Shown one piece after another: positions 1 through 46,052 of a stretch of 46,052 bases of DNA. The stretch spans positions 1 through 46,052 of the forward strand of contig WGNA01000001.1 in assembly GCA_016124755.1 (NCBI GenBank), in the 5' to 3' direction. The notes beneath the pieces are model-generated. The model saw nothing but the letters and a program-made list of their open reading frames with translations. It ran no database searches and was not told the origin of the DNA. This DNA comes from Bacteroidota bacterium (GTDB lineage Bacteria > Bacteroidota > Bacteroidia > NS11-12g > UBA9320). Numbering within the stretch: the first letter of the stretch is position 1; every line of letters starts with the position of its first letter. The position numbers and the translations under genes were made by a program.

Positions 1-90
1 AACGGGGAAGGAGAGAGCGGAGAGCACAGAGCGGGAGATCGGGGATCTGTTGATTGTTCTTTACCCTACAGCAAAGCACAATTTACCGGC

Positions 91-128
91 ATGGGCCATA
101 TTTGTGAGGCCAGGCATGCCTGGCCCAT
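91..128. repeat. Nested palindrome / inverted repeat
   Basis: A perfect 18-bp palindrome (GGCCAGGCATGCCTGGCC, 108-125) lies next to a second inverted pair, ATGGGCCA at 91-98 and TGGCCCAT at 121-128. The two arrangements share the right arm, so the DNA or RNA could form either of two hairpins. No T-run follows on either strand, so it is not a typical terminator. It lies outside any credible gene; its function is unknown. Confidence 0.7.
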
Positions 129-238
129 ACATATGCGGAGCTTGCCAACTTGCCCTTACAGATAAACCTACCGCCCGGATCTTGGTTTAAAGAAATCCCG
201 CCCCTTTACACTCTCGCACTATTGCTATTTCGCACTTT

Positions 239-351
239 GCCCGGTTTACAGTTACAGTTTCTGTTACAGTTACAGTTTCCGTTACCATTTCCGCTCTCCT
301 GCTCTTCGCTCTTTTGTTCTTTGTTACAGTTACCGTTACCGTTACTGTTTC
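239..351. repeat. Degenerate GTTACN hexamer tracts
   Basis: Short runs of GTTACN, with N usually A, G or C, occur at about 239-296 and 324-351, broken by pyrimidine-rich filler. The same hexamers recur inside the larger tandem units downstream and again at about 1016-1040. Translated frames across them give low-complexity peptides of Thr-Val or Leu-Gln type, so I treat the tract as noncoding. Hexamer tracts of this kind can change length by slippage. Confidence 0.75.
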
Positions 352-370
352 CCACTCTTTTGTTCTCCGC

Positions 371-1016
371 TTCACTTACTTCGCTTCGCTCAGTATGACG
401 ATTTGCGTTTCGTGAATTAAGAGATTCTTCGCACAACTCAGAATTGATAACGCTCTCCCGGTATTCGTTTTTAACCCAATCATGTTCCAGTTCCAGTTAC
501 GGTTACAGTTACTGATTCCGCTCTTCCGCACTTTGCTTCAGTAACTTCGCTTCGCTCAGTGTGACGATTTGCGTTCGGTGAAATAAGAGATTCATCGCAC
601 AGCTCAGAATCGATACCGCTCTCCCGGAATTCGTTTTTTTAACACCCGTTCCAGTTACGGTTACAGTTACCGATTCCGCTCTCCCGCACTTTGCTTCAGT
701 TACTTCACTTCGTTCAGTATGACGATTTGCGTTTCGTGAATTAAGAGATTCTTCGCACGGCTCAGAATTGATACCGCTTTCCCGGTATTCGTTTTTTTAA
801 TACCCGTTCATGTTCCAGTTCCAGTTACAGTTACCGATTCCGCTCTCCCGCACTTTGCTTCAGTTACTTCACTTCGTTCAGTATGACGATTTGCGTTCGG
901 TGAAATAAGAGATTCTTCGCACAACTCAGAATTGATAACGCTCTCCCTGTATTCGTTTTTTAACACCCGATCATGTTCCGGTTACCGTTTCCCGCTCTTC
1001 CGCTCTTTGCTTCATG
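371..1016. repeat. Four tandem copies of a ~160-bp unit
   Basis: A conserved core (CAGTATGACG or CAGTGTGACG, then ATTTGCG, then AAGAGATTC, GCAC, CTCAGAAT and a CTCTCCC-like block) starts at 391, 557, 715 and 879, giving periods of 166, 158 and 164 bp. Each unit ends with GTTACN or GTTCCA hexamers and a CCGCTCT...CACTTTGCTTCA block. The TTCGCTCAGTATGACG core, read on the minus strand, gives the HTERSEVS peptide common in false gene calls from bacterial intergenic repeats. No open frame is conserved across the four units. The copies differ by substitutions and small indels, so the array is old or evolving. Confidence 0.85.
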
Positions 1017-1047
1017 TTACCGTTACGGTTACAGTTACCGTTTCTCC

Positions 1048-1055
1048 TATTTTTG
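1048..1055 (+). promoter_or_regulatory. Bacteroidota -7 element for the LytTR regulator
   Basis: TATTTTTG matches TAnnTTTG and ends five bases before the GTG chosen as start of the regulator, so the transcript would be nearly leaderless. The region where a -33 element should lie consists of GTTACN hexamers (about 1016-1040). Confidence 0.55.
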
Positions 1056-1059
1056 TTTC

Positions 1060-1773
1060 GTGAAGATAAAAACCCTGATTGTTGATGATGAAATAATGGC
1101 CCGTAAGTCGATGGAGCGGTTGGTCCAGAAGCATCCGGATCTGGAATGGGTCGCGACTTGCGAAAGTGGTCAAGAGGCATTAACGGTAATGGAGAATTCC
1201 GAGATAGATTTAATTCTGCTGGATGTGGAAATGCCGGGAATGACGGGGTTTGAATTTCTGGATTCGCTGTTTGTCGTTCCGAACATCATACTCACTACAA
1301 CAAAGGAGAACTACGCTTTCGATGCTTTTCAATATCAGGTGACCGACTATCTCAAGAAGCCAATTACAATTCCCAGATTTAATACAGCAATCGAAAAACT
1401 CGTACAGCTAAATAAAATCAAAAACCAACAAATCAACAAAGCCGAAGAAAACGCTTTGAATGAAGAAGACATTTTTCTAAAGGTTGATTCGAGATTAATA
1501 CGAGTGCATTATAAAGACATCCTTTTTATTGAAAACGTCGGTGATTATGCGAAGGTTGTTACCACCTCAGATCCATTGATTGTTCATGCCACCATGCGAA
1601 ATCTGGAAGAAAGACTTCCGGCAACCACTTTTATGAGAATTCACAGAAGCTATATCGTTAACCTGTTACATATCCGCGATATCGAACAAAATTCCATTCA
1701 GGTCGGAGGAAAATTAATACCTGTGAGCCGGGCAGCGAAACCGGATCTCTTAAAAAGATTAAACTTGCTATAA
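1060..1773 (+). CDS. LytTR-family response regulator (AlgR/AgrA-like)
   Basis: DNA-binding response regulator of 237 aa. The N-terminal receiver starts TLIVDDE (acidic pocket D9, D10), has the phosphoacceptor D55 in LLDVEMPG and the conserved Lys in YLKKP (about K100). After a linker near 112-133, a LytTR domain follows, with FLKVDSRLIRVHYKDILFIE and the MRIHRSYIVNL helix-strand typical of the family. The open frame extends upstream to 973, but that extension only translates GTTACN repeats and lies upstream of the TAnnTTTG box, so GTG at 1060 is the better start. Such proteins usually pair with a LytS-type membrane kinase; none is adjacent. The next gene begins 11 bases downstream on the same strand and is probably cotranscribed. 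Confidence 0.9.
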   Translation: MKIKTLIVDDEIMARKSMERLVQKHPDLEWVATCESGQEALTVMENSEIDLILLDVEMPGMTGFEFLDSLFVVPNIILTTTKENYAFDAFQYQVTDYLKKPITIPRFNTAIEKLVQLNKIKNQQINKAEENALNEEDIFLKVDSRLIRVHYKDILFIENVGDYAKVVTTSDPLIVHATMRNLEERLPATTFMRIHRSYIVNLLHIRDIEQNSIQVGGKLIPVSRAAKPDLLKRLNLL

Positions 1774-1784
1774 TTAAATATTAA

Positions 1785-2357
1785 GTGGAAGAGGTTTACC
1801 AAACAGATCAGGAAATTACGAATCAGGATTTTACACAGCAGTTATTCCCCAGAGGAGATTATGAAAACTGTGTTTTTGTTAATTGCTTATTTACAAATGC
1901 CGACTTATCTGCGTCCCGATTTACGGAATGTGAATTTGATTCCTGCGATCTGAGTAATGCCAAAATAAAACAAACCGGATTTCAGGATGTGGTTTTCAGA
2001 AAGTGCAAACTTCTCGGACTTCACTTTGATTATTGCCGTGAAAACCTTTTCAGCGTTTCGTTTTATGATTGCCAGTTGGATTATGCCTGTTTTTTTCAGA
2101 GATCGATGAAGAAAACTGTTTTTAAAAATTGCCGGATGCAGGAAGTCGATTTTTCCGAAACGGATTTAAGCGAATCGGTAATCACTGATTGTGATCTTTC
2201 ATTAGCAACGTTCGACAGAACCCGATTAGTAAAATCGGATTTGAGAAATTCGGTCGGATTTCAAATTGATCCGGAAAATAACTTTATTGAAGGAGCCCGG
2301 TTTTCAAGGGAATCTCTGCCGGGTTTGTTGGTAAGATTTAAGATTAGAATTGATTAA
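1785..2357 (+). CDS. Pentapeptide-repeat protein (Qnr/MfpA-like fold)
   Basis: Protein of 190 aa built almost wholly from A(D/N)LxX-type quintets, for example CLFTNADLSASRFTECEF, CDLSNAKI and ETDLSESVITDCDLSLATF. It should fold as a right-handed quadrilateral beta-helix. A break near residues 80-100 (YCRENLFSVSFYDCQL) resembles the loop position in Qnr-type proteins, and the length is slightly below the roughly 215 aa of Qnr. Family members in Bacteroidota are common; some protect gyrase, most have no known role, so no resistance function is claimed. The start is GTG, 11 bases after the response regulator, suggesting cotranscription. Confidence 0.8.
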   Translation: MEEVYQTDQEITNQDFTQQLFPRGDYENCVFVNCLFTNADLSASRFTECEFDSCDLSNAKIKQTGFQDVVFRKCKLLGLHFDYCRENLFSVSFYDCQLDYACFFQRSMKKTVFKNCRMQEVDFSETDLSESVITDCDLSLATFDRTRLVKSDLRNSVGFQIDPENNFIEGARFSRESLPGLLVRFKIRID

Positions 2358-2360
2358 TTA

Positions 2361-4895
2361 TCACGCTAATTGTTTAATATAATTCTGCATTCTTTCCAAT
2401 TCACTAATGATTAATGAACGGGTGCTTTCGAATGCATCGGTTATTTCATTAACTTTTAGCATAAAGTCTTCATTTTTCTCATCTGCGAGCTTTTCTGCAT
2501 CTGAGCACATGACCGAAATTGCCGGCAATCCTACCATTTGAAAAGTGGGTTTAATGCGATGAATAATAGTGCGTATTTCCGCCGTTTTGTTTTGTTTAAT
2601 GAATTCCTGAACCCGCTTCAATTCATCGGGAGTATTACTCAAAAATGTGCTGAAAATATCTGCCGCATATTCAATATCATTATCGTACGAATCGATTAAC
2701 AATTGTCTGTCAAGTTCTTTTGAAAAGTGGAATTCAGATTCGGTAAATTCAGGTTCCGGCTCAACAGAGCCATAACCGAGATAATAATTTAGAATAGTAT
2801 AAAGATCACGTGGTGTGAATGGCTTTGGTAAAAGATCATCCAGTCCGGCTTCCTCCAATTGCGAGATATGACTCGACATCGTCATGGCTGACAAGGCAAT
2901 TATGGGAACATCATTATATCTGGTTATTTCACGAATTCGGGCTGTGGCTTCAAACCCGTCAACACCGGGCATTTGAATATCCATCAGAATTATATCGTAC
3001 GAATTCTGTGCAGCCATTTGAATTGCCTCAGCTCCGTTTTCGGCCAGATCGTAATTTATTCCTACTTTAGCCAGCAACATATCGAGATATTTCTGATTGA
3101 GTTTATTGTCTTCTGCCACCAGCGCTCTTTTACTTCTTACACTGGCATGCAATTCCCACTCGTTTCCGGTTTTTTCTTTGGTTCTGATGAGTTTACCGGT
3201 TTTTCCAAACGAAATGGTAAAGGAAAATGTGCTTCCTTTTTCTTCTTCACTGGTAACACTCACTTCAGATCCCAGAAGTTGCAATAATTTTTGTGTAATT
3301 GTGAGTCCTAATCCGGTACCACCGTGCCGTTTGGTTGAACTCATTGCAGCCTGATGGAACTTATCAAAAATGTGCGGTAATTGTTCCTGTGAAATACCAA
3401 TGCCCGAATCGTGAATGGCAAACCGCACCTGAATTTGATCATCCGATTCCGAAGGCAGAATTTCCGTTTCAATACAAATTTTGCCCTGATCGGTGAATTT
3501 TTCTGCGTTACCAACGAGGTTCATCAGAATTTGATTAATCAGCAACGGATCGCCATTAACCAATTCGTCTAACTGACCATTAATATCCAATGAAACTTCA
3601 ATATTCTTTTCGCGCGCTTTAACCGAAAAAGTATTTTGAATATTTTCCAGAATTTCCAGCAGATTAAAATCCTCATTTCGAATTATAACTGAGCCGGCTT
3701 CGAGTTTAGAAACATCGAGAATATCATTAATCAAACTGTGCAGAAGGCGCGATGAATGTGTAATTATTTTAACGAGATCGTGTTGTTCGTCGTTGAGAGG
3801 GGACTCTTTTAAAATGTGCGTCATTCCAATAATGGAATTTAACGGGGTTCTAATTTCGTGACTCATATTCGCCAGAAATTCATGTTCTGCCATTTGAGCT
3901 TTTTCGGCTTTTAAACGGGCTTCCTGCAGATCGCGTTCGAGATTTTTACGTTCGGTGATGTCGTAGTGAATTCCTGCTGTTCCGGCTACTTCACCCGACT
4001 CATTATAAAAAGGTGCTCCTGAAATAAGTACCCATATTTCCTCACCATCTTTTCTTTTTAATTTAATTTCATAAGTGTCGGCAATTCCTTTAGATCGCTG
4101 CTGATGCTGAAGATCCATTACCGCTTTAAACTCCGGCACGAGCAATAATTCCTCTGCGTTTTGCCCGACAAGTTCCTGACGTGAATATCCACTCATTTCA
4201 CAGAAGCGATCGTATGCGTTCAGAATAATTCCATGATTGTCGACTTCCATAATTCCGAGTTCCATATTTTCAATCATGGACCGGTATTTCATCTCACTTT
4301 TACGAAGCTCTTCTTTTACATTAATCAGCGCTTTTTCGCTTTCGATCTGTTGGGTAATGTCGCGGGCGTAGGCAGAGAAATAAACGCGATTTCCCATTTC
4401 AACCCTTCGCACTTTCTGCCCGATCCACCGGTGTTCACCCTGTCTGGTAATTATTGGAAATTCGAGATAGCTCGCCTGCTCATTTTTATCCCGGAAATGA
4501 ATATAAAATCCGAGAACTCTTTCCACATGATCGGGATCAATAAATTCGGTAAAGTGCTGCCCGATAATTTCTGATTCGTCGTAACCGAATAATTCTTTAG
4601 CAACTTGATTTACAAATTCGAAATACCCATCCGTACTAATATTAAATATTATATCCTGTGCTGTTTCAACCAGTGTTCTGTATCGCAATTCACTTTCAAC
4701 CAACTGTGTGTTGCGTGTTCTGATTTCTTCCTCGAGTTTTTCATTAAATTGTTTGAGTTGGTTATTTGCTTCAAACAATTCCAGCGATCTTTTTTCAAGA
4801 AAATCCTCTGCTTGCTGACGGGCTTTACGTTCCCTTTCAACTTTTCTTTTGAGGATTTCAATTTCCCTTTGTTCAGATGAGTTGTTCGGAATCAT
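2361..4895 (-). CDS. Hybrid sensor histidine kinase, PAS-PAS-HisKA-HATPase-REC-HPt
   Basis: Soluble hybrid kinase of 844 aa from ATG at 4895; a TTG at 4934 would overlap the H-NOX gene. It begins with a coiled coil (about 5-70), followed by two PAS domains (about 70-185 and 200-315), the HisKA H-box with H346 in FLANMSHEIRTPLN, and an HATPase with N463 (NLVGNAEKF), D496 (DSGIGIS) and GGTGLGL. A receiver follows with D639 (MDIQMPG) and K691, then an HPt domain with H779 (IIHRIKP). There are no membrane segments, so the input is cytosolic. It lies directly downstream of an H-NOX gene, the usual arrangement for H-NOX-associated kinases. A complete phosphorelay sits in one chain; the output regulator is not next to it, although the LytTR gene is close. 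Confidence 0.93.
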   Translation of the reverse strand: MIPNNSSEQREIEILKRKVERERKARQQAEDFLEKRSLELFEANNQLKQFNEKLEEEIRTRNTQLVESELRYRTLVETAQDIIFNISTDGYFEFVNQVAKELFGYDESEIIGQHFTEFIDPDHVERVLGFYIHFRDKNEQASYLEFPIITRQGEHRWIGQKVRRVEMGNRVYFSAYARDITQQIESEKALINVKEELRKSEMKYRSMIENMELGIMEVDNHGIILNAYDRFCEMSGYSRQELVGQNAEELLLVPEFKAVMDLQHQQRSKGIADTYEIKLKRKDGEEIWVLISGAPFYNESGEVAGTAGIHYDITERKNLERDLQEARLKAEKAQMAEHEFLANMSHEIRTPLNSIIGMTHILKESPLNDEQHDLVKIITHSSRLLHSLINDILDVSKLEAGSVIIRNEDFNLLEILENIQNTFSVKAREKNIEVSLDINGQLDELVNGDPLLINQILMNLVGNAEKFTDQGKICIETEILPSESDDQIQVRFAIHDSGIGISQEQLPHIFDKFHQAAMSSTKRHGGTGLGLTITQKLLQLLGSEVSVTSEEEKGSTFSFTISFGKTGKLIRTKEKTGNEWELHASVRSKRALVAEDNKLNQKYLDMLLAKVGINYDLAENGAEAIQMAAQNSYDIILMDIQMPGVDGFEATARIREITRYNDVPIIALSAMTMSSHISQLEEAGLDDLLPKPFTPRDLYTILNYYLGYGSVEPEPEFTESEFHFSKELDRQLLIDSYDNDIEYAADIFSTFLSNTPDELKRVQEFIKQNKTAEIRTIIHRIKPTFQMVGLPAISVMCSDAEKLADEKNEDFMLKVNEITDAFESTRSLIISELERMQNYIKQLA

Positions 4896-4917
4896 CTCCG
4901 TGCAAAGATTTAAAGTG

Positions 4918-5457
4918 TTAACGATTGAGTTCAATTACGAAGATAGTTGAGTCGTGATTCGGATCTGAAATGGAATTTACAGTTCCCGATTTTTTATAAT
5001 GTTCTAATGAAGCTTCAATTAATCCTCTCGCAAGTTCAGCGAGATGGCGCGCAGATGTGTACTTCATTTCAAGTTTGAAATCGTTGGTTCGATTAGTTTG
5101 GAATGAAGGTAATTCAGCATCCGGATATAACTTTAGAACCTCCCGGTGTATATGGTTTTCGATGGATTCCAGAAAATCAAATGGATGTTTACACCGGTTA
5201 AAAAATTCGGGATATAGATTTAGAAATGTCCCGAATAAATGATGCCCGAAATCATTAAGAAGATTCTTTGAATCACAGGAGGTTTCGCGACATAGCGTTT
5301 TAATGAGTTGATGAAGTTCTGAAATGTCATACGTTCCAACGGACGTGTATGCGCCGCCGGAAGGTAATTCCGACTGATTGATAATGGTGTCGACAACCCC
5401 GTCGCCATATTGGTTTTCGATCATCGATAGAAATTCCGTAAATACAATACCTTTCAT
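4918..5457 (-). CDS. H-NOX heme nitric oxide/oxygen-binding sensor
   Basis: Stand-alone heme sensor of 179 aa, close to the usual 180-190 aa. The heme ligand motif is IHREVLKLYPDAELP, with proximal His H104, and the propionate-binding YxSxR motif is YTSAR at 133-137. The N-terminus MKGIVFTEFLSMIENQYGD is typical. H-NOX proteins bind NO, and sometimes O2, and control a partner kinase or cyclase. Here the partner is almost certainly the hybrid kinase 22 bases downstream. Whether it binds O2 depends on a distal-pocket Tyr that I cannot assign without a structure alignment. I see no clear separate promoter directly upstream, only a terminator-ended leader region. Confidence 0.95.
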   Translation of the reverse strand: MKGIVFTEFLSMIENQYGDGVVDTIINQSELPSGGAYTSVGTYDISELHQLIKTLCRETSCDSKNLLNDFGHHLFGTFLNLYPEFFNRCKHPFDFLESIENHIHREVLKLYPDAELPSFQTNRTNDFKLEMKYTSARHLAELARGLIEASLEHYKKSGTVNSISDPNHDSTIFVIELNR

Positions 5458-5501
5458 TTATTAATAACACTTGGATTTTCGAGTAGAACATTAGCTTTCA
5501 C

Positions 5502-5530
5502 AAAAACAGGCGCACCCTCCCGGATGCGCC
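5502..5530 (-). terminator. Rho-independent terminator upstream of H-NOX
   Basis: On the minus strand GGCGCA (5525-5530) pairs with TGCGCC (5509-5514) around a ten-base loop and is followed by TGTTTTTG. It ends about 45 bases before the H-NOX start codon. Confidence 0.7.
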
Positions 5531-5692
5531 CTTGCATTACTAAGATCAAATAGTTTAAGTAGTTAATAAGTCCGTGCAATTGAAACAACACGGTTTCATC
5601 ATTCAAGTAGTTGAGTGTTATGTAGTCGCGCAGCAAACTGCGTTGTATTTTTTGTATGCGACTGATCATGCGACTGATCTTTTTGTCTTTCG
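5505..5692 (-). ncRNA. Candidate structured small RNA or leader RNA
   Basis: The minus strand carries a near-consensus -7 box CACCTTTG (5699-5706), then about 190 nt with several hairpins: CGCAG-TTTG-CTGCG (5629-5642), GAAAC-GTTTC (5582-5597) and the terminator at 5502-5530. A 12-bp exact tandem duplication (ATGCGACTGATC on the plus strand, 5656-5679) lies near the 5' end. A minus-strand frame across this stretch runs into the H-NOX start with an ATGA overlap. Starting at the internal ATG it would encode a 71-aa Leu/Ile/Asn-rich peptide of no known family, so a small coupled gene is the alternative. I favour an RNA because the promoter-like box falls inside the longer frame and the terminator lies inside the short one. 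It does not look like 6S RNA, tmRNA or RNase P RNA. Confidence 0.35.
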
Positions 5693-5706
5693 ACGGTGCA
5701 AAGGTG

Positions 5707-6168
5707 TTGTGGCGGGAGAAGCAGGATGATGATTTTCGATGTTTGGTAAAAAACGGGCGCTGTTTGGTAAAGCCAAGCCACTTTTCGGGATAAAAGAATT
5801 CTTTATTCAGAACGCACACCACGAAAAGGCAAACGACGTTGTCTGCATGTACATGAGTTACTCCGGCAGTTTTCCCTTTTTCGAACACACCCTTTCAACC
5901 TGTGAAGCGGAATCGTTTGAATGGTTTGTTTTAGTTCCGCAAACCATTACTTCTATCAACAGGGATAAAAGCAATTGTCACTCTACTCTCGAATCGTTTT
6001 CCGGATTCTTTGGGTGAATCAAATGAGATCTTACTATACAGAAGCCGATCAGATTTATTAAATGGCTTCGAGTACCTTCATGTGGGTCCTATGCTCATTC
6101 GTTGCGGGCAACGATTTACTTAGGATAACTTATGTTTACCAAGAATTTGTTCGCAATGGCTATTAAAG
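5707..6168. other. Intergenic stretch between galE and the H-NOX leader
   Basis: I see no convincing gene here. A plus-strand open frame of 92 codons from 5739 gives a composition unlike a real protein. A short CGTTG-CGGG-CAACG hairpin near 6099-6112 lies downstream of galE but has no T-run. Confidence 0.5.
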
Positions 6169-7188
6169 TTAAACGTTGTGATTCAGCGACTGCTCCCAAT
6201 TCCAGGCCGAACGAAGCATTTCTTCTAAATTTCGTTTGGGTTTCCAGTTTAAAAGTGAGGTCGCTTTAGTGATGTCGGCATAAACTTTTTCTACGTCTCC
6301 GGGTCTTCGTTCCGCAATTTCAAATGGGATTGTAATTCCGGTAGCTTCTTTAAACGCATAGATCATTTCTAAAACAGTCTGTCCTTCGCCGCTACCCAGA
6401 TTTACCGCTTCAAAGTCTGCAGTTTTTCCGCTCATCAAAGCATCCAATGCGAGAACGTGAGCTTCTGCAATATCCATCACGTGGATGTAGTCGCGAACGC
6501 AGGAACCATCTCTGGTCTCGTAATCTCCACCGAAGACCCGGAGCATTTTGCGTTTCCCGATTGCGGTTTCAGTGATGTACGGAACGAGGTGGTGTGGTTC
6601 TCCATGTTGAAATTCACCTATCAGAGTGGATTGATGTGCGCCGATCGGATTGAAATAGCGGAGACACATCACCCGGATGTCTCCTGTAGCTACAGCATCC
6701 TGAAAAATCTGTTCGCACATTATTTTGGTACTTCCGTATGGTGATTCAGCTTTTTTGATGGGTGCCAGTTCGTTAACCGGAACAGAATCGGGCTGACCAT
6801 AAACCGTACAGGAAGAGGAGAACACAATGTTCTTCACTTTGTGTCTGGAACAGCAATCAATGAGATTGAGGGTTGAAACCAGATTGTTATAATAATATTC
6901 AGTTGGTTTTTCTACCGATTCGTTCACCAGCAACAAAGCCGCAAAATGAATTACTCCGGATAGTTCCGGATGTTTCAGAAAAACTTCGTCGAGAGCGTTT
7001 TTATCACACATTTCCGTTTGGTGAAATGTGAGTTTTTCCCCGGTGAGATTCTCCAACCGACCGAGCATTGAGATATCGGAATTGGAAAGGTTATCAATGA
7101 TAACCACATCGTGTCCGGCTTCAATTAAACAGGTAACCGTATGTGAACCGATGTAACCAAGTCCGCCGGTTACCAGTACACTAGCCAT
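6169..7188 (-). CDS. galE: UDP-glucose 4-epimerase
   Basis: Extended short-chain dehydrogenase of 339 aa that interconverts UDP-glucose and UDP-galactose, or the N-acetyl forms, in the cytosol. The NAD-binding GGLGYIGSHT motif is at 8-17, the catalytic Ser region is SSSCTVYG (124-131), and Y151/K155 form the YxxxK pair in YGSTK. The length and the C-terminal GDVEKVYAD...LNWKP stretch are standard for GalE. It is the last gene of a five-gene nucleotide-sugar operon and overlaps the acetyltransferase by 8 bases. In this context it probably supplies sugars for polysaccharide or glycan synthesis. Confidence 0.93.
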   Translation of the reverse strand: MASVLVTGGLGYIGSHTVTCLIEAGHDVVIIDNLSNSDISMLGRLENLTGEKLTFHQTEMCDKNALDEVFLKHPELSGVIHFAALLLVNESVEKPTEYYYNNLVSTLNLIDCCSRHKVKNIVFSSSCTVYGQPDSVPVNELAPIKKAESPYGSTKIMCEQIFQDAVATGDIRVMCLRYFNPIGAHQSTLIGEFQHGEPHHLVPYITETAIGKRKMLRVFGGDYETRDGSCVRDYIHVMDIAEAHVLALDALMSGKTADFEAVNLGSGEGQTVLEMIYAFKEATGITIPFEIAERRPGDVEKVYADITKATSLLNWKPKRNLEEMLRSAWNWEQSLNHNV

Positions 7189-7756
7189 TCAACAAGCTAA
7201 CTATGTTGTTGTGTTTGTAGTAGCTGTCTTTTCCTTCCGGACAAACCGCAATACCTTTCTCGTTAAATTCCAACCGACGACCGGCTTTGCTCATCCAGCC
7301 AATTCGTTTGGCGGGATTTCCGACAACCAGTTCAAATGGATTTACATTTCTGGTTACAACCGCACCGGCACCAATAAATGCATATTCACCCAACTCAATT
7401 CCACACACAATAGTTGCATTAGCACCAATGGTTGCACCTTTTCTCAGCAAAGTCTTTTCGTATTGTCCGCGTCTGTTTATACCCGACCTTGGATTTAAAA
7501 CATTGGTAAAAACCGCAGAGGGTCCGAGGAAAACATCGTCTTCGCAAATCACCCCGCTGTAAACGCTCACATTATTTTGAATCTTTACGTTGTTGCCAAT
7601 TTCAACACCGGGAGAAATCACAACGTTCTGTCCGATGTTGCAATCACGACCGATCTTACAATCCGGCATGATGTGACTGAAGTGCCAGATCTTAGTGCCA
7701 TCACCGATTTGGCAACCGTCGTCGATAACCGAAGTTTCATGTTTGAAGAAAGACAT
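7181..7756 (-). CDS. Hexapeptide-repeat N-acetyltransferase (WbpD/WlbB-like)
   Basis: Left-handed beta-helix acetyltransferase of 191 aa with many hexapeptide turns (IGDGTKIW, IGRDCNIG, IGNNVKI, IGANATIVCG) and the C-terminal VVGNPAKRIGWM. The pattern HETSVIDDGCQIGDGTKIWHF near the start closely matches enzymes that acetylate UDP-3-amino-GlcNAcA with acetyl-CoA, in the pathway to UDP-ManNAc(3NAc)A. The WbpE-like aminotransferase at the head of the same operon would make its substrate. The dehydrogenase step between UDP-GlcNAcA and the 3-keto sugar is not in the window. Acetylation of a different amino sugar is the main alternative. Confidence 0.85.
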   Translation of the reverse strand: MSFFKHETSVIDDGCQIGDGTKIWHFSHIMPDCKIGRDCNIGQNVVISPGVEIGNNVKIQNNVSVYSGVICEDDVFLGPSAVFTNVLNPRSGINRRGQYEKTLLRKGATIGANATIVCGIELGEYAFIGAGAVVTRNVNPFELVVGNPAKRIGWMSKAGRRLEFNEKGIAVCPEGKDSYYKHNNIVSLLNG

Positions 7757-7775
7757 AGTGAGATTTAATGGTTTT

Positions 7776-8768
7776 TTATGATTTGGATGATGAGTTGAAT
7801 TCCCGTGGATGTGCGTATTTGTAAAGATCTTCTTTGGGAAGATTTTTAAAGTATTCGTACGTAATTTTCAAACCTTCGCTTCGGCTTATTTTTGGTTCCC
7901 ATCCCAAAATTTGCTTTGCTCTGGTGATGTCGGGTTTGCGCTGTTTCGGGTCGTCTTTCGGCAGCGGTTTTAAAACAATTTTCTGATCGGTTCCTGTAAG
8001 TGCTATAATCTCTTTGGCGAAATCCAGAATGGAAATTTCGTCGGGGTTTCCTATGTTAACCGGATGAACATAATCGCTCATCAACAACCGGTAAATTCCC
8101 TCAATGAGATCATCTACAAAACAGAAAGAACGGGTCTGACTTCCGTCTCCGAAAACGGTGATATCTTCTCCTCGCAAGGCTTGTCCGATGAAAGCCGGTA
8201 AAGCCCGCCCGTCGTTAAGTCGCATTCTCGGACCATACGTGTTAAAGATTCTCACGATCCGGGTTTCAACACCGTGAAACGTATGGTAAGCCATCGTCAT
8301 GGCTTCCTGAAATCTTTTGGCTTCGTCGTACACGCCTCTTGGCCCTACCGGATTCACATTTCCCCAGTAGTCTTCGTTCTGCGGATGCACGAGCGGATCA
8401 CCGTATACTTCCGAAGTGGAGGCAATGAGCATACGCGCTCCTTTGGCTAATGCAAGACCGAGACAATTGTGAGTTCCCAATGAACCAACCTTTAGTGTTG
8501 GGATGGGAATTTTGAGATAGTCGATCGGACTTGCCGGAGATGCGAAATGTAAAATGTAATCCAGTTTACCCGGGATGTGAATGTATTTACTCACATCGTG
8601 ATGATAGAAATCGAAATTTTTCAGAGGCATGAGATGTTCAATATTCTTCATGTCTCCGGTAATGAGATTGTCCATCCCGATTACATCATATCCTTCCCGG
8701 ATAAATCTGTCACACAGATGTGAACCCAGAAATCCGGCGGCTCCTGTGATTAGAATTCGTTTACTCAT
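7776..8768 (-). CDS. uxs: UDP-glucuronate decarboxylase (UDP-xylose synthase)
   Basis: SDR enzyme of 330 aa that converts UDP-glucuronate to UDP-xylose with bound NAD. It has [10 protein letters not shown] (9-18), the TSEVYGD signature with T118 and E120, and the YxxxK pair Y147/K151 in [13 protein letters not shown] and the (S/P)VNIGNPDE region are typical of the UXS group rather than GalE or dTDP-glucose dehydratases. Its substrate comes from the upstream Ugd, whose stop overlaps this start by 4 bases. A 19-base gap separates it from the acetyltransferase gene. Confidence 0.92.
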
Positions 8769-10078
8769 GCTTCAATTCTTTGACGGCCTATAGAAATGTA
8801 TTTGTAACCCAATTCAGCCATTTTCTCGAGCGAAAACACATTTCTGCCATCGAAAATCACTTTAGAATTAAGTGCGTTTTGCATGCGTTCAAAATTCGGG
8901 TTTCGGAACTCGGCCCATTCGGTTGCGATTACCAGAGCATCGGCATTCTGAATTGCCTCGTACATGGTCTCCGAATACGTAATCACGTCACCGATTTCCC
9001 GCTTAACATTGCTCATAGCTTCGGGGTCAAACGCATTTACAGTTGCACCCGCAGCGAGCAATTGTTTAATAAGATATAAAGCAGGAGCTTCTCGTGTGTC
9101 ATCTGTATTGGGTTTAAAAGCCAGTCCCCAGATAGCGACTTTCTTGCCCTGAAGATCGTTCTTAAAATGTTCCCGGATGGCCGGCATTAAAATCGTTTTC
9201 TGATCTTCATTAACCTCTTCTACGGCGTGTAGAATTTTGAAATCGTAATTTACATCACCGGCGCTTTTAACCAGTGCTTTCACATCTTTCGGGAAACACG
9301 AACCGCCATAACCGATACCCGGGAAAAGAAACCGGTTACCGATTCTGCTGTCTGTGCCGATTCCTTTGCGTACCTTATCGACATCGGCTCCTACCAGTTC
9401 GCAGATGCGGGCAATTTCGTTCATGAAAGTGATCTTGGTCGCCAGAAAGGAATTCGCCGCATATTTGGTAAGCTCTGCGGATTTTTCATCCATAAAAATA
9501 ACCGGATTTCCCTGACGTACAAACGGTGCATAAAGCTCATCCATCAGTTTGCGTGCACGCTCTGAACTACAGCCAACCACTACCCGGTCGGGTTTCATGA
9601 AATCATCCACCGCAACTCCTTCGCGCAAAAACTCCGGATTGGATACCACATCAAAATCACCTTTGTAATTGGCGGCAATTGCGGCACGAACTTTTTCCGC
9701 AGTTCCAACCGGAACCGTACTCTTGTCTACAATCACCTTGTAATCCTTCATGATTTTACCGAGGTGATCGGCAACGCCAAGAACATAGGAGAGATCGGCA
9801 GATCCGTCTTCTCCTGGAGGAGTCGGCAACGCGAGAAAGATGATGCTTACCTCATCAATCACCTCCTCAATTTTGGTGGTGAAGTGAAGTCTGCCTTCTT
9901 TTAAATTCCGTTCAAAAAGTTTTTCAAGTCCCGGTTCGTATATGGTAATCTTACCGGAAGAAAGTGATTCTACTTTTTTATGATCAATGTCGACACAGGA
10001 AACGTGGTTTCCGGTTTCAGCGAAACAGGTTCCCGAAACCAACCCAACGTATCCGGTGCCAATAACAGCAATTTTCAT
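8765..10078 (-). CDS. ugd: UDP-glucose 6-dehydrogenase
   Basis: Protein of 437 aa that oxidises UDP-glucose to UDP-glucuronate with two NAD+. The N-terminal Rossmann motif is [10 protein letters not shown], the nucleophile is C261 in [10 protein letters not shown], and the C-terminal UDP-binding domain contains [16 protein letters not shown]. It is of the Ugd/TuaD type rather than the UDP-GlcNAc dehydrogenase (WbpA) type, judging by overall pattern. It overlaps its neighbours on both sides by 4 bases, so translational coupling in the operon is likely. Together with Uxs it gives UDP-glucuronate and UDP-xylose. Confidence 0.93.
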
Positions 10079-11208
10079 GTTAAGGATCCTGGCTTTTGGC
10101 TAGATGCTAATAAATTTCCAACGATATATTCTCTTTGTTCCTGCGACATTTCGGTGTGCATTGGCAGGGAAAAAACCGTTTCACAAAGATGATGACTAAC
10201 CGGAATAATGCGATCTGTGAAATATGCTTCCTGTTCGTTTACCGGCATCGGATAATAAATCATTACCGGAATCTCCTGATTTTTCATTTGCTGAATCAGT
10301 TCATCCCGGCTGCCTTCTTTCAACTGAAGTGTGTATTGATGAAAAACGTGAGTTGAATTTTTTGATCGTGCCGGAATGCTGAAGCGTCCATCTGCCGAAA
10401 GATGTTCATCGTAATAAGCTGCCAGATTCTGTCGGGCAGCAATGTATTCGTCAAGATGCTGGAGCTTCACACGGAGGATCGCTGCCTGCAGAGTATCTAA
10501 TCGTGAGTTTACACCAATGAGTTTGTGGTGATATTGTTTTTCCTGACCGTGGTTACTGATCATTTTTGCTTTAACAGCCAGCTTTTCATCGTTGGTAATA
10601 ATGGCTCCGCCGTCACCGAAACAACCCAGATTTTTAGAAGGGAAGAAGGATGTGGTTCCGAAGTGTCCCATACATCCCGACTTTACCTTTCGCCCGTCTG
10701 AGAAAGTATAATCAGCGCCAATAGACTGCGCATTATCTTCGATCACATACAGGTTGTGTTCTCCGGCAATTTTGAGAATGCTTTCCATGTCGGCACATTG
10801 CCCGAACAAATGAACCGGCATAATCACCCTGGTTCTCGGAGTAATTGCTTCCTTTATTTTTTCAGGATCAATGTTAAAGGTATCCGGATATACGTCGACA
10901 TAAACCGGTGTGTAGCCGAGAAGAAGAATTACTTCAGCGGTTGCGGTATAGGTAAATGCAGGTACGATTACTTCGTCACCCGGGTTCAGATCCAAAGCCA
11001 TCAGAGCGATTTGCAATGCATCGGTTCCGTTGGCGCATGGAATCACGTGCGGTACATTCAGATACGTTGCAAGTTCATCGGCAAACAAACGTACATCTTC
11101 ACCATTGATGAAAGCTGTATTGTCGATTACCCGTTGAATGGCCTGATCGATCTCACCTTTAACATGTAAATACTGGCCGTGAAGATCGACCATTCTGATT
11201 TTTTGCAT
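10075..11208 (-). CDS. DegT/DnrJ/EryC1/StrS sugar aminotransferase (WbpE/WlbC-like)
   Basis: PLP-dependent aminotransferase of 377 aa. The PLP Lys is K192 in FFPSKNLGCFGDGG, and EDNAQ and PCANGTDALQIAL are typical of the family. The N-terminus MQKIRMVDLHGQY matches WbpE-like enzymes, which make UDP-3-amino-GlcNAcA. The open frame extends 25 codons further upstream, but a perfect promoter (TAAGTTTG with TTG 21 bases upstream) lies inside that extension, so ATG at 11208 is chosen. It is the first gene of the nucleotide-sugar operon. The exact keto-sugar substrate is inferred from the WbpD-like partner. Confidence 0.88.
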   Translation of the reverse strand: MQKIRMVDLHGQYLHVKGEIDQAIQRVIDNTAFINGEDVRLFADELATYLNVPHVIPCANGTDALQIALMALDLNPGDEVIVPAFTYTATAEVILLLGYTPVYVDVYPDTFNIDPEKIKEAITPRTRVIMPVHLFGQCADMESILKIAGEHNLYVIEDNAQSIGADYTFSDGRKVKSGCMGHFGTTSFFPSKNLGCFGDGGAIITNDEKLAVKAKMISNHGQEKQYHHKLIGVNSRLDTLQAAILRVKLQHLDEYIAARQNLAAYYDEHLSADGRFSIPARSKNSTHVFHQYTLQLKEGSRDELIQQMKNQEIPVMIYYPMPVNEQEAYFTDRIIPVSHHLCETVFSLPMHTEMSQEQREYIVGNLLASSQKPGSLT

Positions 11209-11247
11209 AATAATATCTTGTCCGGAGACACCTGATTTTCCGGCCGA

Positions 11248-11279
11248 CAAACTTAATTCATTAATGGATAGTTTGGCAA
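11248..11279 (-). promoter_or_regulatory. Promoter of the nucleotide-sugar operon
   Basis: On the minus strand TTG (11277-11279) is followed after 21 bases by TAAGTTTG (11248-11255), a full match to the Bacteroidota -7 consensus. It lies about 40 bases upstream of the aminotransferase ATG. Confidence 0.6.
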
Positions 11280-11363
11280 GCATTAGATTTCGAAAACGTA
11301 TACGCTTTTGACATGGCTTCTAAAAGTTTCCTTTATTCTTGTGGAGTTATTTGCATTCGCTGA

Positions 11364-12161
11364 TTGGAAACCAAGTTGAGAAGATTTCTCCCATTACTGT
11401 TTACAGGTTTGTTCGTGTTGGCGGCACAGTCGTCGAGCGCTCAGTTCAGACTAAAAAGACTCCAGCCGTTTGAAGCCAAACAAGGTTATATGCTCTCGGT
11501 TAATTACGGTTTGTATTTTCCGAAAGCGGATTTGGCTACCCGTTTCGGATGGAGTTCGGGAATAGGACTCGACGTAAAATTCAAAACTATGAGCGGTTGG
11601 GTTATCGGCGGTTCGTATACCTGGAATTTTGGTAAAAATGTAGTTACTGCAGAGAAACACATGTTCGACTCAATTGTCGGGTCGAGTGGAGAAGTGATTG
11701 ATCAGGATGGTTTGTTCTCAGTAATAAGACTGAATGAGCGAATGCACACCATGTCGTTTGATGCCGGACGATTGTTCCCGGTATGGAAAACCAACAGGAA
11801 CTCCGGAATACTCTGCACCGTAGGCGTGGGAGCCATGTACCACCGGATCGATATTTACGCATCCAAATCGAAAGTTCCGCAGGTTACAAACGATTACGAA
11901 AAAGGGTACGACCGGCTCACCGGCGGATTAATGTTTAGTCAGTATATCGGATACCAGCATCTCGATGTTAAAAAGCAGATGAATTTTAACATCGGTTTTG
12001 TGATGAATGAAGCTTTTACCAAAAGTCTCCGGACCACTCAATTCGACCTTCGGCGATACGACGATACAAAAAGATTTGACGTGTTGAGCGGAATTAGGCT
12101 CGGAGTTACCATCCCGATTTATACTAAAAAGCGGGAGGATGAAGAATTCTTCGAAGATTAA
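11364..12161 (+). CDS. Outer-membrane beta-barrel-like protein
   Basis: Secreted protein of 265 aa with a signal peptide (LRRFLPLLFTGLFVLAAQSSSAQ) cut near residue 26. The mature part has alternating aromatic and polar strands such as YMLSVNYGLYFP, GWVIGGSYTWNFG and RLGVTIPIYTK, as expected of a small outer-membrane barrel. The start is TTG, as no ATG precedes the signal peptide. It sits 5 bases before the Kdo transferase gene and is likely cotranscribed with it. A role at the cell envelope is inferred from this context; I do not recognise a named family. Confidence 0.75.
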   Translation: METKLRRFLPLLFTGLFVLAAQSSSAQFRLKRLQPFEAKQGYMLSVNYGLYFPKADLATRFGWSSGIGLDVKFKTMSGWVIGGSYTWNFGKNVVTAEKHMFDSIVGSSGEVIDQDGLFSVIRLNERMHTMSFDAGRLFPVWKTNRNSGILCTVGVGAMYHRIDIYASKSKVPQVTNDYEKGYDRLTGGLMFSQYIGYQHLDVKKQMNFNIGFVMNEAFTKSLRTTQFDLRRYDDTKRFDVLSGIRLGVTIPIYTKKREDEEFFED

Positions 12162-12166
12162 TTATC

Positions 12167-13408
12167 ATGCTACGGGTTTATACATCCGTTTTGCGGATTG
12201 CGCTTTTGTTCGCAAAATTTATCTCCGTCTTTTCCGGAAAAGTCAGGCAGTTTTTTGACGTAAGAAAGTCTCAGGATTTTCAGGTTGATTCAAACGGGCG
12301 AAAAGTAATTTGCTTTCACTGCTCGTCATTGGGAGAATATCAGATGATTATTCCATTAATCTCGGATCCGGTGGTTCATGAACAGTATTTTGTTGCGATC
12401 ACGTTCTTTTCTCCGTCGGGTTTCCGGCATGCACAAACCGAAGGATTGGCTGATGCCAAGTTTTATTTACCAATGGATCTTCCAGCAAAGACAGAAGCAT
12501 TTTTAGACCAGTTAAAACCCGATCTTTTTGTTTTTGTAAAATATGATTTCTGGTTTAATCTGATTTCAGAATTGCAAAAAAGAAAAATAGAAATCTGGTT
12601 GGTGAACGGCTTATTCAGACCCAATCAAAGTCTTTTGCGATGGTACATGAAGCCATTTCTGAAAATGATTTTTGGGTTTGATTATCTTTTTCTGCAGAAT
12701 GAAAAGAGTCTGAAAATTTTGAAAAAACACGGTTTGCCAAACGATATAAAAGTTCTGGTAAACGGTGATTTGCGCGATGACCGGGTCTACGACTTATGCA
12801 TGAATGCTGAAAAATTGGAACGAATTGAGCGTTGGAAAAACGGAGGGAAGGTGATGATTATGGGGAGTTCGTGGCCTGCGGAGGAGTTGATGTTTAAACG
12901 AATTTATCAGGAATTGCCGGATGATTTTAAAATTCTTATTGCACCACACGATGTTTCGTTAAAACACATAAAAGAAATCCGGCAGATGTTTTCATCGGCA
13001 ACCATAAACCTCTGGAGTGAGCCCGAAAATGCAGATTCGGAAATATTGATTCTGGATACAATCGGCGTTTTGGGTTCGGCGTATCAATACGGCGAATTTG
13101 CATTTATCGGCGGAGCTTTCGGGAAAGGATTACACAACATTCTGGAAGCAACCACATTCGGTCTTCCGGTTATTTGCGGACCGAATATTTCTAAATTTCC
13201 GGAAGCCGGAGAGTTTCAGCAGTTGGGTTTTTTGTTCGTGGTTCGGGATGAGCAGGAACTTGAATTCCGGATTACCGAACTTTTGTTTGACAGTGTTCGG
13301 AAACCTCTTTCGGAATTGGCTAAAACGACCATGCTGAGCAGGAGAGGAGCAAAAGATGAAATTCTAAAAAATCTTCACAGTTTTACCGGCAGACGGATGC
13401 CGGCTTAG
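12167..13408 (+). CDS. kdtA: 3-deoxy-D-manno-octulosonic acid transferase
   Basis: GT30 enzyme of 413 aa that adds Kdo from CMP-Kdo to lipid IVA at the inner face of the inner membrane. The N-terminus has a hydrophobic anchor (about 5-22). The catalytic base region is HCSSLGEYQM with E57. LPMDLPAKTEAFLDQLKPD and the C-terminal GSSWPAEE and FIGGAFGKGLHNILEATTFGLPV, the CMP-Kdo-binding part, are conserved family motifs. It follows the barrel protein gene by 5 bases. The last codons contain a small CCGGCA/TGCCGG hairpin (13386-13403) without a T-run. Confidence 0.93.
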   Translation: MLRVYTSVLRIALLFAKFISVFSGKVRQFFDVRKSQDFQVDSNGRKVICFHCSSLGEYQMIIPLISDPVVHEQYFVAITFFSPSGFRHAQTEGLADAKFYLPMDLPAKTEAFLDQLKPDLFVFVKYDFWFNLISELQKRKIEIWLVNGLFRPNQSLLRWYMKPFLKMIFGFDYLFLQNEKSLKILKKHGLPNDIKVLVNGDLRDDRVYDLCMNAEKLERIERWKNGGKVMIMGSSWPAEELMFKRIYQELPDDFKILIAPHDVSLKHIKEIRQMFSSATINLWSEPENADSEILILDTIGVLGSAYQYGEFAFIGGAFGKGLHNILEATTFGLPVICGPNISKFPEAGEFQQLGFLFVVRDEQELEFRITELLFDSVRKPLSELAKTTMLSRRGAKDEILKNLHSFTGRRMPA

Positions 13409-13656
13409 GGATAGAAGCGGTTACGAAAACGCTGCGAACGGCTGGCAAAACCGGAAAAAACAGCGACTGAAAGAAGCTCGTTTTTGAACGCTTTTGACCC
13501 GGTTGCAGCGTTGCAGTTTGAGCGAATAGCCCGGTGTTGCGCAGGAATTGGTTTTATAAATATGCTTGGTTAATCTTTAACTGCGCGACAAAGCCCCACA
13601 TAAAAAAGCTAACTTCACAACAATGGTTTTTAATAAAAGATTGAATTTTAGTTTTT

Positions 13657-14211
13657 ATGATAATTAACATTAACCAAAAGAAAATAAGCTGGAACGACAG
13701 CTATGCAATTTTTGAGGGAGAGGAGCAGATTTTTGAGGCAGAATCGAAGCTGATGCGGATTTTATCGGAAATTGAAATGCGGGTTTACGGTTCGGCGCGA
13801 ATGGCATTTTTAATTAAACGAAAATGGGGATGGACGCCTAAATATGATTTATTTGATTCGAACGGAACTGCGTATGAATTAACAACGGTTTCATTCTGGA
13901 AAGGACATTATTCTATTACCTATAAAAATGATGTGTACGATTTGTACCGTCATCGCGGCCGAAAGGCATCTATCTATAAAAACGGTCGTCAAATCGCCTG
14001 GTGGGACAAAAAAGCGGTGAGCTGGTTTAAAGGCGACAACTATACAATTACGGCCAATGCCAATTGTGATAAGGCTTTTGTTTCGGCACTTTGTCTGGTA
14101 GTCGACAATTTTTCGAGCTCAAAAGACCGGGGAGGAGTGAACATTGACCCGGGGCACATTGGTCCGCAGGCAAAGGAATTTGATGTGAACTGGAAGCCGA
14201 GGGAGGATTAA
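13657..14211 (+). CDS. LOR/YxjI-like (tubby C-terminal-like fold) protein
   Basis: Cytosolic protein of 184 aa without signal peptide or membrane segments. Repeated short strands such as YDLFDSNGTAYELTTVSFWKGHYSI and ASIYKNGRQIAWWDKKAVSWFKGDNYTI, with a late hydrophobic helix (KAFVSALCLVVDNF), fit the LURP-one-related/YxjI family, which has a tubby C-terminal-like fold. The family's function in bacteria is not known. It stands alone, about 250 bases after kdtA. The family assignment is from the strand pattern and late helix only. Confidence 0.5.
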   Translation: MIININQKKISWNDSYAIFEGEEQIFEAESKLMRILSEIEMRVYGSARMAFLIKRKWGWTPKYDLFDSNGTAYELTTVSFWKGHYSITYKNDVYDLYRHRGRKASIYKNGRQIAWWDKKAVSWFKGDNYTITANANCDKAFVSALCLVVDNFSSSKDRGGVNIDPGHIGPQAKEFDVNWKPRED

Positions 14212-14631
14212 TATAATCTCAAACCGGAACCCTGATTCTTAATTCAATTAATCTTTAATGCTTCTCCGTTTGAATACACCAAGATTGTAAATTGGTTTGA
14301 GGATCGATATGCGATCTCTTTTCTTCTTACTTTTTTCTTGATAAAAAAGTAAGCAAAAAATCAAGTCGGAAAGAAAGCTGCCCAAGCGCCCTTTATCATT
14401 TGTTGAAAATCTGGGGAAAGAAGTGACAAGCACTTTCCCCGATTTTCTACCAAATGACAAATTCCCGCCGGGTCTATCCCGCCTTTCCGACGGCCCACCC
14501 ACGCGTTCCTATTCTAGTTTTAGAGTCCGCTTCGCACAATTCATTTTGTTCTTTTAATTCTAAAATTGAAGTGATCTGGCGGTTGGTGTAATTTTGCGGA
14601 GAAACATTTAATCTTTAATTATTAATTGATT
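14212..14631. other. Intergenic region with AT-rich hairpin and repeat-like sequence
   Basis: The main feature is an inverted repeat, CTTACTTTTTT (14326-14336) and AAAAAAGTAAG (14343-14353), followed by GCAAAAAATCAAG. It resembles dispersed intergenic elements seen in Bacteroidota and could also terminate transcription in both directions. An 84-codon minus-strand frame across it (14248-14502) reads GGPSERRDRPGG, which looks like translated repeat rather than protein. No gene is called. Confidence 0.55.
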
Positions 14632-17600
14632 TCAATATCCTTCTTCGTAATCATAATAATTAAAACCACCATACGAACGCTTCACTCTCGGGCGATCTGA
14701 ATACCACAGATTTTCTGCTGCTTCATCAACCTTTTTGTACATTTCTTCGTCGTCGAGATATTCGGAACTAGCGCGTTTGATTTTATAGGTGTCTTTAATT
14801 GCTCCTTTGTTGATTACCACTATGTAATCGAACACCCACAGTTCGCGGTCGTTTTCGTTTGGTCGTTTGAATAAATATAAAGTTCCATCGAGTTTTCCGG
14901 TATTTATTTCACGGGTTTCGATGAGAAAAACACTATCGGGATTTTCAACACTTACACCGTCGAAAAGCATTGCTCTGGCCATGTACACATCTGATTTAAA
15001 AGAATCATTTAATAATTCCAGATGGTTGATTTTTTTGAGATAAGAATATAAATCAAAACGGGTCGATTCGTCTTCCGAATAATGTGTCCAAATGGTATCG
15101 TTTACATAAACTCCGTTGTCTGCGAACTGAATGCTGGTAATTAATAATTCGCGTTCATCTTTAAGTCTGCGTGTGCGATCAAAATATTCCTGAACGCTTT
15201 TATCCTTTTTAAATGGCATCAACAATTTGTTATAGGCAGTGAGATCGCCGGATGGAACCGACTGTGATCCGGTGTAATTAGTTTCTTCGTCCGCATAAGC
15301 ATATCCCATATAATCAGAATAATAGCCGTAATCATCGTAATCGTAACTGCTGCCGGAGGATTCGCCGGCGATTAATCGTTTTAAATCATCTTTAGCCACA
15401 CGCAGGAATTCACTTTTGTATTTCCGGAGGTGACGTTTTTTAATCACGTTACTGTCGAGCAGATCGGCAACAAATTCATAAACCTCCGATTTGTATTCCG
15501 GATAGCCGGAGTATTGAAGAATAAAAGGATATAAAGATTTGCGCAATTCGATGGAATCTTCCAGAGAATAAAAAAGCGATTTGATACCGTAACCCTGAAT
15601 CAGCGGCGTTTCGGAATTCATGAGTTTCCGGAAGAGTTTCGTTGAAGACTTGGTTTTCTGATCTGCCAAAGCGGTAAGAACCGACAACTGAATGGTGGGT
15701 GTATCGAGACTTCGGTTATAAAGCCGGGTTAAATAGGGATGGATATCCGGATGGTTCAGACTTCCGAGTCTTTCAATTAATCCCAGACGGTTGTCGAGAT
15801 CAAATTCGTCGTGATGAAAGGATTCGATTAATGAAATGATGGTTGGTGCATCTTCGTCTTTAAAATCGGCCTGATACAAACTTCGCATGGCGTGAACCTG
15901 TTCCACACTATCGCCGTGTAAAAGATCATTCATGAGCCAGTCGGTTTTTTCGGTGTTAAACGGTCTCGATGGCAGAGTGTCGTCTTCCACGGTAAAGCTG
16001 TTGAGAAAGGTGGTTACAAACGGAGTTATTTTTCCGTTTTCGGAAGTGAGATAGCTCACCGAATAAATGCGGTCTCCATGCACGATAGATCGGGAAATAA
16101 TTTTTCGGTTTGAATTCGTATCGGTGAGTTCCACTTCATAAGAAGTTGAATCTTCACTCATTTTAGTGGAAGCCAGAAAAAGCGAAGTCTGATCTTTCCA
16201 TCGATATTTCACCGACCGCCAGAGAGAATCGTAAGACGGGCAATAATAGTATTTGTGAAATTTCTGGAAATTCACCTCAATTAATTCATCCGACATGGGA
16301 TCGTAATAGCGTCGGTTTTCGTATTTGCCGGTGTAGCTGTAATCTTCTTTTTGGGTTAAAGCGCGGTATTTTTCCTGATATCCGAGCGAACTCCATCCCA
16401 CATATCGGGCGGAAGTATTCACTTTATACAGACAGGATGTGTCTTCAAATTCGAAATAGGAAGTTCTGATTTTCGGGTTTTCCCATTTAAAAGAAGAAAA
16501 GAATTTCTCCGGCCAGATGCTGTCTTTTGAGCGAACCAGCATTTGAAAATAACGAGGTCCGTCGATGAAGTAAAAAGAATGAAGCCAGTTCCCGGAAGTG
16601 TCTTTTGCAGAAATGCTGTAGGCGGGCATATTTAAAAAAGTGAGATCCGAATCGGAAGCGGTTGTGTATTTGAATTTTTTATTGAACTCGCGGGCCATGT
16701 AATGCATTTCAAACGAATCTTCTTCGATGTATTCCAGATCGTGAAGAGAAGCGCGTTTAACCGAGTAATAATTATTGATGGAGTCGACACCTTTAATATC
16801 CACCAAGTTGTTCTGCATGAGTCGGGCGAGTTTGTTTTTCTCTTCCCAAACCGGTCTGCCGGGCATCTGAACCGAGAGTCCGCGATCGGAAATTACCGTT
16901 TGCGGTTTCTTTTCATTGTGAACATGCAACGAGTTAAAAACCTCATCGAGATTGTTGTTGTCTTTGAGGTAGTCGAGTGTACCGGAAACTTTAAAAATTA
17001 AGATTTCGAGTGGTGAGATTAAAATGCGGTATCGTTCGTAATCGCTCTTCTTGGTTTTATTGAGGATGTCGAACCCTTTGCAGCCATCGATCTCAATATC
17101 TTTTTGTTCTAAAATCTTTCCCGGAATGTTTTCGTACAGCAAACTGTCGATTCGTTTTTTGATGTAGTCGCGGGTCTGATTCATCAGAATAGCATTGTGC
17201 TCGAGCCTTACCAATGAATAGGTGGTTCCGTTATCGAGATCGGGGAAAACCGAAACCGACATGGTTCCGTAGCTCGGCAACTCGTAAAGTTTCCCCGGGA
17301 TGTTTACGGTTACCCAGCCATCAGAAGTAGATTGGGGAACCATCTTTTTGGGGACGTAAGTTTTTTCCAGTTTGTCGCGATTCTCTTTGCTTATTTCATC
17401 AATCACTCTCAGCACCGGTCGCAGAGTATATCCCATTGCGCGCAGTGTTTCAATCACACCCTTTTCCCCTGCAAGGTGGGCGGCACCCACACCCGAAAAA
17501 ATATTTACTCCGGTTTTAATCAAGCTGTCGATGCTTCGTGCCATTATGATATTGCGATCGTGGAGCATTAGTTTCTGGTGATTTTTTGAGGGATTCATCA

Positions 17601-18315
17601 TTCTCTGAAGTGAGTCCACCATATCGAGATCTTCGTTCCGGTAGGCATCCTGCATCATCTCTTCGGGAGACTTTCCGGTTTTAGCCATAAACAATCGGTA
17701 ATCACGCATGCGGGCAGTGTACGATTCCGGATCTTTATCCGGCAACATCGACATGCGAACCATGCTGTCTGATTTCAGGAAATCCTCAAGTCCCATCAAC
17801 TTCTTTCCGTACTTTCTTCCAGCCTGATAGATGTACATGTCGAGGTAGGTTTCTTCTTCGTATTCGGCGTTGTAAGCGGTGTTCCGGTGCAGAATACCGT
17901 TCATCATACTTGCTCCGATTTTCAAACCGGATTTCAGCCAGTCGGTATTGAGTTCTGATTCACTGAAAGCGGTTCGGTAAAAGTCAGACAAATAGTAAGG
18001 TCCGAAATAGTAGCTGCCGGTTTGTGCGAGGTAAGCAGAGTCGAAAACCTTTTCGAGCCATTGTTCCGGGTCGCTTTCTAAAGCAACATAGTCGCAACTT
18101 TTTAGCGCAAGAAAAAAACTGTCGCCAAGGTGAAAGGCCAGCTTATCGCTCACGTGCATCGTTCCATACAGATACGAAGGTTTGGATGAGCCATTGCCGG
18201 TGATTTCCCAAAGCAGAGAAGGATATTTCTTCTGAGTTTGTGCAATCGAATTTCCTGCAAACGGGATAAGAATTAAGGATAAAAACAGAAGTCTGTTGAA
18301 GTGTGCTCTGTGCAT
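14632..18315 (-). CDS. Large secreted TraB/GumN-domain protein
   Basis: Secreted protein of 1227 aa, starting at ATG 18315; the longer frame begins with a TTG inside a promoter-like box. The signal peptide is FNRLLFLSLILIPFAGNSIAQ. A TraB/GumN domain (PF01963 type, about 25-305) shows LLWEITGNG, YLYGTMHVSD, YVALESDPEQW and a closing GVGAAHLAGEKGVIETLRAMGY. Ordinary GumN proteins are about 300 aa, so the remaining 900 aa are unusual: a mixed alpha/beta middle part, a helical HEAT-like stretch (about 840-1000), a Tyr/Asp/Ser-rich linker (YDYDDYGYYSDYMGYAYAD) and a last beta-rich domain. GumN domains are proposed metal-dependent proteases or peptidases, but this is not shown for this architecture. 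It is monocistronic. Confidence 0.8.
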   Translation of the reverse strand: MHRAHFNRLLFLSLILIPFAGNSIAQTQKKYPSLLWEITGNGSSKPSYLYGTMHVSDKLAFHLGDSFFLALKSCDYVALESDPEQWLEKVFDSAYLAQTGSYYFGPYYLSDFYRTAFSESELNTDWLKSGLKIGASMMNGILHRNTAYNAEYEEETYLDMYIYQAGRKYGKKLMGLEDFLKSDSMVRMSMLPDKDPESYTARMRDYRLFMAKTGKSPEEMMQDAYRNEDLDMVDSLQRMMNPSKNHQKLMLHDRNIIMARSIDSLIKTGVNIFSGVGAAHLAGEKGVIETLRAMGYTLRPVLRVIDEISKENRDKLEKTYVPKKMVPQSTSDGWVTVNIPGKLYELPSYGTMSVSVFPDLDNGTTYSLVRLEHNAILMNQTRDYIKKRIDSLLYENIPGKILEQKDIEIDGCKGFDILNKTKKSDYERYRILISPLEILIFKVSGTLDYLKDNNNLDEVFNSLHVHNEKKPQTVISDRGLSVQMPGRPVWEEKNKLARLMQNNLVDIKGVDSINNYYSVKRASLHDLEYIEEDSFEMHYMAREFNKKFKYTTASDSDLTFLNMPAYSISAKDTSGNWLHSFYFIDGPRYFQMLVRSKDSIWPEKFFSSFKWENPKIRTSYFEFEDTSCLYKVNTSARYVGWSSLGYQEKYRALTQKEDYSYTGKYENRRYYDPMSDELIEVNFQKFHKYYYCPSYDSLWRSVKYRWKDQTSLFLASTKMSEDSTSYEVELTDTNSNRKIISRSIVHGDRIYSVSYLTSENGKITPFVTTFLNSFTVEDDTLPSRPFNTEKTDWLMNDLLHGDSVEQVHAMRSLYQADFKDEDAPTIISLIESFHHDEFDLDNRLGLIERLGSLNHPDIHPYLTRLYNRSLDTPTIQLSVLTALADQKTKSSTKLFRKLMNSETPLIQGYGIKSLFYSLEDSIELRKSLYPFILQYSGYPEYKSEVYEFVADLLDSNVIKKRHLRKYKSEFLRVAKDDLKRLIAGESSGSSYDYDDYGYYSDYMGYAYADEETNYTGSQSVPSGDLTAYNKLLMPFKKDKSVQEYFDRTRRLKDERELLITSIQFADNGVYVNDTIWTHYSEDESTRFDLYSYLKKINHLELLNDSFKSDVYMARAMLFDGVSVENPDSVFLIETREINTGKLDGTLYLFKRPNENDRELWVFDYIVVINKGAIKDTYKIKRASSEYLDDEEMYKKVDEAAENLWYSDRPRVKRSYGGFNYYDYEEGY

Positions 18316-18411
18316 ATCTGGCTTATGAAAGATTCGCAAAATACATATCGTACCGATTCCAATAACAGCAGAAGAGTAAATAAGGTGCAGCAGATTCGGA
18401 TTAGAAGAAGA

Positions 18412-18864
18412 TTATTCACGGTTTTTTGAATCAATCCAAATCGTAACCGGACCATTATTGATTAGTTGAATCTGCATATCGGCTCCGAATTCACCGGATT
18501 TAACCGGCAACGCAGAAACCTCTGCCAGTTTTGTTTTAAAATATTCGTACAACGGAATGGCGTGTTCGGGTCGGGCGGATTTAATGTACGAAGGCCGGTT
18601 TCCTTTTTTGGTGGAGGCGTGAAGGGTAAACTGACTAACCACCAGAAACTCACCTTTAACATCGCAGACAGATCGGTTCATTACGCCGTTTTCATCATCG
18701 AAAATGCGAAGGTTGCTGATTTTTCCGGAGAGCCATTCCGCATCCGATTGATCGTCTTCGGTTTCAATACCGAGCAAAATGAGCAGGCCTTCACCGATGT
18801 GTGAAATAATTTTGCCTTCAACCGAAACGGATGCTTCAGTAACCTTCTGGATTAATACCCTCAT
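18412..18864 (-). CDS. dtd: D-aminoacyl-tRNA deacylase
   Basis: Cytosolic proofreading enzyme of 150 aa that hydrolyses D-aminoacyl-tRNA. The family signatures are present: MRVLIQKVTEASVSVEG at the start, SQFTLHA in the middle and the NNGPVTIWID motif, the cross-subunit GP motif, near the C-terminus. The length is normal. Its start overlaps the stop of the upstream K+ channel gene by 4 bases, so the two are probably coupled. Confidence 0.95.
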   Translation of the reverse strand: MRVLIQKVTEASVSVEGKIISHIGEGLLILLGIETEDDQSDAEWLSGKISNLRIFDDENGVMNRSVCDVKGEFLVVSQFTLHASTKKGNRPSYIKSARPEHAIPLYEYFKTKLAEVSALPVKSGEFGADMQIQLINNGPVTIWIDSKNRE

Positions 18865-19181
18865 TTTCTTCTTTTTTTCATTTCCAAAGTATGCCGGTTG
18901 AAATGCGTATATACCGAATCAATAAAAGTGAGAATAATGCCAATGCCCACTATGATGTAGAAAATGGTGAAGATTTTTCCGGCGTCGGTTTGGGGTGAAA
19001 AGTCGCCGTAGCCAACTGTTGTAAGGGTGATTACACTAAAGTACAGCGCATCGAGCCAACGCCAGTCTTCCAGAAAATGATAGACAAACATTCCGGTGAG
19101 GATCACCATTATGGTTACATAGATGAGCGACCGGTATTCTTTGTCGCGCAGAAAAGAGATAATGGTTTTGAAAAAGATCAT
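18861..19181 (-). CDS. Small two-TM potassium channel
   Basis: Membrane protein of 106 aa of the Ion_trans_2 type. TM1 is at about 20-36, followed by a pore helix and the K+ selectivity filter TVGYGD at 55-60, and TM2 (IFTIFYIIVGIGIILTFI) at about 68-87. It should assemble as a KcsA-like tetramer. There is no regulatory RCK domain; the basic tail (MKKRRK) ends the protein. It overlaps dtd by 4 bases, a pairing with no obvious functional link. Confidence 0.9.
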   Translation of the reverse strand: MIFFKTIISFLRDKEYRSLIYVTIMVILTGMFVYHFLEDWRWLDALYFSVITLTTVGYGDFSPQTDAGKIFTIFYIIVGIGIILTFIDSVYTHFNRHTLEMKKRRK

Positions 19182-19230
19182 CAGAGCTTCCGAAGGTCAC
19201 CGGGTCAAAAATAGGCAGTGAATAAAAAGG

Positions 19231-19815
19231 TTAGAGAATCCAGGTGACTTTATTATTCCAGTCGTCCCGTTTCCCGGGTGTATGAGGTGTATCGGTTTTA
19301 ATCTTACCGATATAAAAAATTCCCATACATAATTGGTTTTCGTGCAGTTTTAAAAATTGGCGGAATTCATCGGTATAAACAAGATGGCCGGTACTCCAGT
19401 AACCTCCGTATCCGGGATACGAAGCTAATGTTAACCAGAGATTCTGAACGGCTGCAGCGGTTGCGGCAACTTCTTCTATTTCGGGCAAATCAGGTCGCAG
19501 ACTTTTATGCAGTATGATCACAATTGCATGAGAGATTTGATTTTTCCGGAGTTGGTATTTATCCATTTTAGCCTGAGAAAAAGATTCCACCGGTGTTCGT
19601 AACTTATAAATCCGGGCGAGTTCATCCATCAGGCGATCGGCAGATTGATTTTCAAAAACCTGAAATCTCCACGGTTCGGTATGCATGTGCGTGGGTGCCC
19701 AGTTTGCATTTTCGAGCATTTCTTCAATAATTTCTTCTGGCACTTTTTCTCCGGAAAACTGGTTGGTGAAAACCGACCTCCTGTTCTTTATAATTTCGCT
19801 GATGTTGTTATTCAT
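19231..19815 (-). CDS. Nitroreductase family protein (YdjA-like)
   Basis: FMN-dependent oxidoreductase family protein of 194 aa. The N-terminal IIKNRRSVF..F motif binds FMN phosphate, ANWAPTHMHTEPWRFQVF is the usual second motif, and GIFYIGK with a C-terminal basic stretch completes the fold. The TEPWRF form places it near the YdjA branch. The physiological substrate is not known. It is transcribed towards the K+ channel gene with a 49-base gap. Confidence 0.9.
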   Translation of the reverse strand: MNNNISEIIKNRRSVFTNQFSGEKVPEEIIEEMLENANWAPTHMHTEPWRFQVFENQSADRLMDELARIYKLRTPVESFSQAKMDKYQLRKNQISHAIVIILHKSLRPDLPEIEEVAATAAAVQNLWLTLASYPGYGGYWSTGHLVYTDEFRQFLKLHENQLCMGIFYIGKIKTDTPHTPGKRDDWNNKVTWIL

Positions 19816-19938
19816 ACTGATGGATTAGCATTTATTCAAACGGGTTGGATTGTAATTGGTTTGATTGCGATATTCGGAAATTAAACAATGGGCTTCAAAC
19901 AAAATCCTGATCGAAACCTTATCTAAATAAGCAAATGA

Positions 19939-19946
19939 TAATTTTG
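19939..19946 (+). promoter_or_regulatory. Bacteroidota -7 element of sod
   Basis: TAATTTTG matches TAnnTTTG and lies 26 bases upstream of the SOD ATG. No convincing TTG is seen 19-21 bases further upstream. Confidence 0.5.
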
Positions 19947-19972
19947 TCGAACCATTAAAAATAAATAGAACT

Positions 19973-20572
19973 ATGGCATTTGAATTACCGGCATTACCGT
20001 ATGCCTACAACGCTTTAGAGCCTCATATCGACGCGAGGACAATGGAAATCCACCACGGGAAACACCACGCAGGTTACGTAGCAAAACTCAATGCTGCAAT
20101 CGAAGGAAACGACATGGCGGGCAAGTCGCTCGAGGATTTACTGAAAAATCATCACGACAATACAGCCGTTCGAAACAACGGAGGAGGACATTACAATCAC
20201 AGTCTTTTCTGGACGGTTCTTTCTCCAAATGGAGGAGGAAATCCTACCGGTGATCTCGGAGAGCAGATCAACAAAGATTTCGGAAGTTTTGATGCATTTA
20301 AAGAGAAGTTTGCAAATGCAGCGGCAAATCAGTTTGGTTCCGGCTGGGCCTGGTTGTGCTGGTGCGATGGAAAACTTTGCGTTTGCTCAACTCCGAATCA
20401 GGACAATCCGGTTATGGGATTTGGCTGTGGAGGAACACCTATTCTCGGACTTGATGTTTGGGAACACGCATATTATCTGAATTATCAGAATCGTCGTCCG
20501 GATTACATCAGTGCATTCTGGAATGTAATAAACTGGGATGAAGTGAGCAGAAGACTGGAAGCTGCCAGATAA
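19973..20572 (+). CDS. sodA: Superoxide dismutase, Mn type
   Basis: Fe/Mn superoxide dismutase of 199 aa that converts superoxide to H2O2 and O2. The metal ligands are H27 (MEIHHGKHH), H76 ([10 protein letters not shown]), D160 and H164 ([10 protein letters not shown]). GGHxNHSLFW and [25 protein letters not shown] follow the Mn-type pattern rather than the Fe-type one, but cambialistic use of metals cannot be excluded. No signal peptide, so it is cytosolic. It is monocistronic, with its own promoter-like box and terminator. Confidence 0.95.
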
Positions 20573-20593
20573 TTCGGTTTCATACAAATTTCT

Positions 20594-20627
20594 AAAGGGC
20601 TGTCAGATTCTGTCGGCCCTTTTTTTA
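20594..20627 (+). terminator. Terminator downstream of sodA
   Basis: AAAGGGC (20594-20600) pairs with GCCCTTT starting at 20616, followed by a continuing T-run. It begins 22 bases after the SOD stop codon. Confidence 0.8.
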
Positions 20628-20667
20628 TTTAACAGCAGGAGCCGAAGACAGAAATTCAAGGGTTTGA

Positions 20668-20675
20668 TATCTTTG
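20668..20675 (+). promoter_or_regulatory. Bacteroidota -7 element of the HTTM gene
   Basis: TATCTTTG is a full match to TAnnTTTG and ends 10 bases before the ATG at 20686, so the transcript would be nearly leaderless. Confidence 0.55.
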
Positions 20676-20685
20676 GCCGGCCACT

Positions 20686-22020
20686 ATGATCAGAAAAAAT
20701 TGTTTCTCCCCGGAGTCTTCTTTACCTATTAGTTTCTGGCGGATTCTTTTCGGATTGATTCTGATTTTCGAATCCTTCGGGTCTTTATTAATTGGTTATA
20801 CCAAACGTGTATTTGTTGATCCGCCGGAACGCGTTTTCACTTTTATCGGTTTCGATTGGCTCATGCCGCATCCGGGAAGCTGGGTTTACTGGATTTATGT
20901 TGTAATGGGATTATTGGCGGTTGCCATAACTACAGGATATTTCTACCGAATAAGCATGGTTGGCTTCTCGATTCTCTGGACATGGACGTATCTCAGTCAT
21001 AAAGTGGGTTACAACAACCACCATTATCTGATGGTGCTTTTGTGCTGGATGATGGTTTTTATTCCAGCTAATATGGCGATGAGTCTCGATGTTAAACAGG
21101 GTCGCGTTCGCTATTCAGAAACGACTTCCAAAATATTCAGATGGCAATTCATTCTGCTGTTGTGGATTGTTTACACCTACGCATCTATCGCGAAGATGTA
21201 TCCCGACTGGATGCATGGAGATGTAATCGAGTCGTGGTTTGCACCTAAAAAATCTCTTTCGTTGATCGGAGGTTTCTATGCGTGGAAGTTTACACCTTTG
21301 CTCATTTCATGGGGCGGGATTTTGTTTGATCTACTGGTGATTCCGTTCTTGTTGATTCGAAAAACCAGAACTGTGGCTTTTGTAATCGGAATCTTTTTTC
21401 ATGTGATAAATTCCATCAGCTTCCAGATCGGTACCTTTCCGTATCTGATGATCGCAAGTGGTATCCTATTTTTCACACCCGAGACATTGGAAAAGAAATT
21501 TGGGGGATTTTTTCGGAAATGCGGTTGGAAGAAATATGCTGAGAGTGGAAGCCGTATTACCAGAAATCAAAACCGGATGCTGGTGCTGTATTTTATCTTT
21601 TTTTTGATTCAGATTATTTTACCACTTCGGCATTACGCTTATTCGGGTGAGGTTTTGTGGACAGAGGAAGGGCATAGGTTGAGTTGGAGAATGATGTTGA
21701 GATCCAAAACCGGCAGATTGTATTTTAGAATTTCCAAACCGAATGGAGAAGAAGAGCTTCACGATCCGTCGAAACATTTATCGGAAGACCAATTGAATCT
21801 GTTGGCTGGTCATCCGGATGTGATCTGGCAATACTGTCAGCAATTAAAAGAAATGTACGGACCGGGAATTAAAATATTTGCAAGCGGACGCGTCAGATTA
21901 AATGAAAGAACTCCAGCCGAGATTATTGATCCCTATTTTGATTTGGCAAAGGCTGAATGGGAAATGTTTCGACACTCTACATGGATTACAATTGTACCGG
22001 AATACAATAAAAGAGAGTGA
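20686..22020 (+). CDS. HTTM / vitamin K-dependent gamma-carboxylase-like membrane protein
   Basis: Multi-span membrane protein of 444 aa. The N-terminal half has several hydrophobic helices, FWRILFGLILIFES at the start, KVGYNNHHYLMVLLCWMM and IFFHVINSISFQIGTFPYLMI, which fit the HTTM domain (horizontally transferred transmembrane; PF05090 type). This domain is shared with vertebrate vitamin K-dependent gamma-glutamyl carboxylase. The C-terminal 150 aa are soluble and beta-rich (WTEEGHRLSWRMML, FRISKPNGEEE). The bacterial substrate is not known. It is monocistronic, convergent with panC with only 2 bases between the stops. Confidence 0.85.
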   Translation: MIRKNCFSPESSLPISFWRILFGLILIFESFGSLLIGYTKRVFVDPPERVFTFIGFDWLMPHPGSWVYWIYVVMGLLAVAITTGYFYRISMVGFSILWTWTYLSHKVGYNNHHYLMVLLCWMMVFIPANMAMSLDVKQGRVRYSETTSKIFRWQFILLLWIVYTYASIAKMYPDWMHGDVIESWFAPKKSLSLIGGFYAWKFTPLLISWGGILFDLLVIPFLLIRKTRTVAFVIGIFFHVINSISFQIGTFPYLMIASGILFFTPETLEKKFGGFFRKCGWKKYAESGSRITRNQNRMLVLYFIFFLIQIILPLRHYAYSGEVLWTEEGHRLSWRMMLRSKTGRLYFRISKPNGEEELHDPSKHLSEDQLNLLAGHPDVIWQYCQQLKEMYGPGIKIFASGRVRLNERTPAEIIDPYFDLAKAEWEMFRHSTWITIVPEYNKRE

Positions 22021-22022
22021 AT

Positions 22023-22871
22023 TTATTCTTTCAGAACGATATTGTCTAAAAGCCTCACTCCGCCGTATTGAACAACAATTACTGCGACAATATACGATGT
22101 GTCGGAAAGGACATTCACGATTTCCATGGTATTTCCATCCACCGCTTCCAGATATTCAAGCACGGTATCTTCCCGACTGTTTAAATATTTTCTGGTGAGT
22201 TCTAAAGCCTGATGCAAGGGTTTAAAATGACAGCGTTCACGAAGTTGAAGTAACGACTGATAAATGAAGGTTGCCTTTGAGCGGTGTTCATTATCCAATC
22301 GGATATTCCGGGAAGACATTGCGAGTCCGTTTGATTCTCGTTCGATCGGGCAAACCACAATTTCAATTTCAGGGAAGAACAGATTTCGGAGGTGTTTCAC
22401 AACAACCGTTTGCTGAAAATCCTTTTGTCCGAAGTATGCAGTGTCGGGTTCAACAATTTCAAAGAATCGCTTTACTACTTTGGCAACACCCTGAAAATGT
22501 CCGGGTCGTTGCGCACCTTCCAAAACCTTATCAAGGTTGTTTAGCGGAACTTCTTCATCAATGTAATTTTCATTGTAAAGGTCATCTACATCCGGAAGGA
22601 AGAGGTAGTCGACATTTGCTTCAATCAGAAGTTTCATGTCGTTTTCGATGGGGCGGGGGTAGCGATTTAAGTCGTTAGAATCGTTAAATTGCTTGGGGTT
22701 GACAAAAATGCTGCAAACTACTGTTACATTTTCCAGCCTTGCGCGTTTAACCAACGACAAATGCCCGAAGTGCAACGCACCCATGGTTGGAACAAAGCCG
22801 ATCTTATTACCGCTTAATTTGATCTTTTTCAGTTCAGAATGCAGGACTTCAGGGGATTTGAACACCTTCAT
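22023..22871 (-). CDS. panC: Pantothenate synthetase
   Basis: Enzyme of 282 aa that joins pantoate and beta-alanine with ATP, the last step of pantothenate synthesis. The HIGH-like motif is GALHFGHLSLV after PTM, and FVNPKQF, YFGQKDFQQ and MSSRN are all present. ATG at 22871 is chosen, as the slightly longer frame begins with TTG inside a TAATTTTTG box. It is divergent from the GT5-like gene with about 100 bases between; this neighbourhood (panC, GT5 half protein, DUF4270) is familiar from other Bacteroidota. Confidence 0.95.
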   Translation of the reverse strand: MKVFKSPEVLHSELKKIKLSGNKIGFVPTMGALHFGHLSLVKRARLENVTVVCSIFVNPKQFNDSNDLNRYPRPIENDMKLLIEANVDYLFLPDVDDLYNENYIDEEVPLNNLDKVLEGAQRPGHFQGVAKVVKRFFEIVEPDTAYFGQKDFQQTVVVKHLRNLFFPEIEIVVCPIERESNGLAMSSRNIRLDNEHRSKATFIYQSLLQLRERCHFKPLHQALELTRKYLNSREDTVLEYLEAVDGNTMEIVNVLSDTSYIVAVIVVQYGGVRLLDNIVLKE

Positions 22872-22932
22872 ATACAAAAATTAATTATTAAATACAAGAA
22901 GCGCCGGCGGCAAATGTGCAGATTTTGAGCGG

Positions 22933-22940
22933 TATCTTTG
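22933..22940 (+). promoter_or_regulatory. Bacteroidota -7 element of the GT5-like gene
   Basis: TATCTTTG is a full match to TAnnTTTG, giving a leader of about 30 bases before the ATG at 22978. Confidence 0.55.
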
Positions 22941-22977
22941 CCCCAGCATTAGTATTCTTAGTAATAACTCTTCATCT

Positions 22978-23796
22978 ATGGAAAACAACAAGAAGAAAGT
23001 ATTATTCATTTCTTCGGAAATGAGTCCCTTTTTGGACAGCAACCCATTAGCTGACATTGCGCGTATGTTACCGCAAGTGGTTCAGGAGCAGGACAACGAA
23101 GTCCGGATTCTGGTTCCGCGTTTCGGAGTGATCAACGAGCGACGCAATCGTCTTCACGAAGTTGTTCGTCTTTCTGGAATGAACATCACGATCGACGACA
23201 ATGACAACCCGTTAACTATTAAGGTTGCTTCCATCCCAAACACCAAGATGCAGGTTTACTTCCTCGACAACGAGGATTATTTCCACCGCAAGTTTATTTA
23301 CAACGACGAGAACGATCAGTTCTACTCAGACAATGATGAGAGAACCATCTTCTTTTGCAAAGGAGCTCTCGAAACCGTTAAAAAACTCGGTTGGTATCCC
23401 GACATCATTCATTGCCACGGCTGGATGACCAGTCTGATTCCCCTGTATCTTAAAACTATTTACAAAGATGAACCTGTGTTCCAGAATGCGAAGATTGTTT
23501 ACAGCGTATTCAACAACGAGCACAACGAATCACTCGGACAAGACTTTACCCGTAAAGCAAGTCTGAATCACATCACAGACGAAGTGATGAAGCCATTTGA
23601 AAACGGTGACTGTTCAAGTCTGTACATCGGCGCTATTACTCACTCAGACGCAATTGTTAATTGTGGTGATAATCTCGATCCACAGGTGCAAAATCACCTT
23701 GCAAGCGATGAGCAAAAACCGGTGCTCGAACACCGCGGAGATAATATCGCAGCGGAGTACACCGAATTCTATGATACGATTCTCGCGAAAAACTAA
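22978..23796 (+). CDS. Glycogen/starch synthase catalytic N-domain protein (GT5, half length)
   Basis: Protein of 272 aa matching only the N-terminal Rossmann domain of bacterial glycogen synthase: KVLFISSEMSPFLDSNPLADIARMLP, then VRILVPRFGVINERRNRLHEV and PDIIHCHGWMTSLIPLYLK. The K-x-G-G-L-A ADP-glucose loop is changed to DSNPLAD, and the second Rossmann domain, which carries much of the donor site, is absent, as is usual for this Bacteroidota group. Catalytic activity as a glycogen synthase is therefore doubtful. The end overlaps the DUF4270 gene by 26 bases in another frame, so the two are coupled. Confidence 0.85.
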   Translation: MENNKKKVLFISSEMSPFLDSNPLADIARMLPQVVQEQDNEVRILVPRFGVINERRNRLHEVVRLSGMNITIDDNDNPLTIKVASIPNTKMQVYFLDNEDYFHRKFIYNDENDQFYSDNDERTIFFCKGALETVKKLGWYPDIIHCHGWMTSLIPLYLKTIYKDEPVFQNAKIVYSVFNNEHNESLGQDFTRKASLNHITDEVMKPFENGDCSSLYIGAITHSDAIVNCGDNLDPQVQNHLASDEQKPVLEHRGDNIAAEYTEFYDTILAKN

Positions 23797-25156
23797 TAGC
23801 AAGGCTGCCTCTTGGGCAGCCTTGTTCTTTTTATTCTTTTCCGGTTTTATTTCCTGCAAAAAGTACGAAGGCGATATTGGCTACGATTTGTTACCCAATA
23901 CAAATTCCTATTCAGGAATAGTTGTCGATACTTTTTCTGTAATCGCTAAAACGGTTAAAGAAGATTCGATTCGGGTTGACTCTTTATCCAGTTCAATTCT
24001 CGGAGCCATTAACGATCCGTTATTCGGTATAACGAGTGCGAACCTGTATACTCAGTGTTTGTTGGAGGAGATCAACATTGATTTCGGTACAAATCCTACA
24101 TTGGATTCAGTTGTACTCGCATTGGTGATGGACTCAGATAATGAAGCCTATGGCAATGTGAATTCGGAAGTTCGGATCGGAGTTCACAAAATGGGTGAAA
24201 TTCTGAAAAAAGAATATCGCTATTTCTCTGATTACAATCCGGCTTTGCTCGAAGCTATAGGCAACTATCAGGGTCGTCTAAATCCTGCCGATACCGTGTA
24301 TTACTATGAGGGAAAAAATCTTCAAAAAACAACGGGTTTGCTACGCATCAAACTTGACCGAACGTTTGGGGAGAGTTTCTTTCATGCAAATGCTTACGGT
24401 AGTAATGAGTCGTTTCTAAACTTTTTGAATGGAATTGCACTCATACCGGAGCCCGGTAGCCTTTCAACCAATCAGGGATCTATTGTTCCTATTGATTTGA
24501 ATCATTCCGACACGAAACTTATCGTGTATTATAACGACAGCCTTACCAAGGAATTCACTGTTTCAGATCAGGCAGAGCGCATTATGCATTATGATGTTGT
24601 ATCGAGATCAGGAGCGATAAGCAGTCAGTTGGCAGTAACTAATGGTCATTTTGATGAAACCTATATTCAGTCTATGGGTTCCTGTAAAACCAGAATTTTT
24701 ATTCCGGGATTACTCGATCTTGTGAAAGACGGAAATCAGGTGGTTATTAACGAGGCCAAACTAACTCTCACCATTAAAGACGGTACTGCGAGTGACAATT
24801 ATCCTGCGCCGGAAAGACTTCTTCTTGTGCAACCTGCAAACAGCAATGGTACAGGAGCCAATTCTTTGATTCTGGATTTGATTGATCAGATTGCACCGGA
24901 AAATTCGGGTTGGATTGGTTATACGAACTACGGCGGAAGTTTGAACAGTGATGGTACAACCTACACATTTCATTTTAACCGGCACCTGCAATCTATTTTG
25001 GATACCTATCTGTCAACCGGAGTGGATGGAAATAAGGGATTTTATATTCTTATTCCCTCGGATGTTCCGATTACACCTTCTCGGGTAGTTCTCGATACCA
25101 GAAATAATCAAAGCGTAACCAACATTAAGGTTAAAGTAACATACACCAAACTTTAA
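23771..25156 (+). CDS. DUF4270 family lipoprotein
   Basis: Lipoprotein of 461 aa, exported and probably outer-membrane bound. After a basic N-region, the hydrophobic WAALFFLFFSGFISC gives a lipobox Cys followed by KKYEGDIGYDLLP, typical of DUF4270. The rest is beta-rich, with conserved pieces SILGAINDPLFGITSANLYTQ and the final FYILIPSDVPITPSRVVLDT. The much longer open frame upstream overlaps the GT5-like gene and is not credible; ATG at 23771 gives a clean signal. Its function is unknown. The GT5-DUF4270 link is conserved in the phylum, which hints at a shared role in the envelope or in glycans. Confidence 0.85.
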   Translation: MIRFSRKTNSKAASWAALFFLFFSGFISCKKYEGDIGYDLLPNTNSYSGIVVDTFSVIAKTVKEDSIRVDSLSSSILGAINDPLFGITSANLYTQCLLEEINIDFGTNPTLDSVVLALVMDSDNEAYGNVNSEVRIGVHKMGEILKKEYRYFSDYNPALLEAIGNYQGRLNPADTVYYYEGKNLQKTTGLLRIKLDRTFGESFFHANAYGSNESFLNFLNGIALIPEPGSLSTNQGSIVPIDLNHSDTKLIVYYNDSLTKEFTVSDQAERIMHYDVVSRSGAISSQLAVTNGHFDETYIQSMGSCKTRIFIPGLLDLVKDGNQVVINEAKLTLTIKDGTASDNYPAPERLLLVQPANSNGTGANSLILDLIDQIAPENSGWIGYTNYGGSLNSDGTTYTFHFNRHLQSILDTYLSTGVDGNKGFYILIPSDVPITPSRVVLDTRNNQSVTNIKVKVTYTKL

Positions 25157-25193
25157 TCAGAAGATCGTGTTTTATTTGCAAAAAGTTTAAGGT

Positions 25194-26054
25194 TTGAAAG
25201 ACAGTCAGTCATATAAACTGGCGGCCAAACGCTGGAACAATGAACAAACTATCATTGAAGTGAATGGTCATCGGATTGGAGGAGATTCTCTTTTGATGAT
25301 TGCCGGGCCCTGCGCTATTGAGTCTGAGGAACAAATCGAGACAATTTCATCCTTTATCAGCAGGTTAGGAGTTTCGTTCATTCGCGGAGGTGCATACAAA
25401 CCCCGGACATCACCGTATTCTTTTCAGGGTCTTGGTGATCCCGGACTTAAAATTATCAAGGATGCGGCAAAGCGTCACAACCTCTCTGTTGTTACGGAAG
25501 TAATGGATCTGAGTCTGTTGGATGAGGTATATCCAAATACGGATATTCTTCAGGTTGGATCCCGAAATATGAAGAACTACTTTTTTCTGAAAGAACTTGG
25601 AAAAACCGATAAACCGATTCTGCTGAAAAGAGGAATGGATGCCACCATTGAAGAGTGGTTGCTTGCAGCAGAATATATTCTTCTTGGTGGAAATGAAAGA
25701 GTAATTCTCTGTGAGAGAGGTATCCGGACTTTTGATAATTCAAGTCGCAATACCCTCGATACGAATGGAATTGCACTGGCCAAACAACTCTCACATCTTC
25801 CGGTTTTGGCAGATCCGAGTCAGGCTACGGGAAATCGGGATTTGGTAAGATCTGCGTCGTTGGCATCCGTTGCTGCGGGTGCGGATGGTTTAATGATCGA
25901 GGTTCATAACAATCCGGATGAGGCTCTTTCAGACGGGCCACAATCACTTTATCCGGAACAATTTGAAAAGCTTCTGGGTGATATTTCTAAAGTAGCATTT
26001 GCCGTAGGTAAGAATGTATCGTGGAAAAAGACACCGGAAATGGTGAATGTCTGA
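25194..26054 (+). CDS. aroF: 3-deoxy-7-phosphoheptulonate (DAHP) synthase, class I beta
   Basis: First enzyme of the shikimate pathway, 286 aa, joining PEP and erythrose 4-phosphate. Family motifs are MIAGPCAIES with metal ligand C40, FIRGGAYKPRTSPYSFQGLG and ADGLMIEVHNNPDEALSDGPQSL with E236 and D247. The spacing fits the T. maritima enzyme ligands (C102, H272, E298, D309) exactly, but the His position is Gln (Q210 in DPSQATG). There is no ACT or chorismate mutase domain, so known feedback modules are absent. The start is TTG; no ATG precedes it in frame. A metal-site change or a divergent subgroup should be considered. Confidence 0.85.
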   Translation: MKDSQSYKLAAKRWNNEQTIIEVNGHRIGGDSLLMIAGPCAIESEEQIETISSFISRLGVSFIRGGAYKPRTSPYSFQGLGDPGLKIIKDAAKRHNLSVVTEVMDLSLLDEVYPNTDILQVGSRNMKNYFFLKELGKTDKPILLKRGMDATIEEWLLAAEYILLGGNERVILCERGIRTFDNSSRNTLDTNGIALAKQLSHLPVLADPSQATGNRDLVRSASLASVAAGADGLMIEVHNNPDEALSDGPQSLYPEQFEKLLGDISKVAFAVGKNVSWKKTPEMVNV

Positions 26055-26136
26055 TCTGTATGTTTTCAGTAACCCGGCTGCCGCTTTTCACCATCATTCT
26101 GAATTGAATCACCTTATTTTGCGGGAATTTTAAATT

Positions 26137-27144
26137 ATGAAGATTGCTCTTGTCGGAGCGACCGGAATGGTCGGTACGGAAATGTTAAAAGTACTGGAAG
26201 AAAGCATGCTTCCGGTTGATGAATTAATTCCAGTCGCAACCGAAAGATCACTTGGTAAGAAAGTAAAGTTCAGAGATCGCGAATTTCCATGCGTGCTATT
26301 GGAAGATGCAATAAAGGCAAATACCGATGTCGCTTTGTTTTCGGCAGGAGGTAATATTTCTTTGGAATGGGCACCCCGATTTGCAGAAAACGGAACTTTT
26401 GTGGTTGACAATTCTTCCGCCTGGAGAATGCACCCTGATCACAAACTGGTTGTGCCTGAAATAAATGCGGATGTATTAACATCTGAAGATAAAATCATCG
26501 CTAATCCCAACTGTTCTACCATTCAATTGGTGATGGCGTTATATCCGTTACATAAAAAATACGGTATCGATCGTCTCGTGATTTCCACCTATCAATCGGT
26601 TTCAGGTACGGGCTACAAGGCGGTTGAGCAAATGAAGTATGAGAGGGTTCACGACCAGTCTCCTGAAGACAAGGTTTATCCTCACCGCATCGATATGAAC
26701 TGTATTCCACAGTGCGATGTTTTTACTGAAAACGGGTACACCAAAGAAGAAATGAAAATGGTTAATGAAACCCGAAAGATTTTACGGGATCCATCCATTC
26801 GAATCACCGCGACGGCAGTTCGAATACCTACCGATGGAGGCCATTCTGAATCCGTGAACATCAGACTTAAAAAAGAATTCGACATTAATGATGTCAGGAA
26901 GGAATTAGCAGAAATGCAGGGTGTGGTTGTTCTGGATGATCCTGCTAATTCTGTTTATCCCATGCCATTGAATGCGAAAGGAACCAACGAGGTTTATGTT
27001 GGACGAATACGTCGCGATGAAAGTGACGACAATACATTAAATCTCTGGATTGTAAGTGATAATTTGAGAAAGGGCGCTGCAACGAATACGGTTCAGATTG
27101 CCGAATATCTTTATAACAATAAACTCATTCCGAAACAGAAATAA
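26137..27144 (+). CDS. asd: Aspartate-semialdehyde dehydrogenase
   Basis: Enzyme of 335 aa that reduces aspartyl phosphate to aspartate semialdehyde with NADPH, feeding lysine/diaminopimelate, threonine and methionine. GATGMVG binds NADP, and the catalytic Cys is C126 in NPNCSTIQLV; YQSVSGTGYKAVEQM and VRIPTDGGHSESV are family motifs. The length is normal. The next gene begins 3 bases after its stop, so the two are cotranscribed. It probably has a promoter in the 80 bases upstream (TTATTTTG is one mismatch from the -7 consensus). Confidence 0.95.
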   Translation: MKIALVGATGMVGTEMLKVLEESMLPVDELIPVATERSLGKKVKFRDREFPCVLLEDAIKANTDVALFSAGGNISLEWAPRFAENGTFVVDNSSAWRMHPDHKLVVPEINADVLTSEDKIIANPNCSTIQLVMALYPLHKKYGIDRLVISTYQSVSGTGYKAVEQMKYERVHDQSPEDKVYPHRIDMNCIPQCDVFTENGYTKEEMKMVNETRKILRDPSIRITATAVRIPTDGGHSESVNIRLKKEFDINDVRKELAEMQGVVVLDDPANSVYPMPLNAKGTNEVYVGRIRRDESDDNTLNLWIVSDNLRKGAATNTVQIAEYLYNNKLIPKQK

Positions 27145-27147
27145 AAA

Positions 27148-28224
27148 ATGCCAACCGGATTTTACAGGTTAAAAGTTGATAAAATTACTCGGGAAACTCA
27201 GGATGCTGTAAGTATCCGATTTCTTGTTCCTCCACCCTTGAAGGGAATTTTCACATACAAAGCAGGGCAATATCTCACCCTTTATGCTAATATAAACGGG
27301 GAGGATGTGCGCCGATCCTATTCGGTTTGCGAAAGTCCGTATATTGATGATATGCCTACGGTCGCAGTGAAGGAAGTTGAAGACGGACGAATGAGCATTT
27401 TTCTCAATCGCGAATTGAAGGAAGGAGACCTTATCGAAGCAATGCCTCCGATGGGGAAATTTACGGTTGAACCTGATTCCTCCCGATCTGCTCACTATGT
27501 TCTTTTCGGAGGAGGAAGCGGGGTTACTCCCTTGAAATCAATTCTGCTCACGGTGCTTACCCGGGAGCCGAATAGCAAGGTGACGCTTATTTATGCCAAC
27601 CGAAACGAGTCTTCCATAATTTTCAGAAGTCAATTGGAAAATCTCGCAACACAATATGCAGGGCGTTTTGAATTGGTACAACTTCTCGACGAGGCTCCCG
27701 CCGGTTGGAGTGGGTTAACCGGAATGTTGAACCCGATGAAGATTCGCCAACTCATTCAGCAACATGTTTCTGAACCTGCCGCTGCGCAATATTATATCTG
27801 TGGTCCGGGAGGTCTTATGACTCTGGTGCGGGAAACATTGGAACACAGCAATATTGAGTCTTCACATATTCACCTCGAGTATTTTACGGCAGTAGAAAAA
27901 AGTGCAGAGGTCTCAGATTCATCTGATGAAACGGAGGTAGGTGAAATAAAAACCCGAACTGTAGAAGTCGAATTATTCGGTGATGTTCAGAATGTTTCGG
28001 TAAAACCGAATCAAACCATTCTGGAGGCGGCACAGGAAGCGGGTATGGATCCGCCATTTTCCTGTACTGTAGGTGTTTGCACAACCTGCCGAGCAAAGGT
28101 TCACAGTGGAAAAGTTAAAATGGATGAAAGAGAGGGACTCAGCGACGCGGAAGTAGAGGAAGGATACGTACTTACTTGTCAGTCGCATCCATTAACAGAC
28201 GATGTATCTTTAGTTTACGAATAA
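27148..28224 (+). CDS. Ferredoxin reductase with C-terminal 2Fe-2S domain (PaaE-like)
   Basis: NAD(P)H-dependent flavoprotein of 358 aa. The N-terminal half is a ferredoxin-NADP reductase (RRSYSVCESP for FAD, GGGSGVTPLKSIL for NAD(P)H, YICGPGGLM), and after an acidic linker (about 250-268) there is a plant-type 2Fe-2S domain with C306, C311, C314 and C344. This order (FNR then ferredoxin) is that of PaaE, the reductase of phenylacetyl-CoA epoxidase. No paaABC genes are present, so it may serve another oxygenase or a desaturase. It is cotranscribed with asd, a pairing I cannot explain functionally. Confidence 0.88.
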   Translation: MPTGFYRLKVDKITRETQDAVSIRFLVPPPLKGIFTYKAGQYLTLYANINGEDVRRSYSVCESPYIDDMPTVAVKEVEDGRMSIFLNRELKEGDLIEAMPPMGKFTVEPDSSRSAHYVLFGGGSGVTPLKSILLTVLTREPNSKVTLIYANRNESSIIFRSQLENLATQYAGRFELVQLLDEAPAGWSGLTGMLNPMKIRQLIQQHVSEPAAAQYYICGPGGLMTLVRETLEHSNIESSHIHLEYFTAVEKSAEVSDSSDETEVGEIKTRTVEVELFGDVQNVSVKPNQTILEAAQEAGMDPPFSCTVGVCTTCRAKVHSGKVKMDEREGLSDAEVEEGYVLTCQSHPLTDDVSLVYE

Positions 28225-28252
28225 AAAAGGCCGTTGAATTAACTGGCCTTTT
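28225..28252. terminator. Bidirectional terminator
   Basis: AAAAGGCC (28225-28232) and GGCCTTTT (28245-28252) form a stem with T-runs on both strands. It serves the convergent reductase and zinc-finger genes and overlaps the stop codon of the minus-strand gene (28239-28241). Confidence 0.8.
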
Positions 28253-28742
28253 GCGTTATCCGGGTTTCCCAACCTTCTTCAATTTTCTTGATGGTAAGTC
28301 CTTCATCGTAGTAAATACCATTGTCGATCTTAGGAATTTTGTAATCGTCGTATCCGGCCATTTCAAGATAATCCTTCAGTTCAACCATGTTATCGAACAA
28401 TTTAATTTCTTTAACTGTGGTTGCGATTCGTTCAGGTTGAGGAACTGTTTTGTGAATCTGATTCGTAAATGTTGAAATAGAGTCTCCTTTCTTATAATTC
28501 AACAAAATTTCTCTTACCTGATTGAGGTAATCTTCATCCATATCCACCGGAACAGCCAAAGTGATTACCTTCTTGTCGTTTTTGTTCAGCCAGTATTGCG
28601 ACCTGCAGCTTGAGCTACAAAATCTGGCGTTTTTGCGGTTAGCCAAAAAATGCACTTTGCAATTCTCGCAAACCAATTCCGTTGACTTGTGATTGTTTTT
28701 AAATCCCTTAGTCGTTCTGTACATTCCCAATTCCAGTTGCAT
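28239..28742 (-). CDS. Small zinc-finger protein, unknown function
   Basis: Protein of 167 aa. The N-terminal part holds a Cys4 site, C25 and C28 (CENC) with C42 and C46 (CSSSC), in a basic segment (ANRKNARFCSSSCRSQYWLNKNDKK) that resembles a treble-clef or CGNR/DUF2116-like ribbon. The remainder is mixed helix and strand, acidic and without a known motif. It could bind DNA or RNA; there is no direct evidence. A second ATG at residue 7 is an alternative start. It is monocistronic and has a shared terminator at its 3' end. Confidence 0.6.
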   Translation of the reverse strand: MQLELGMYRTTKGFKNNHKSTELVCENCKVHFLANRKNARFCSSSCRSQYWLNKNDKKVITLAVPVDMDEDYLNQVREILLNYKKGDSISTFTNQIHKTVPQPERIATTVKEIKLFDNMVELKDYLEMAGYDDYKIPKIDNGIYYDEGLTIKKIEEGWETRITQKAS

Positions 28743-28866
28743 CTTTAACGTTTATTTGCTCCTCAAATTTGGGCAATTAAACTCAAACGCAAACAGGCAT
28801 CTTCCAACAACGCCCAATATTAACTACATGTTAAGTTTGGGGATTCTGTTCAGAGGGGTCAGATTA

Positions 28867-29556
28867 TCAGGCCATTTCAGCCACAATGCCGGAGAACATA
28901 GCGAGGCCGTCTGTATTCAACAGGAATTCACTTGCTGCTCTTTCCGGATGCGGCATCATACCCAAAACGTTTTGGTTTTCATTGCATATTCCCGCGATAT
29001 TCATGATTGAACCATTCGGGTTTGATTCTTTCGTTACCGCCCCGCTTTCATCGCAATAGGTGAACAGAATCTGATTATTAACACGCAGTTTGTTAATAGT
29101 TTCATCATCTGCATAGTATCTGCCCTCTGCATGAGCAATTGGAATTTTTACCACCTGATCGGGAGAAAGAGTTCTGGTAATGAGCGTTGAATTGTTCTCA
29201 GTTTTCAGGTAAACATTCTCACAACGGAACAACTGATTTTCGTTTCGAAGCAAGGCTCCCGGAAGCAATCCGCACTCACAAAGAATCTGAAAACCATTGC
29301 AGATTCCCATCACAAATCCACCGGATGCAGCATGTTCCTTTACCGCTTTCATGATTGGACTGAGCTTGGCAATTGCACCACTTCTCAGGTAGTCACCGTA
29401 TGAAAAACCTCCGGGCAAAAAAACGAAATCGCAACCCTGAAGATCCGTGTCTTTATGCCACAATCTAACAACGGGTTGATGGGATACATTTTCAAGAACA
29501 TGAATAAGATCCATGTCGCAATTCGAACCGGGGAAGATGACTACTCCAAATTTCAT
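28867..29556 (-). CDS. purQ: Phosphoribosylformylglycinamidine synthase subunit I (glutaminase)
   Basis: Class I glutamine amidotransferase of 229 aa that feeds ammonia to PurL in purine synthesis. The nucleophile is C86 (GICNGFQ), with H203 and E205 in MMPHPER; the N-terminus KFGVVIFPGSNCD is typical of PurQ. The separate PurQ implies the three-part PurSLQ form of the synthase, but purS and purL are not in the window. It has its own near-leaderless promoter. Confidence 0.95.
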   Translation of the reverse strand: MKFGVVIFPGSNCDMDLIHVLENVSHQPVVRLWHKDTDLQGCDFVFLPGGFSYGDYLRSGAIAKLSPIMKAVKEHAASGGFVMGICNGFQILCECGLLPGALLRNENQLFRCENVYLKTENNSTLITRTLSPDQVVKIPIAHAEGRYYADDETINKLRVNNQILFTYCDESGAVTKESNPNGSIMNIAGICNENQNVLGMMPHPERAASEFLLNTDGLAMFSGIVAEMA

Positions 29557-29560
29557 GATG

Positions 29561-29568
29561 CAAATTTA
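29561..29568 (-). promoter_or_regulatory. Bacteroidota -7 element of purQ
   Basis: On the minus strand TAAATTTG, a full match to TAnnTTTG, ends 4 bases before the purQ ATG. No clear -33 TTG is seen. Confidence 0.5.
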
Positions 29569-29593
29569 GACTGATTTACAGGATAGCTTCCAC

Positions 29594-30220
29594 TTAAAGA
29601 GATGTGAAGTATTCAAATTTTTCGTTCCGGTTGAGTCGGATTATTCCGGTTGAAACAAGATTAATCAGAATTCGAATGGCTTTCCAGCGATTCACCTTCG
29701 CCATTTTACAAAATTCATTAATAGTGATTTCTCTCCCCAGTGCCAGTTGTTCGAGTAAAATTCGTTCAGCTTCATTGAACTGAATAAGACTTCCCTGATC
29801 AGAGTTTTTGCGCTTCATTACGCCTAAAGCAACTTTTCCGGCATGTAGCGTTTGATCGTTAACACGAACGTATGCCGACCAGTTATCTTCATCATCGCGT
29901 GCATAGCAAGGTGGATTCTGAACCGGAAGTACTTTGCACTCCAGAATTACTTTGTGTTCTGCGACCCATTCTCTGTATTCAATTTCAGGAACCGGTTTAC
30001 AATAAAATTTAGCCGCGAGGTCAACCATATATTTTTCCTCATCAGCCCGAACTCCGGTGATATGTTTTTGATCGTTTATCCCGATCAGCAGACTTCCTCC
30101 TTTTCCATTAGCAAAGGCAGAAAGGGTTTTTGCAATTTTGGATGGATCGCTGATGCTGTGTTTAAAATCGAGTTGTTCCGATTCACCCTTTTCGATCATT
30201 TGAAACAAGTATCTCGACAT
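29594..30220 (-). CDS. AlbA_2 (Schlafen-type) ATP-binding protein with C-terminal helix-turn-helix
   Basis: Protein of 208 aa. The N-terminal AlbA_2 domain (PF04326 type, about 1-120) has the signatures ESEQLDFKHS, IAKTLSAFANGKGGSLLIGI and a YVRVNDQT ending. The C-terminal 55 aa (NEFCKMAKVNRWKAIRILINLVSTGIIRLNR) look like a winged helix. Such proteins are called putative transcription regulators or ATP-dependent helicases; the function is not established. It lies downstream of hsp20, separated by a terminator, with AAAGGAG directly in front of its ATG. Confidence 0.8.
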   Translation of the reverse strand: MSRYLFQMIEKGESEQLDFKHSISDPSKIAKTLSAFANGKGGSLLIGINDQKHITGVRADEEKYMVDLAAKFYCKPVPEIEYREWVAEHKVILECKVLPVQNPPCYARDDEDNWSAYVRVNDQTLHAGKVALGVMKRKNSDQGSLIQFNEAERILLEQLALGREITINEFCKMAKVNRWKAIRILINLVSTGIIRLNRNEKFEYFTSL

Positions 30221-30246
30221 CTCCTTTCGCCTTCTTTACGAAACAA

Positions 30247-30280
30247 ACAAAAAAAGCCGGCACTTGGTTGTGCCGGCTTT
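30247..30280 (-). terminator. Terminator downstream of hsp20
   Basis: On the minus strand AAAGCCGGCAC (30280-30270) pairs with GTGCCGGCTTT (30263-30253), followed by TTTTTTTG. The stem is 11 base pairs. Confidence 0.85.
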
Positions 30281-30303
30281 AAGATATATAAATTTCCCTC
30301 CTA

Positions 30304-30750
30304 TTACTTGATAACGATTGCTTTGGGTTTGGCTTCTTCCATTTTCGGAACTACGATGCTCAGTATTCCGTCTTTGAATTCAGCTTCCACTTTGTCGCTG
30401 TTCACCGTTTCCGGGAGGTAGAAGGTTCTTGAGAATTTTCCGTATCGGATTTCACCGATGTGATACGTTCCCTCGTTTGATTCAGATTTTGATTTTCTCT
30501 CACCGGAAATAGTGAGCTCCCGGTTTTTCATGTCAATGGTGATGTCGTCTTTTTGAACTCCGGGAAGACTTACTTGAATAGTAAAGTCCCCTTTGTTTTC
30601 AACTACATCAACACTGGGTCTGAAGAACATAGTGTTCATGTTGTTGTCTCCGTTCTCGCTGAAAAATCCGTTTAACATGGAGTCGATTCCTGTTGGAGTA
30701 AAAATGTCGCGCAACAGGTGAGTTGATGGTTTGAATTTAGTAAGTGTCAT
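30304..30750 (-). CDS. Small heat-shock protein Hsp20 (alpha-crystallin)
   Basis: ATP-independent holdase of 148 aa. The alpha-crystallin domain spans about 45-138, with VDVVENKGDFTIQVSLPGVQKDDITIDMKNRELTISGER as its start and FSRTFYLPETV and ADFKDGILSIVVPK-like ends. The tail KPKAIVIK contains an IxI-like anchor. The length is normal. A possible promoter lies upstream (TACGATTTG with TTG about 20 bases before), with one extra base in the -7 spacing. No CIRCE inverted repeat is seen. A strong terminator follows. Confidence 0.93.
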   Translation of the reverse strand: MTLTKFKPSTHLLRDIFTPTGIDSMLNGFFSENGDNNMNTMFFRPSVDVVENKGDFTIQVSLPGVQKDDITIDMKNRELTISGERKSKSESNEGTYHIGEIRYGKFSRTFYLPETVNSDKVEAEFKDGILSIVVPKMEEAKPKAIVIK

Positions 30751-30861
30751 AATTGAAATTCGTTTTTTCAGCCGTTTTCAAATCGTATTCCCACCCGGAT
30801 TTAAAACCAAAAGCAGACAATGTGGCTTCAAAAATTCATTTGACTAATTTAAATAATGTCA

Positions 30862-31563
30862 TTATGACTTCTTTACAATTAAAAAGCGGTTGATTTCCAT
30901 CTGTTCATTCACCCGAACCTTTTTGAAATAATGACTGAGATGAATCATTAGTTCTGAATATTGCTGTCTGTGGTTTTCATTGGCCACAACCTTATTGAAT
31001 ATGAGTTCACCGCCGGAATTAAGTAAATCAAAGTATCGCGAAACGAGTTCAACGGATTGAAAAATTTCGGGAACATCTAACTCATCGTACAGATCAACTA
31101 TAATTAAGTCGTATGTGTTCAGGTCTGATTTAACAAAGTCGACTGCATCGGTTTCAATTACCTTCAAATTGGGGTCTGAATAATAAGTCCGGTACCACTT
31201 GATAATATCATGGCTCTTTTCCACTCCGGTTATTTTTACTTCTCCGGCGTACTTTTTAATTAGATCGCAGACACCGCCTAATCCCAATCCCAATACTAAA
31301 ACTTCATGAATCGTGGCCCAGTTTATATCGGATTTGTTTTCTTCAAAACACAATTGAAAGGCTGTTTGAAGATTACCTCTTGAATAATTGGCTTCACCTG
31401 AGTTTAGCTGAACCACACCCCGGTATATTATAAGCTCAAGGTTGGATTCTCCGTTTATTGCCGAATCCAATCGAATTGGCCAAAACCAGGAAAGGAGCCT
31501 TTGTACATAAAATAAAAAACCCGTCTTGTGAGGACGGGTTTTCCAATTATTGGTTTTGTTCAA
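30862..31563 (-). CDS. Spermidine synthase-like class I SAM-dependent protein
   Basis: Protein of up to 233 aa with a Rossmann core of the spermidine synthase type: VLVLGLGLGGVCDLI (nucleotide loop), ITGVEKS, IETDAVDFV and YDLIIVDLYDE. Related Bacteroidota proteins have an N-terminal SxxxPI...SxxNGxLE...NYSxGxLQ stretch, seen here as LSWFWPIRLDSAINGESNLE and NYSRGNLQTAF. The start is uncertain: the only canonical codon before this stretch is the TTG at 31563, and the DNA right after it encodes the terminator of the preceding gene. A TTG at 31470 would cut into the conserved part. The aminopropyl transfer reaction is not certain; a methyltransferase is possible. Confidence 0.75.
   Translation of the reverse strand: MNKTNNWKTRPHKTGFLFYVQRLLSWFWPIRLDSAINGESNLELIIYRGVVQLNSGEANYSRGNLQTAFQLCFEENKSDINWATIHEVLVLGLGLGGVCDLIKKYAGEVKITGVEKSHDIIKWYRTYYSDPNLKVIETDAVDFVKSDLNTYDLIIVDLYDELDVPEIFQSVELVSRYFDLLNSGGELIFNKVVANENHRQQYSELMIHLSHYFKKVRVNEQMEINRFLIVKKS
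31510..31542 (-). terminator. Terminator of the T9SS beta-propeller gene
   Basis: On the minus strand AAAACCCGTC pairs with GACGGGTTTT around a seven-base loop, followed by TTTTTTATTTT. It starts 25 bases after the stop of the upstream gene and lies inside the 5' end of the next reading frame. Confidence 0.8.
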
Positions 31564-31566
31564 ATC

Positions 31567-34281
31567 TTAATTCATCTTAACAAAGAGGTTAGAAGCTTTG
31601 TAATTCTTTCCCGAAACCGAAATGATGTAATTGCCGGCGGCAAGTTTGGATACATCAACAGAAATTCTACCGGTTCCGATAGCTGTTTCTGAAGTGTTTA
31701 ACACTACCTGACCTGAGAAGGAAGTAATTGTGATTTCCACTGCACCTGAAATTCCGGAAGGAAGTTCAACCCAGGTTTGATCTGAAGAAGGGTTCGGATA
31801 GATTTTCAACTTCTGAGTAACTTTCGCTTCAACCTTGGGAACACTGGTAAGCAGGTTATTGGTTTTAAATATTCCTCTTCCGTGTGTACCGGCAAAAAGT
31901 ACAGGTCCGGTTCTCCAAGGATTTGGACCGGTATCGTGCACTTTTTCCATTTGTCTCATCATAAATACCGGAATCAGTGGGAAGTTATCATTGTTTTCAA
32001 CCCACGTAGGAGTTGTAGCGGTTCCATTGGTGCAGGCCCAGATACCATATTCGGTACCCAAAACAATTATGTCCGGATTTTCAACACTTATTTCGGCATC
32101 ATAAACCGGAAATTGAGGAAGTGAACCCTGAATACTTCTCCAGGTTGGGTTGTCGGAAAGACCATCTTCCGTTATGTAGACATACGCCGAACTTCCATAA
32201 TTACCCATAGTTACAATAACGCGGTTCGGGTTGCTTTCATCAACTTCAATATCGGTAATAGTTCGTCCGGGAAGATTTCCTTTAACCGAAACCATAGTGA
32301 GGCTATCTGAAATTTTGTTTTCAGGAAGCGCAGAGGTATCCCAATCTGCTTTTTGAATTCCGTCGATACGATAGATGCTGGAACCGTTTAACCCTGCAAC
32401 AAATAAACTGTTTCCATCCGGAGTAATCTGCATCATGTGCGGATCTCTTCCAATGTTTGCAATTCGGAACCAACTTGGATTCGGGCTACGAACGGCATCA
32501 TTCGCCATCCATACTTCATTGTCGAGCGCAAAGAATAATTTGCTTTCTTCGGTTGTGGTGTTTTCCCACAACTGCAAGGGTGTGTTAAAGATGTGACTTG
32601 CCTGAAGCGAAGGCTCGGTTCCGTCAACAAAGTAGGCTTTAATTCTTTCGTCCCAGATGTTGGAAGCGTTTCCACCTGCATTCAACGTACGGCCAAGAGT
32701 ACCGTTCTGGCTCAGCACAAAAACAACCTGCGGGTCTATTCTGGAAATTTCACAACTGAATCCGTCACCGCCATATATAGTTACACCAGCTTGTGGGGTA
32801 CTTCCTTTTCCATTAATATAAATGGTATTGTTATCCTGAGTCCCTCCGCAAACGGCACCATCACGTCCGGCGGCAATCCGGTAGAACTGCGTGGTTTGAT
32901 ATCCGTTATTGATGGAAGTATAATTGGTAAGATCGGCGTTGGTTGTTTTGGCAATCCCGCCATCTGAGCCGATATACATCACAATTGGATTAGAAACGGT
33001 GTCAAATGCAATAACATGTTTGTCGGAATGAATTCCAACCGGGTTCAAAGGGTTGTCGTTAGTAGATCCTTTAATTCTCGGACCTGTCTTGGCGCTCCAC
33101 TCTGCCCATTCGATTCCACCGATAAAAATTCGTTCCTTGTCTCGTGGGTGAACAGCAACACACATATCGTAGGCACCCTGTGAATGTTGAATCGATGGAA
33201 TAGAGAAAGGTGCGAAAACGGCACTTGCCTGACCAACCACTTTTTCGAAAGTTACACCATTGTCTTTAGATTGAAAGATGCCAAGCAAACCGCTGGGGAC
33301 CTGAACACTTCCGGAAGTTGAACTTATCGTAACTGATCCGGTTGAAACTACATATACATAATTCGGGTCTTCAGGAGAAACCGCGATTACACTTCTGACT
33401 GTGCTGTTGGGCACACCGGTAGCTGCAGTATAGCTTGTGGAAACGGTCGGATCTGTGGAACGGAAAATTCTACCTGCATACAAAAAAACAGTACCGTTTT
33501 TATCCACTACCACGTCTTCCGCTGTTCCCCCTCTGGCCAACGTCCATTTAGTCGGATCGTTTTCTGTCATTATATACAAGCCGAGATTTGTTGCAGCGAA
33601 AACGATGTTTTTGGTCGGGTGCTGAACCAGTTTATTAACAAAAGTGAAGTTGCCGGTTGTTGTGATGCGATCAAAGGTTTTTCCGTCATCCGTACTGCGG
33701 TAAATACCGTCGCCTGTGAACCCCGGGGTATAGGCTTCCTGCCCGCCACTTCCTGTAAAACTTTCACCAGTTCCGAAAAAGATATCTCCGTTGGCTGTCT
33801 GGCAAATCGAGGAAATCGCCATACTGCTGAATTTATCATTGATCGGATACCACGATCCCCCTTTGTTCGTGGATTTGAAAAGTCCACCGTTCACTCCGCC
33901 GGCGTAAAGAACCGATGGATTGTTTCTGTCAACGAGAATTGCGCGTGTTCTGCCACCAATGTTGTCGGGACCAGCACTTTCCCAGTTGAGAGGAAAAGAT
34001 GATTTATAATTTCTTCGGTGAAATTCGATCTGGTTTAAAGCATTACGAACGTCGGCAGGATCAACTTCTCCTGTGAGCACATTGGCGCGGAGGGAATTAA
34101 TATATTCAGCCGCACCTTTAAAGGTTTCGAACTCCTCCTCTTCTTCGGAGAGTTGTTCAGTTTTGTTGTTTGCTCGTGGACTGTAGTGATCGCTTTTTCC
34201 GGAGTTAATAGTTCTGGAGAGTAAAACCCCTCCGATTGCCATGGTGCCAATGGCAACTCCCAGGTAAAGATTCTTATTCAT
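31567..34281 (-). CDS. Secreted beta-propeller protein with T9SS sorting domain
   Basis: Protein of 904 aa, exported by a hydrophobic N-terminus (LYLGVAIGTMAIGGVLL) without an obvious cleavage site. An acidic stretch (about 45-50) and a helical segment precede a large propeller built from sortilin/BNR-like repeats: SVLYAGGVNGGLFKSTNKGGSW, IFFGTGESF, DGIYRSTDDGKTF and NYVYVVSTG. The last 75 aa form a type A C-terminal sorting domain (KLKIYPNPSSD ... LAAGNYIISVSG), so it is a substrate of the type IX system. The ligand is unknown. It has a very good promoter and its own terminator. Confidence 0.9.
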   Translation of the reverse strand: MNKNLYLGVAIGTMAIGGVLLSRTINSGKSDHYSPRANNKTEQLSEEEEEFETFKGAAEYINSLRANVLTGEVDPADVRNALNQIEFHRRNYKSSFPLNWESAGPDNIGGRTRAILVDRNNPSVLYAGGVNGGLFKSTNKGGSWYPINDKFSSMAISSICQTANGDIFFGTGESFTGSGGQEAYTPGFTGDGIYRSTDDGKTFDRITTTGNFTFVNKLVQHPTKNIVFAATNLGLYIMTENDPTKWTLARGGTAEDVVVDKNGTVFLYAGRIFRSTDPTVSTSYTAATGVPNSTVRSVIAVSPEDPNYVYVVSTGSVTISSTSGSVQVPSGLLGIFQSKDNGVTFEKVVGQASAVFAPFSIPSIQHSQGAYDMCVAVHPRDKERIFIGGIEWAEWSAKTGPRIKGSTNDNPLNPVGIHSDKHVIAFDTVSNPIVMYIGSDGGIAKTTNADLTNYTSINNGYQTTQFYRIAAGRDGAVCGGTQDNNTIYINGKGSTPQAGVTIYGGDGFSCEISRIDPQVVFVLSQNGTLGRTLNAGGNASNIWDERIKAYFVDGTEPSLQASHIFNTPLQLWENTTTEESKLFFALDNEVWMANDAVRSPNPSWFRIANIGRDPHMMQITPDGNSLFVAGLNGSSIYRIDGIQKADWDTSALPENKISDSLTMVSVKGNLPGRTITDIEVDESNPNRVIVTMGNYGSSAYVYITEDGLSDNPTWRSIQGSLPQFPVYDAEISVENPDIIVLGTEYGIWACTNGTATTPTWVENNDNFPLIPVFMMRQMEKVHDTGPNPWRTGPVLFAGTHGRGIFKTNNLLTSVPKVEAKVTQKLKIYPNPSSDQTWVELPSGISGAVEITITSFSGQVVLNTSETAIGTGRISVDVSKLAAGNYIISVSGKNYKASNLFVKMN

Positions 34282-34312
34282 AAAAAGGACTTAAAATTAA
34301 TTGAGCCTGTTG

Positions 34313-34343
34313 CAAATTTATCATGATATCTCAACTCGTCAAA
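34313..34343 (-). promoter_or_regulatory. Promoter of the T9SS beta-propeller gene
   Basis: On the minus strand TTTG (34340-34343) is followed after 19 bases by TAAATTTG (34313-34320). Both elements and the spacing match the Bacteroidota consensus. The leader would be about 25 bases. Confidence 0.75.
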
Positions 34344-34374
34344 TGATACTGAACAGATTTTCAGAAGCATGACT

Positions 34375-35127
34375 TCAGGGGTTGAAACTCCAGCAAAAGG
34401 TAATGAAAGGCGCAGAATAAATTTTCGGGTTTTCACCAAAGGCCATTATGCGTAAACCAGAGGGGAAAAACTCAGTCATTAAACCGAGTTCGACATGCTT
34501 TAATGTGTTATCGTAACTTCCCCAATGAATGTCGACCGACATTGTATTCTGAACACCGGAAGCATATTCCAGATCGTTCCACCCGCTTTGATGACGCGAG
34601 TATCCGACGATTTCGGATTGATTCACATTCGTATGTTCGCTGTATTTGATGGTTTCTATATTCGGTGTCTGATCTGTTGAACCAAAACTCATCACATCCA
34701 GATAAACCGGTCGTTTAATAGCGAAGACTGGCCCTGCAGCGCATCGGATGGCTAAACCAACACCCCGGGTTTGCTGTCTGGGGAAAATCAGTCGGGATAT
34801 TCCAACACTCATACGAATGATTCCCGTATGGTACAATTTCCCGAAAACATATTGCGAAGGATTTTGTGCACCCTGATTAATAATTTTTACTTCTCTCGGA
34901 TGCTTTAACGAATACACATCGAGTTGGGAAAACAACTCTGTATTATTAAACCGGTGAAGTCCTTTATCTAATTTGAGGCCGTAACCTCTGGCTTTTAACC
35001 CGGCCCCGATTCCTAATTGTCCTGAAATCAATGAAGAATTCTGAGCGAAACCGATCGAGAAAAAACAACTCATCAGAACTGTTGTGAAAATCAATCTCCG
35101 ATCAATCGTCTTACTCATCGCGCTCAT
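34375..35127 (-). CDS. Putative outer-membrane beta-barrel protein
   Basis: Secreted protein of 250 aa (or 247 from the in-frame ATG at 35118) with a signal peptide ending FFSIGFAQ. Short amphipathic strands (LGIGAGLKARGYGLKL, GIIRMSVGISRLIF, VELGLMTEFFP) and a C-terminal aromatic end (FITFCWSFNP) fit a small outer-membrane barrel. I do not recognise a named family. The start is divergent from osmC, with only about 50 bases between the two ATGs. Confidence 0.65.
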   Translation of the reverse strand: MSAMSKTIDRRLIFTTVLMSCFFSIGFAQNSSLISGQLGIGAGLKARGYGLKLDKGLHRFNNTELFSQLDVYSLKHPREVKIINQGAQNPSQYVFGKLYHTGIIRMSVGISRLIFPRQQTRGVGLAIRCAAGPVFAIKRPVYLDVMSFGSTDQTPNIETIKYSEHTNVNQSEIVGYSRHQSGWNDLEYASGVQNTMSVDIHWGSYDNTLKHVELGLMTEFFPSGLRIMAFGENPKIYSAPFITFCWSFNP

Positions 35128-35177
35128 GAAGCAGTAAAGATATTATTTTGCTCCAGTACCAACAACGATTAGTTGAA

Positions 35178-35588
35178 ATGAAAGACACAACTTCGACAAT
35201 TGAATATTTAGGAAATCTAAGAACACTCTCGATTCATACTAATTCGGGAGAAGAAATTACAACCGATGCACCCGTTGACAACAATGGAAAGGGAGCATAT
35301 TTTTCTCCGACAGATTTGGTCGCAACGGGTCTGGGATGTTGTATGCTTACCTTAATGGGTATTGCCTCCGAAAAACATGAGTTTAATTTTAGGTCGGCAA
35401 AAGTGAAAATCCGAAAGCACATGAAATCGGATCCGAGAAGAATCGGTAAGATCGAAGTTGAGATGAATATTCCGGGAGAATACACGGAAAAACAAAAGGA
35501 AATTTTGCGGGTTGCGGCAATTACTTGCCCGGTGGCTAAAAGTTTACACCCCGAAATTGAACAGGTTGTAACTTTTCAATTTGGTTAG
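35178..35588 (+). CDS. OsmC family peroxiredoxin-like protein
   Basis: OsmC/Ohr fold protein of 136 aa. The two redox Cys regions are GLGCCMLTLMGI and AAITCPVAKSLHPEI, both in the usual positions. The ATG at 35178 gives a normal N-terminus (MKDTTSTIEYLGNLRT), whereas the longer frame starts at a TTG inside a promoter-like ATTATTTTG. Members reduce organic peroxides or have no known substrate; the CC pair makes the peroxidatic residue slightly ambiguous. Confidence 0.88.
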   Translation: MKDTTSTIEYLGNLRTLSIHTNSGEEITTDAPVDNNGKGAYFSPTDLVATGLGCCMLTLMGIASEKHEFNFRSAKVKIRKHMKSDPRRIGKIEVEMNIPGEYTEKQKEILRVAAITCPVAKSLHPEIEQVVTFQFG

Positions 35589-35607
35589 TTCCGGTTCCAG
35601 TGGTTTT

Positions 35608-35730
35608 TTAGAACGGAAGCTCTGTGGAAAGGCTGAAGTTGTTTGGGCAACCATCCTTATGACTTCTGCATGAAGACAAAAGAGTAATTGCGAACAAGGA
35701 AATCAACACGATGCTCAGTACTTTTTTCAT
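35608..35730 (-). CDS. Forty-residue lipoprotein
   Basis: Short gene of 40 codons, ATG at 35730 and TAA at 35608-35610. It starts MKKVLSIVLISLFAITLLSSC, a full signal peptide with lipobox LSSC (Cys 21), and the mature part RSHKDGCPNNFSLSTELPF has only 19 residues and a second Cys. Every part of a lipoprotein signal is present, which is unlikely by chance. It is divergent from the THUMP-like methyltransferase gene, only 12 bases away. Function unknown; short lipoproteins with a CPxNF-like ending seem to occur in other Bacteroidota, but I have not verified this. Confidence 0.7.
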   Translation of the reverse strand: MKKVLSIVLISLFAITLLSSCRSHKDGCPNNFSLSTELPF

Positions 35731-35742
35731 AAGATTTATTTC

Positions 35743-36996
35743 TTGGATTACAGCTCAGGTAGAACGGATAATCCGAGTTCGTTAGTGCAAAGAAACAAAT
35801 TAATATCGATCCTCACAGATGATAAAACACATGAGTTTATCATCAAAAATCTTCATGAAGATCCAACGAAACTTGCTTTGAGATTTTCAGACAAGGGCAT
35901 CGACTGGTTACCGGAACTGATTACTCTGATTTCATTATACCAAAAATTTGAGCTAAAGCTGCCGACCTGGACTCAAGCCCTTTGTGCATTGGAACGAATT
36001 GCATGCGAGCAGGCAACTTCTGAGGCTGTGGCACGAAACAGATTTTCACGGGTTGGAGGAAAATTGGCCTGGGATTTAACCGGAGGATTAGGGGTTGATA
36101 GTTTTTATCTTTCTAAAAGATTTGAGCGTGTAATTGTCTTTGAAAAAAATCCGGAACTCGTTGAATTGCTTGAATTCAATTTCAAACGTCTTGGCTCCGA
36201 CAATATTGAAGTAATAAACGATTCTGCGGAAAATGCCGCCCCGGATCGTTTCGGTCAACCCGATCTGATTTATCTTGACCCCGATAGAAGACCCGGATCC
36301 GAACGAACCCGAAAATTTTTGTTGAATGAATATCAGCCCGACCTTGGGGCCAACCTGCATAATTGGTTGGGAATTTCGGCATTGGTTATGTGCAAAATCA
36401 GTCCTATGGTAGATGTCCATTATCTCATTGCAACCTTTTCGAATCTTCATGAAATAAGTGTTGTGAGCGAGCAGGAAGAAGTGAAGGAAATACTGCTAAC
36501 CTTTAAAGGGACAGTCGCACAACCAATTTTGAAGGCGATTGATATTGGCAAAAAACAACTCAATGAATTTGTCTCAGCAGAACCAAACGGCCCTGAATCC
36601 TATTCAGAAGTGATGAATGCAAAATATGTTTTCGAGCCTTCAGGAGCACTTATTAAATCCGGTCTTGCCCGGGAATACTGCCGTCAGTTCGGGTTAAATC
36701 CATTGGCGGTAAATTCACAGTATTACGTCTCTCAGCAAAGAAACGAGGCGAACTTCGGGAGATGGTTTGAAGTGATAAGTGCTCAACCGGTTAGCTGGAA
36801 AGTCATCCGTAAATACCTGAAAGATATGCAACTCAAACGGGTGATGATCGGCAAACGAAACTTCCCCGAATCAGTGGATCAAATCCGGAAAAAACTCGGA
36901 AATCCACCTGATGGCGGCTCAGATTCCTTATTATTTACCACCGATTCAGTAGCAAATCACTGGTGCCTTCACTCAAAACTTTTAGCCAAAGATTAA
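35743..36996 (+). CDS. THUMP-like domain SAM-dependent methyltransferase
   Basis: Protein of 417 aa or a little less. The central Rossmann domain has DLTGGLGVDSFYLSK (SAM loop), VIVFEKNPELVELL and the LIYLDPDRRP motif in place of a DPPY-type site. The C-terminal part (GRWFEVISAQPVSWKVIRKYLKDM) matches the THUMP-like domain that closes this Bacteroidota family. An RNA substrate is suspected, but none is shown. The first codon is uncertain (TTG at 35743 or GTG at 35785). It ends one base before the convergent hemD stop. Confidence 0.82.
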   Translation: MDYSSGRTDNPSSLVQRNKLISILTDDKTHEFIIKNLHEDPTKLALRFSDKGIDWLPELITLISLYQKFELKLPTWTQALCALERIACEQATSEAVARNRFSRVGGKLAWDLTGGLGVDSFYLSKRFERVIVFEKNPELVELLEFNFKRLGSDNIEVINDSAENAAPDRFGQPDLIYLDPDRRPGSERTRKFLLNEYQPDLGANLHNWLGISALVMCKISPMVDVHYLIATFSNLHEISVVSEQEEVKEILLTFKGTVAQPILKAIDIGKKQLNEFVSAEPNGPESYSEVMNAKYVFEPSGALIKSGLAREYCRQFGLNPLAVNSQYYVSQQRNEANFGRWFEVISAQPVSWKVIRKYLKDMQLKRVMIGKRNFPESVDQIRKKLGNPPDGGSDSLLFTTDSVANHWCLHSKLLAKD

Positions 36997-37740
36997 TCAG
37001 GCATTTACCTGAAGAATGTAATTTTCTAAAGCTGCAACCATAGATGGGGCGTCTGCAGAAGGAGCCGGAATATTGTTAATGAGTTGCGCTTCTTCAATCG
37101 CCTGATGAGTTGTCTTTCCCCAACCGGCAATACGTGTGTTGTTCTGAACAAATTCCGGGAAGTTGTCGAACAGGGATTTTATATCGGCCGGGCTGAAGAA
37201 AACAATGATGTCGTAATACACGTCTGCCAGATCACTGAGATCGGCGTTTACCGTTTTGTACATCACCGCCTCGGTATAGTTCATTTTATGCTGATCGAGA
37301 AAATTCGGGATGTCTTCTGCACGGATGTTAGAACAAGGGAAAAGAAATCGTTCTTTTCCGTGGCCCTTTAGCAAGGTTAGAAATTCCGGTAATTGACCTT
37401 TTCCGAAAAACATTTTCCGCTTTCTCAGAACGATGTATTTCTGGGTGTAAAGGGAAACTCCTTCATTCATACAGAAATATTTCATGGTTGGCGGAAGTTC
37501 AACTTTCATTTCCTCGGCAACCCGAAAAAAATTGTCAACCGCATTTCTGGAAGTGAGAATAACCGCAGTGTGGTTCAGAATATCGAGTCGTTGCTTTCTT
37601 AATTCTCTGGCAGCAACGGGGTCAACCTGAATAAAGGGTCGGAAGTCAAGCTTTAGCTTAAACTTCTCCGCCAATGTGTGGTAAGGAGTTTTTTTATCTC
37701 CCGGATCAGGCTGAGAGACCAGAATACTTTTTACTTTCAA
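36997..37740 (-). CDS. hemD: Uroporphyrinogen-III synthase
   Basis: Heme-pathway enzyme of 247 aa that cyclises hydroxymethylbilane. HemD is poorly conserved, but the bilobal pattern is clear: VKSILVSQPDPGDK at the start, AVILTSRNAVDNFF, and the second lobe with FFSPADIKSLFDNF and IAGWGKTTHQAIEEA, near the standard SPS/GxxTAxA positions. The start is TTG, 20 bases after the DUF4271 gene, so both are cotranscribed, as seen elsewhere in the phylum. It is convergent with the methyltransferase with no bases between the stops. Confidence 0.9.
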   Translation of the reverse strand: MKVKSILVSQPDPGDKKTPYHTLAEKFKLKLDFRPFIQVDPVAARELRKQRLDILNHTAVILTSRNAVDNFFRVAEEMKVELPPTMKYFCMNEGVSLYTQKYIVLRKRKMFFGKGQLPEFLTLLKGHGKERFLFPCSNIRAEDIPNFLDQHKMNYTEAVMYKTVNADLSDLADVYYDIIVFFSPADIKSLFDNFPEFVQNNTRIAGWGKTTHQAIEEAQLINNIPAPSADAPSMVAALENYILQVNA

Positions 37741-37760
37741 TTTCCCTTTATCTTTCCATA

Positions 37761-38612
37761 TTACCGCACAACAATGAAGTGAACCAGCACCATCAGCGGT
37801 AGTATTTCAAGGGCGCAAAGATATAGAAATATGTACACCCTGCTGAAGGGGAACAAGTGTAGATAGATTCTGAATGATTTAATCAATCGCAGAATCAGGT
37901 GCACAATTACCAATACTAAAATACCCGTTTGCAACCAGATTTTAAGTTCCGGTTCGGGGGCATAATAGTAAAACAGAAGTAGGGGAAATATCACGAGTGA
38001 TAAGACATACATCATATTACTCTGACTAAAAACGATCAACTTCGAAAGCCGGTCACTTTGCAAAATCAAACCGACTATATAATGAATGAAATACTTGAGT
38101 GAATACGTTAGGCCAACCAAAACCAGCCAAAGCACTAAGCGACTACCTTCTCCGGTTAATGTAAAATTCAAGTCAAATGGGTTAAAGAGATAAATCAGCC
38201 AACCCATCAGAAGAATCGAAACCAGTATTTCCGCTATCTGATAAATGTCGATTCCGAAAGTGTCTTCGAGTAATTCATTTTCATTCTTCGGACTCGAGAA
38301 ATAACTGAAAAAAGCTAAGCGATGTCGCACTCCGTTATAATTCCGGAGCATCCCGACGACAGTTAAAATAACAAGGGAGAAAAGAAAGATGTACCACTTG
38401 GGGCGATTCTGTCTGAGTACCGGAACGGGTTCAATTGATTTTTGCTTGTGAACTGTGTCGGCAGATGCAGTATCCGGAGCGACAAGCATTATCGCCGAAT
38501 CAACACCGGCAATTTGAATGGCGGAATCCTGAGCAAAGAGATTATTAACGCCGGATCCCGTAACGAAAATTAGAAGAAAAAGAATACGGAATCTGCGGAG
38601 TTCTGATTTCAT
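37761..38612 (-). CDS. DUF4271 membrane protein
   Basis: Integral membrane protein of 283 aa. ATG at 38612 is chosen; a GTG nine bases upstream overlaps the -7 box. After a signal-like first helix and a polar linker, about six to seven hydrophobic helices follow (WYIFLFSLVILTVVG, LVLWLVLVGLTYSLKYF, VYIFLYLCALEILPLMVLV). The family is confined to Bacteroidota and typically precedes hemD; its role is not known. A link to heme or to envelope biogenesis is only suggested by the neighbourhood. Confidence 0.82.
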   Translation of the reverse strand: MKSELRRFRILFLLIFVTGSGVNNLFAQDSAIQIAGVDSAIMLVAPDTASADTVHKQKSIEPVPVLRQNRPKWYIFLFSLVILTVVGMLRNYNGVRHRLAFFSYFSSPKNENELLEDTFGIDIYQIAEILVSILLMGWLIYLFNPFDLNFTLTGEGSRLVLWLVLVGLTYSLKYFIHYIVGLILQSDRLSKLIVFSQSNMMYVLSLVIFPLLLFYYYAPEPELKIWLQTGILVLVIVHLILRLIKSFRIYLHLFPFSRVYIFLYLCALEILPLMVLVHFIVVR

Positions 38613-38620
38613 CGACGCCA

Positions 38621-38628
38621 CAAATTTA
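38621..38628 (-). promoter_or_regulatory. Bacteroidota -7 element of DUF4271-hemD
   Basis: On the minus strand TAAATTTG, a full match to TAnnTTTG, lies 8 bases upstream of the ATG at 38612. Confidence 0.5.
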
Positions 38629-38650
38629 AAGGTTGGCGAGTGTGCCGGGC

Positions 38651-39790
38651 CTACGCAGTAACTTTTGTTTGTTGAATGATTTCGCGGTAATAATCTTCAT
38701 ATACCGGACTAATCGCATTAATGTCATAGGTCATCGCGTGTTGCAATGCGGCACTCTTGAACCTACGCAAAGTGTCGTCATTCGAAATTATTTCCAGACT
38801 CCTTTCCGCCATTAAATCGATGTCACCAACGGGACAAGTGAAACCCGTAATACCATCCATATTTACTTCCGGCAAACCACCGGTGTTTGAGGATACAACC
38901 GGTACCTGACATGCCATTGCTTCCAAGGCTGCTAATCCGAAACTTTCTGTTTCCGAAGGCATCAGAAACAGATCTCCGATAGACAGAAGTTCCTCAACAG
39001 CATCTTGTTTACCGAGGAAAGTTACCTTGTCGCAAATGTCCATTTCACGACAAATCCTTTCCATATTTATTCGTTCCGGTCCGTCGCCTATCAGCAACAA
39101 TTTAGAAGGAATTCGTTTCTGAATTTTACTAAAAACCTTGATCACATCCTGCACTCTTTTAACCTTTCTGAAGTTCGATGTGTGAACAATAATTCTCTCT
39201 CCCTGAGGTGCGATCGCCATTTTAAAATGTTCTCTGGGCTTTTTGCTAAATCGCTCCATATCCACAAAATTGGGAATCACCCGAATCTCCCGATGAATCG
39301 GAAATAATTCTAAAGTGTCTTGTTTCAGATTATTGGAAACCGCTGTAATTCCATCCGATTGGTTTAATGAATACGTAATTACAGGACCATAAGTCGCATC
39401 ACGCCCAACAAGTGTTATGTCTGTTCCGTGGAGGGTGGTGATAACCGGTAAATTGAAATTTGATTCCTTTAAAACATATTTGGCCATAACCGCAGCCGCA
39501 GCGTGTGGTATTGCATAATGCACGTGCAGGATATCAAGCTTTGCAGATTTTGCCGTGTCAACAATCTTACTTGCCAATGCGATTTCGTATGGCGGATATT
39601 TGAAAAGCGGATATTCGGTTACACCTACTTCGTGATAAAATAATTTTTCATTAAAGTAGTCGAACCTGGCAGGTTGGTCGTATGAGATAAAGTGGACTTC
39701 GTGCCCTTTTGCCCCCATGGCTTTTCCTAGTTCGGTCGCCACAACACCACTACCACCATAAGTCGGATAGCAGACAATTCCAATGTTCAT
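38651..39790 (-). CDS. bshA: N-acetyl-alpha-D-glucosaminyl L-malate synthase
   Basis: GT4 glycosyltransferase of 379 aa that makes GlcNAc-malate from UDP-GlcNAc and malate, the first step of bacillithiol synthesis. MNIGIVCYPTYGGSGVVATELG, HVHYAIPHAAAA, TTLHGTDITLVG and PSETESFGLAALEAMACQVPVV are closely BshA-like, unlike general GT4 enzymes. It suggests that this organism uses bacillithiol; bshB and bshC are not in the window. It follows metH-N with a 15-base gap and is cotranscribed, an interesting link between thiol and methionine metabolism. Confidence 0.92.
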   Translation of the reverse strand: MNIGIVCYPTYGGSGVVATELGKAMGAKGHEVHFISYDQPARFDYFNEKLFYHEVGVTEYPLFKYPPYEIALASKIVDTAKSAKLDILHVHYAIPHAAAAVMAKYVLKESNFNLPVITTLHGTDITLVGRDATYGPVITYSLNQSDGITAVSNNLKQDTLELFPIHREIRVIPNFVDMERFSKKPREHFKMAIAPQGERIIVHTSNFRKVKRVQDVIKVFSKIQKRIPSKLLLIGDGPERINMERICREMDICDKVTFLGKQDAVEELLSIGDLFLMPSETESFGLAALEAMACQVPVVSSNTGGLPEVNMDGITGFTCPVGDIDLMAERSLEIISNDDTLRRFKSAALQHAMTYDINAISPVYEDYYREIIQQTKVTA

Positions 39791-39805
39791 TTCAGTTGAT
39801 CAAAT

Positions 39806-40813
39806 TCAGTCAACGAGCTCCGGAAGTTTCCGGGGTTCGAAATCATGTACAGCTTTCGCAATGGCAGCAATATGTTCAGGTGTAGTTCCACAACAGCCTC
39901 CGACAATGTTGAGAAAACCGCTTTTAGCGAATTCAGCAAGTGTTGAAGACATAAATTCCGGATCCTGATCGTATTCCCCCATTTCATTTGGCAAACCCGC
40001 ATTCGGGTGTGCACTTACATAACACCACGATTTGTCGGAAAGTTCTTCCACATAAGGCCGAAGTTGTTCTGCTCCCAAAGCGCAATTCAAACCAATACTT
40101 ACCGGATTGGCGTGGCTCACCGAATTCCAGAAAGCCTCAACGGTTTGACCTGATAAAGTTCTTCCACTCGCATCGGTGATTGTTCCGCTGATCATTATCG
40201 GATAATCCCTTCCGGTTTCGCGATTGAAATTCATCAGGGCAAAAAGAGCCGCTTTGCAATTGAGCGTGTCGAAAACGGTTTCTACCAGCATTATATCAAC
40301 ACCTCCATCGGCCAATGCCTGAATCTGTTCTGTGTAGGCTTCCACTAATTCATCGAATGTAACTCCGCGAAATCCGGGATTATTTACATCGGGTGAAATC
40401 GATGCGGTTTTGTTGGTTGGCCCGATCGATCCGGCAACAAAACGCGGTTTGGATGGATCTTTTTTAGTGAATTCATCCGCGACCGAACGGGCAAGTTTGG
40501 ACGCCGCCAGATTTATATTTCGCACTTCCGATTGCATGTGATAATCTGCCATCGAAATGGAAGTAGAGTTGAATGTATTCGTTTCAATAATGTCTGCTCC
40601 GGCTTCCAAAAACTTCGAATGTATCTCTCGAATGATCTTCGGTTGAGTGATACTCAGCAAATCGTTATTACCCTTGAGCGGGTAAGGGTAATTTTTAAAT
40701 TGTTCTCCCCGGTAGTCTTCTTCCGATAATCCGTATTTCTGGATCATGGTTCCCATGGCTCCGTCGAGAATGAGAATACGGTCGTTCAATAGCGATCTGA
40801 AGTTGTTTTCCAT
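39806..40813 (-). CDS. metH: Methionine synthase, homocysteine-binding half (split MetH)
   Basis: Protein of 335 aa matching only the N-terminal homocysteine methyltransferase module of cobalamin-dependent MetH. The N-terminus is [11 protein letters not shown], and the zinc ligands are C244 (GLNCALG), C307 and C308 (GGCCGTT). The folate, cobalamin and reactivation domains are missing; many Bacteroidota encode them as a second protein, here presumably elsewhere in the genome. A BHMT- or MmuM-like enzyme is the alternative, but the sequence follows MetH. The promoter is almost leaderless and bshA follows. Confidence 0.88.
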
Positions 40814-40818
40814 CCGGG

Positions 40819-40826
40819 CAAAATTA
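40819..40826 (-). promoter_or_regulatory. Bacteroidota -7 element of metH-bshA
   Basis: On the minus strand TAATTTTG, a full match to TAnnTTTG, lies 5 bases upstream of the ATG at 40813. Only about 90 bases separate the ATG from the next gene upstream, too little for a full SAM riboswitch. Confidence 0.55.
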
Positions 40827-40901
40827 CTGGCGTAGTTTCACTGCACCATCAAAAGTCTAAAGGAATCACCAACTAAAATGTTCATTAGCCGGCAAAGCAA
40901 G

Positions 40902-41363
40902 TCAATCTTCAAAGAGCGTGTACACGATGTCGGTATAATACGTTCCGGCTTCCATTGAAACATCCATTCCCTCCACCTTATATTGCAGATCTATGTTGTT
41001 GAGCTTTTCGTAACCCGTTAAAAAAGTTGAATTGAGGTTATTAATTAAAATGTAATTCCAGCCTCCGTTTGCGAAACCTTTTCCATCTCCGCTGCTGGTT
41101 CGGCGAACATATATTTTAACCTGACTGTCCCAGTTCACATCGTTCTTACTCACCATTACTGTCCAATATGCATTCTTCGTAAGTTTCTTAATGTCGAGAT
41201 TAACTTTATCAGTGGATTCGGCTTCCAGGTCAAAATCTCCTCCGGGTTCAATTCGAATCTGATCAAAAGAAAAACTAACAGATCCTTGTATCCGGATTTC
41301 CTGTGCTCTTGATTCTAGTTGAGCCATTAAAATAAATAATAGAGATAGCGTAATTATTTTCAT
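40902..41363 (-). CDS. Small secreted pilin-subunit-like protein (third subunit)
   Basis: Secreted protein of 153 aa with signal peptide MKIITLSLLFILMAQLESRAQ. The mature part is all beta in pattern and ends with GTYYTDIVYTLFED, a GTYxDxVxYTL strand similar to the final strand of spore coat U-type fimbrial subunits. The Cys-free body (QIRIEPGGDFDLEAE, YWTVMVSKNDVNWDSQ) matches no family that I recognise. It is the last gene of the putative assembly operon, 2 bases after the second subunit gene. A tip or base subunit, or an accessory protein, would fit. Confidence 0.55.
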   Translation of the reverse strand: MKIITLSLLFILMAQLESRAQEIRIQGSVSFSFDQIRIEPGGDFDLEAESTDKVNLDIKKLTKNAYWTVMVSKNDVNWDSQVKIYVRRTSSGDGKGFANGGWNYILINNLNSTFLTGYEKLNNIDLQYKVEGMDVSMEAGTYYTDIVYTLFED

Positions 41364-41365
41364 GA

Positions 41366-42064
41366 TTAATCCGAGATAGTGTAAGTGACCGTAATAAAGG
41401 TGTCGGGTTCTTTAAATTCTAATTTATTAATATCAACCAGAATTAATTTATACGTTAATCTGTGTCCGTAATTTTTGCCTTTTCCCGTTGAAGCCCCGCC
41501 AATATTTGAAATTAATGTTTGTTGTTTATCACTCAATCGAATAGTTGTCGATGGTTTGCCGCATCGCCCCTTCCCGGTCTTGGTTTCTTCAGCCGTTAAT
41601 TCGATCGCCATTCCGTTGGGAATCGAGCCGGAAGTTACCTGAACCATCAGCTTTTTCTGCCCATTTTTATTTTTTAAGGTTGAGGAATAATTAATCCATG
41701 TGTTGCTATTGATATTATTTCCATCAGTCTGATTGAATTCATCTCCGGCGCGTTCCGGAAGCGTTATTTCAAGTTTAATAACTTCATTCGCCGGAACGAT
41801 AGACAACAAAGACATTTCGGGAATAGTGAGTGACAACTGATGATCGTCGTCGTCCCAATTGTGCTGAGCATTTAATTTTAATACAGAAACCAATATGAAG
41901 GTTATCGTTATTCCGAAGCTGATCAGATTGTTGATTTGTAAAATACCGCGCAGCTTCGAATACCCGCCTGTGAGTTTTATATTCAAGGGTTGCGGGCGAG
42001 ATATACCCCAGCCAAATTTTAGTTTCCAATAATTCATCTGTTGAGGATATGTTAATTTTTTCAT
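41366..42064 (-). CDS. Pilin-subunit-like protein (second subunit)
   Basis: Secreted protein of 232 aa with an unusually long N-region before the hydrophobic core (LISFGITITFILVSVLKLNAQ, about 46-66). The mature part starts HNWDDDDHQLSLTIPEM, is beta-rich and ends FITVTYTISD. Its last 85 residues align clearly with the protein cut by the window end: IPNGM/PGGM, TLISNIGGASTGKGKNYGH against TVISGIGSCYTGDGANNGH, and VTYTISD against ILYTISN. They are therefore paralogous subunits. The start overlaps the usher-like stop (ATGA), supporting ATG at 42064 despite the long N-region. Confidence 0.6.
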   Translation of the reverse strand: MKKLTYPQQMNYWKLKFGWGISRPQPLNIKLTGGYSKLRGILQINNLISFGITITFILVSVLKLNAQHNWDDDDHQLSLTIPEMSLLSIVPANEVIKLEITLPERAGDEFNQTDGNNINSNTWINYSSTLKNKNGQKKLMVQVTSGSIPNGMAIELTAEETKTGKGRCGKPSTTIRLSDKQQTLISNIGGASTGKGKNYGHRLTYKLILVDINKLEFKEPDTFITVTYTISD

Positions 42065-44754
42065 TCGCCTCCGATTTTTATAGGTGTTTGCTGAAGGAAT
42101 TTAATCTGTCTCACTTTCGGTTGAATAGTTAATAATACTTCGGTAGTTCCATCCGGTGAAACCATTACAGTTTCTTCACCTACTTTAATAATAAACTGAT
42201 CTTTCCAATAGGTGGGAACGAGTCGTATTTTCCATTCGCCGGGCCGAAGTGAACCAAAGAGAAATTCTCCTTCCGAATTGGTCTGAGTGAGAAATTGTTC
42301 AGTGCCGTTTGATGCTTCAACAATCACTCTTGGCAGCGTAACATTTTCTTTAGAAGACTGAATGGTTTTAACTTTTAACATTTCAACTTTGCCTTTTACA
42401 GATCCGCTGCGGGTCATTTTAAAAGTGATAAAAGAAGTCATATCCGGCTGAACAACTACAGTGATAGGCATTGTGGTGTCGGGCATATCCCGAACTTCTA
42501 CAGATCTTTTATCAATAAATAACTGATGTTCACCTGGACGAATATTATTAAATTTAAAATTACCGGTTTCATCTGTGGTTACCAGTTGGCCATCCATCAT
42601 AAGAACGATTTTGCTGATGGAATTTACACCGCCGTTTAAGATCTGGCCTTTAACCGAACCAAGAGATAACATTTTCTTCAGAGGAACCCCTATTTTAAAT
42701 GAATATGCCGCATTAAAATACCAGTCGCGCCGAATAGTGGGCTGATGCAGAATTCCGTAGTTAGCAGCAACATTCAGCCGGTGAGATTCTTTAATCTGAT
42801 ACGAAAAGGCCATGTTCATTAAATTCCGGTCGTTGTACAAATCTTCTACAAGGTAATTGTTCTGAAATTCAAATTCGAGACTGAGTTTTTGGTGTAACCT
42901 CCAACTTATATCCATTCCGTAAAGGAAATATTGAAATCTGGATTCCGTAAATCGTATGTTATTCAGATATTGAATAAATGCGTTAATAGTAAATTTTCCA
43001 TTGGGCGTATAGGTCGCCTGCGTTTGTGCATCGAATCCAAATGCTGTTTGGTGCGTGGAGTCTGCTATCAGTAGGTTTCGGGTAATTCCGCCTTCACTCA
43101 AAAAACGGCCACTCCAGTGCCCCGAGCGATATGTGCTGGCAAATCTCAAACGTCGTTCTTCGTAATCAAATCGCTTGTCACTTAGTCTGTCGACTTTCTG
43201 ACGATACAAAGCCAGAAGTTGCAGATTCCAGGATTTTGTAAAACGACCTACCAAACCACTGTTCAGATAAATTGAATAAGGAGCCGCACTGTAAACGGTG
43301 TCGAGATGAGGACTTTCGTTGGTCATGTTTCCACCAAGCTGAATTCCGATTTTATGAAAATTATATCCAAGATTTCCATTCAGATATAATGAATTGTTGT
43401 AATACCCTTTAAAATTCTGATCGGCATACAAACCGGAACCGGATACTTTTAATCTTTCAAAATCATAGGATCCCGAAAATGAATAGGCGTTTCCCTGTTT
43501 CCCGGTTCCGAAGCTTCGGGATAACTCGGTGCTAAAAGACCATTTGTTAAAATCGCTCCACGACATCTGAACCGAACTGAGATTTAGATAACCCGAATCG
43601 TGCAAATCATTAACAATAGAATTAATACGGTACGTGTATTTACGCTTAGTTTCATAAATAGCATAACCGGAGATCTGGCGGTCGATATCCGGTTGAAGAA
43701 GTGGCCGGTTGTAATATGATCCTATTTTTAATCCGGGCAATACAACGGCATTAATTTGCAATCCCGAACCAAAGCGGTAATTTTCGGTCAGATTACTTAA
43801 ACTAAAAGTTTTTTCACCTACAAATACATCGAATTTTTTGTTGTAATACTGAACGTATTTCTGTGCGAAGTTTCCAAGCCTCGTGACTCTCACACTACCG
43901 GGTCCGCGGTATTCAAATATCAGATTGTGCTTTTTGTTGGGGTCGAGAGAGCCTTTTCCGGTCACCTGAATCTGATAGGTATTTAACTTTTGTTCCCCGT
44001 TTGAGTATCGTCGTATATAACTGCTGTTCACATAAATCGGAAACCGGAAATACGGATCTATTTTTTTGGTTTTGGTCGGGTATATTCTAATGATTTCCTG
44101 ATCAGAAAAAACACGATCGATACTGAGCACATGTGCCGAAAGATCGATTGCTTTATCATCAATTCTGAATAATGTTTTATCCGGAATTAATTCGACTTCC
44201 ACAAACGCGCTACTGTCGGGAGGAATATTTAATTGTGCAGCACCCGGAATCTTACAATTACGGCTGAAAATGGTCATTAATTCACGGTCGTTTCCGTGGT
44301 TGGAAATAATAAACTGAGCTCGCACCGTGTCGTCTGATCTAACGAAAGTGGGTCTCGAAATCAAATCCACATTTATATCCGTTCGACGAGGAACTTCAAA
44401 AATGATTTTACTCGAAGTGATTGTCTCACCTTTTTTGAGCAATGAAAATTCAAGTTCATAATTTCCGGCTTTTGCGTGGTTGGGAACCGAAACCGGAATC
44501 AGAATATTTCGGGTTGAGTTGGGTAAAACTGTGATACTTGAAGTAAAGACCAGCGCCTTTAAGGGAGAAGGAATTTTCCTGGAAAAATTAAGGGTAACCG
44601 TATCGTCACCCTGATTAACCACATTGTAAACTATGGTTTGCGTACTTCCGGTTTCAACCGGACCTTTTGGGAGGTTGGTTAGTTCAGCCTTAATCTGTGA
44701 TCGTGAAATATGCGCTGAGCACATCAACACAATCAAAAATAGTAAAGGCCTCAT
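42061..44754 (-). CDS. Usher-like outer-membrane protein with Ig, barrel and plug-like domains
   Basis: Secreted protein of 897 aa from ATG 44754; a TTG seven codons earlier is less likely. After the signal peptide (LLFLIVLMCSAHISRS) come two NEW3/CARDB-like Ig domains (about 24-122 and 125-220). A region of about 235-693 follows, rich in alternating strands (YSFSGSYDFERLKVSGSGLY, RFASTYRSGHWSGRFLSEGG), as in a large outer-membrane barrel. Two transthyretin- or CarboxypepD_reg-like domains close it (699-748, GSVKGQILNGG...TDETGNFKFNNIRPGEH, and 784-847, LRPGEWKIRL). The segment FDVFVGEKTFSLSNLTENYRFGSGL recalls the G(D/E)-S-L region of fimbrial ushers. Order and neighbours suggest an outer-membrane assembly platform; direct FimD homology is not visible to me. 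Confidence 0.6.
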   Translation of the reverse strand: MRPLLFLIVLMCSAHISRSQIKAELTNLPKGPVETGSTQTIVYNVVNQGDDTVTLNFSRKIPSPLKALVFTSSITVLPNSTRNILIPVSVPNHAKAGNYELEFSLLKKGETITSSKIIFEVPRRTDINVDLISRPTFVRSDDTVRAQFIISNHGNDRELMTIFSRNCKIPGAAQLNIPPDSSAFVEVELIPDKTLFRIDDKAIDLSAHVLSIDRVFSDQEIIRIYPTKTKKIDPYFRFPIYVNSSYIRRYSNGEQKLNTYQIQVTGKGSLDPNKKHNLIFEYRGPGSVRVTRLGNFAQKYVQYYNKKFDVFVGEKTFSLSNLTENYRFGSGLQINAVVLPGLKIGSYYNRPLLQPDIDRQISGYAIYETKRKYTYRINSIVNDLHDSGYLNLSSVQMSWSDFNKWSFSTELSRSFGTGKQGNAYSFSGSYDFERLKVSGSGLYADQNFKGYYNNSLYLNGNLGYNFHKIGIQLGGNMTNESPHLDTVYSAAPYSIYLNSGLVGRFTKSWNLQLLALYRQKVDRLSDKRFDYEERRLRFASTYRSGHWSGRFLSEGGITRNLLIADSTHQTAFGFDAQTQATYTPNGKFTINAFIQYLNNIRFTESRFQYFLYGMDISWRLHQKLSLEFEFQNNYLVEDLYNDRNLMNMAFSYQIKESHRLNVAANYGILHQPTIRRDWYFNAAYSFKIGVPLKKMLSLGSVKGQILNGGVNSISKIVLMMDGQLVTTDETGNFKFNNIRPGEHQLFIDKRSVEVRDMPDTTMPITVVVQPDMTSFITFKMTRSGSVKGKVEMLKVKTIQSSKENVTLPRVIVEASNGTEQFLTQTNSEGEFLFGSLRPGEWKIRLVPTYWKDQFIIKVGEETVMVSPDGTTEVLLTIQPKVRQIKFLQQTPIKIGGE

Positions 44755-44781
44755 TCTTCCGGTAATCCACCCCAATTAAAT

Positions 44782-45579
44782 TTACTGGTTTAATTCCGGA
44801 ACATCGAGTTGAACTTCCAGACCGAAGATACTTTCGTCTCCGCAGTCGGCAACCAGAACTCCGCTGTATGTACCCGCAGGAATGTCTCCCATTGGAAGTT
44901 CAAATAATTTGCAATAACCCGGATATACTTTTTGATACGGGAGTTCTTTTCTGGCAACCTGATTTCCGCCGGCATCATACAATTCAAGAATAACAATAGG
45001 TTTCATCATCAGATTACCTGTATTGTTTATTCCGATTTTCAAAATTTTAGAACCTTCTGTGGTGTCCAATTTCAATCCCTGAAATTCGAGTTGTTTGATG
45101 GCACCGGCTTCATAGGAACCAATAATTTGAATCGCATAACGAACCAAAGCATTTACTTTTACTCCGACAGTTGGGAGCGAGGTGTCGAGATCTTCAACTT
45201 CTTCCACCATAATTACGCCCCAGTAACTGCCAACTTGTTCAACACCTGTTTCCGGTTTCATGGAATAGGTAATATTTACGGTTTGACCCGCAGTCATAAG
45301 AATTTCGTTATCGGAAATAGTGAGCCATTTGGCATTGCACCGTCCCCGATCGAGATTCAGATCAAACTCTGTTTCGCCTTTACAATTGTGAATTACATCG
45401 GTTTTGTAAATTCTTGCTCTTTTGGTTTTATCACCGGTATTGCGAACAACAATATTACCCTGAACGGCAGCCGTACCCGCGAGTTTGTGCTCATGTGAAA
45501 GACCATTCACCACAACAATACTTGCCTGAGCAGAAATGAACGCTGCAAAAGCGATCATCACAGATAATAGTTTTTTCAT
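44782..45579 (-). CDS. Periplasmic chaperone-like Ig-fold protein
   Basis: Secreted protein of 265 aa from ATG 45579 (MKKLLSVMIAFAAFISAQA, cut before Ser); an in-frame ATG at 45603 is possible, and the longer frame has no sense before the signal peptide. The mature part reads as two Ig-like domains. The first (IVVVNGLSHEHKL...NIVVRNTGDKTKRARIYKTDV...VNITYSMKPETGVEQVGSYWGVIMVEE) follows the layout of PapD-like N-domains. The second (LKIGINNTGNLMMKPIVILELYDAGGNQ...IPAGTYSGVLVAD) is a second beta sandwich. It lies directly upstream of the usher-like gene with a 27-base gap. Chaperone function is inferred from fold and order only. Confidence 0.55.
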   Translation of the reverse strand: MKKLLSVMIAFAAFISAQASIVVVNGLSHEHKLAGTAAVQGNIVVRNTGDKTKRARIYKTDVIHNCKGETEFDLNLDRGRCNAKWLTISDNEILMTAGQTVNITYSMKPETGVEQVGSYWGVIMVEEVEDLDTSLPTVGVKVNALVRYAIQIIGSYEAGAIKQLEFQGLKLDTTEGSKILKIGINNTGNLMMKPIVILELYDAGGNQVARKELPYQKVYPGYCKLFELPMGDIPAGTYSGVLVADCGDESIFGLEVQLDVPELNQ

Positions 45580-45694
45580 ACTTGAATTCTTCTTTGATTT
45601 CATTTGAGAAGTTACGGATACCGAATACTCAAAACAAGGTAAATCCGCTATGTTCATCTTAATTTTTTGTGCCTGAAAGGCGGACAATGTTCAT

Positions 45695-45725
45695 TAAAAA
45701 AAACAGGGCGGAAGAACCGCCCTGT
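45695..45725 (-). terminator. Terminator between first subunit and chaperone-like gene
   Basis: On the minus strand ACAGGGCGG (45725-45717) pairs with CCGCCCTGT (45711-45703), a nine-base stem with a five-base loop, followed by eight or nine T. It sits about 60 bases after the first subunit stop and would make that transcript the abundant one. Confidence 0.85.
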
Positions 45726-45782
45726 CTGAACTACTTATAGTTTTTGTTGAGTTTTGAATGTATTAATTCCTTTAATCCCGAA

Positions 45783-46052
45783 TTAGTTGTTTGAGATTGT
45801 ATAAAGGATTGTGAGGGTAGTGGCATCATCGAAATCGATGTTCGCATAGCTACCTGCAGTTGGATCGAGTTCCAAAGAGTAGTACAGGTTATGACCGTTG
45901 TTTGCACCGTCTCCGGTATAGCAACTTCCAATACCACTGATTACAGTTTGATTGGATCCGGTTAAGGTTTTTTGTCCGGCAGTAGAACCAACCGTTCCGT
46001 CACCGTTGCCGGCATCAGAAGCAGCAGTTACTTTCAGGAGCATACCACCCGG
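45783..46052 (-). CDS. Pilin-subunit-like protein (first subunit, partial)
   Basis: C-terminal 89 residues of a gene whose start lies beyond the window end; the frame is open to the last base (PGGM...). It is homologous over the whole visible part to the second subunit (41366-42064) and ends TTLTILYTISNN. Gly/Ala/Thr/Ser-rich sequence (TAASDAGNGDGTVGSTAGQ) and one Cys (GIGSCYTG) fit a secreted structural subunit. As the first gene before a strong terminator it is the likely major subunit. Confidence 0.65.
   Translation of the reverse strand, partial: PGGMLLKVTAASDAGNGDGTVGSTAGQKTLTGSNQTVISGIGSCYTGDGANNGHNLYYSLELDPTAGSYANIDFDDATTLTILYTISNN

Follow-up and report, generated by a model that had tools for sequence, protein, structure and literature searches.

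Organisation of the five-gene cluster on contig C11

The window, i.e. the whole stretch of DNA analysed here, is the entire contig C11 (46,052 bp) of the source genome and carries a cluster of five genes at its end, on the minus strand: three encode subunit-like proteins (S1, S2 and S3), and between S1 and S2 lie the genes for a chaperone-like protein and an usher-like outer-membrane protein (OMP). All five ORFs of the preliminary description were found in place on this strand, with the following features, listed in the direction of transcription.

45783–46052, minus strand: subunit 1 (S1), major-subunit-like, 3′ part only, ORF open at its 5′ end
45701–45727, minus strand: stem-loop plus T-tail, terminator-like, between S1 and the chaperone gene (single site)
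44782–45579, minus strand: chaperone-like protein, 265 aa, ATG at 45579, signal peptide and two Ig-like domains, WxLIP/PapD-like
42061–44775, minus strand: usher-like OMP, 904 aa, listed start TTG, alternative ATG at 44754
44080–44694, minus strand: OMP residues 28–232, N-terminal pair of all-beta domains, NEW3/Ig-like, where ushers have their N-terminal domain
42691–44037, minus strand: OMP residues 247–695, 26 predicted barrel strands in succession without an inserted plug (AF2 model)
42376–42660, minus strand: OMP residues 706–800, C-terminal domain 1, transthyretin/CarboxypepD_reg-like
42118–42324, minus strand: OMP residues 818–886, C-terminal domain 2, CarboxypepD_reg-like
41366–42064, minus strand: subunit 2 (S2), 232 aa, paralogue of S1
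40902–41363, minus strand: subunit 3 (S3), 153 aa, distant paralogue with a pilin-resembling C-terminal strand, GTYYTDIVYTL

The start of S1 is missing because the contig, and with it the window, ends there. The stop codon of the OMP gene and the start codon of S2 overlap (ATGA). S2 of the window has ~45 extra residues ahead of the signal peptide that are absent from all relatives, and given this extension its start codon may be misassigned. The stem-loop and T-tail at 45701–45727 correspond to the terminator noted earlier between subunit and chaperone genes and are possibly an attenuator; in the region as a whole, terminator-like sites are no more frequent than in shuffled sequences.

Searched as single sequences against Pfam and NCBIfam, the five proteins gave no match to PapD, usher or pilin families, in agreement with the earlier remark that no such signature was recognisable. 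The main significant match was CarboxypepD_reg at the C-terminus of the OMP (5e-8), with NEW3 matched weakly at its N-terminus. Type IX secretion (T9SS) had been described as absent: the five proteins indeed carry no sorting domain in these databases (Por_Secre_tail or CHU_C), but T9SS signals are abundant in the source genome, with 150 Por_Secre_tail matches. One such protein, of surface type and with Por_Secre_tail (1.8e-10) as its T9SS sorting domain, is encoded elsewhere in the window (31567–34281, minus strand); that it shares its length of 904 aa with the usher-like OMP is a coincidence.

Conservation of the cluster and dispersal of S1-like genes

Among the 38 genomes of the window's GTDB family, the chaperone and OMP genes are found in the identical six, never one without the other, and S1-like genes in these six plus one more. 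The order S1-chaperone-OMP-S2-S3 is preserved in four loci of the family, L013, L014, L015 and L016 (in the last with the S1 end sitting at the contig start), and in four loci from three other families (L082–L085), while L017 retains chaperone-OMP-S2-S3 with an S1-like gene only as a broken remnant. The named relatives are uncultured Bacteroidia MAGs. Broken copies in these relatives comprise a chaperone gene with two in-frame stops (G032, L016), an usher gene interrupted by one stop (G036, L022/L013) and the S1-like remnant with two stops (G009, L017:1025–1285), reflecting either decay or assembly error.

Across the phylum, the chaperone is present in 30 of the 395 genomes sampled and lies adjacent to an OMP gene in 29/35 loci inspected, the OMP being downstream on the same strand in 28 of the 35, mostly ≤60 bp away, and upstream in L103. 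The six exceptions comprise five loci of one genus, g74, assigned to the Chlorobiaceae on the basis of its FMO protein, plus L112; here (L099, L100, L101, L113 and L114 in g74; L112) the chaperone homologues are orphans, with no usher-like gene found alongside. A search at class level recovered near-full-length matches from roughly a dozen of 396 genomes, and in seven of ten weaker, more distant loci inspected a chaperone, two subunits and an usher are clustered. In the same search 287 of the 396 genomes scored as positive; these were not counted, the matches being mostly short and confined to the common C-terminal transthyretin-like domain. No relatives were found in the viral contigs searched. 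Conservation of the gene order in other genomes, proposed earlier as a check, is thus evident both in the family and beyond it, and since the order is kept in relatives and chaperone-OMP adjacency across the phylum, the cluster is a conserved functional unit.

The chaperone and OMP genes are each single-copy in the source genome (G000), which contains twelve S1-like matches, distributed over contigs C3, C6, C7, C11, C15, C17, C22, C28 and C31 (L211–L218), with three in tandem on C6 and two on C11. Half of them (6/12) are at contig ends, and three such ends (C3, C28 and C17) are 98% identical to each other. C22 opens within an S1 5′ end, beside an acyltransferase gene, and the same gene flanks S1 in the relative G036, so that C22 probably adjoins the window, with the assembly broken inside S1. 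Tandem and dispersed S1-like copies are likewise seen in relatives. As the genome has a single chaperone and a single OMP, one machine probably serves many alternative subunits. In loci of a further genus (g13: L105, L106, L108 and L109) a pilin-like gene is present in two to four copies, some near-identical, adjoining a gene for a 478-aa tip-like protein, with response-regulator-like genes nearby.

Relationships of the chaperone, the outer-membrane protein and the subunits

For profile comparisons with hhalign, proteins were grouped as window type (W), related, larger ushers from other families (R), a second type (B) that has pilin-like genes in tandem as well as a large tip-like gene and that from reading its sequences we take to be Chryseobacterium-like, and two groups, F25 and Chl (Chlorobiaceae), from operons with recognisable features of known systems. 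The OMP of L103 is of window type and was kept out of the F25 group in the W versus F25+Chl comparisons quoted below.

The W+R chaperone profile matches the Enterococcus protein EfmWxLIP1 (9i25, 9i1y) with an E-value of 2e-7, and a broader chaperone profile reaches 4e-15. The match extends over both domains, which are homologous to those of WxLIP in the same order; WxLIP, not PapD, is the closest solved relative. PapD_N was not matched by the window chaperone in the Pfam scan, while Chlorobi chaperones score above the cut-off for this family. W chaperones align with F25+Chl at 98.8% probability, and both Chl and B align with E. coli K-12 chaperones at 96.5%, whereas W against K-12 directly gives 5.8%; W chaperones are therefore tied to PapD only via intermediates. 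On this profile evidence the window chaperone is assigned to the PapD superfamily, reached through Chlorobi-type intermediates and not directly.

Strand G1 of W chaperones (V140-x-V142-x-A144-x-V146-R147-Y148) aligns with G1 of EcpB, R147 being matched to EcpB R116 and Y148 to the EcpB donor residue I117; in 20/20 W/R sequences both R147 and Y148 are invariant. The super-conserved arginine of strand F1 (Arg89 of CsuC/EcpB), described as the most characteristic feature of archaic/alternative chaperones (PMC4654587), is retained in Chlorobi chaperones and is present in F25 but shifted by one residue; in members of W and R its place is taken by Gly or Ser. The window chaperone stops after domain 2, without the C-terminal membrane helix of WxLIP. 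Strand complementation is also what AlphaFold2 predicts for WxLIP, one of whose strands completes the sandwich of WxL (PMC10599100); the logic resembles that proposed below for the window chaperone.

The AF2 model of the OMP, built from seven sequences (pLDDT 78, pTM 0.44), has two all-beta domains (residues 28–128 and 134–232), a barrel (247–695) and two C-terminal beta domains. The N-terminal pair, which also gives the NEW3-like Pfam matches, occupies the position of the usher N-terminal domain. The barrel consists of 26 long consecutive strands separated by no more than about 12 residues, and the usual usher plug is missing from the model because no domain sits between barrel strands. A barrel of more than 20 strands with a plug had been anticipated; the strand number agrees, but the plug does not. 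Similarly, the overall architecture of the preliminary description (two Ig-like domains, barrel, two C-terminal domains) is reproduced by the model except for the label of the last two, which are not plug-like but transthyretin/CarboxypepD_reg-like and lie in the position of usher CTD1/CTD2. Further C-terminal domains past the barrel are present in some usher-like proteins of the phylum (L132–L134, L089 and others), e.g. SPOR (5.5e-23) in L132 and a weak TPR match in L133.

In a Foldseek search of the PDB, ranks 1–12 for the OMP model are all FimD/PapC (best E 2.6e-15; TM-scores low, about 0.28), and the first non-usher barrel is LptD (E 3.5e-9). VIA-align gave Z 16.2 against PapC (361 residues at 5.6 Å), a score with which AlgE, OprD-type porins and TonB receptors tie, so that the barrel fold alone cannot identify an usher. 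The OMP is below the cut-off of the Pfam Usher family (PF00577), above which none of 296 genomes of the phylum scored, the E. coli control being positive. In hhalign, OMPs align over their full length between W and R (100%) and between W and B (99.9%). W against F25+Chl ushers gives 96.3% over 482 collinear columns, which take in the C-terminal domains together with the greater part of the barrel, and F25 against K-12 ushers gives 96.9%. F25 ushers carry the plug motif in the alignment with FimD and begin with a domain unlike the two Ig domains of W. The common C-terminal domains account for part of the W-usher link in sequence. Homology of the barrel itself to that of ushers is likely, though not proved, a grading that reflects the barrel-only comparisons, which were not significant (≤15%; the F25 group there still included L103). 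Domain-level hhalign of the plug and N-terminal domain did not recover its own positive controls.

By way of intermediates from the same phylum, then, PapD-type and WxLIP proteins come within reach of the chaperone profile and bona fide ushers within reach of that of the OMP, and the earlier view of a cluster built wholly from unfamiliar parts is not supported.

The subunits are mutually homologous (hhalign: S1-S2, 99.75%; S2-S3, 91.6%). By sequence comparison S1 and S2 are clear paralogues, as had been proposed, and the terminal strand of S3 resembles that of pilins. After the signal peptide, subunits start with segments such as HTVAISIPEVAIL, and their C-terminal strands read, for example, TVTYTISDN or GTYYTDIVYTL. 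For S2, AF2 gave a poor model (pLDDT 52), and subunit profiles searched against the PDB gave no solved pilin, only chance-like matches. An alternating-residue test for N-terminal donor strands was not above shuffles, and neither were DUF4402-type controls. Of 48 subunits scanned from sampled operons, six match DUF4402, none matches WxL and, save one weak FimA-like_C match (0.013), none matches the Mfa/Fim families; the lipobox cysteine is absent from the sequences here. Alongside related chaperones, operons encode either DUF4402 pilins or pilin-like proteins from near-identical genes in tandem. A ‘WTVMVS’ segment in S3 resembles the WxL domain by eye only and finds no support in any search, and WxL was rejected as a subunit relative.

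Placement of the cluster among fibre-assembly systems

In Proteobacteria the textbook fibres are chaperone-usher pili; Bacteroidota, for their part, are known to make lipoprotein (type V) fimbriae and to use T9SS. With the classical systems (FimC-FimD, PapD-PapC) the cluster shares the gene logic of pilin, chaperone, usher and minor subunits, a two-Ig chaperone, and a large barrel with a pair of beta domains C-terminal to it, with FimD/PapC as the top Foldseek matches; it differs in that its proteins lack Pfam matches to these families, in the plug-less OMP model with two N-terminal Ig domains, and in the 5.8% probability obtained for its chaperone directly against those of K-12. Archaic/alternative systems (CsuC-CsuD, EcpB-EcpC, CfaA) likewise have small subunits with a TYTxxVxYT-like terminal strand and a chaperone G1 that aligns with that of the window, R116/I117 of EcpB included, but the window type has Gly/Ser in place of the F1 arginine. 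The type V (Mfa/Fim) fimbriae of Porphyromonas are also Bacteroidota fibres for which donor-strand assembly is proposed; the sequences here, in contrast, have no lipobox cysteine and essentially no match to those families, and we know of no periplasmic chaperone or usher used by Mfa/Fim fimbriae. WxL/WxLIP proteins of Gram-positive bacteria (DUF916-DUF3324) have both chaperone domains in the same order, whereas here there is no C-terminal membrane helix, no WxL in the subunits, and an outer-membrane barrel. The described range of archaic systems is Proteobacteria, Cyanobacteria and Deinococcus-Thermus (PMC4654587). A literature search found no report of chaperone-usher systems in Bacteroidota, although most subscription papers and preprints fell outside it and absence from it is not proof.

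The conserved gene order, the co-occurrence of chaperone and OMP, the homology chains of both, the usher-like OMP model, the homology of the subunits and the G1 alignment together support the chaperone-usher-like logic proposed in the preliminary description, and the window cluster is very likely a divergent chaperone-usher pathway. It is not classed as classical, alternative or archaic because its OMP falls below the Usher cut-off, the plug is missing from the model and the F1 arginine is replaced.

Three other explanations were weighed. The Ig-like proteins might remain monomers or form a coat, exported as a surface layer or as single adhesins without donor-strand polymerisation; the low-confidence S2 model (pLDDT 52), donor-strand alternation no higher than in shuffles and the many dispersed S1-like genes, which fit a surface-protein repertoire, are all compatible with this. 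We nevertheless consider it unlikely, given that Foldseek puts ushers first, that each operon has several small homologous subunits and that sister operons in the phylum pair DUF4402 pilins with recognisable PapD_N chaperones. An independent origin, in which an OMP barrel unrelated to ushers was joined with a WxLIP-like binding protein and arrived at the same logic by convergence, seems improbable to a similar degree: the 482-column collinear alignment (96.3%) of barrel and C-terminal domains with F25+Chlorobi ushers and the adjacency of the same gene pair in both lineages argue against it, although the non-significant barrel-only comparison, the position of WxLIP rather than PapD as nearest solved relative of the chaperone, and the 26 modelled strands, versus 24, without a plug would fit.

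Also unlikely, and by a slight margin the least probable of the three, is an ordinary archaic or alternative chaperone-usher member that simple searches missed. A transitive link by homology to the archaic-type systems of Chlorobi and F25, small subunits and the pilin-like C-terminal strand would be expected of such a member; a PF00577 score below the cut-off, exceeded in 0/296 genomes, a chaperone with neither a PapD_N match nor the F1 arginine, and an OMP model with two N-terminal Ig domains and no plug would not.

In the divergent chaperone-usher pathway favoured here, subunits, which have signal peptides, would enter the periplasm through Sec. There each would be bound by the two-domain chaperone, most likely through donation of strand G1 to a subunit Ig sandwich that is incomplete, as suggested by the alignment of its G1 with that of EcpB/CsuC. 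At the usher-like barrel the chaperone would then hand over the subunit, possibly to the N-terminal Ig pair, to the C-terminal domains or to both. Subunits would polymerise by the N-terminal strand of each completing its neighbour, and the resulting surface fibre would emerge through the 26-strand barrel, with S1 as the presumed main shaft subunit and S2 and S3 as minor or tip subunits. More tentatively, the cluster could represent a separate Bacteroidota class, with a plug-less 26-strand usher in which an N-terminal Ig pair replaces both the gate and the usher N-terminal domain, a chaperone that stands between PapD and WxLIP, and a repertoire of major-subunit genes that are dispersed, recombine and can be exchanged for one another, possibly allowing surface variation.

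The overall picture is of a widespread but strongly altered chaperone-usher machine in Bacteroidota, with an exit pore that appears to be built differently and a chaperone whose relatives include surface proteins of Gram-positive bacteria. If correct, this widespread pathway would add a class of surface fibre to a major phylum and would show how an usher works without the canonical plug. It would also link PapD chaperones with Gram-positive WxLIP, and a common origin of strand-complementing chaperones would become testable.
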